A DNA stretch of 39,783 nucleotides, from assembly GCA_029097145.1 (NCBI GenBank), contig JAQXNC010000042.1, forward strand, positions 1-39,783, read 5' to 3'. The translations under genes were made by a program, and so were the position numbers. This DNA is from Bacillota bacterium. GTDB lineage: Bacteria; Bacillota_I; Bacilli_A; Erysipelotrichales; Erysipelotrichaceae. Shown in pieces: positions 1 through 39,783 of the stretch (the first letter of the stretch is position 1; the number at the start of each line of letters is the position of its first letter). A model generated the notes under the pieces. The model searched no databases and was not told where the DNA came from. It saw only the letters and a list, made by a program, of their open reading frames with translations.

Positions 1-7
1 CTCTAAT

Positions 8-460
8 ATGATATTAAATAATGTATCATTTCTTGACTGTATCTTTCGTGAATGTGATCTTGCCAATAAAGAATTTGAGAATATATTTATTATTCGTACA
101 GAATTCTTTAACTCACGTTTAACAGGTGTTAATATATCCAAAAGTAAACTTCAGGATGTTCTTTTCGGTGATTCACTTATGAACTATTTTACAATTTCAG
201 ATTGTGCTGTTGAAAATACTGAATTTATTAACTGTAATCTTATCTCTTCGAGACTCTTTAATTTAAAACTTAAAAACACCGAGTTTAAAGAATCGGTTAT
301 GCGTGATTTTGAGGTAATAAACACATCATTAAAAGGAATTGATCTATCAACTGATGAAATCAGTAATCTGCTTGTAAATATTGGCGATATAGCTGGTATC
401 AAGGTTAATATGTCACAGGCAATAGATTTGCTTAAACTGTTAGAAATAGAGGTTAAATAA
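8..460 (+). CDS. Pentapeptide-repeat-like protein (probably truncated at 5' by window edge)
   Basis: ORF with A(D/N)LxF-like quasi-repeats (FRECDLANKEFENIFIIRTEF, NTEFINCNLISSRLFNLKLKNTEF); overlaps the next ORF start (TAATGG). Confidence 0.5.
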   Translation: MILNNVSFLDCIFRECDLANKEFENIFIIRTEFFNSRLTGVNISKSKLQDVLFGDSLMNYFTISDCAVENTEFINCNLISSRLFNLKLKNTEFKESVMRDFEVINTSLKGIDLSTDEISNLLVNIGDIAGIKVNMSQAIDLLKLLEIEVK

Positions 461-1146
461 TGGAACATTATGATATAAATGGTAAATATTCATATACACT
501 AGGTATGTCAATCAGTATTGAATTAATTAATAATCATCCAGAACTTGTTTCTAAAGTTTATTATTCCAGCAGGATGAATATAAATGAGAATTACGATAAA
601 TTAAAAAAACTTTGTGAAAAACATCATATAGAACTGATCAATGATGACCATGTGATAGATTCTCTTTCAGTTAAGGAAAACTGTTATGTTATTGCGGTAT
701 TTAGAAAATTTATTAATGAACTTAGATCACCTAATCATCTGGTAATCTATGGACATGATGATGAAGGGGCTTTAGGCACTATTCTAAGAACAGCAGTTTC
801 CTTTAATCATCGTGATATTATCCTGATTAATAATCATACCGATTACTTCAATCCTAAGGTAGTAAGAGCCAGTATGGGAGCTGTATTTTATACAAATATA
901 AAAAGATATTCATCAGTTGATGAATATCTAAATGATTATCCTTCAAGACATATATATTCAATATCTAATGAAGGAGATACTGAATTAAGTGATGTGACAT
1001 ATGAAGAACCGTATTCACTTGTCTATGGTTATGATATCGGAAGTAAAATTTATATTTCACATAATAACTCAAAGAAGATATCTGATCCTTTACTCTTTGC
1101 GATATCACTTCACCATTTCTATTCGGAATCAAAACGTAAACGATAG
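460..1146 (+). CDS. TrmH/SpoU-like (SPOUT) RNA methyltransferase homologue, possibly degenerate
   Basis: SPOUT-like N-terminal motif (VVRASMGAVFYTNI) and overall layout; the usual NEGSGL and SLNLSVA motifs are not recognisable. Confidence 0.55.
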   Translation: MEHYDINGKYSYTLGMSISIELINNHPELVSKVYYSSRMNINENYDKLKKLCEKHHIELINDDHVIDSLSVKENCYVIAVFRKFINELRSPNHLVIYGHDDEGALGTILRTAVSFNHRDIILINNHTDYFNPKVVRASMGAVFYTNIKRYSSVDEYLNDYPSRHIYSISNEGDTELSDVTYEEPYSLVYGYDIGSKIYISHNNSKKISDPLLFAISLHHFYSESKRKR

Positions 1147-1937
1147 GTACATCTTTGACAAAGAGGGGATATTAAAACTCCTCTTTTCATATTATCAATG
1201 ATACTGATATATTTATCTGAATTGATTATCTCGCGCAGTGATTTTTCGTTAATGTTTCCAATTGTGGTATGCCCAGCTGCATCAAGACAACACAAGACCA
1301 CATCACCATTGCATCTGATACCAAGCATATTTCTTGCACCATAACATCTGCCTCTACTAGATATATATGGATCGTTAATATCAGGCCATTTAAACAATTC
1401 CTGAATATAAATATATACATTATCTTTAATATAATATGAATCTTTTTTAGTGGTCAATTTGACACTGTACTTTGTGTTTAATTCATCATAATAATGTCTG
1501 GCTTTCCCTTTAAGATTATTTATGTCATAAAATCTCAATTCTATTGCAGTATCTGAACTGGTTTTAATTAACTGATTAATGGTATCAAAATATCGGTCAT
1601 CGATATTAAGTGTATCGATACTGTGAATTGAAACAGAAAGTTTGCGTAATGATGGATGCTTAAGTATATCAGGAAATTTATACAAAAGCGTGCCATTAGT
1701 AACTAATTGAACTTTAAGCGATAGTAAATCACAATAGTTCATAACTTCATCAAAAAAAGGATGAGATAAAGGTTCACCAAGAATATGCAGATAAACATAA
1801 TCGGTGATAGTTTTAATCTCATCCAGATTCTTTTTTATTTTATCTAATGACATGAAGTCATGACTCTTTATAGCTTCACAAAAAGAACAGTTTAAATTAC
1901 ATGAATTAGTTATTTCAAGATAAATACGTTTAATCAT
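1119..1937 (-). CDS. Radical SAM/SPASM domain protein
   Basis: CNLNCSFCE radical SAM CxxxCxxC motif and C-terminal Cys cluster (CNGDVVLCCLDAAGHTTIGNINEKSLREI...CQRC). Confidence 0.85.
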   Translation of the reverse strand: MIKRIYLEITNSCNLNCSFCEAIKSHDFMSLDKIKKNLDEIKTITDYVYLHILGEPLSHPFFDEVMNYCDLLSLKVQLVTNGTLLYKFPDILKHPSLRKLSVSIHSIDTLNIDDRYFDTINQLIKTSSDTAIELRFYDINNLKGKARHYYDELNTKYSVKLTTKKDSYYIKDNVYIYIQELFKWPDINDPYISSRGRCYGARNMLGIRCNGDVVLCCLDAAGHTTIGNINEKSLREIINSDKYISIIDNMKRGVLISPLCQRCTYRLRFDSE

Positions 1938-1951
1938 GAAATAATTATAGC

Positions 1952-2686
1952 TTAATTATTGATAAAACGAGAGAGGAATTGTCTTGTTCTTTCATTTTTA
2001 GGATTTGTAAAGATCTCATCAGGAGTACCACTTTCAGCAATTACACCCTTATCCATGAAAACAACACGACTTGAAACATCCTTTGCAAACTGCATTTCAT
2101 GCGTAACAATCACCATTGTTAATCCTTCATCAGCCAAGTCTTTCATAACTTCTAAAACATCGTTGACCATTTCTGGATCAAGAGCACTTGTAGGCTCGTC
2201 AAAAAGAATTATTTCAGGATTCATGCATAGAGCTCTGGCGATTGCGACACGTTGTTTCTGTCCACCGGATAATGTAGTACTTGAAGCATCTTTAAAGGCA
2301 GCCATTCCAACTTTTTCAAGGTAATGCAATGCGCGATTACGCGCTTCTTCCTTTGATATTTTTAAGACCTTAGTCTGCCCGATAGTACAGTTATCCAAAA
2401 CATTCAGATTATCAAAGAGATTAAAATTCTGAAAGACCATTGTAATTCTTGAACGATACTGATTGATATTCATACCTTTTGAAAGGATGTTTTTACCACC
2501 AAAATAAATCGCTCCATCATTCGGCTTTTCTAGCAGATTGATACATCTTAAAAGGGTAGATTTACCACTTCCTGATGAACCGATAATTGTTACAACTTCA
2601 CCTTTAGAAATATTTAAATCAATACCTTTTAAAACTTCCAGGTTACCAAATGATTTTTTTAGATTCTTAATTTCAAGCAGTTCCAT
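1952..2686 (-). CDS. Amino-acid (probably lysine) ABC transporter ATP-binding protein
   Basis: Walker [18 protein letters not shown] signature, Walker [14 protein letters not shown]; operon downstream of a lysine riboswitch. Confidence 0.93.
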
Positions 2687-2695
2687 ATTTTTCTC

Positions 2696-3424
2696 CTAGC
2701 TGCAGAAATCAACATGTGAGTTTCTGTCTGATTTGTTGATACGTCTTTCAGTGTAATTTAACAGAAGTGACGCTAATGATGTCAATATCAAGTAGATAAC
2801 AGCTGAAACAAGATAAGTTTCAATATATCTGTAGTTACTTCCAGCTATAGAAGATGTCTGGAAGAATAATTCGGTAATTGATAACACATTCAGCATCGAA
2901 CTGTCTTTAATATTTACAATTAACTGATTTCCAATTGAAGGAAAGCTATTTTTAATCGCCTGAGGGAAGATGATATAAATCAATGCATCAAATGAACTCA
3001 TTCCAAGACTCTTAGCTGCTTCACTTTGTCCTTTTGATATTGACTGAATACCAGAACGGATAATCTCCGCCATATATGCACCAGTATTAACAGAAATAAC
3101 TGTTAATCCGGCAGTCAGGTAGTTCCAATGGAAAACAGGTTTTAAGAAGTAATAGAAGAATAAAGCCTGAACCATCATAGGCGTTCCGCGTAATACCCAG
3201 ATATAAAAACGTGTAAAGAGTTGTGACACTTTTTTAATAATAATTACGAAATTAGAATCAGTCTCATTAATTTCGATAGCTCTAATACCGCCAATTACTA
3301 ATCCAATTAACAACCCGACTATAGTTCCAACAAACGCAAAGAGTAATGTTAACATTACTCCATGCATGAACATATCGAAGTTATTGATGAATATAGATAG
3401 AGCCTTGGCTAAATCGATACTCAT
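2696..3424 (-). CDS. Amino-acid ABC transporter permease (His/Glu/Gln/Arg/opine family)
   Basis: EAAKSLGMSSFDALIYIIFPQAIKNSFPSIGNQLI EAA-loop region; operon context. Confidence 0.92.
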   Translation of the reverse strand: MSIDLAKALSIFINNFDMFMHGVMLTLLFAFVGTIVGLLIGLVIGGIRAIEINETDSNFVIIIKKVSQLFTRFYIWVLRGTPMMVQALFFYYFLKPVFHWNYLTAGLTVISVNTGAYMAEIIRSGIQSISKGQSEAAKSLGMSSFDALIYIIFPQAIKNSFPSIGNQLIVNIKDSSMLNVLSITELFFQTSSIAGSNYRYIETYLVSAVIYLILTSLASLLLNYTERRINKSDRNSHVDFCS

Positions 3425-3426
3425 GA

Positions 3427-4242
3427 TTATTCCTCTGTAGGCTGGTTTTCAACTGCTGTTGCCATTAACTGCATTCTTGTATCTTCATCGATAGATGAAA
3501 GAGCATTTGCAACAGCATTAAAGAAATCTGAACCTCTTGTTCCTTCAGCTAAGCCGATAGAAACAGTTGTATCACAATCAAATCCCTGACCTTCAGCAAA
3601 TTCTACTACAGCCAAATCTTTATTAGCTTCAACTACGCCAATAGCTACAGCCATTTCAGCAGTAATACCATCAACATCACCAGCCTGTAATGCTACAACC
3701 ATTTCAGGATATGTTGCCTTAGGTGTTACGTGATTTACACCTTCAATCTGATCGATAACATCATCATAGTTTGTGTTAAGCTGACCGATTACATTTTTAC
3801 CACTGAAATCCTGAATTGAAGTAAATCCAGCTTCTTCGCTTCCAGCTCTGACAATCATAATCATGCCATGAGAATCATAATAAGGATCAGTGAAATCAAT
3901 ACCTTCTTCTCTTTCAGCGTTTGCAGTCATACCAGCAATAATTGCATCTATTTCACCGTTCTGTAAAGCTACAGGTAATCCACCCCAAGCCATCTTCTTA
4001 ACAACAAGTTTCTTACCTAATGAATCTGCAATTCTTTGAGCAATCATTACATCATAACCATCGCAGTATCCACCGTCGATTTCAACGCTTGTATCACTAG
4101 GACTTGAAATCTGATAGTTAAATGGTGCATAAGCACATTCCATACCTACAGTAAATGTGTCATCTACTGTTTCGGTGTTGTTGTTTGAGTTACAGCCAGT
4201 CATTGCCAGTAATAGGCATAGGATAAATAATAATTTCTTCAT
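3427..4242 (-). CDS. Amino-acid ABC transporter substrate-binding lipoprotein
   Basis: Signal peptide with lipobox (LLLAMTGC), SBP_bac_3 features (VGMECAYAPFNYQ, GYDVMIAQRIA). Confidence 0.92.
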   Translation of the reverse strand: MKKLLFILCLLLAMTGCNSNNNTETVDDTFTVGMECAYAPFNYQISSPSDTSVEIDGGYCDGYDVMIAQRIADSLGKKLVVKKMAWGGLPVALQNGEIDAIIAGMTANAEREEGIDFTDPYYDSHGMIMIVRAGSEEAGFTSIQDFSGKNVIGQLNTNYDDVIDQIEGVNHVTPKATYPEMVVALQAGDVDGITAEMAVAIGVVEANKDLAVVEFAEGQGFDCDTTVSIGLAEGTRGSDFFNAVANALSSIDEDTRMQLMATAVENQPTEE

Positions 4243-4252
4243 AAAGACCTCC

Positions 4253-4288
4253 TGAAATAAAATAAATCATATGCTACAACATATGATT
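4253..4288 (-). terminator. Expression-platform terminator hairpin of the lysine riboswitch
   Basis: Minus strand AATCATATG-TTGTAG-CATATGATT followed by TTATTTTATTT. Confidence 0.7.
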
Positions 4289-4475
4289 CTATCAGACAAG
4301 TCTCATTGTTATAGCGCCACTACAATTAAGTAGGAGTGTTAATGGTATTTCCATTAACCCCATATCATCCGTGCGTCCACAAATGATATTCGGCGATGAT
4401 TGCCTTTCGTATAGATCATCACCCACCGGCTAACTATACTACTAATCTGCATCGCTACCTCTATAAATTTATTTT
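4289..4475 (-). promoter_or_regulatory. Lysine riboswitch (L box) aptamer
   Basis: Minus strand has GAGGTAGCGATGCAG...TTAGTAGTA...CCGGTGGG...ACGAAAGGCAATCATCGCCGAATATCATTTGTGGACGCACGGATGATATGGGG..., matching L-box conserved elements (AGAGGUGCG, GAAAGG, CGCCGAA). Confidence 0.9.
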
Positions 4476-4547
4476 ACATGTTTTATATTAGACTTATTTA
4501 TTTATATTGTCAACAAAATGATAATATTTTCAAATAATTCTGAAAAA

Positions 4548-5294
4548 TTAATCATCGTTTTCATGTTGCCAGAGATTGACCTGTTTTTGATTGTGAAGAG
4601 CCAACAAAAAGTTTTCTTTGGCATGTGGATACTTATGATAAAGTGCGTGCAGCATATCCTTTGCTTCTTGACGCATTGTATATCCATCGTTAGGACACCC
4701 GCTTTTTATCTTAGGTATTTCAAGTTCAATAGCTGTTTTCTTGATATCGTTTTCGAAGGAATATATAAAAGGTCTAATAAACATTATATCCTGAGTGCTA
4801 AGATGCATCTTGGGATCAAAGGTCGCAATCTTACCTCCGTATATCATGTTCATTAAGAGTGTTTCAATCGCATCATCAGCATGATGACCAAAGGCTACTT
4901 TATTACAGCCAAGTTCTTTAGCTGTTTTGATTACAGCGCCTTTTTTGAGCTTTGAGCAAAGACTGCACTGTATTTCATTATTTTTGAGATTTAACTTCAG
5001 GATATCGGCTATCTGACTTTTTTCTTCATGAATTTCTATCGGATATTTGGCAAACCATTCACGTATTGGTTTAAAATCTTCTTCACCAAAATTTAAATTA
5101 ATATGAATACCGATAATTCTGAAGTGTTTATTAAAAGTATTGGCAGATAAGAACTGATAAAGATATAGTGAATAAAGTAAAAGATTAGAGTCTTTGCCGC
5201 CACTTAATCCAACTCCAATAACGTCACCATCTTCAATTAGACCATAATCCTGATCTGCTTTACGCATAGCTGCTAAAATCTTTTTTATAGGCAT
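4548..5294 (-). CDS. ttcA: TtcA/TilS-like PP-loop ATPase (tRNA 2-thiocytidine-type)
   Basis: PP-loop SGGKDS; CSLCSKLKKGAV and FGHHADDAIETLLMN; start taken at the second ATG (track start 5300). Confidence 0.75.
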   Translation of the reverse strand: MPIKKILAAMRKADQDYGLIEDGDVIGVGLSGGKDSNLLLYSLYLYQFLSANTFNKHFRIIGIHINLNFGEEDFKPIREWFAKYPIEIHEEKSQIADILKLNLKNNEIQCSLCSKLKKGAVIKTAKELGCNKVAFGHHADDAIETLLMNMIYGGKIATFDPKMHLSTQDIMFIRPFIYSFENDIKKTAIELEIPKIKSGCPNDGYTMRQEAKDMLHALYHKYPHAKENFLLALHNQKQVNLWQHENDD

Positions 5295-5357
5295 AATCAT
5301 ATTTTATACCAAACATTATCAATATTACAGATTAAATTTGATATAATATTGAATGCT

Positions 5358-6203
5358 ATGAATAAAGTTTTGTTTGTAAATAAACCAAAGGGTATAACTT
5401 CGTTTGACTTATGCTTTAGAATGCGCCGGGTATTTAACACTAAAAGTATTGGTCATACAGGAACTCTGGACCCAAATGCGACAGGTGTTATGATTGTGCT
5501 GATTGATAAAGCCTGTAAAATAAATCAGTTTATTGTTAAGGATACTAAGGAATATATCGCAACTGTAAAGCTGGGATTTATGACCGATACACTTGATGTT
5601 GATGGTGAAACAATAAAAAAAGAAGAATATAGAAATCCATCGAAAGATGAATATCTTGAGGCTTTTAAAAAGTTTATTGGCAGATATACTCAAATACCAC
5701 CAATGACATCAGCAATCAAGGTAAAGGGGAAGAAACTGATTGATTATAAACGTGAAGGAAAAGCTATAGAGATTCCAAAGCGAGAAGTAGAGATATTCAA
5801 TCTTGAACTTCTTGAATATTTTGAAGATGGATTTAAATTTAAGGCAAATGTATCCAGTGGTACATACATAAGAACACTTATGAAGGACATACTTGAGTCG
5901 ATGGGACTTATTGGTACACTTATGGAACTCGAAAGGACTAGTGTTGGTTCGATTCATCTTGATATGTGTGATAATCTTGAAGATATTATTCAGGGTAATT
6001 ATCATTTACATGATATTTATGATGTATTAAAAGATAATTATGAAGTTATTGATTATCCTTGTGATATTGATATTAGAAATGGTAAGAGAATTAAATTAGA
6101 TACATCAAGTGATGAAGTGATGATAGTTAAAGATAAAGAAGTATTAGCTATTTATGGAAGAGAAAAGGGTAATATCTATAGGAGTATTAGAGGTTTATTT
6201 TAA
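5358..6203 (+). CDS. truB: tRNA pseudouridine(55) synthase TruB
   Basis: NKPKGITSFD, GHTGTLDPNATGVM, SSGTYIRTLMKDI motifs; ATG at 5358 preferred over the TTG at 5349 in the track. Confidence 0.93.
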   Translation: MNKVLFVNKPKGITSFDLCFRMRRVFNTKSIGHTGTLDPNATGVMIVLIDKACKINQFIVKDTKEYIATVKLGFMTDTLDVDGETIKKEEYRNPSKDEYLEAFKKFIGRYTQIPPMTSAIKVKGKKLIDYKREGKAIEIPKREVEIFNLELLEYFEDGFKFKANVSSGTYIRTLMKDILESMGLIGTLMELERTSVGSIHLDMCDNLEDIIQGNYHLHDIYDVLKDNYEVIDYPCDIDIRNGKRIKLDTSSDEVMIVKDKEVLAIYGREKGNIYRSIRGLF

Positions 6204-7141
6204 TGGAAATAGTGTATTTTGATATAAATGATCCAATAGAAATCAATGGAAGTCTATCGGCGTGTATAGGTTATTTTGATGGTCTTCATAGAGGGCATCA
6301 GGCTTTAGTAAACAAGGTTAAGGAAGAAGCGAAGAAAAACGGTTCCAGAACATGTCTTATTACCTTCTTTCCAGATCCCAAGGATGTCATAACAAATACC
6401 AAAAACAAGCATATACAGGATTTTGATACCCGTCTAAAGATAATCGAATCAATGGGTATAGATGTATGTGTTATTGGTCATTTTTCAATTGAGTTATGTC
6501 ATACATCGAAAGATGATTTTTTCAATAAAGTTTTAATGAATTTAAATCTTAAGTGTCTTGTCTGCGGTTTTGATTTTCATTATGCAGATAAAGGTAGTGG
6601 AAATTATGAAACGTTAATGGCTGCTGCTAAGGATAAATTCGATGTTTATGTGATTGATTCTGTAAATTATCATGGCGAAAAGATTTCATCTACAAGAATC
6701 AGAAATGCCATTATTGATGGTAATATTGAACTTGTAAACAATATGCTCGGTTATGATTATCATTTAAGAGGACAGGTAGTTCATGGTAAAAGATATGGAC
6801 ATATTTTAGGATTTCCGACAGCGAATCTCTCTATTAATGATGAAACATTAATTCTTAAAGAAGGTGTTTATATTGGCTATACAAAGGTTAATGATGTTTA
6901 CTATAAATCAATGATTAACATTGGATATAACGAAACAATTGCCTCTGATAATCCAAAGACAATCGAAGTCCATATACTGGATTTTAATGATGATATATAT
7001 GATTGTGAAATTCTGGTATACTTCACAACTAAAATTAGAGATACTAAGAAATTTGCTTCACTTGAAGAATTAAAAAAACAGTTATCAGCTGATGTAAAAA
7101 AAGCAGGTGATTTAGATGAAAGACAAGACTTTATTCTATAA
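6203..7141 (+). CDS. ribF: Bifunctional riboflavin kinase/FAD synthetase
   Basis: CIGYFDGLHRGHQALV, SSTRIRNAI, GRYGHILGFPTANL-like flavokinase motif; adjacent to truB as in many Firmicutes. Confidence 0.93.
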   Translation: MEIVYFDINDPIEINGSLSACIGYFDGLHRGHQALVNKVKEEAKKNGSRTCLITFFPDPKDVITNTKNKHIQDFDTRLKIIESMGIDVCVIGHFSIELCHTSKDDFFNKVLMNLNLKCLVCGFDFHYADKGSGNYETLMAAAKDKFDVYVIDSVNYHGEKISSTRIRNAIIDGNIELVNNMLGYDYHLRGQVVHGKRYGHILGFPTANLSINDETLILKEGVYIGYTKVNDVYYKSMINIGYNETIASDNPKTIEVHILDFNDDIYDCEILVYFTTKIRDTKKFASLEELKKQLSADVKKAGDLDERQDFIL

Positions 7142-8420
7142 TCGAATGCAGGATATATATAAAGATGAATATGATGAATTTCTAAAAGCGCTAGAAGATA
7201 AACCTATTTCATCTTTTTATATCAACTCATTAAAAGATTCAAAAGAGAATATTCTTCATGAGATTGGTTTTAAGTATAAGGAAGGTAGATATAATCCTGA
7301 TTCATATTATTATGAAGATGTACAGATTGGGAAGACAATAGCCAACGATTTAGGATTGATATATCCACAGGAAATGAGCGCTTCAATTCCATCATTAATC
7401 CTTAATCCAAAGGAGAATTCATGTATCGTCGATATGTGCAGTGCACCTGGTGGCAAAAGTATCAATCTGGCTTGTATATCAAAGGATAGTGGTATTCTGA
7501 TATCTAATGAATACGAATATAAAAGGGCTATGATTCTGACATCAAACCTTGAAAGAATGGGCATCAGCAACGTGATAGTGACGAATAAAAACGGAGATGA
7601 TCTGGCAGTTTCTTTAATGGGGGTTGCTGATTATGTATTGCTTGATGCACCATGCAGTGGCGAAGGAATGATTAGAAAGAATCATGAAATAATTGATAAT
7701 TACTCAATGGATAATATCGAGTTGTGTTCATTAAGACAGAAACAGCTGATTGAAAATGCCTATGATATTTTAAAAGAGGGCGGTTATCTTGTATATAGTA
7801 CCTGTACTTATGCCAAAGAGGAAAACGAAGATATCGTTCATGACTTTCTGAAAAGGCATGAGGATATGGAATTAATGACAATAGATAATCGTTTTATAAG
7901 AAGGGGTATAAACGATCCTAATATGGTTCGTTTTACTGTTCTTGATGGAACTGAAGGTCAGTTTGTAAGTTTAATGAGAAAGAATTCTGCAGGTTTCTCA
8001 AAAAAAATGACATACAAAAAACCTGTCAGAAATAAGATTATTGAAGAATTTATTAAAGAGAATCTATGTCTTGATGAATATTATATATATGAACAGAACG
8101 GGTATTATTATATGTCATTAAAACCATTATGGGACTTAGGAAAAAACGTTCTTCGTTATGGTATCTATATTGGAGAAATCAAGAAGAATATTTTCTATCC
8201 ATCTCATAATCTTTTCCGATCTAATGCATTGAGAAACTGTTTTAAGAAAGTCATTGAACTTAATGATGAAGAATATCTGAAGTATCGTAGTGGTTTGAAT
8301 TTGTATCATGAAGATGCCAATGGCTATTATTTATTGACTTATCATGGCTATGCCTTTGCATATACAAAGGCTACCAAAGGTGACTTAAAGAATAAATATC
8401 CAAAAGGCCTTAGATATTAA
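7116..8420 (+). CDS. RsmB/NOP-family (RsmF-like) rRNA cytosine-C5 methyltransferase
   Basis: VDMCSAPGGKS, DAPCSGEGMIRK, VYSTCTYAKEENE motifs. Confidence 0.9.
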   Translation: MKDKTLFYNRMQDIYKDEYDEFLKALEDKPISSFYINSLKDSKENILHEIGFKYKEGRYNPDSYYYEDVQIGKTIANDLGLIYPQEMSASIPSLILNPKENSCIVDMCSAPGGKSINLACISKDSGILISNEYEYKRAMILTSNLERMGISNVIVTNKNGDDLAVSLMGVADYVLLDAPCSGEGMIRKNHEIIDNYSMDNIELCSLRQKQLIENAYDILKEGGYLVYSTCTYAKEENEDIVHDFLKRHEDMELMTIDNRFIRRGINDPNMVRFTVLDGTEGQFVSLMRKNSAGFSKKMTYKKPVRNKIIEEFIKENLCLDEYYIYEQNGYYYMSLKPLWDLGKNVLRYGIYIGEIKKNIFYPSHNLFRSNALRNCFKKVIELNDEEYLKYRSGLNLYHEDANGYYLLTYHGYAFAYTKATKGDLKNKYPKGLRY

Positions 8421-8476
8421 GTCGGTAATTAATATTTATACATTTTAGTGCTATAATTATAAAAAAGGAGACCAGT

Positions 8477-8806
8477 ATGGCAATTGAATATATTAAATTA
8501 CAAGGTGATAGCGATAATGGACTAGCAATGATGAGCCTTGATTCTATTAGAGATATTGTATATTTTGCAGTATCAAAAGTTAAAGGTATTGTATTACCAA
8601 AAAAGCCTCTTGATTTGGTTGATTTAAAAGTCAAGGAAGATAAACTTTCTGTTAATCTGAATGTTAAACTGCTGCAGAATCTTGATATCGCAAAAACATG
8701 TGAAACAATTCAGGAAAATGTGTATCGTACAGTTCTTGAGATGACTAACATTAAATGCGAAGATATCAATATTGATATCTGTGGTTTTATCAGCGACAAG
8801 GACTAA
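8477..8806 (+). CDS. Asp23/Gls24-family envelope stress-like protein
   Basis: Small protein with VQENVxxxVxxMTxxxxxxINIxICG-like C-terminus; RBS AAAGGAG and TATAAT upstream. Confidence 0.6.
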   Translation: MAIEYIKLQGDSDNGLAMMSLDSIRDIVYFAVSKVKGIVLPKKPLDLVDLKVKEDKLSVNLNVKLLQNLDIAKTCETIQENVYRTVLEMTNIKCEDINIDICGFISDKD

Positions 8807-8809
8807 AAG

Positions 8810-8837
8810 GGTTACCGTCTATCGGTAATCTTTTTTT
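8810..8837 (+). terminator. Rho-independent terminator
   Basis: GGTTACCGTCTATCGGTAATC followed by T-run. Confidence 0.75.
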
Positions 8838-8841
8838 ACAA

Positions 8842-8882
8842 TAAAAAACAGATTCCACTAAAATTTGGAATCTGTTTTTTAT
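8842..8882. terminator. Bidirectional terminator between convergent genes
   Basis: AAAAAACAGATTCCACTAAAATTTGGAATCTGTTTTTTATT. Confidence 0.85.
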
Positions 8883-11800
8883 TATTCTGATACTGTTATC
8901 GAAACAGTTGCTGATACTTTTTTACCACTATTGTCATATGTAACAGTTATTTCATACTTTCCAGAACCTTCAGTAGTAAATACAATCTTTGAACCAGTAC
9001 CGTCTTTTAACCTTATTCCTTCAGCCATAACAGTCCATGAGTAGTTACTGTCACTTGAATTTGGAAGATTAGTGTTTGCATTAAGTGTAACCTCAATACC
9101 TTTGCTGATAGGGCTATCTGGAACACCACTGATTTCAATTTTAGCATCTTCTAGAGTATATGTCTGACACGTCCAGCTGGCTTTAGCGATTTCGCTCTGT
9201 TTCATCTTCATCGTCTTACCTGTAATGTTTTCGTTCTTTTCGTTTAGAATTACACTGGTGTTGACTAGTGATGTATCGGTAGTAGGTATTGTTTCGTATA
9301 CAAGTTCAATACCAATAGCTTTTGCCCATTCCTGAATTGATGCCAATGGTTTCTTAGAATCAGGAACAGTTACCGATAATTCTTCATCTGCAATTGTAAA
9401 TGTCTTGCAAGCAGAATTAGATTTCACATCACGATCCTGATATGCATAATATCCACAGATTTCAAACTGATCTCCAAATGTGTATTCTATCTTGTGTACC
9501 ATATCTTTATTTTCAGATGTTACAGTTTCAACGACATTTCCATTGCGTTTGATATCTGCTTTATATCTAATTGGACCATAGACCCATGAATAATCAAATA
9601 GTCTTGTGCCTGTTGCTTCCTTAATAACTGATCCATCAGATCTCTTGAGAGAAATATCCATTTCCTCAGAAGCTACCTGTAGTTTAGATTCATCTGGATA
9701 TGTTGGCCAATTAAGAGTTAATTCGCCAGTAACACCATTAAATGATGCTTTAAATTCACCTGACAACTGTTCGATTGTTATATTTTCTGGACTGACTAAT
9801 TTTGCATCAGCTGATTTAATATATCCAGTAGATATATATTTTTCATCCATTCCTTCAATAGGGGATACATATGGGTATGTTCCAAGAATATGAGAAATAG
9901 AAGTTACAGTATTTGGTTTAGTGATTTTAGAAGGTGTTCCATATAATTCTACAGTTTTATCAAGCAGCATATTACATACCTTACCCTGAATATTAGCTAG
10001 ATATTTACTGTTAGAAAGATAGGTGTTCTGATCTTTTATGGCTCTTTCATAACCGATCCATGTACATATTGTATAATCGCTTGTTGAAGCTATCATCCAT
10101 CCATCTTTAGCAGCACCCTGAGGAATGCCATAAGGTTTACCAGCATTTCCCCAGTCAGTGGTTCCAGTTTTAGCGTAAACTGGATAATTATCCTTTAAAA
10201 TCTGCATAAGATTTGCATAAGGACCGTATACGTTATTATATAGCAGTTCAGTAGTCAGGAACGCTGCTTCTTCAGATAGAGCCTGAACACTATCATAAGT
10301 AGGTGTGATAGGTTCCTTACCATTCATGAACTCGATTCTTCTAATTGTATGTGGTGTTACGTGTACCCCGCCATTGAGTAATGTAGTCTGAGCAGAAGCG
10401 AGCTGCAATACACTTACCTGGAATGTCGAACCACCTATACCATACTGCACATTAAAATCTTCAGTTGTTACCTGTGAGAAACCAAGATTATTCATATATT
10501 CAACGACATATGCGCTTGATTTCTTATCAATTACTTCCTGCAGAGTTAATACTGCTGGAGTGTTAAGTGAATTACCGACTGCATCTTTAAGAGTAATTTC
10601 TCCTGAATATTTACCATTGGCATTAGTTACAATGACATCAGTTCCAGCCCACATGATTGGTCTATCAACTACAGTATGACTTGTTGACCATCCAAGATTC
10701 TCAAAAGCTAACGCATAATCGAGCATAGGTTTAATTGTTGAACCTGGCTGATTATACTGGTCTGTCGCATGATTAAGCAACAGTGCACCACCGTACGAAT
10801 AGTTTCTACCACCAAGAATACCATTAATTTCACCAGTGTGATTATTGATGGAAATTGAAGCCACTTCAAACAGTTCGTCAGGATATTCAAAATATCCTTC
10901 AACATCACCAGCCTGGATGTCGTCCATAACTGATTGTACTTCTGGATCCATGCATGTATAAATCTTCATTGGTGTTACAGTAGGATCAAGACCGGTTAAC
11001 TGAATTGTCTCAGCAATAACTTCATCGATATAAGCCTGGTATGGTGTGCCACTTCCTGCATTTCCACGTTTAGTTGATGTAGTGAGTAAATCTTCAACTT
11101 TGATAGATTTTGCAAGTTCATACTCTTCATCGGTAATATATCCATGATAATTCATGAGATATAGAACCTGATTTCTTCTTGATGTAGCTAAATCAAGGTT
11201 GTTATGAGGGTTATAGGCATTTGGCGCATTAATAACACCTGCCAGCATCGCACTTTCAGATAGATTCAGTTCACTGACATCTTTACCAAAGTAATATTGT
11301 GACGCTTTCTGGATACCACGAATATTACCAGTACCTCCGAAGTTTATCTTGTTTAAATAGAGTTCAAAGATGGTCTTCTTATTAATCTGTTTTTCAAGGT
11401 CTAAAGCCAGAGATATTTCCTGAACCTTTCTTTCGATACTTTTGGCAGCACCAACTCCTGCTTCATCATCCATGAAATAGGTGTATTTAACAAGCTGCAT
11501 GGTAAAAGTACTACCACCCTGTGAGAAACTTAAAGATTTGATGTTTTCAAGCATAGCTTTTGTGAAACGCGAAATATCAAATCCAGGATGAGTGAAGAAA
11601 CGAGAGTCTTCTACTGCAACAAAGGCGTCAACCAGATGATTTGGTAAATCGTCATAAGAGATGTTTTCACGCTTTACACTGCCAACTTCTGCAATAAGTT
11701 CACCATCTTTATCAAATATTTGAGAAGATTGTTCACTTACAAAGTCTTCGGTATTGAGCTGTGGACGATCTTTTAACATACCTGTTAAGACTACAAGGCC

Positions 11801-11908
11801 CATGCATAAACAGATGATACCAATTGTCAAAATCGCAACAATAATACCAGCAAAAAGATTGGTTTTACTGATTTTCTTTTTTGGCTTTTTCTCTTTTATG
11901 TTTGTCAT
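8882..11908 (-). CDS. Class A penicillin-binding protein (transglycosylase/transpeptidase, PBP1A-like)
   Basis: GT51 motifs (VAVEDSRFFTHPGFD, GGSTFTMQLVK), transpeptidase SxxK (QPGSTIKP), KTGTT; C-terminal Ig-like extension; next to recU. Confidence 0.95.
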   Translation of the reverse strand: MTNIKEKKPKKKISKTNLFAGIIVAILTIGIICLCMGLVVLTGMLKDRPQLNTEDFVSEQSSQIFDKDGELIAEVGSVKRENISYDDLPNHLVDAFVAVEDSRFFTHPGFDISRFTKAMLENIKSLSFSQGGSTFTMQLVKYTYFMDDEAGVGAAKSIERKVQEISLALDLEKQINKKTIFELYLNKINFGGTGNIRGIQKASQYYFGKDVSELNLSESAMLAGVINAPNAYNPHNNLDLATSRRNQVLYLMNYHGYITDEEYELAKSIKVEDLLTTSTKRGNAGSGTPYQAYIDEVIAETIQLTGLDPTVTPMKIYTCMDPEVQSVMDDIQAGDVEGYFEYPDELFEVASISINNHTGEINGILGGRNYSYGGALLLNHATDQYNQPGSTIKPMLDYALAFENLGWSTSHTVVDRPIMWAGTDVIVTNANGKYSGEITLKDAVGNSLNTPAVLTLQEVIDKKSSAYVVEYMNNLGFSQVTTEDFNVQYGIGGSTFQVSVLQLASAQTTLLNGGVHVTPHTIRRIEFMNGKEPITPTYDSVQALSEEAAFLTTELLYNNVYGPYANLMQILKDNYPVYAKTGTTDWGNAGKPYGIPQGAAKDGWMIASTSDYTICTWIGYERAIKDQNTYLSNSKYLANIQGKVCNMLLDKTVELYGTPSKITKPNTVTSISHILGTYPYVSPIEGMDEKYISTGYIKSADAKLVSPENITIEQLSGEFKASFNGVTGELTLNWPTYPDESKLQVASEEMDISLKRSDGSVIKEATGTRLFDYSWVYGPIRYKADIKRNGNVVETVTSENKDMVHKIEYTFGDQFEICGYYAYQDRDVKSNSACKTFTIADEELSVTVPDSKKPLASIQEWAKAIGIELVYETIPTTDTSLVNTSVILNEKNENITGKTMKMKQSEIAKASWTCQTYTLEDAKIEISGVPDSPISKGIEVTLNANTNLPNSSDSNYSWTVMAEGIRLKDGTGSKIVFTTEGSGKYEITVTYDNSGKKVSATVSITVSE

Positions 11909-12483
11909 TTTATACTACTCCTAAAATAAATCTCATCAATGGTTTTTAGAAAATCACAAGGTATCAGGTATTTGTATTCTATAATATGTCCATTATTCTT
12001 TATCCACTCATAAGGGAGTGATCTTCGACTGGCGGAATTATAGAAATCCAAAAAGTCTTCAGCCCTGATCAGGTAGTCAGTTTCATAATAAACCATTCTA
12101 ATAATAATAAATGCGATAGCACCATGCCTTAAGACATCTGATAGATGTTTAATCTGGTGAGGATGAATTGAATTGAAGGGGAATGCTGTCTGACTCTGAC
12201 ATTCTTTAGCTTCAAAATCAATATATTTGCCCTTATATATACCGTTATAATCTGTTGTACTTGGAACTTTGAAATATGCTTCTGTTATCTTAGCCTTATT
12301 TCTGCTTGGATAATCAACATTAACTATCGTTACAGGAGTAGGTTTTTTGTGAATGTTACATAAACCTTCATCCAGATAATACAAACATGACTGATTGATA
12401 TCATTTTCCAATGACATACCACGCCTTGAAGTATTTTTAGTCGCTGTGTGTTGATAAGTTTTATTTGAATTTGGATATTTCAT
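11905..12483 (-). CDS. recU: Holliday junction resolvase RecU
   Basis: RRGMSLENDINQS, STTDYNGIYKGKYIDFEAKECQSQTAFPFNSIHPHQIKHL, nuclease-like motif; divergent from gpsB, adjacent to PBP1 gene. Confidence 0.93.
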   Translation of the reverse strand: MKYPNSNKTYQHTATKNTSRRGMSLENDINQSCLYYLDEGLCNIHKKPTPVTIVNVDYPSRNKAKITEAYFKVPSTTDYNGIYKGKYIDFEAKECQSQTAFPFNSIHPHQIKHLSDVLRHGAIAFIIIRMVYYETDYLIRAEDFLDFYNSASRRSLPYEWIKNNGHIIEYKYLIPCDFLKTIDEIYFRSSIK

Positions 12484-12592
12484 ATAATGTTCCTAACTAA
12501 TTATATTATTTCTTTAATATAAATTCTAGTATACTTGTATTTTAAGGCTCTTTTTGCGATAATAGTAACGATATATAGGGAGATTTAAAACT

Positions 12593-12907
12593 ATGGAAAA
12601 GGTTAATTTAACGGTTGAAGAAATTCTTGATAAACAGTTTAATGTTGATTTTAAAGGATACTCTGCTTCTGAAGTTGATGCCTTTTTAGATATAATTCTC
12701 GAAGATTATCAAATCTACGAAGAGAATCTTGATGAATTGAAATCTGAAATACAAAAACTTCATGAAGAAGTTGCTGAGCTGAAAAAACATAATCTTGAGC
12801 TTGAAGGTAAACAACGTGTGATTGATTTATCAAATACAACTTCATACAGTTCTGTTGATCTTCTAAAACGAGTAGCGAGATTAGAAGAAGAAGTTTATAA
12901 AAAATAA
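12593..12907 (+). CDS. gpsB: Cell division protein GpsB (DivIVA-domain)
   Basis: LTVEEILDKQFNVDFKGYSASEVDAFLDIILEDY; next to rnpB. Confidence 0.93.
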   Translation: MEKVNLTVEEILDKQFNVDFKGYSASEVDAFLDIILEDYQIYEENLDELKSEIQKLHEEVAELKKHNLELEGKQRVIDLSNTTSYSSVDLLKRVARLEEEVYKK

Positions 12908-13252
12908 ATATATTTTAGACAATCGCTGGTCATGCCAGAGGAAAGTCCATGCTCGCACAGTCTGAGATGACTGTAGTGTTTATGCTAATTTAATAAATAA
13001 GGTTAGGCAGTATTATACTGACGGCTGAAGATGAATCTAAGGTTTGTACTATGATTCTATTCTATAAAAGTGTCAAAGAGACGAGCTTTTCAGAAATGAA
13101 AAGAGTGGAACGTGATAAACCCCATAAGCGAGAAACCCAAATTTGGTAGGGGAACTTCATCGAGTGAAATGAAATAAGATGAGGACATAGCAATATGTAG
13201 ATAAATGATTGTCACCTTTATGGTACAGAACATGGCTTATTAAATATATTTA
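12906..13252 (+). ncRNA. rnpB: RNase P RNA (bacterial class B-like)
   Basis: GAGGAAAGTCCATGCTCGCACAG, GTGGAACGTGATAAACCCCATAAGCGAGAAACCCAAATTTGGTAGGGGAA, 3' ACAGAACATGGCTTA; P1 arms AAATATATTTTA / TTAAATATATTT; downstream of gpsB. Confidence 0.95.
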
Positions 13253-13259
13253 TATATTA

Positions 13260-13287
13260 GACATTAGGATTACCTAATGTTTTTTAA
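13260..13287 (+). terminator. Terminator downstream of rnpB
   Basis: ACATTAGGATTACCTAATGTTTTTT. Confidence 0.8.
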
Positions 13288-13349
13288 TTATGCATTAAGT
13301 TTTCGTTATACATAGTTTATGATATAATCTAATAAGTGCGAGGTGTGTT

Positions 13350-13943
13350 ATGAATTTACCTAATAAACTAACTGTCTTTAGAATTATTCTTGTCCCAATA
13401 ATGATTTTTGTATGGTTATTTCCATATGAACAGTTTAATTTTATGTTTTATGAATTTAATTTTGGTCCAGTGTCTTTATCGTCGTTAAATATAGTCGTTC
13501 TGGTGATTTTTGCACTTGCGAGTATTACAGATATGCTTGATGGCATGATAGCCAGAAAGTACAACATGATTACTACCTTTGGTAAATTTGCTGATCCAAT
13601 TGCTGATAAACTTTTGGTAAATACAACGCTTATTATCATGGTATCAAAACATCTGATCCCTGTATTACCAGTAGTTATTATGTTAGGGAGAGATATCATA
13701 GTCGATGGTTGCCGTATGATTGCGTCAAAAAATGGTGTTGTTGTGGCTGCTGGTTATCTTGGAAAACTTAAAACTGTCTCACAGATGATTACAATAATCC
13801 TTGTATTATTGAATAATCTGCCTTTTGAACTCTATGGCATACCTATGGCTTCTATTGTTTTGTGGTTTGCAACACTGACTTCAGTAATGGGTGGATATTC
13901 ATATTTTATTCAGCTAAAAGATTATATTTTTGAATCAAAATAA
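13350..13943 (+). CDS. pgsA: CDP-diacylglycerol-glycerol-3-phosphate 3-phosphatidyltransferase
   Basis: NLPNKLTVFRIILVP; CDP-alcohol phosphatidyltransferase motif DMLDGMIARKYNMITTFGKFADPIADK; upstream of recA. Confidence 0.93.
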   Translation: MNLPNKLTVFRIILVPIMIFVWLFPYEQFNFMFYEFNFGPVSLSSLNIVVLVIFALASITDMLDGMIARKYNMITTFGKFADPIADKLLVNTTLIIMVSKHLIPVLPVVIMLGRDIIVDGCRMIASKNGVVVAAGYLGKLKTVSQMITIILVLLNNLPFELYGIPMASIVLWFATLTSVMGGYSYFIQLKDYIFESK

Positions 13944-13993
13944 TGCGAAATCACCGATTTTAGGGTTATAAATTATAGGAGGATATAAGTGTT

Positions 13994-15013
13994 ATGGCTA
14001 AAGAAGTAGCAAATAAAGATAATCGTGAAGAGCTATTAAACGAAGCTTTAAAACAGATTGAAAAACAATATGGTAAAGGTTCAATAATGAAACTTGGTGA
14101 CAGAACAAATGTTGATGTAGATGTCATATCAAGTGGATCAATATCTATTGATTACTGTCTTGGTGTCGGAGGTTTTCCTAAGGGGCGTATTATTGAAATC
14201 TATGGACCAGAATCAAGTGGTAAAACTACATTGGCTCTACAGGCAATTGCTGAGTGCCAGAAAAGTGGTGGACGTGCAGCTTTCATTGATGCTGAACATG
14301 CGATAGATCCAAAATATGCAAAAGCCCTGGGTGTATCGATTGATGATCTGATTTTATCCCAGCCGGATTCTGGTGAACAGGCATTAGAAATTACTGAAGT
14401 ACTTGTTAAGTCAGGAGCTATTGACTTGATAGTTATTGACTCAGTTGCGGCATTAGTTCCTCAGGCTGAACTGGATGGTGAAATGGGCGATCAGAATGTT
14501 GGTTTACACGCTAGACTGATGTCTAAGGCTATGAGAAAACTTGCTGGAGCTATGTCTACTCATAATTGCTGTGCCATTTTTATAAATCAGTTAAGAGAAA
14601 AAGTTGGAGTAATGTTTGGCAATCCTGAAACTACAACAGGTGGAAGAGCTCTTAAGTTCTATTCTTCTATTAGAGTGGAAGTCAGAAAGTCAGAAGCGAT
14701 TAAGACTGGAACCGAAATCATAGGTAATAAAGTAAATATCAAAGTTGCTAAGAATAAGGTAGCTGCACCATTTAAGACAGCTACAGTTGAGATTTATTAT
14801 GGAGAAGGTATTTCTCATCTCTCAGAGGTAATTCAACTTGGTGTTGATCTCGATATTATTGAAAAATCAGGAGCCTGGTTCTCTTATAAGGGAGAAAAAA
14901 TTGGTCAGGGTAAAGAAGCAGTTAGAAATTATCTAAAAAACAATCCTGAGATTGATAAAGAAATTACTGCAGCTATTAAAGAAAAACTTTTTAATTCAAG
15001 TAATGAACAATAA
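13994..15013 (+). CDS. recA: Recombinase RecA
   Basis: GPESSGKTT Walker [43 protein letters not shown]. Confidence 0.98.
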
Positions 15014-15036
15014 GCGCTACGGCGCTTTTGTTTTTT
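15012..15036 (+). terminator. recA terminator
   Basis: AAGCGCTACGGCGCTTTTGTTTTTT. Confidence 0.75.
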
Positions 15037-15123
15037 ACCACTTGTGAACAAAAGGCAAATATTGTATCATTATGTGGAAAGAATACTTTCAGATAAATAT
15101 TATAAAAAGAGGAGGATATATAA

Positions 15124-16683
15124 ATGTTTGATTTATCAACTCCTTCTATTGTAATGGGTCTTTTTATCGGTTTACTTGTTGGTATTATAGTAATGATCGT
15201 AATGAGTCGTCTTGGCTTAAATAGGGATAAGCAAAGAGCTCAACTCATTCTTGATGAAGCTGATGCTAAAGCAAAAAATACTATAAAGCAAGCGGTGCTT
15301 GACGGTAAAACACAGGTTTATGATTTAAAATTACAAGCTGAAAAAGAAATTAAAGAAAGACGCACTGAACTTAATGATTTTGAGAATAAATTATTAAGAC
15401 GTGAAGATTCTTTGAATTATCGTGACGAAACGTTAAATCACAAAGAAAAGAAACTCGATGAGAAATTGAAAAAAGCTGAAGAAAAAGCTTTGAACCTAGA
15501 AAAAATGGAAGAAGATTTGCAATCTAGAATTAACGGACAGATTGCCCTTTTGGAACGTGTTTCCAACATGAGTGAAGCTGAAGCTAAGGCTGAACTTATG
15601 GAAGTAGTAGAAAAAAAGATTCAAAACGAAGTTGCAGCATATATCAGAGACAGCGAAGAAGCTGCACGCCTTAAAGCTCAGGAAACTTCAAGAGAGATAA
15701 TTGCAACTGCTATTCAGAGATATTCTCAGGAAGAAACTATTGAAAGATGTGTATCTGTTGTCGGATTACCTTCTGAAGAGATGAAGGGACGTATCATTGG
15801 TAGAGAAGGACGTAATATACGTGCAATTGAACAGGCGACAGGGGTAGATTTAATTATTGATGATACACCTGAAACTATTACTGTTTCATGTTTTAATCCA
15901 ATACGTCGAGAAATCGCTCGTCTTTCATTAGAAGCTTTAATTAAAGACGGTCGAATCCAACCCGGCAGAATTGAAGATGTTGTTAATAAGGTTACCAAAG
16001 AGATTAATGATGTCATGTATAAAGCTGGTGAAGATGCATGTTTCAAACTGCAGATTGGTAAGATTGATAAGGAATTAATCAAACTGATTGGACGCATGAA
16101 ATATCGTTATTCATATGGTCAAAACGGATTAGAACACTCAATGGAGGTTGCTTTCCTTTCAGGTATGATGGCTGCTGAACTTGGATTAAATCAGTCTATG
16201 GCTAAGCGCGCTGGTTTGCTACATGATATTGGCAAGGCTGTTGATTTTGAAATGGATGGAACTCATGTTGAACTTGGTGCTAAACTCGCTAAGAAATATG
16301 GTGAAAATGATATAGTCGTTAATGCGATTGAATCACATCATGGTGATAAAGAACCTAAGAGTCTGATAGCTAATCTGGTTGCAGCTGCTGATACTTTAAG
16401 TGCTGCAAGACCTGGTGCAAGACATGAAGGAATTGAAAATTATATTAATCGTCTTGAGCAGCTTGAAAAGATTGCGATGGATTTTGATGGAGTTGAAAAA
16501 TCATTTGCAATTCAGGCAGGACGTGAAATACGCATCATGGTTGTCCCTGACAAAGTTGATGATGCTAAATGTCATCTGATTGCTCATGATATAAAAGAAC
16601 GTATTGAAAACGAATTGACATATCCTGGTCAGATTAAGGTTACTGTTATTCGTGAAATGCGTGCTAATGAAATAGCAAAATAA
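15124..16683 (+). CDS. rny: Ribonuclease Y
   Basis: N-terminal TM, coiled coil, KH ([29 protein letters not shown]), HD ([10 protein letters not shown]) domains. Confidence 0.97.
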
Positions 16684-17453
16684 TGAAGATTCTGTTTTTA
16701 GGCGATATAGTAGGCCGCAAAGGCCGAGATATCGTCTTTAAATATATAAAACAACTCCAGAAAGACCATCAGATTGATTTTACTATCGTTAATGCTGAAA
16801 ACTCAGCACATGGAAAAGGCATTACAACTAAGATTTATCGTCAGTTAAAGGAATGCGGTGTAGATGCCATCACACTTGGAAATCATGCATTTTCAAAGAG
16901 TGAAATCTTAAATACATTTGATGAACTTGATGATCTTATTGCACCAAGAAATAATCTTACACATAAAACTGATGGTTATCAGTTATATAACGTTAAGGGT
17001 TTAAGATTGTGTGTTGCCAATATTTTAGGGAGCGCTATGATGCATGAAAACAGTAACGATGCATTCAGTACTATGAGCGAAATTCTTTCTGAAACCGACG
17101 CTGACCTTTACTTTGTAGATTTTCATGCAGAAGCGACTGCTGAAAAAATCCTTTTTGCACATTATTTTAAGAATTCTCTAACTGCAGTAATAGGAACACA
17201 TACTCATGTACAGACAGCTGATGAAAGAATTATGTCGGGAATGGCATATTTATCTGATGCTGGTATGTGTGGAGTCTATGACAGTGTTATTGGGCGCGAT
17301 ATAGATGAAATGATAGATAATATTATCAAGCATAAGGAAACACGTTTTACTGTAGCTGATGGTGATGCTATGTTATGCGGAGCTATTATTGAGATAGATA
17401 AAAACACAAAAAGAGCTATAAATATTGAAAGAGTGCAGATAAGGCCTTATTAA
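16683..17453 (+). CDS. YmdB-family metallophosphoesterase
   Basis: [46 protein letters not shown]; directly downstream of rny. Confidence 0.92.
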   Translation: MKILFLGDIVGRKGRDIVFKYIKQLQKDHQIDFTIVNAENSAHGKGITTKIYRQLKECGVDAITLGNHAFSKSEILNTFDELDDLIAPRNNLTHKTDGYQLYNVKGLRLCVANILGSAMMHENSNDAFSTMSEILSETDADLYFVDFHAEATAEKILFAHYFKNSLTAVIGTHTHVQTADERIMSGMAYLSDAGMCGVYDSVIGRDIDEMIDNIIKHKETRFTVADGDAMLCGAIIEIDKNTKRAINIERVQIRPY

Positions 17454-17477
17454 GGTTATATCAGTTATATTATTTAT

Positions 17478-17512
17478 AAAATCCATTTTCATTTGAATAT
17501 GGATTTTTTATT
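17478..17512 (+). terminator. Terminator
   Basis: AATCCAT...ATGGATTTTTTATT. Confidence 0.6.
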
Positions 17513-17553
17513 ATGTTATATTTTATGTGAAGTTATATCTTTGAGGTTTTGTT

Positions 17554-18063
17554 ATGAGAATTATTGATAATCAAAAAATCTGTATCCAATTATTATGCAT
17601 ATTATTGATGATGCTAATTATACCTTTTAATATAGGTGCCAAGGAATTTAGCCCAGTTGCTAAAACGGGTATTGCTGGTGAAAGTATAGTCTATGAGTCA
17701 GGCAGTAATACAACTGTGATCAATGATGAAAATACACCACTTTCAAGAATTGACAATACTTGGTCACTATATAATCTCATAACCGCTTTAGCATCATGTA
17801 TCATTGGATTTGTTATGTTATTCAGAAGACAGGATTCTGATAACCATAATTATTACAGGTATAAGATGTTTAGAGTAATGGCTATGGTAACGGGTTTTCT
17901 ATCTATTATAGTCTTTGTGTTAACAGAGAGTACTACGGCTTTAATGGTTATTTTTGATGATTTTTCAATACTGATGACAGTATTACTTGCAGTTAATATA
18001 GTTATATTGTTTGGTGGAAATACAGTTCTTGATAATGATAGGGATATCAAGAGTTCGCTTTGA
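17554..18063 (+). CDS. Small membrane protein of unknown function
   Basis: Signal peptide-like N-terminus plus three hydrophobic segments; GAGG RBS. Confidence 0.55.
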   Translation: MRIIDNQKICIQLLCILLMMLIIPFNIGAKEFSPVAKTGIAGESIVYESGSNTTVINDENTPLSRIDNTWSLYNLITALASCIIGFVMLFRRQDSDNHNYYRYKMFRVMAMVTGFLSIIVFVLTESTTALMVIFDDFSILMTVLLAVNIVILFGGNTVLDNDRDIKSSL

Positions 18064-18122
18064 TGCTATTGTTTTAAAGAGGTTATTTTGATATAATCTA
18101 TATAGTCAAGGAGGATTTTTAA

Positions 18123-18296
18123 ATGCCAGTTACAGTTGACAAAGATGTTTGCATCGGTTGTGGTGCTTGCACAGGTGTATGTCCAACTGGTGCAATTACA
18201 TTAGGCGCTGATGGCCATGCTGAATGTGCTGAAGATGTTTGCATCGATTGTGGTGCTTGTGTAGGAACTTGCCCAGTATCTGCAATTTCTCAATAA
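18123..18296 (+). CDS. 2[4Fe-4S] ferredoxin (57 aa; absent from supplied ORF track)
   Basis: MPVTVDKDVCIGCGACTGVCPTGAITLGADGHAECAEDVCIDCGACVGTCPVSAISQ; two CxxCxxCxxxCP motifs; AAGGAGG RBS and TATAAT promoter. Confidence 0.96.
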   Translation: MPVTVDKDVCIGCGACTGVCPTGAITLGADGHAECAEDVCIDCGACVGTCPVSAISQ

Positions 18297-18322
18297 AAAC
18301 CAAGTTCATCTTGGTTTTTTTC
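18295..18322 (+). terminator. Ferredoxin terminator
   Basis: AAAACCAAGTTCATCTTGGTTTTTTT. Confidence 0.85.
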
Positions 18323-18339
18323 TGGCATGAATATAAACT

Positions 18340-19779
18340 ATGAAAAATAATACACATTATGATTTACCATCGATTGGTGATGCAAGAAAACGTAGTAAAG
18401 AAAAAATAAACATAGAAAGAGAACTGTTTAATATCCCAGCTGAGTGTCGAGGACTGGGTAATGGACGTAACTACTTTTTACGTACTTATGGATGTCAGGC
18501 TAATCAGCGCGATTCTGAAACGATTGCCGGAATTCTTGAAGAACTTGGATATGCTGCCTGCGATAATGAAAATGAGGCAGATTTAATCCTTTTAAATACA
18601 TGTGCGATTCGAAAGAATGCTGAAGATAAAGTTCTTGGTGAAATAGGAAATCTGAAAAAACTGAAGAGAAGTAATCCTGATTTAATCATTGCGATGAGTG
18701 GCTGCATGGCTCAAGAGGAAGGGATTGTCAATGAAATTCTTAAAAAGTACCCACAGGTTGATTTGATATTTGGTACTCATAATATTTATAATTTGCCAAA
18801 ATTACTTTTCAATGCTACTGTTGCCAAAGAAAAGACTGTTGAGGTATTTTCTAAAGAAGGCGAAATCATTGAAGCTTTACCTAGTTCGAGATTTATGCAT
18901 CATAAAGCCTGGGTCAATATCAGTTATGGCTGTGATAAATTCTGTACTTACTGTATTGTTCCTTATACAAGAGGAAAAGAACGTTCACGACTGATTCAGG
19001 ATATAATTGCTGAAGTTAAAGACTTAAAAGAACATGGATACAAGGAAGTTTGTTTACTTGGGCAGAATGTCAACGCATATGGTCGAGATCTCGATTTACA
19101 GAATGGATTTGCCAAGTTACTTGAAGAGGTAGCTATAACAGGTATTGAACGTGTGCGTTTTATGACTTCACATCCTTGGAATTTTGATGATGAGACCATT
19201 GATGTATGTGCAAAATATTCTAATATAATGCCATATATTCATTTGCCTTTACAGTCAGGCAATGATGAAATATTAAGGAGAATGAATCGTCGTTATAATT
19301 CAAATGAATACCGTATTCTCTTTGATAAACTTAAAAAGGCTATTCCTGGATGTGCTTTTACTACTGATATAATTGTAGGTTTCCCAAATGAATCTGACGA
19401 AGCTTTTGAAGATACGCTTAAAATGTTAGATTACTGCCAGTATGATAATGCATTTACATTTATATATTCTCCACGTGAAGGTACTCCTGCAGCGATGATG
19501 GAAGATAATGTTGAAATGCATATCAAGGAAGAAAGATTGGCAATACTAAACGAAAAAGTAGCACACTATGCTAATTTAAATAATCAGAAGTATCTTAATC
19601 AGACTGTTGAGGTATTGATTGATGGTGTGTCTAAAAAGAATGATAGAATTTTAAGCGGTTATACAAGAGATAACAAGCTTGTTAATTTCACTGGTAACGC
19701 TAAAGCTGGCGATATTGTAAATGTTAGAATTACCGCTGTTAAATCATTTTCACTAGATGGTGAAATGATTGAAGAATAA
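18340..19779 (+). CDS. miaB: tRNA-2-methylthio-N6-dimethylallyladenosine synthase MiaB
   Basis: TYGCQANQRDSE, SYGCDKFCTYCIVPYTRGKERSR radical SAM CxxxCxxC, TRAM domain C-terminus. Confidence 0.95.
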   Translation: MKNNTHYDLPSIGDARKRSKEKINIERELFNIPAECRGLGNGRNYFLRTYGCQANQRDSETIAGILEELGYAACDNENEADLILLNTCAIRKNAEDKVLGEIGNLKKLKRSNPDLIIAMSGCMAQEEGIVNEILKKYPQVDLIFGTHNIYNLPKLLFNATVAKEKTVEVFSKEGEIIEALPSSRFMHHKAWVNISYGCDKFCTYCIVPYTRGKERSRLIQDIIAEVKDLKEHGYKEVCLLGQNVNAYGRDLDLQNGFAKLLEEVAITGIERVRFMTSHPWNFDDETIDVCAKYSNIMPYIHLPLQSGNDEILRRMNRRYNSNEYRILFDKLKKAIPGCAFTTDIIVGFPNESDEAFEDTLKMLDYCQYDNAFTFIYSPREGTPAAMMEDNVEMHIKEERLAILNEKVAHYANLNNQKYLNQTVEVLIDGVSKKNDRILSGYTRDNKLVNFTGNAKAGDIVNVRITAVKSFSLDGEMIEE

Positions 19780-19826
19780 CCTATATTTGTTTATAATTAT
19801 TACGTTAACGGAGGAAAAAATAATTC

Positions 19827-21491
19827 ATGCAGAAAGTTCGTTTAATGGCATTAGGTGGACTTGATGAAGATGGCAAAAATATGTATCTCATTGAAATAGA
19901 TGAAGATATATTTATTGTTGACGCCGGATTGAAGTATCCATCTGAATCTGAACAGTTGGGAATAGAATACATTATTCCTGATTTTTCATATGTTGTTGAA
20001 AATAAAAACCGTGTTAAAGGTATATTTATTACTCATGGTCATGATGATGTAATGGCTGCATTGCCACATCTAATCAAAGAAGTTGATTTACCTGTATATG
20101 CAACACCACTCACTTCAAAAATACTTGATAAGGAATTTAAGAAAGCTAAGATTAAGAAAAAAGTTAATCTGATTAAAAGAAATGATGTTTTAAAAATTGG
20201 AAAGCATAAAATCAGAACATTCCCGGTTATGCAATCAATAGCTGATGGTTTTGGTCTTTCTTTTGAAACAAAATACGGTCAGATCATTTATACAAGTGAA
20301 TATATAGTTGATTATGACTTTATGAATGAAGCTTTTGCGATGGACATTAATACATTCTCAGAAATGGGTAATAATCATGTTTTATGTTTAATGACTGAAT
20401 CGGTTGGAGCTAATCGTGAGGGTTATACATCACCAAGACATAGAATCAGCGGTTTTATGGAACAGTACTTTGAGATATGTGAGAATCGTATAATCGTTAC
20501 TTTATATAAACAGAATCTATTCAGAATTATTGAAGTTTTAGAATTGGCCAAGAAATATAAACGTCATGTAATGTTTTATGACGAAGACCATGAAAAACTT
20601 TTATCATACGTTGAAGAGCTGGGTTATTATCATGTACCACATGACTTAATTATCAGAAACAAGGATTTTACCAACGATATGGAAGATGTTGTTTGTGTTG
20701 TATCTGGTAGTGGTAACGAAGTGTTTAAACTGATGAACAAAATTGCGATTCATGAAGATCCGACTATTGAGTTGCGCAGCTCGGATACTGTTATAATTTC
20801 ATCTCCAGTAGTTCCTGGTACCGAAAAAGAAGCCAGCAATATGGAAAATGATCTGTACAAGGAAGGTGTAAAGGTTATTAAAGTTAAAGCTAAAGAAGTA
20901 TTATCGATGCATGCATCGATTGAAGATTTAAAAATGATGCTTTATATGCTTAAACCAAAGTATTATCTTCCAGTTAAGGGTGAATATGCATCACTGATTG
21001 CGAATGCAGATATTGCAACAGGAATGGGGTATAAACCTGATAGAATTATCATTCTGGATAATGGACAGTTTGCGACATTTGAAGATGGTCGTCTTATTTC
21101 AACCAGAGATTCGATAAACCTTAACGATACATTGATAGATGGTAATGATAAGCTTGATGTTCAAGGTATGGTATTAAGAGACCGTGAAACACTTTCTACA
21201 GATGGTGCCATAGTTGTTGGAGTATTCTTAAACTTCCACAATAAGGAGATCATCGGTGGACCAGATGTTCAATCAAGAGGTGTGATTTATCTTAAGGATG
21301 CTGATCATATAGTAAATGAAATCGGTAATATTTTAATTGAAACTATTAACGATGCCGTTAGGGAAAATCGATATGAAAATATGGCTACCAGAATGGAAGC
21401 TAAAGAGAAAATATCTAAATATATTTTAAAAGAGACTGGTAAAAGGCCAATGATTCTACCTGCCATAGTCGAAATAAATATCGAGGAATAA
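19827..21491 (+). CDS. rnj: Ribonuclease J (metallo-beta-lactamase/beta-CASP)
   Basis: ALGGLDEDGKNMYLIEID, FITHGHDDVMAALPHL, C-terminal beta-CASP HASIEDLKMMLYMLKPKYYLPVKGEY. Confidence 0.92.
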   Translation: MQKVRLMALGGLDEDGKNMYLIEIDEDIFIVDAGLKYPSESEQLGIEYIIPDFSYVVENKNRVKGIFITHGHDDVMAALPHLIKEVDLPVYATPLTSKILDKEFKKAKIKKKVNLIKRNDVLKIGKHKIRTFPVMQSIADGFGLSFETKYGQIIYTSEYIVDYDFMNEAFAMDINTFSEMGNNHVLCLMTESVGANREGYTSPRHRISGFMEQYFEICENRIIVTLYKQNLFRIIEVLELAKKYKRHVMFYDEDHEKLLSYVEELGYYHVPHDLIIRNKDFTNDMEDVVCVVSGSGNEVFKLMNKIAIHEDPTIELRSSDTVIISSPVVPGTEKEASNMENDLYKEGVKVIKVKAKEVLSMHASIEDLKMMLYMLKPKYYLPVKGEYASLIANADIATGMGYKPDRIIILDNGQFATFEDGRLISTRDSINLNDTLIDGNDKLDVQGMVLRDRETLSTDGAIVVGVFLNFHNKEIIGGPDVQSRGVIYLKDADHIVNEIGNILIETINDAVRENRYENMATRMEAKEKISKYILKETGKRPMILPAIVEINIEE

Positions 21492-21494
21492 TAA

Positions 21495-23822
21495 ATGGCA
21501 TCAAAGAAACAAAAAAAGGTATCTAATGAAGAAGTTATCACAAAGATTATCATTGGCATTATAGTTTTTGTGATTATGCTGGTTGCAGTATTAAAACTGG
21601 GTGCGGTAGGTATTTTCCTAAATAACATTCTTAAATATCTATGTGGTGAACTGTATTATGTTCCTGTTATTTCAATTTTGATACTCTGTTTTTATTTCGT
21701 ATTTTTACAGAAGAAATATAAACTGGAAATTAAGATGATTGCGGGTGTATCACTGTTGAATATTGCAGTTATCTTATGGAGTGCCATGAATGAAGTAGAA
21801 GCCGGAATTAGTGGTTTTGGAATTATTAAGAGTTATTTATCGTTAAATCCAATGTTGTTTAGCGATAATACTATTAACTATGGTGGTGGGATACTGGGAG
21901 CCTTTTTCTATTCGCTCACATCCTCACTGTTTGATAAGACAGGCACTTTAATTGTAGTAATTGCAATCTTCTTAATTGCTTTACTGTTAATTATTCCTTT
22001 TGATACGTATATGAATATCTTAAATTCAGTATCTTCAAAAAATGCTGATTTAAAGAATAGAAGACAGGTTAAGAAACTGGCTAAAGAAAATGAAAAACGT
22101 GAACGTCTTGAAAAGATGGCCATTGAAGAGAACGAGCGTTTAAAACGTAATGACTTTAAATTTATAGACTATAACTCATCAGATATTAACAAAGAAGAAA
22201 CTGATAACGTTATTAAACGCAGGAAAGATTCTTTATTCATCGATATAAAGGACAGTTCAACCACAAAGGAAGAAAATCCGAAGATTGATCTTATTGAAAA
22301 ACCTGAAGATACTGTGAAAGTAGCTGAAAACAATGATGTACCACACATCTTAAAAGAAGATCATTTCATTTCTTATAAACTTCCAGGAATGAATGTCTTT
22401 GAAAACGTATCATCATCTAAATCAGGAAATATCAATAAGACTAGCGCAGATGTCAAAGGTAAGAAGATTATTGAAATATTAAATAATTTTGGCATTGAAG
22501 CTACGCTGATAAATACGCATATTGGGCCTAGTGTTACTAAATTTGAGATCAAGCCTGACAGCAGTGTCAAGGTATCAAAAATACTCAATATCCAAGATAA
22601 TATCAAGATGGAATTAGCTGCCAGAGATATTAGAATTGAAGCACCAATTCCTGGTAGAAATGCTGTTGGAATAGAAATTCCAAATGTAGAACCAATTCCT
22701 GTTAAGATGCAGGAACTTGTAAAGATGTTGCCGCCTAATAAAAAGGATAAACAATTGTTATTCTTCCTAGGTAAAGATCTAATGGGCAAACTTGTTACCT
22801 GTGAGATAGATAGAATGCCCCATCTTTTAATTGCTGGTGCTACTGGTAGTGGTAAATCAGTATGTATCAACGCCATAATTACATCTCTTTTATATCGTAC
22901 TAACCCAAGAGATGTAAAATTAGTGCTGGTCGATCCAAAGAAAGTTGAATTCACCCCATATCACGATGTTCCTCATCTTTTATGGCCAGTTATTACAGAT
23001 GCAGTAATGGCAAACAATATGCTTAAGAAGGTTGTTGTGATGATGGAGGGACGTTTTGACATTTTTGCTGAAGCAGGTGTCAGAAATATTACTGCTTATA
23101 ACGATGCGGTTGAAGCTTTTAATAAAACCAACACAGATCCTGAAAAAGAAATGAAGAAAATGCCTTACATCGTAGTTATTATTGATGAATTGGCTGATTT
23201 GATGATGATTGCTGGTAAAGAGGTTGAAGCATCTATTCAAAGGATTACACAGCTCGCTAGAGCCAGTGGTATTCATCTGATTGTGGCTACTCAAAGACCA
23301 TCAACCGATGTAATTACAGGAATCATCAAATCAAATATTCCTTCTCGTATATCGTTCAGTGTTGCGTCATCGATTGATTCACGCACAATTCTTGATCAGA
23401 CTGGGGCTGAAAGACTTTTAGGCAATGGTGATATGCTCTATTTCCCTCAAGGCGAAACATCGCCTATTAGATTACAGGGCGTGTTTGTAACCGATAATGA
23501 AGTCAAAAATATTACAAGCTATGTTAAAAAACAGGCGAAACCAGAATATGATGATGCATACTTTGAATTTTTGAATCTGAATAATGCTGGTGGGCAGGTA
23601 AGTAATTCAAGGCAAGATAAAGATTCGTTGTATGATGAAGTAAAAGAATACGTCATCGAATCACAAAAGGCATCAACTTCTCTTTTACAGCGACGTTTTG
23701 GTATCGGTTATAACCGTGCTGCTGGATTGATTGAAGCTCTTGAAGATAATGGGATAGTAGGACCACAAAACGGTTCAAAACCTCGAGAAGTATATATCAA
23801 AAAAGAATCAGACTCTGATTAA
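21495..23822 (+). CDS. FtsK/SpoIIIE DNA translocase
   Basis: N-terminal TM segments, Walker A AGATGSGKSV, VDPKKVEFTPYHDVPHLLWPVIT, C-terminal gamma winged helix (SLLQRRFGIGYNRAAGLIEALEDNGIVGP). Confidence 0.96.
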   Translation: MASKKQKKVSNEEVITKIIIGIIVFVIMLVAVLKLGAVGIFLNNILKYLCGELYYVPVISILILCFYFVFLQKKYKLEIKMIAGVSLLNIAVILWSAMNEVEAGISGFGIIKSYLSLNPMLFSDNTINYGGGILGAFFYSLTSSLFDKTGTLIVVIAIFLIALLLIIPFDTYMNILNSVSSKNADLKNRRQVKKLAKENEKRERLEKMAIEENERLKRNDFKFIDYNSSDINKEETDNVIKRRKDSLFIDIKDSSTTKEENPKIDLIEKPEDTVKVAENNDVPHILKEDHFISYKLPGMNVFENVSSSKSGNINKTSADVKGKKIIEILNNFGIEATLINTHIGPSVTKFEIKPDSSVKVSKILNIQDNIKMELAARDIRIEAPIPGRNAVGIEIPNVEPIPVKMQELVKMLPPNKKDKQLLFFLGKDLMGKLVTCEIDRMPHLLIAGATGSGKSVCINAIITSLLYRTNPRDVKLVLVDPKKVEFTPYHDVPHLLWPVITDAVMANNMLKKVVVMMEGRFDIFAEAGVRNITAYNDAVEAFNKTNTDPEKEMKKMPYIVVIIDELADLMMIAGKEVEASIQRITQLARASGIHLIVATQRPSTDVITGIIKSNIPSRISFSVASSIDSRTILDQTGAERLLGNGDMLYFPQGETSPIRLQGVFVTDNEVKNITSYVKKQAKPEYDDAYFEFLNLNNAGGQVSNSRQDKDSLYDEVKEYVIESQKASTSLLQRRFGIGYNRAAGLIEALEDNGIVGPQNGSKPREVYIKKESDSD

Positions 23823-23846
23823 GTTCAGCTATGATTCTTTTTATGT
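23808..23846 (+). terminator. Terminator-like hairpin overlapping the ftsK stop codon
   Basis: AAAGAATCA...TGATTCTTTTTATG arms flank the TAA. Confidence 0.5.
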
Positions 23847-23905
23847 ATATCGAATGTATTGCGATATGCAATATTATTAGTATAGAAGTGTGAGGATAGG
23901 GGAAA

Positions 23906-25141
23906 ATGATAGAAATAAATCCAAATGTAAAGGTTAAAGTGATAAAAGATAGTAAATTTAAACATATCGATGTGTCATTTAAATTTATTAAGAACTTTAA
24001 AAAAGATGAAATGCTCACTGATTATATATTAGGAGAAATTCTCGGTGAATATTCTAAGGCATATCAGACAAAATCCAAAATGGCTAAGCGTAAGGATGAA
24101 TTATATGGTTTAAATGTTTATTCATATCAAGACATACTTTGTGATCACAAGGTCTTTAATTTAACATATCATTTTCTTAATCCTTTTTTTGTTGATACCA
24201 AAATCCAGGAATATTTTGATTTTATCAAAGAGACATTGACAAGACCTTTCTTCTCAAGTGAAATTCTTGATGAGATTCTTTATAATTATGATCTGAAAAT
24301 TGCAAGAATACTTGATAAACCTCAAAGGTATGCAACTAATCAGTTAGTAAAAATAATTGGTAAAGATAATCATTTGAGTAATAAAGATCTCGATAATCGT
24401 TATCTTATTAAAGACATGACACTGGATAAAGTTATCTCAGGTTATAAAGAACTGATGAATAACTCCTCAATATATATTTATGCAATTGGTGATATCAATG
24501 AAGATAGTTTTATAGAGTATTTTAAAGATTTATTTAATGGCGTTCGACCTTATATAAATTATCAGCCAAAGAAAATAACTCTTACGAATCAGGAAGATAT
24601 TATTGAAGATAAAAATATATCACAGTCATATCTCAAAATTGTCTATGAAACTGATTATTCTAATATGAATGAAGACTATTATAAATGGCTTGTTGCTGAT
24701 GCAATGCTTGGGGCTATACCTAATTCTTTACTTTTTAGGGAAGTGAGAGAAAAAAGAAGTTTGTGTTACACAATATCCTCGGGTATTCTTAAACCTGAAG
24801 GTTTATCAATAGTTTCTTCTGCTATATCTTTTAGTACCTATAAAGAGATTGTTGATCTGACTGATAAATGTATACAGATGCTCATAGAAAAGAATTATGA
24901 TTATCAAGAACTTGAAACTACTAAAAAAATTCTGATCAATTCACTAAATGCCAATAGTGATGATGCGAGAAGTACTATTGATTTTATTCATTCAAATGAG
25001 ATTAATAATAAGAATTATTCAATAAAAGATATCACTGGTATTATCGCAAGAATAAATATCGATGATGTCAGTGAAGTGATGCAAACGTATAAACGTCGTC
25101 TTGTGTATGTTTTAAGAGGTAATGAAAATGCAGAGAATTGA
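23906..25141 (+). CDS. M16-family peptidase-like protein (YmfF/YfmF-type, inactive-subunit-like)
   Basis: M16 fold sequence, LFREVREKRSLCYTISSG; paired with the following M16 gene and adjacent to ftsK/spoIIIE. Confidence 0.85.
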   Translation: MIEINPNVKVKVIKDSKFKHIDVSFKFIKNFKKDEMLTDYILGEILGEYSKAYQTKSKMAKRKDELYGLNVYSYQDILCDHKVFNLTYHFLNPFFVDTKIQEYFDFIKETLTRPFFSSEILDEILYNYDLKIARILDKPQRYATNQLVKIIGKDNHLSNKDLDNRYLIKDMTLDKVISGYKELMNNSSIYIYAIGDINEDSFIEYFKDLFNGVRPYINYQPKKITLTNQEDIIEDKNISQSYLKIVYETDYSNMNEDYYKWLVADAMLGAIPNSLLFREVREKRSLCYTISSGILKPEGLSIVSSAISFSTYKEIVDLTDKCIQMLIEKNYDYQELETTKKILINSLNANSDDARSTIDFIHSNEINNKNYSIKDITGIIARINIDDVSEVMQTYKRRLVYVLRGNENAEN

Positions 25142-26399
25142 TTATCCTGATTTTAAAGAAACATGTTTCTATGAAGAAATGGAAAACGGACTGAAGGTCT
25201 ATGTTTTTCATAAACCTGATTTTAAATCTTCCTATGCAGCATTTGGTACGCCTTATGGTGCATTGGATATTCATCAAAAATATCATGGAAAGCACTATGA
25301 TTTTCATCCTGGTATTGCGCATTTTCTTGAACATAAGGTTTTCGAAGATGAAGATGGAGATGTATTATCGAAGTTTGCTGAATTAGGAGCTAGTGTCAAT
25401 GCCTTTACATCATATACCGAGACAGTATATCACTTTTCTTTGACTGGTGAAGAAAATTTCAGAGAAGCTTTAGAAATGCTTTTGGATTTCGTACAGAAAC
25501 TTAATATTTCGCATGATTCCATTGAAGCTGAGAAGCCAATAATTATTCAAGAAGTATCGATGTATGAACAGCAGGCAAATACACGACTTTTAAATGAAAC
25601 TTATAAATCACTGTTTAAAAATTATCCATTAATTAATGATATTGGTGGCGATGTGAAGAGTGTCAATGAAATCAGCAAGGATGAACTTGAAACCTGCTAC
25701 AACATAAACTATCATCCTTCAAATATGATTGTTTCAATAGTGTCCTTTATGGATCCGGAATATATAATCTCTATTATTAGAGATAATCAATCTAAGAAAA
25801 AATTTTTAAAGGATGAGACAGCGACTAATGACAATCATCCAGAAGCAGAATGTGTAAACCGTGAATATTTTGAGTTTAACATGGATGTATCGACAACTAA
25901 AAATGTGTATGCCATTAAACTTAATCTTGGAAAACTGACTAAAGATGATTCCTTGCTTTATGAAAATGCCATACGTTCCTATCTTCAGTTATGTTTTTCT
26001 AATTTGAATCCTGAATATCAAAAATGGATTGATCAGAAACTGATAACTGATTATTTCTCGTATGAAGTAGAAATTAATGAAGATGTAGCATATATCCTGT
26101 TTTGTTCAGAAGATAACACAGCTGAAGAACTTAAAACGTTTATTGATAGAGAAATGGCCAGATTTGAAGTTAAGGAAGATACATTAAAGCAGTTGAAACA
26201 CAGATATATTGGTAACTTCTTTGATGAATTTTCTGACCTGGAATCATTTAACATCACATTCATAAGAGATATGCTCGATGAGATTAATCCATTCGATGCT
26301 TATTGCCGGTATTTGGAATTAGATACAAAAACTATTGAAAATATTGTAAAATCACTAGATTTTTCACATTTTTCACTAATTTCTTTAAAAAGTGCTTAA
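25122..26399 (+). CDS. M16-family zinc peptidase (YmfH/YfmH-type)
   Basis: GIAHFLEHKVFEDEDGD (HxxEH) with distal E; translationally overlapping upstream gene. Confidence 0.88.
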   Translation: MKMQRIDYPDFKETCFYEEMENGLKVYVFHKPDFKSSYAAFGTPYGALDIHQKYHGKHYDFHPGIAHFLEHKVFEDEDGDVLSKFAELGASVNAFTSYTETVYHFSLTGEENFREALEMLLDFVQKLNISHDSIEAEKPIIIQEVSMYEQQANTRLLNETYKSLFKNYPLINDIGGDVKSVNEISKDELETCYNINYHPSNMIVSIVSFMDPEYIISIIRDNQSKKKFLKDETATNDNHPEAECVNREYFEFNMDVSTTKNVYAIKLNLGKLTKDDSLLYENAIRSYLQLCFSNLNPEYQKWIDQKLITDYFSYEVEINEDVAYILFCSEDNTAEELKTFIDREMARFEVKEDTLKQLKHRYIGNFFDEFSDLESFNITFIRDMLDEINPFDAYCRYLELDTKTIENIVKSLDFSHFSLISLKSA

Positions 26400-26405
26400 T
26401 TGTCG

Positions 26406-26444
26406 AAAAGAGCAATTAACTCCTAGGAGATAATTGCTCTTTTT
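26406..26444 (+). terminator. Terminator hairpin
   Basis: AAAAGAGCAATTA-ACTCCTAGGAGA-TAATTGCTCTTTTT, 13-bp perfect stem. Confidence 0.8.
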
Positions 26445-26526
26445 GATGTAAAAAGAGCAATTAAGGTGATTTGAAATAAAACTTGAAATCATTTATATTA
26501 TTCTCACAGGCAGCAGAAGGAGGAAA

Positions 26527-26844
26527 ATGAATCAGGTTGTTATATTTGGAAATGTTAAGGAGATGCCACTTGTAAAAGAAACAAGTAATGGTGTTAGTTA
26601 TTGTAGTTTAATTATTGACTGTCCTAAGCTCTATGCCAATAGTGATGGTGTAATTGAAAGTGAAACATATTGTGTTACGGTTTGGCGTAATATGATAGAT
26701 GAAATTATGAAATATGTCGAAATCGGAAGACCGGTAGCCGTTAGAGGGCGTTTACATCCTAATAATTTTAACAAGGATGATGGAACAGTTATTTATAGAA
26801 CAGAGATTATTGCTGAGAAGGTATCATTTCTGACTCAATCATAA
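26527..26844 (+). CDS. Single-stranded DNA-binding protein-like (OB fold)
   Basis: MNQVVIFGNVKEMP...YCVTVWRNMIDEIMKYVEIGRPVAVRGRLHPNN. Confidence 0.8.
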   Translation: MNQVVIFGNVKEMPLVKETSNGVSYCSLIIDCPKLYANSDGVIESETYCVTVWRNMIDEIMKYVEIGRPVAVRGRLHPNNFNKDDGTVIYRTEIIAEKVSFLTQS

Positions 26845-26902
26845 AGATATCTGAACTTGTGAATTAATCACTATTTTAATATAATAGAAAAGGTGATTAA
26901 AA

Positions 26903-28234
26903 ATGGGATTTGATTCTTTACAGGAAAAACTTACTAAATCGCTCCGTAATCTTCAGGGTAAGGGCAAACTTACTGAAAAGAATATGGAGTCTACTCTACA
27001 AGAGATTCGTGCAGCATTACTGGAAGCAGATGTTAACTATAATGTCGTTAAGAATTTCTTAGTCAATGTTAAGGAGGCGTCTTTAGGACAGGATGTCTTA
27101 AATGCAGTTGATCCAGGTCAATTGCTGGTAAAAATTGTCCATGATGAAATTGTTAAACTGCTGGGAAGCGATGATAATTCTATCAGCTTTAAAACTAGTG
27201 GTCTGACAAAAATTATGGTTGTAGGTTTACAGGGTACTGGTAAAACTACACATGTGGCAAAAATTGCGAAACTATTAAAGAATAAACAGAGTCGCAAGCC
27301 TTTGATTATTGCTGGTGATAATATTCGTCTGGCAGCTGTTGAACAGTTAAAGACACTTGGAAATGAAATTGGTGTCGAAGTGTATGCAGAGGATATCAGT
27401 CATAGTGCACTTGATATCGTTAAGAATGGTGTCAAATATGCACAATCAAAGGGATATGATACTGTCTTAATCGATACCGCTGGTCGTCTGCATATCGATG
27501 AAGTTCTGATGAATGAGCTCAAGGATATTAAAGAAGCTGTAAGTCCGGACGAAATATTACTGACAGTCGATGCTCTGACTGGTCAGGATATTGTAAATGT
27601 CGCTAAATCTTTCCACGAACTGTTAAATGTGACCGGTTTAATTGTTACTAAATTTGATGGCGATTCTAAAGGTGGAGGTGTCTTATCTGTTAAGACTATA
27701 ACTGGTGTTCCTATCAAATTTACCGGTGTTGGTGAAAAGGTTGATGATCTTGAAATTTTTTATCCAGATCGTCTGGCACAAAGAATCTTGGGCATGGGTG
27801 ATGTCGTATCATTTGTTGAAAAAGCACAAGAACAGATGGATATGAAGGAAGCTGAAAAGAGTGCTGAAAGATTCATGTCTGGTAAATTTACAATGGATGA
27901 TTTGTTGAAACAGATAGAAGCAACTCAGAAAATGGGACCTTTGGCTTCAATTATGAAGATGCTTCCAGGAATGGGAGAGGCTGCAAAAGCTCTAGAGGGT
28001 ACTGATGCTGATAATCAGCTTAAGAAGGTAAAAGCTATTATTCAGTCAATGACGCTCGAAGAAAGGGAAGATCCATCAATTATCAGAAATTCACATAAAC
28101 GTCGCATTGCACTAGGGTCTGGCACTAATGTTAATGACATTAACAAACTGATAAATCAATACGATCGCATGAAGAAACTTATGAAACAGATGTCATCTAT
28201 AAAGGGTGGAGGATTTGGAGGTTTATTCAGATAA
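26903..28234 (+). CDS. ffh: Signal recognition particle protein Ffh
   Basis: GLQGTGKTT, DTAGRLHID, TKFDGDSKGGG, Met-rich M domain. Confidence 0.97.
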   Translation: MGFDSLQEKLTKSLRNLQGKGKLTEKNMESTLQEIRAALLEADVNYNVVKNFLVNVKEASLGQDVLNAVDPGQLLVKIVHDEIVKLLGSDDNSISFKTSGLTKIMVVGLQGTGKTTHVAKIAKLLKNKQSRKPLIIAGDNIRLAAVEQLKTLGNEIGVEVYAEDISHSALDIVKNGVKYAQSKGYDTVLIDTAGRLHIDEVLMNELKDIKEAVSPDEILLTVDALTGQDIVNVAKSFHELLNVTGLIVTKFDGDSKGGGVLSVKTITGVPIKFTGVGEKVDDLEIFYPDRLAQRILGMGDVVSFVEKAQEQMDMKEAEKSAERFMSGKFTMDDLLKQIEATQKMGPLASIMKMLPGMGEAAKALEGTDADNQLKKVKAIIQSMTLEEREDPSIIRNSHKRRIALGSGTNVNDINKLINQYDRMKKLMKQMSSIKGGGFGGLFR

Positions 28235-29262
28235 TGTCTGACGATTTAAAGTATATTTTGAATAATCTTAAAGAGATTATGAATATTGATTCACCTTCAG
28301 GTTTTACACAAGACGTTATTGCGTATTCAAAAAAACTTGCAGAAGAGATGGGTTTTGAAACAGCACTTTCTAATAAGGGTAATCTCATAATTGAAGTACC
28401 TGGAGAAAGTGATGACGCCTTTGCCTTATGTGCGCATGTCGATACACTTGGGTTGATGGTAAGATCTATCAAGCCTGATGGTACACTGGCAATTACAAAA
28501 GTTGGTGGTCCTATAATGCCAACACTTGATGGTGAATACTGTCGTATATATACAAGAGATAAAAAAATATATACAGGCACTATTATTTCGAATTCTCCTG
28601 CTGTACATGTATTTAAAGATGCTGAAACACTTGAAAGAAATGTTGATACAATGTGTGTCAGGATTGATGAAGAGGTTAAATCTAAAGAAGATGTATTGAA
28701 ACTAGGGATAAATAATGGCGATTTCATAGCATATGATCCAAAGACAGTTATAACTGAAAGCGGATTTGTTAAAAGTCGTTTCCTTGATGATAAATTAAGT
28801 GTTTCGATACTGTTTGGTGTATTGAATCATATCAAAGAACATCAGATCAAACTCAAGAATAAAACCTATTTCATGTTTTCAACATATGAAGAAGTTGGTC
28901 ACGGAATGGCTTGGATACCAGAAGACATCTCTGAGATCCTTGCAGTAGATATGGGATGTATCGGCTCTGATTTAAGCTGTACTGAATATGATGTATCAAT
29001 TTGTGCCAAGGATTCTAGTGGACCTTATGATCAGAAAATGGTTGATGATCTTGTAAGACTTGCTAAAGAGAATGAACTTTCATATGCGATTGATATCTAT
29101 CCTTATTATGGCAGTGATGTCAGTGCTTCACTAAGAGGTGGTAATAATATCCGCGGTGCACTGATTGGCAGTGGTGTTGCAGCATCTCATGGCATGGAAA
29201 GAACTCATATTAAAGGCATAGAAAATACCTTTAAACTGATTCTGGCTTATCTTAATAAATAG
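28234..29262 (+). CDS. M42-family metallopeptidase (endoglucanase/glutamyl aminopeptidase-like)
   Basis: IDSPSGFTQDV, LCAHVDTLGLMVR, FVKSRFLDDKLSV, STYEEVGHG. Confidence 0.9.
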   Translation: MSDDLKYILNNLKEIMNIDSPSGFTQDVIAYSKKLAEEMGFETALSNKGNLIIEVPGESDDAFALCAHVDTLGLMVRSIKPDGTLAITKVGGPIMPTLDGEYCRIYTRDKKIYTGTIISNSPAVHVFKDAETLERNVDTMCVRIDEEVKSKEDVLKLGINNGDFIAYDPKTVITESGFVKSRFLDDKLSVSILFGVLNHIKEHQIKLKNKTYFMFSTYEEVGHGMAWIPEDISEILAVDMGCIGSDLSCTEYDVSICAKDSSGPYDQKMVDDLVRLAKENELSYAIDIYPYYGSDVSASLRGGNNIRGALIGSGVAASHGMERTHIKGIENTFKLILAYLNK

Positions 29263-29354
29263 CGTAAAGTAAAAATACTATGTTAAGTAAAAATACTTGA
29301 CATGGTATTTTTTAATATGTTATCATTATCCATGCGTAAAGGAGGATTTACAAA

Positions 29355-29627
29355 ATGGCAGTTAAATTAAGATTATTAAGAATGGGTGCAAAGAAAGCCC
29401 CTTTCTATAGAATAGTTGCAGCTGATTCTAGAAGCCCAAGAGATGGAAGAAATATTGAAGTAGTTGGTACTTACAATCCAACAAAGAACCCTGGAATCGT
29501 TACTATTGACGAAGAAAAGGCTCTTAAGTGGTTAAACAATGGTGCTATTCCATCTGATACAGTTCGCAATATCTTATCTAAAGAAGGCATTATGAAGAAA
29601 TTCAATGATGCTAAAAAGAGCAAATAA
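29355..29627 (+). CDS. rpsP: 30S ribosomal protein S16
   Basis: [43 protein letters not shown]. Confidence 0.98.
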
Positions 29628-29876
29628 ATGATTAATCTTGAACAAGTTTTACTTAATATTGTAAAGCCTATGTGCAAGGACCCTGAGACAGTTCTTGTAA
29701 AGGAAATGGAAAGCGTAAACGAAAACGAAACACTGTTGTATGTTTATGCACCAAGTGAAGATATTGCTCGACTGATTGGTAAGCAGGGAGTTATGGCAAA
29801 TTCAATTCGCCAGATGCTTCAGGTTGCATCAAAAATTCAAAATAAGAAGATTTCAATTAAGTTTGAAGCTATCTAA
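29628..29876 (+). CDS. khpA: KH-domain RNA-binding protein KhpA
   Basis: KH motif ARLIGKQGVMANSIRQML; between rpsP and rimM. Confidence 0.92.
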   Translation: MINLEQVLLNIVKPMCKDPETVLVKEMESVNENETLLYVYAPSEDIARLIGKQGVMANSIRQMLQVASKIQNKKISIKFEAI

Positions 29877-29877
29877 G

Positions 29878-29900
29878 GGATGATATTTCATCCTTTTTTT
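29878..29900 (+). terminator. Terminator hairpin between khpA and rimM
   Basis: GGATGATATTTCATCCTTTTTTT. Confidence 0.75.
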
Positions 29901-29908
29901 ATTATAAT
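29880..29908 (+). promoter_or_regulatory. Candidate rimM promoter embedded in the terminator
   Basis: ATGATA (4/6 of TTGACA) - 17 bp - TATAAT (29903-29908). Confidence 0.5.
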
Positions 29909-29915
29909 ATGTTGT

Positions 29916-30419
29916 ATGGAATACAGATTAATTGGAAAAATTATAAAACCTTTCGGATTAAAAGGTGATGTCAAGATTGAGACTTATACCGATTTTATTG
30001 ATGACAGATTTAAGAATGGAAGCAGTGTCTATCTTGATATAAACGGCTTTAAAAAAGAGTTTACAGTATTAAGACACCGTATGCATAAGAATCAGTTATT
30101 AGTCACTTTTAAAGATTTTGAAGATATAAATATGATTGAGAAATATAAAGGCGTTGAGATCTTCAAAAATACTGATGATATAAAACCGTTAAAAGAAGGC
30201 GAATACTATTTTGATGAAATAATTGGACTTGATATCTATATTAATGGAATTAAAGAAGGCGTTGTAAAAGACATGGAAGAAGGCGTTATTTATAACTTTA
30301 TGCGTATTATCAAAAATGATCATAAAGAGGTTCTTGTGCCTTTTTTAGATAAATTTGTTCAAGATGTTAAACTAAACGAGAAACGTATCGATTTGTATGA
30401 TATAGAGGGTCTAATCTGA
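29916..30419 (+). CDS. rimM: Ribosome maturation factor RimM
   Basis: MEYRLIGKIIKPFGLKGDVKIETYTD...PLKEGEYYFDEIIGLDIY; ATG at 29916 preferred over 29880 (track) because the longer version reads through the terminator. Confidence 0.92.
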   Translation: MEYRLIGKIIKPFGLKGDVKIETYTDFIDDRFKNGSSVYLDINGFKKEFTVLRHRMHKNQLLVTFKDFEDINMIEKYKGVEIFKNTDDIKPLKEGEYYFDEIIGLDIYINGIKEGVVKDMEEGVIYNFMRIIKNDHKEVLVPFLDKFVQDVKLNEKRIDLYDIEGLI

Positions 30420-30495
30420 AAATAAATTAAGCTTTTTTGAAGTGATAAAACTTGAAAGGAGCGCATAGTGCCCCCTTTCCCCCAAAAACGGGAGG

Positions 30496-31791
30496 TTAAG
30501 CAGGTGATGCTTCTGATTCTTCAGAGACTGGGTTAAGTAACTCAAGAATTTGTTCAGTTGTTAAGCCGACAGATTTTAATTGTTTAACAGACTGTTTGAA
30601 GTTGTTAGAGATATAGTTGATTCGCAGTTCAACAGGTGTTTCTATATCTGCTAAATCTGTAGGACTGAATACTTCGCCAGTAGACAACATGTGATAGATT
30701 GCGACCAGAATCTTTCTGGCAATCGCAATATAAGCACGTTTCTTACCTCTACGCTTTCTGATCTTATCGAATTTGATTGCGTAATAAGGATTATCCTTGC
30801 ATTTGACAGCTGCGTGAGCGATTTCAACCAGACAAGGTTTCAGATAGACACCAGCTTTAGAAATGCGAACAGATTTCTTCTTTCCTGCAGATTCATTCTG
30901 GGAAGGAGAAAGACCAGCCCATTTCGATAAGCGATGATGATTTGAGAATTGGGACATGTCGATTCCAATCTCAGAGATGACTGTGATTGCAGATTTTCTT
31001 GAAACACCAGGGATCGTACAAAGCAGATCAATGTAGTCCTGATAAGGCTCAACCATCTGTTCAATCAATGCATTCATTTTGTCTTTGAGACTTTCAAGAT
31101 ATTCCATGTGTTCTTCAACGATCTTGATTCTTGATTTTTGAACTGAGTTCAGATCAGTACCATAAGCGGCTTCAAGGATATCTTCTTTTGAAGCTTTGCA
31201 TCGTCCATGAATTTTGGAAAGAATGTCTTCGTCAGAATAAGAATCATTTGATAAAATGAGGTTGATGATAGAGGAAGCAGATTTGCCAAAAACATCGGAG
31301 AAAACCAGATCAACTTTACAGTTGCCTACAGTCAGAGCGTTTTGGTAACGATTCTTCTCTGAAGAAGTCATGCAGACAATCTTGTAAAGATAACGAGTGA
31401 GTTCTCTAAGAACACGAAAATCTTTGGAAGGAATGAAACTGCTTCTAACAATGCCAAGTTTAAAAAGATCAGCGATCCATTTGGCATCTTTCTTGTCATC
31501 TTTCTCGCCTTTAATGGCTCTGACCCATTTCGGATTGGCAACGACGACATTGGAGATGTGATTCTCCAATGCATTGTATACAGGGATATAATACTTGCCG
31601 GTACTCTCCATGCATACATTGTGGCAGTCATTTGAAATCAGCCAATCACGGAATTGAATCAAAGAGTTCTGATAAGTCGAGAATCTTTTACGGATGTATT
31701 TGGGTGTGATGGAAGTAGAGTCGCAGATGACAGCGACGATAAAAGATTTGTGCACATCGACACCACAAGCTTTTTGATAGATAACTTGCAT
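30496..31791 (-). CDS. IS110-family transposase (DEDD N-terminal, Transposase_20 C-terminal)
   Basis: ACGVDVHKSFIVAVICDST, VCMESTGKYYIPVYNAL, IPGVSRKSAITVISEIGIDMSQF, RLSKWAGLSPSQNESAGKKKSVRISKAGVYLKP; ATG at 31791 has AGGAG RBS. Confidence 0.95.
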   Translation of the reverse strand: MQVIYQKACGVDVHKSFIVAVICDSTSITPKYIRKRFSTYQNSLIQFRDWLISNDCHNVCMESTGKYYIPVYNALENHISNVVVANPKWVRAIKGEKDDKKDAKWIADLFKLGIVRSSFIPSKDFRVLRELTRYLYKIVCMTSSEKNRYQNALTVGNCKVDLVFSDVFGKSASSIINLILSNDSYSDEDILSKIHGRCKASKEDILEAAYGTDLNSVQKSRIKIVEEHMEYLESLKDKMNALIEQMVEPYQDYIDLLCTIPGVSRKSAITVISEIGIDMSQFSNHHRLSKWAGLSPSQNESAGKKKSVRISKAGVYLKPCLVEIAHAAVKCKDNPYYAIKFDKIRKRRGKKRAYIAIARKILVAIYHMLSTGEVFSPTDLADIETPVELRINYISNNFKQSVKQLKSVGLTTEQILELLNPVSEESEASPA

Positions 31792-31798
31792 AAATAAA

Positions 31799-32007
31799 AG
31801 CTCCTTTCTATGGTGAAGGAGCTGCAGTGACTGTACCATCAACACTAATGAAGATGATTAGTCAATGATTAATCTGCTGTCTTAAAAGAACCACTCAGGT
31901 GTGCTTGAAACGATGATACTTGCACTGGTTATTATGCTGCTTTGAACTGAATGAGATGCAGTAATCTGCAACTCACCTCCACGTGCTTTGTAGTGTGAGC
32001 TCCTTCA
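31799..32007 (-). ncRNA. Candidate bridge RNA / structured leader of the IS110 element
   Basis: 10-bp terminal inverted arms (31998-32007/31814-31823); 5' hairpin GUGAGUUGCAG-AUUA-CUGCAUCUCAU (31951-31976); stem-loop AACCA+GUGC...GCAC+UGGUU (31889-31930); stem-loop ACUAAU-CAUCUUC-AUUAGU (31844-31862). Confidence 0.55.
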
Positions 32008-32090
32008 GGTACAACATAAAAGAAAAAAAATAAGAAATCAAGGCATTTTCATACCTATGTGTGCCTTGTAGAAAGGAATGTTTGGTTATT

Positions 32091-32147
32091 ATGATCAGCG
32101 TAGGTGTTGACGTTTCAAAGGGCAATAATACAATCAAGTTCGAATAA
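32091..32147 (+). pseudogene. Truncated N-terminus of a second IS110-family transposase
   Basis: ATG ATC AGC GTA GGT GTT GAC GTT TCA AAG GGC AAT AAT ACA ATC AAG TTC GAA TAA = MISVGVDVSKGNNTIKFE*; VGVDVSKG is the typical DEDD start. Confidence 0.75.
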
Positions 32148-32153
32148 AAAGAT

Positions 32154-32178
32154 AAAAAACGAGACGATTATCGTTTTT
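32154..32178. terminator. Terminator-like hairpin
   Basis: AAAAACGA-GACGATTA-TCGTTTTT. Confidence 0.6.
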
Positions 32179-32186
32179 CATACATA

Positions 32187-32220
32187 GGATTTCCTTGCGT
32201 AGGGAATCCTCTTTTCTTTT
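32187..32220 (+). terminator. Terminator
   Basis: AGGATTTCCTTGCGTAGGGAATCCTCTTTTCTTTT. Confidence 0.7.
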
Positions 32221-32224
32221 GGTT

Positions 32225-32250
32225 AAAAACCTGATGATCAATTCATCAGG
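32225..32250 (-). terminator. Terminator of the AlbA_2 regulator gene
   Basis: Minus strand CCTGATGAATTGATCATCAGGTTTTTAA. Confidence 0.75.
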
Positions 32251-32253
32251 TAA

Positions 32254-33582
32254 TCATTTTATGACTTTCCAATAGCCATTTTTGTTTGAACCAACTCTTT
32301 CGATAAATCCCTTTTCTTTTAGATTGGAAAAATATCTTTGCACACTTCTAAATGGAATATTTAATTCTTCGCTCATACTTTTAGCTGAGAGATAAGGAGA
32401 CTCTTCTAACTTTGATAAGATCAAGTTTTCTTTTGGGTCAAGCTCTTCTCTATTTACGCCACTTATTGCGCCACTTATTGCGCCATGATTTAACAACACT
32501 TCTTCATTAAAAGGAATAATAACTCTAAGATAGCTTTCGCTGATTTCAAATGCATCCATACCATACTTTTCGACAATAGTAGGAATTCCGTGACCAGTAT
32601 GTTCAACTATACCCAGTCTTGCAAAAATGTTCATTAACTGTTCATTTCTTGGTTTGCTAACGCCCTTAAAGAATTCTTCCTTTGTCAATCCATTTGGCAA
32701 GCCTCCATGAGAAGTAATTTCTAGTCTATCATCGAAGAAAGCTACTTGGGGATCTGTTACTCTGTAGTCGTTATGAATAATTGCGTTAACCAAGGCTTCA
32801 TTAACAGCATCCATGTCATAAAGATATATATCTTTCCGTGGACGTGGATTCGTAATCGTTTTACAAATATTTTCCAGTTTCAGTCTTTCCTTCATCTTTT
32901 CATAAGCAAGAATGATACACTGACTTCCATAATCGCTTCTTTCTGAAAATGATGCTTTATTCTTTCCTTTAAACTTTGCAAAAATAAATGATAATGAGTT
33001 AGAATCAGCTAACAACTCTGCTAAGTAGTTATATGCACCATCGTTGGTCCTTAATTTAAAGTTGCTTTCAAAAGAGCTTTCTTCAATGTGATAACCATTT
33101 TCTAGAAGCAGCATTTTAAACTTGGTTAATGTGATATTTTGAAAATAAGATTCTCGTTTGATCATTGTATCAAAATTTGATAGTCCTGATTCGAATCTCT
33201 TTTTAATCATTTCCAAAGTCATAGATTTGCAGGTTGTTCCAATACGATAGTGACATCCGTTAGATGAGAAGCCATATTTTTTAATACAATAAAGGGAAGA
33301 ATATCCTTTTTTGATAGATATTTTGACAACTATTTTTTCTTCGATAAATTCAACTTCAGGACGCACGCAATCTATAGCATTTGGCTCAATTTGATCAGAA
33401 ATAATATCAGAAATACATCTTAATAGATTATCTAACTGATTAACACCGACTACATTACCACTATCATTAATTCCAATATAAATAGTTCCTCCTTCGGTGT
33501 TAAGAAATGATTCAATTTCTTTGGGGAGTGATTCACTTAGTTTTTCTTTAAATTCTATTTTGTCTGTTTCCTTGAATAACAT
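32254..33582 (-). CDS. AlbA_2 (Schlafen-type) / HATPase_c_4 / winged-HTH putative transcriptional regulator
   Basis: EFKEKLSESLPKEIESFLNTEGGTIYIGINDSGNVVGV (AlbA_2), EALVNAIIHNDYRV...ITSHGGLPNGLTKEEF (GHKL-like), C-terminal wHTH (SVQRYFSNLKEKGFIERVGSNKNGYWKVI); ATG at 33582 has GAGGTG RBS. Confidence 0.88.
   Translation of the reverse strand: MLFKETDKIEFKEKLSESLPKEIESFLNTEGGTIYIGINDSGNVVGVNQLDNLLRCISDIISDQIEPNAIDCVRPEVEFIEEKIVVKISIKKGYSSLYCIKKYGFSSNGCHYRIGTTCKSMTLEMIKKRFESGLSNFDTMIKRESYFQNITLTKFKMLLLENGYHIEESSFESNFKLRTNDGAYNYLAELLADSNSLSFIFAKFKGKNKASFSERSDYGSQCIILAYEKMKERLKLENICKTITNPRPRKDIYLYDMDAVNEALVNAIIHNDYRVTDPQVAFFDDRLEITSHGGLPNGLTKEEFFKGVSKPRNEQLMNIFARLGIVEHTGHGIPTIVEKYGMDAFEISESYLRVIIPFNEEVLLNHGAISGAISGVNREELDPKENLILSKLEESPYLSAKSMSEELNIPFRSVQRYFSNLKEKGFIERVGSNKNGYWKVIK
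32451..32486 (-). repeat. 12-bp tandem repeat in coding sequence (encodes GAISGAISGVN)
   Basis: TATTTACGCCAC TTATTGCGCCAC TTATTGCGCCAT on plus strand. Confidence 0.9.
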
Positions 33583-33612
33583 CTGCATCACCTCGCAAAA
33601 CTATAATAACAT

Positions 33613-33665
33613 TTATTACGTCAAAAATACAGTTTATTGCGCCATTATTACGCCATTATTACGCT
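33613..33665 (-). promoter_or_regulatory. Phased direct-repeat array (TTATTRCGYY x4) in the promoter region of the AlbA_2 regulator
   Basis: Copies at 33613-33622, 33634-33643, 33645-33654, 33656-33665; spacings 21, 11, 11 bp. Confidence 0.8.
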
Positions 33666-33792
33666 TAATTTATAGTTATAGGATATAGAAAAACTTTCCC
33701 ATAACCACCAGCTAGTAGTGGATATGTAAAGGAATATTTTGTTTTTTGTTAGATAGATAAATTAGTGTTTATCCTTCTCTTTAAAGTGTTCA

Positions 33793-35073
33793 TTAATCTC
33801 TCAAACAACCTAGTGGAATAACAAAAACACCATCCTCTCGCCTATAACCATACTGACTGCCTGTGATTACCATTTTTAGATCAGGTAATCTTAACGGTGT
33901 TTGAGTTTCCGTTTTGTTATGCTCTTTAATTAGGCTTTCTATTTTACATAAGTGTTTTGCTCCTTCATCAACCTCGCTCTGTCCAAGCTTTATTTCAATA
34001 AGAGCATATCTTCCGTCGTCAAGATGCAGTACGGCATCTGCTTCTAGACCGTATCTGTCATGGTAGTAGGAGACGGTTCCATTGCTCGAAGACGAGTATA
34101 TCTTAAGGTCCCTGATACATAGGGATTCAAAAAGAAAACCGAGAGTTTTGTAGTCGTTCGCAAAGTATTCAGGTGAAACTCCAAGTGCAGCCGCTGCAAT
34201 TGATGGATCGATAACGTTCCTTTTCTTGGAGGAACGGATGGCAGTCTTGGAACGTATAGAAGGGCACCATGCATCTACATCTTCTACGATCATCAGTTTC
34301 TCAAGAGCAGAAATATATTCGTAATATGTCGGCTTCGACATTTCACATGTTGAAACGATATCTCCAAAAATGGCTTTGGTTTCTGTCATGGTACAGAGGT
34401 TCCTTGAATAGGATCTGAGCAACGTTCTGGCCCAGCGGGGGTTTCTCTTTACATGATCAATATTTGAAATATCGATTTCACATGTCTGGCTGAACAGATC
34501 CTTGGCGATTGCAAGCTTCGCTCTGTCTGTCTGAGCTTTAAGGCTTCCTGGCCATCCGCCTCTGCATATTGCAAACTTAATTCTATCAATTGTCAGGTCT
34601 GAACGACATCCGTTAAATGATTCAGGGTTATTAAACAGTGCATGCAAAGAAACAGAACCGTTTGATTCACCGCTTTCAAAAAGGCTCATGGGATACATCT
34701 TCATCCTTGATATTCTGAGTGTGCCAGTATGAGGCGTATCTGCTGCTGAACTTGAACCTGTCAGAATATACTGGCCAACTTCGCCTGAGTCATCAACATC
34801 CTTTCGAATTGCACCCCAGATTTTTGGCGCATCTTGCCACTCATCAAAAAGACGAGGTTTGTCTCCAATCAGCAAATCAGATGGATGCGTATTGGCAATC
34901 AAGAGGTAGTTTTCTCTTTCGTCTTCATCCTGGAATTCAACATAGCTTTTTGCCTGTTGCTTGGTAGTTGTTGTTTTCCCACATCCTTTTGGACCGACAA
35001 TCAGTGCAGCTCCAAAGGCTTCCAGTTTTAACTTCAGCAGTTCATCAGAGATCCTTGGTTTATAGTTTTTCAT
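33793..35073 (-). CDS. AAA ATPase with DUF4143 domain (AAA_14)
   Basis: VGPKGCGKTTT Walker A, PRLFDEWQDAP Walker B, YILTGSSSA; C-terminal GLEADAVLHLDDGRYALIEIKLG. Confidence 0.9.
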   Translation of the reverse strand: MKNYKPRISDELLKLKLEAFGAALIVGPKGCGKTTTTKQQAKSYVEFQDEDERENYLLIANTHPSDLLIGDKPRLFDEWQDAPKIWGAIRKDVDDSGEVGQYILTGSSSAADTPHTGTLRISRMKMYPMSLFESGESNGSVSLHALFNNPESFNGCRSDLTIDRIKFAICRGGWPGSLKAQTDRAKLAIAKDLFSQTCEIDISNIDHVKRNPRWARTLLRSYSRNLCTMTETKAIFGDIVSTCEMSKPTYYEYISALEKLMIVEDVDAWCPSIRSKTAIRSSKKRNVIDPSIAAAALGVSPEYFANDYKTLGFLFESLCIRDLKIYSSSSNGTVSYYHDRYGLEADAVLHLDDGRYALIEIKLGQSEVDEGAKHLCKIESLIKEHNKTETQTPLRLPDLKMVITGSQYGYRREDGVFVIPLGCLRD

Positions 35074-35107
35074 ACCCGCTGCCCTCCTTTAACTAGATAA
35101 TAAATTC

Positions 35108-35169
35108 ATTTAACACATTTGCCAATTTATATTTAATACATTTGCGTAATATAATTTAACATATTTGTG
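35108..35169 (-). promoter_or_regulatory. Three 16-bp direct repeats, exact 23-bp period, upstream of the DUF4143 ATPase
   Basis: ATTTAACACATTTGCC (35108), ATTTAATACATTTGCG (35131), ATTTAACATATTTGTG (35154). Confidence 0.85.
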
Positions 35170-35469
35170 ATAGCGGACTTCTCAAATTGGCGATAAGAAA
35201 TGCGAGAAAGTAATTTCTGGAAGTCAGGATAAAATTTGCACATGTGGCTGTGGTAGGGACAATAAAGAGACAATAAGATTGCAAACCCTTTTCTATCCAT
35301 ATGAATTGTGCGAAATATAAAGCAATTTTTGACTTTTCCTTTATTGAAAAGTCGTGCACCAAATTTAACGAAGTGTTAATCAATTTTATCGTCAAGAGAT
35401 TACAAGATCACTCATTTATTGGATGGTCTTTTTCTTTTATAAAAAGCTTCACGAGGATGCTTAAATTTG

Positions 35470-35564
35470 TTATTTAATTATTTCCCAATACCCAAATCTA
35501 TTTTTCCAACTCTAAGAATATAACCTTTTCTTGATGATGAATTTACAATTCTTTGTATTGATCT
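35470..35564 (-). pseudogene. C-terminal wHTH fragment of a second AlbA_2-type regulator, frameshifted
   Basis: Minus strand RSIQRIVNSSSRKGYILRVGK / frameshift / NRFGYWEIIK*, aligning to RSVQRYFSNLKEKGFIERVGSNKNGYWKVIK* of the intact gene. Confidence 0.8.
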
Positions 35565-35625
35565 AGTATACAAGTTTAGGGTATTTCAAAAAAGAGTATG
35601 TAACGAATAAGGCACCGAGGATATG

Positions 35626-35715
35626 GGGATACTATCCCTTATCCATATTACCTTTCCCTTATTTGATGGTTATTATTAGGGGTAAATTCGCATGAGATAT
35701 TGAATATTCCCTTAT
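35626..35715 (+). promoter_or_regulatory. Repeated TCCCTTAT motifs and GGGATA-C-TATCCC palindrome upstream of the fic gene
   Basis: TCCCTTAT-type octamers at 35635 (TATCCCTTAT context), 35655 and 35708; palindrome 35626-35638. Confidence 0.5.
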
Positions 35716-35756
35716 AAATGAATATAATATAATGGAAAGATATGGAGGCTAAGGGA

Positions 35757-36803
35757 ATGAGAATTTTTAATTACTCAGCTATCAAGAATCAGAAATGGGA
35801 TTCTGAGATCCTTGGGCTTATTGCTGCTATCTATAAAGAGGCTGGTAAGCAGGAGCTTTATCTGAAACAGCGCCCGGACGAATTGGAGAAATTGGTTGAA
35901 ATCGCAAAGATTCAGAGTACAGAGGCATCCAATGCGATTGAAGGGATTGTTACCACCAATACGCGAATCCGGCAGCTGGTTGAGGAAAAAACCACGCCAA
36001 GAAACCGGGACGAGTTGGAAATTGCAGGATATCGAGATGTGCTTTCTATTATTCACGAAAGCTACGATGCCATTCCTCTGTCAAGGAACTATATCCTGCA
36101 GCTTCATAAGATTATGTACAGCTATATGAATAACCCAATGGCTGGACAGACGAAAAATGTACAGAATTATATCAGTGCGACTTTCCCTGGTGGTCATACC
36201 GAAATACTTTTCACGCCACTGGCTCCGTTCGAGACGCCGGAAGCTCTGGATCGGATCTGTGAGGAGTACAACAAGGTGATCGGTAACATGGAATTGGAGC
36301 CCTTAATTGCGATTCCGATCTTCATTCACGATTTCCTGTGCATTCATCCGTTTAACGACGGTAATGGAAGAATGAGCCGCTTGCTGACAACACTGCTTTT
36401 ATATCGCAGCGGATTCTATGTTGGAAAATATATCTCCCTGGAGGCAAAGATCGCGAAAAACAAGGATTTGTATTATGATACACTGAACCGTTCACAGCAT
36501 GGCTGGCATGAAGGAACCGAGGATGCCGTTCCGTTTATAAAATATCTGTTGGGTACCATTCTGGCTGCGTATAAAGACTTTGGGGACAGATTTGCCATCG
36601 TGGAAGAGAAACTTCCTGCCGTTGATATGGTTCGCAAGGCTGTTCTGAATAAAATCGGTCGTTTCACGAAGCAGGATATCAGAGAGCAGTGTCCTTCGCT
36701 GAGCCTTAGTTCTGTAGAGAGTGCGCTGCGAAAAATGGTGGCATCCGGTGAACTGAAACGTGAAGGAGCCGGAAAATCGACCTGCTATATTCGCTTGAAA
36801 TAG
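35757..36803 (+). CDS. Fic family protein (probable AMPylase, class II auto-inhibited)
   Basis: HPFNDGNGRMSR Fic motif; SNAIEG inhibitory-helix motif; C-terminal HTH; start at 35757 after GGAGG RBS. Confidence 0.93.
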   Translation: MRIFNYSAIKNQKWDSEILGLIAAIYKEAGKQELYLKQRPDELEKLVEIAKIQSTEASNAIEGIVTTNTRIRQLVEEKTTPRNRDELEIAGYRDVLSIIHESYDAIPLSRNYILQLHKIMYSYMNNPMAGQTKNVQNYISATFPGGHTEILFTPLAPFETPEALDRICEEYNKVIGNMELEPLIAIPIFIHDFLCIHPFNDGNGRMSRLLTTLLLYRSGFYVGKYISLEAKIAKNKDLYYDTLNRSQHGWHEGTEDAVPFIKYLLGTILAAYKDFGDRFAIVEEKLPAVDMVRKAVLNKIGRFTKQDIREQCPSLSLSSVESALRKMVASGELKREGAGKSTCYIRLK

Positions 36804-36846
36804 CGTATAAGAATTTTGAAAACTGGAATTTGACGAGGTAGGATAA

Positions 36847-37117
36847 ATGGTCGAGTTATATAAACCTAAAGTTGAGGATTTATGGTTTAAAGAAAAGTTG
36901 TTAAGTGATGAAGATACCAGAATTACATTAGCCAAAGGTCTGGCAATGGGGCTTGAATTTAAGTTAGGTAGTGAAATACTGCGTACAGTAGTAGTCAGAG
37001 AATGGAAAGAGATTTCGATTGTTGCTGGAATTATACTTTTAAGAGCTGACGTTCTTAATCCATTGGGAAATAAAACAGGAAGAAAAGGATGCGTTAACTA
37101 AGAAATGCGAGAAATAA
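36847..37117 (+). pseudogene. Chimeric remnant: GNAT-like N-terminus fused to a frameshifted DUF1622-type membrane protein fragment
   Basis: MVELYKPKVEDLWFKEKLLSDEDT (GNAT-like) then RITLAKGLAMGLEFKLGSEILRTVVVREWKEISIVAGIILLRA (DUF1622-like); +1 frame continues LTFLIHWEIKQEEKDALTKKCEK*. Confidence 0.6.
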
Positions 37118-37944
37118 GTGTCAGAATAATCAATAACGAAATATACAAAGCTTTTTTGGAGCTTTGTTTTATGTATGATGAAAGTACTCGCTTTAAAATT
37201 CAGGATGCATATGAGAAAAGCGAAGGCAGAGAAAGAAATGTTTTAAAGCTGTTAATTGAAAATGAGAAACTGGCTAAAGAGAATAATATACCACTCTGTC
37301 AGGATACAGGGATGGCTGTAGTTAATATGGAAATAGGTCAGGATGTAAGACTTGTTGATGGAGATATAAAAGAAGCTGTTAATGATGGTGTTAGAAGAGC
37401 GTATCTCGATGCTTATTTACGCTGTTCAGTAGTAGATGATCCACTTTTTTCAAGAATTAACACCAAAGATAATACACCGGCTTTGATTCATTATGAAATT
37501 GTTAGTGGTGAAAATATCAAAATTACATGTCTGGCAAAAGGTTTTGGCTCTGAGAATGCTTCAAAGCTTGTAATGTTGAATCCAAGCGATGGACTTGAAG
37601 GTGTTAAGAAAGAAGTTCTTGAACAGGTAAAACTTAAGGGTGCCAATGCCTGTCCGCCACTGAGTATCGGTATTGGTATCGGTGGAAGCTTTGATTATGC
37701 TGCTTATATGGCTAAGAAAGCTTTAATGCGTGAAGAGGAATATAACAGTGATTCAAGATATAAAGAACTTGAAATAGAACTTAAAGAAATGATAAATGAG
37801 CTATCAATTGGTCCAGCTGGCTTAAAGGGTAAAAATACGTGTCTTAGTGTTAAGATTGAGTATTATCCTACTCATATCGCTGGTTTGCCACTAGGTATAA
37901 ATATTAACTGTCATGCAGTCAGAAAGGCGGTAATCAATTTATGA
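37105..37944 (+). CDS. Fumarate hydratase class I alpha subunit (TtdA/FumA N-terminal type)
   Basis: PLCQDTGMAVV, TKDNTPALIHYEIV, KGFGSENASKLVML, ACPPLSIGIGIGGSFDYA. Confidence 0.93.
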   Translation: MREISVRIINNEIYKAFLELCFMYDESTRFKIQDAYEKSEGRERNVLKLLIENEKLAKENNIPLCQDTGMAVVNMEIGQDVRLVDGDIKEAVNDGVRRAYLDAYLRCSVVDDPLFSRINTKDNTPALIHYEIVSGENIKITCLAKGFGSENASKLVMLNPSDGLEGVKKEVLEQVKLKGANACPPLSIGIGIGGSFDYAAYMAKKALMREEEYNSDSRYKELEIELKEMINELSIGPAGLKGKNTCLSVKIEYYPTHIAGLPLGININCHAVRKAVINL

Positions 37945-38444
37945 GAAAACTGAGGTTACCACTTGATGAAGAAACTATTGTCTCTTTGAACTGTGGTGAA
38001 GAAGTGCTGTTGAGTGGCTATATTTATACAGCCAGAGATGCAGCTCACAAAAGAATGATGGATGACATTCCTTTTGAAATAAAAGACAGCACAATCTATT
38101 ATGTTGGTCCCAGTGCTTTTAAACCTGGTGAGATTTATGGGTCATGTGGTCCTACTACGGCATCAAGAATGGATGCCTATACACCATATCTTTTGGATAA
38201 GGGTTTAAAGTGTATTATTGCCAAGGGGAAAAGAAGTAAAGAGGTCAGGGAAGCTCTTGTCCGTAATAAGGCTGTTTATTTTGTGACTGTTGGTGGTCTT
38301 GGGGCTTATTTAAAAAAATGTGTTAAGGAAGTTAAAGATATTGCCTATCCGGATTTAGGAACAGAGGCTATTAGAAGATTATATATTGAAGATTTTCCAG
38401 CCTTTGTTGGTATAGATACCAAGGGACAGGATATTTATGAATGA
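37941..38444 (+). CDS. Fumarate hydratase class I beta subunit (TtdB type)
   Basis: LSGYIYTARDAAHKRM, YVGPSAFKPGEIYGSCGPTTASRMD, AKGKRSKEVREAL. Confidence 0.93.
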   Translation: MRKLRLPLDEETIVSLNCGEEVLLSGYIYTARDAAHKRMMDDIPFEIKDSTIYYVGPSAFKPGEIYGSCGPTTASRMDAYTPYLLDKGLKCIIAKGKRSKEVREALVRNKAVYFVTVGGLGAYLKKCVKEVKDIAYPDLGTEAIRRLYIEDFPAFVGIDTKGQDIYE

Positions 38445-38549
38445 TTTATATTATCACAAGATATACTGCCACTTTTGAATAGAGTGGCTTAGAATATATT
38501 TATTTAAAGTTTTAGATTTGATATATTTGATACAAGGGAGAAGAATATA

Positions 38550-39599
38550 ATGAAGAAATTATTAATAATTATGACAGCCTTAGTGCTGGTATTATCAACA
38601 ACTGGATGTTCAAAACCAGATCCAGAAAAGATTTATAAAGATGCTTATGAGAAGATGGCCGCTCTTGAATCTTGTACCTCTAAAATGAATATTGAGATGA
38701 CAATGGATGCTAATGGCAGTAATATCACATTGAATACAGAGAGTCTGGTTGAAAAAAGTGGTGATAAAATGCATATGATAGCTACTGCTTCAGCTTTAAC
38801 TGCTTCAAAGACAGTTGAAGGATGGCTGATAGATGGTGTTTACTATGGTAGTGCAGATGGGTCTTATGCAACTATGGATGCCAGTGAATCTGATTTTGAA
38901 TATATGAAAACCAGTTTTGATCCTTCGATTGTTGATAGTTACGGATATAGTAGTGTCGATGGTAAGGATGTTGTAACATTGACACTTTCGGATGAAAAAA
39001 TCGCTGAAGCATTATTTGATTCATTATATATGTTTGTTGGTGTTGCTGATTTTGATGGTTTTACTTTCTCACCAATTGAAGTTACAATCTCAAAAGATGG
39101 TTATATTGAAAAGGTTACAACGACATTAAATGTCGCTAATGAGAGTGGTAGTATTGTTATTAAGATGATAAGTATATTTAGTGGATATAATAATACGACT
39201 GTCAATGAACCAGATTATACATTATGGGAGAATAACAGCTTAGACAACAATGATAGTGAATATGTTCCATCAGAAGATGTTGAATTGGATATTACCAAAG
39301 ATGATGAAGCTAAACTTTTAGAAGCGGGATATACTGTATATTCAGATGGTTATTATGTAAATGCTGAAGGTACTGTTGATGTCGATACAAAATATAAAGT
39401 ACTTTATTTCATTGATGGTGATCTCTATGCTGAATATGACTGGGAATATCAGATTGGTTATACGCTAGATTCTGACGATAATTACTGTCGTTATTATTTC
39501 AGTGATGATACAGCTGATGAAACATGTACAGATGAAATGATTGGGTTACTTAAATCAACCCGTGATATCTTCCTAGATTTATACTATTCAATCCATTAA
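38550..39599 (+). CDS. Lipoprotein (DUF6612-like) of unknown function
   Basis: Lipobox LSTTGCS; RBS AAGGGAG. Confidence 0.75.
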   Translation: MKKLLIIMTALVLVLSTTGCSKPDPEKIYKDAYEKMAALESCTSKMNIEMTMDANGSNITLNTESLVEKSGDKMHMIATASALTASKTVEGWLIDGVYYGSADGSYATMDASESDFEYMKTSFDPSIVDSYGYSSVDGKDVVTLTLSDEKIAEALFDSLYMFVGVADFDGFTFSPIEVTISKDGYIEKVTTTLNVANESGSIVIKMISIFSGYNNTTVNEPDYTLWENNSLDNNDSEYVPSEDVELDITKDDEAKLLEAGYTVYSDGYYVNAEGTVDVDTKYKVLYFIDGDLYAEYDWEYQIGYTLDSDDNYCRYYFSDDTADETCTDEMIGLLKSTRDIFLDLYYSIH

Positions 39600-39609
39600 T
39601 ATATAAATA

Positions 39610-39644
39610 AATGCACGATACTCATATGATATCGTGCATTTTTT
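39610..39644. terminator. Terminator between convergent genes
   Basis: AATGCACGATA-CTCATATGA-TATCGTGCATT-TTTT. Confidence 0.85.
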
Positions 39645-39658
39645 ACATACATATAATT

Positions 39659-39783
39659 TTAACAGGCTTTATCAATACTGCAGGCAGCACCTGATACAAT
39701 CTGACTTAAAGCGTTATAGATTTTAGAATGCATTTCAGACAGCATTTCATCAGTCAGTTCTTCATAGGCATCAGTCTGCTTTT
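39659..39783 (-). CDS. 3' end of an unidentified gene, cut by window edge
   Basis: Open frame ...KQTDAYEELTDEMLSEMHSKIYNALSQIVSGAACSIDKAC*. Confidence 0.5.
   Translation of the reverse strand, partial: KQTDAYEELTDEMLSEMHSKIYNALSQIVSGAACSIDKAC

Follow-up and report, generated by a model that had tools for sequence, protein, structure and literature searches.

A predicted DNA-binding regulator carries one short DNA motif in two places, as a tandem array over its own promoter and as a second array inside its own coding sequence. Among its relatives, this sharing recurs with different motifs, does not extend beyond the promoter region, and is accompanied by constraint on the linker at the level of DNA. 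From these patterns, we infer that the regulator's own winged helix binds both arrays, that regulation is negative, and that the protein oligomerizes and bridges them. The winged helix would recognize a 10- to 12-bp site, and the site array overlying the promoter would allow the regulator to repress its own transcription. The second array of matching sites in cis, ∼1.16 kb downstream of the promoter array and in frame within the disordered linker that precedes the winged helix, would act as an auxiliary operator. A probably oligomeric regulator could then bridge or fill both arrays and tighten the feedback, either through a loop or through an elongation block. Taken as a whole, we consider this account of winged-helix autorepression, with the linker array as a cis auxiliary operator, a reasonably probable one. 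The explanations weighed here overlap in part, and the likelihoods we give them need not total one.

Every coordinate of the seven 10-mers listed in the initial annotation was confirmed on the plus strand of the window, the whole 39,783-nucleotide stretch analyzed (Table 1). The regulator lies on the minus strand, and in gene sense, the unit reads GGCGYAATAA and codes for GAIS. It occurs in three to four copies in the promoter array, at start-to-start intervals of 11, 11, and 21 bp, and in two to three copies in the linker array. With at most one mismatch allowed, its plus-strand form TTATTRCGCC occurs 11 times in the window vs. 2.9 times expected, a count reached in 0 of 100 shuffles. A pattern search of the 1.65-Mb assembly (87% complete; control patterns gave 0 matches) found exactly two instances of GGCGYAATAA-N(1-14)-GGCGYAATAA, namely the regulator promoter and the regulator linker. 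When the linker was compared with the promoter of its own gene, ∼1% of unrelated promoters did as well as the best match (p = 0.011), and none of the other segments within the ORF did (p = 0.021, which is the floor).

Both arrays are kept in the orthologues L010 and L011, which are 81% identical to the window regulator. At the place of the core promoter, these two genes have TTGTAT-17-TATAAT, with one array copy in the spacer and the rest just upstream, as a repressor site would be expected to sit. The core promoter presumed for the window gene was not among the promoters listed by a consensus promoter scan. The promoter array is conserved in L008, L010, L011, and L012. Because L012 (∼71–73% identical) keeps the promoter array alone (GGCGTAATAA, GGCGTAATAA, GGCGCAATAA), with an unrelated linker that has no repeats, the promoter array is the steadier of the two and the linker array is accessory. 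The window genome's own paralogue, L003 on contig C96, has a TQDGTQDGTQD linker, as does L095, and neither has a counterpart of it in the upstream region.

The regulator has both the SLFN_AlbA_2 and HATPase_c_4 Pfam domains and a C-terminal winged helix, and it is a COG2865-like member of this family. We chose the ATG as its probable start because a Shine–Dalgarno-like GAGG lies upstream. In the AlphaFold2 model (mean pLDDT 81, with the domains mostly confident), residues 368–376, which form the repeat peptide, are disordered (pLDDT < 50) and lie immediately N-terminal to the winged helix, so that a disordered linker tethers it. A fold search with this model related the winged helix to the FabT, MarR, and ArsR folds; Pfam helix–turn–helix matches were weak and slightly below cutoffs, and the nearest solved structure is 3lmm (DIP2311, uncharacterized). 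The gene is flanked by IS110 transposase and DUF4143 ATPase genes, with srp54, rpsP, a KH-domain gene, and rimM upstream and a Fic gene farther out. Rfam gave zero matches over 31800–34000, which removed a structured RNA at the regulator from consideration.

Table 1. Features of the regulator locus (window coordinates) and promoter/linker motifs shared within individual homologues
Feature	Position	Strand	Details
Regulator CDS	32254..33582	(-)	442 aa; SLFN_AlbA_2 + HATPase_c_4 + C-terminal winged helix
Regulator start and stop	probable ATG 33580-33582; stop 32254-32256	(-)	ORF listing instead gives GTG at 33591
SLFN_AlbA_2 domain	33220..33570	(-)	Pfam PF04326, 71.4 bits, exceeds gathering cutoff of 25.3
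HATPase_c_4 domain	32563..32754	(-)	Pfam PF13749, 65.6 bits, exceeds gathering cutoff of 26
C-terminal winged helix, presumed repeat reader	32263..32436	(-)	AlphaFold2 residues 383-440, high pLDDT
Promoter array	33613..33665	(-)	Gene sense: AGCGTAATAA 33656, GGCGTAATAA 33645, GGCGCAATAA 33634, GACGTAATAA 33613; plus strand: TTATTACGTC 33613, TTATTGCGCC 33634, TTATTACGCC 33645, TTATTACGCT 33656
Linker array	32451..32484	(-)	Gene sense: GGCGCAATAAGT GGCGCAATAAGT GGCGTAAATA, 12-bp period, encodes GAISGAISGVN; plus strand: TATTTACGCC 32451, TTATTGCGCC 32463 and 32475
Presumed core promoter	33603..33632	(-)	CTGTAT-18-TATTAT, 33613 copy inside spacer; inferred from orthologues L010/L011
IS110-type transposase	30496-31845	(-)	Separates regulator from srp54-rpsP-rimM housekeeping genes
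AAA_14/DUF4143 ATPase	33793-35073	(-)	Adjoins regulator; strongly matches PADLOC candidate defense family PDC-S01
Terminator-like stem-loops	32186-32251	(+)	Two, directly 3' of regulator gene, plus-strand reading
Fic gene	35742-36803	(+)	Tandem linker repeats absent
L059 shared motif			AATGTCCGTTTGAATGTCCGTTT, 23/23
L064 shared motif			CTGTAAGTGATACTGTAAGT, 20/20
L101 shared motif			AATAAATCGCCAAATAAAA, 19/19
L154/L156 shared motif			ATAAATGACCCAATAAA, 17/17
L094 shared motif			ATTTATTTGGTCAT, 14/14; inverted pair around -10 region
L090 shared motif			TGACTCGATAAATG, 14/14; at start codon
L013 shared motif			TTAGGTAATAAAG, 13/13
L229 shared motif			TGTCGGTTTGAAT, 13/13
L129 shared motif			TTGGTAATAAAG, 12/12

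We collected 198 full-length homologues and compared the linker DNA of the 190 with enough upstream sequence, ungapped and on both strands, with their own upstream 200 bp and with those of unrelated homologues; start codons were assigned by rule, and some upstream regions may be misplaced. Tandem DNA repeats were present in the linkers of 75 of the 190, mostly at 12 bp and also at 21, 24, and 27 bp, in 2 to about 10 copies. Among these 75, 24 matched their own promoter at p ≤ 0.05 (3.8 expected). At a score of ≥14, there were 16 tandem-linker genes in 12 sequence clusters vs. a mean of 1.03 clusters expected (2000 promoter permutations; maximum of 5 clusters) and 6 non-tandem genes in 4 clusters vs. 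0.42 expected; these counts retain the above-threshold genes among L225, L189, L198, L179, L242, and L081, which had lowish p values and unconvincing alignments (A+T-rich, short, or diffuse). When tandem linkers were compared with the −400..−200 and −600..−400 regions and with the 3′ flank, 1, 0, and 1 genes matched, respectively, and the sharing of linker DNA is thus confined to the promoter region (upstream −203..0). Chance similarity was ruled out for the matching subset by the permutation and position controls. Promoter repeats are also a trait of the family: direct repeats were significant upstream of 81 of the 190 genes vs. in 9 of 190 ORF-interior control windows.

The shared motifs vary from gene to gene (for example, TGTCGGT, ATGTCACCAA, TGACCCAATAAA, and TTTTCTGGTTG; Table 1), and the homologues' promoter copies are located around the presumed core promoter, where repressor sites would be. 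In the L015–L030 group, promoter arrays (ATTTATAGTGACATTTATAGTGAC) are present, and linker copies are absent. Because these arrays resemble, on the opposite strand, the NVTI and DTIN linkers found in L034 and in a Fic protein, L053, promoters and linkers seem to draw on a common stock of sites. The promoter of L030 itself has five to six repeats of TTTATAGTGACA with an exact 12-bp period, and its linker has no copy.

The initial annotation had proposed to test whether linker repeats resemble the repeats upstream of the same gene and had named homologues without such resemblance as evidence against its reading. Own-promoter matches did exceed those to unrelated promoters, but about 60% of the 75 tandem linkers examined had no such match and are homologues of that kind; sharing is frequent, and a universal rule is rejected. 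These linkers, among them those of L143 and L118, where genome searches found the unit within the linker alone and no external copy, are what one would expect if the array were simply a flexible tetrapeptide linker grown by slippage and its likeness to the promoter were due to chance. For the matching set, this explanation is contradicted by the permutation, position, and orientation controls, and we regard it as very unlikely. Several observations also weigh against the auxiliary-operator account: the tandem linkers without an own-promoter match, the promoter arrays that lack linker counterparts in L012 and the L015–L030 group, and the weak correlation between motif similarity and winged-helix similarity in distant genes (Mantel r = 0.095), which we dropped as support. 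Non-matching genes tended to have a close upstream gene in an operon-like arrangement (2 of 13 matching vs. 28 of 68), a trend that was not significant (Fisher p = 0.12) and that we did not adopt as the cause of non-matching. One linker without a match to its own upstream region, GEKLGEKLGE in L292 on an Arcobacter plasmid, belongs to a gene whose operon also contains DUF87, SLATT, and type I restriction genes.

The orientation and reading frame of the linker copies point to constraint on DNA. In L168, L169, and L170, TTTTCTGGTTG or a closely similar sequence is repeated every 11 bp in the promoter, and its reverse complement, ACAACCAGAAAA, lies in the linker; the linkers of L028 and L158 also match their promoters in reverse, less exactly. 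In L167, ATGTCACCAA occurs three times at 10 bp in the promoter and ATGTCACCAAATGTCACCAA also at 10 bp in the linker, and because of this spacing, the two linker copies are read in different frames. The linker of L165 has an inverted pair, TTCTTGCTCA and TGAGCAAGAA, that matches the promoter site without forming a peptide repeat. Across linkers, A+T-rich AATAA-type cores are read in two main frames; the third would often yield a stop. Codon usage adds to these observations. Between the window gene and its 81% identical orthologue L010 (the L001/L010 pair), operator-like codons were kept in 13 of 13 cases vs. 55% elsewhere. Over seven pairs of relatives, two of which share L168, such codons were kept more often than other codons for conserved residues (pooled Mantel–Haenszel z = 5.8, p = 4e-9), a signal weakened somewhat by homogenization of tandem copies and by pairs that are not wholly independent. 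Opposite orientation, differing frames, the inverted pair, and excess codon conservation together indicate that the linker arrays are under DNA-level constraint. The earlier proposal that the DNA sequence rather than the peptide is conserved, with one motif in both arrays, is supported by the family test and by the copies in opposite orientation and different frames.

A pattern of this kind could also reflect copying rather than function, with the array working in the promoter only and the linker tolerating copied segments; short repeats would allow slippage, template switching, or gene conversion between the two. The initial annotation had raised recombination between promoter and gene as an alternative, and it drew some support from L056 (30/34), L028 (27/34), and L158 (26/33), where a match longer than the unit suggests that a segment of one region was copied into the other. 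Moreover, the promoter copies of L059 and L064 show the linker's 12-bp period, the linker copies of L167 show the promoter's 10-bp period, and L012 has lost its linker array with the promoter array retained. However, several pairs keep the array codons better than the remaining gene, the differing periods in the window (promoter, 11 bp; linker, 12 bp) do not fit a simple block copy, and the 12 or more clusters in which sharing arose differ in motif. We view copying without function as possible but doubtful.

Some Fic proteins have a C-terminal winged helix and tetrapeptide linkers of the same kind as the regulator's, but a different catalytic domain. We sampled 26 winged-helix Fic genes with similar linkers and found clear promoter/linker matches in three: L265 (ACTTGTACGGTA; an inverted repeat surrounds the −10 region of its promoter), L267 (21/23), and L271 (TGACGGAGTAA); most had none. 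Because these three match, the trait seems to track the linker and winged helix rather than the AlbA_2 core. In the window's own Fic protein, the segment from residue ∼250 to the end scored 15.1 when compared with the 200 bp upstream of the gene, a value from a long segment uncontrolled for length.

A further idea, which we hold only tentatively and consider rather unlikely, is that the winged-helix segment forms a self-templating specificity cassette that carries its operator array and can exchange it with the promoter by repeat-mediated copying. If so, DNA-binding specificity and autoregulatory operators would change together, which would account for motifs that are so different between relatives yet common within a gene.

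The linker array might instead titrate the regulator, as a decoy for free protein present in proportion to gene copy number; without bridging, it would set the feedback point or measure gene dosage. The wide variation in linker copy number, from 2 to about 10, would suit such a role, as would the several paralogues that are common within one genome among the homologues. Nevertheless, the handful of additional sites that each gene provides would seem insufficient unless the regulator is very scarce, and we judge titration improbable.

For autorepression with an auxiliary operator in the linker, the closest precedent is the rep genes of RepA_N plasmids. In RepA_N initiators, such as pSK41 rep, the DNA sites that the initiator binds sit in the middle of rep and code for an inter-domain linker that is not needed as protein (PMC5703833). 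The regulator resembles them in its putative gene-internal sites encoding a linker and in its winged-helix DNA-binding domain. However, the RepA_N sites are a replication origin and the RepA_N DNA-binding domain is N-terminal, whereas the regulator's array stands also in its own promoter, its winged helix is C-terminal, and its gene is chromosomal. No RepA_N or other replication domain was matched by Pfam in the window regulator, and this absence, with the chromosomal housekeeping context, rules out a reading of the arrays as replication iterons. Iteron plasmids such as pSK639 have tandem Rep sites, as 22-bp repeats, in the rep promoter (PMC5703833). They share with the regulator tandem direct repeats over the gene's own promoter and presumed autoregulation, but their repeats are origins, and copies in a coding linker are not described there (PMC5703833).

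Auxiliary operators within coding sequences are familiar from lac O2 in lacZ and gal OI in galE. As proposed for the regulator, a second operator within a transcribed gene matches the promoter operator, but those operators sit in a target gene rather than in the regulator's own linker and are not in-frame tandem peptide repeats. The literature searched contained no account of operator arrays in the linkers of AlbA_2, HATPase_c_4, or Fic proteins, weak evidence given that few subscription journals were covered.

AlbA_2 and Fic proteins commonly have tetrapeptide-repeat linkers before their winged helices, and that literature offers no explanation for them. A sizeable fraction of the relatives share repeats between linker and promoter, with sequences quite unlike one another, and the analysis therefore suggests that linkers of this common type often amount to DNA-binding sites concealed within a gene. 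If operator arrays are frequent among such linkers, the coding sequence of an uncharacterized regulator would reveal its operator, and the family would offer a natural series on the joint change in specificity of a DNA-binding domain and its sites. The overlap of coding and regulatory information also becomes directly testable through synonymous recoding.

A scan of viral contigs for close relatives gave no match, and we set aside viral spread. Immediately upstream of L139 and L140, inspection by eye showed an apparent tRNA gene 3′ end, an arrangement reminiscent of mobile-element integration sites. In-frame TGA codons occur in several homologues whose genomes are small, among them L142, L148, L149, L163, and L171, as if TGA were read as Trp.
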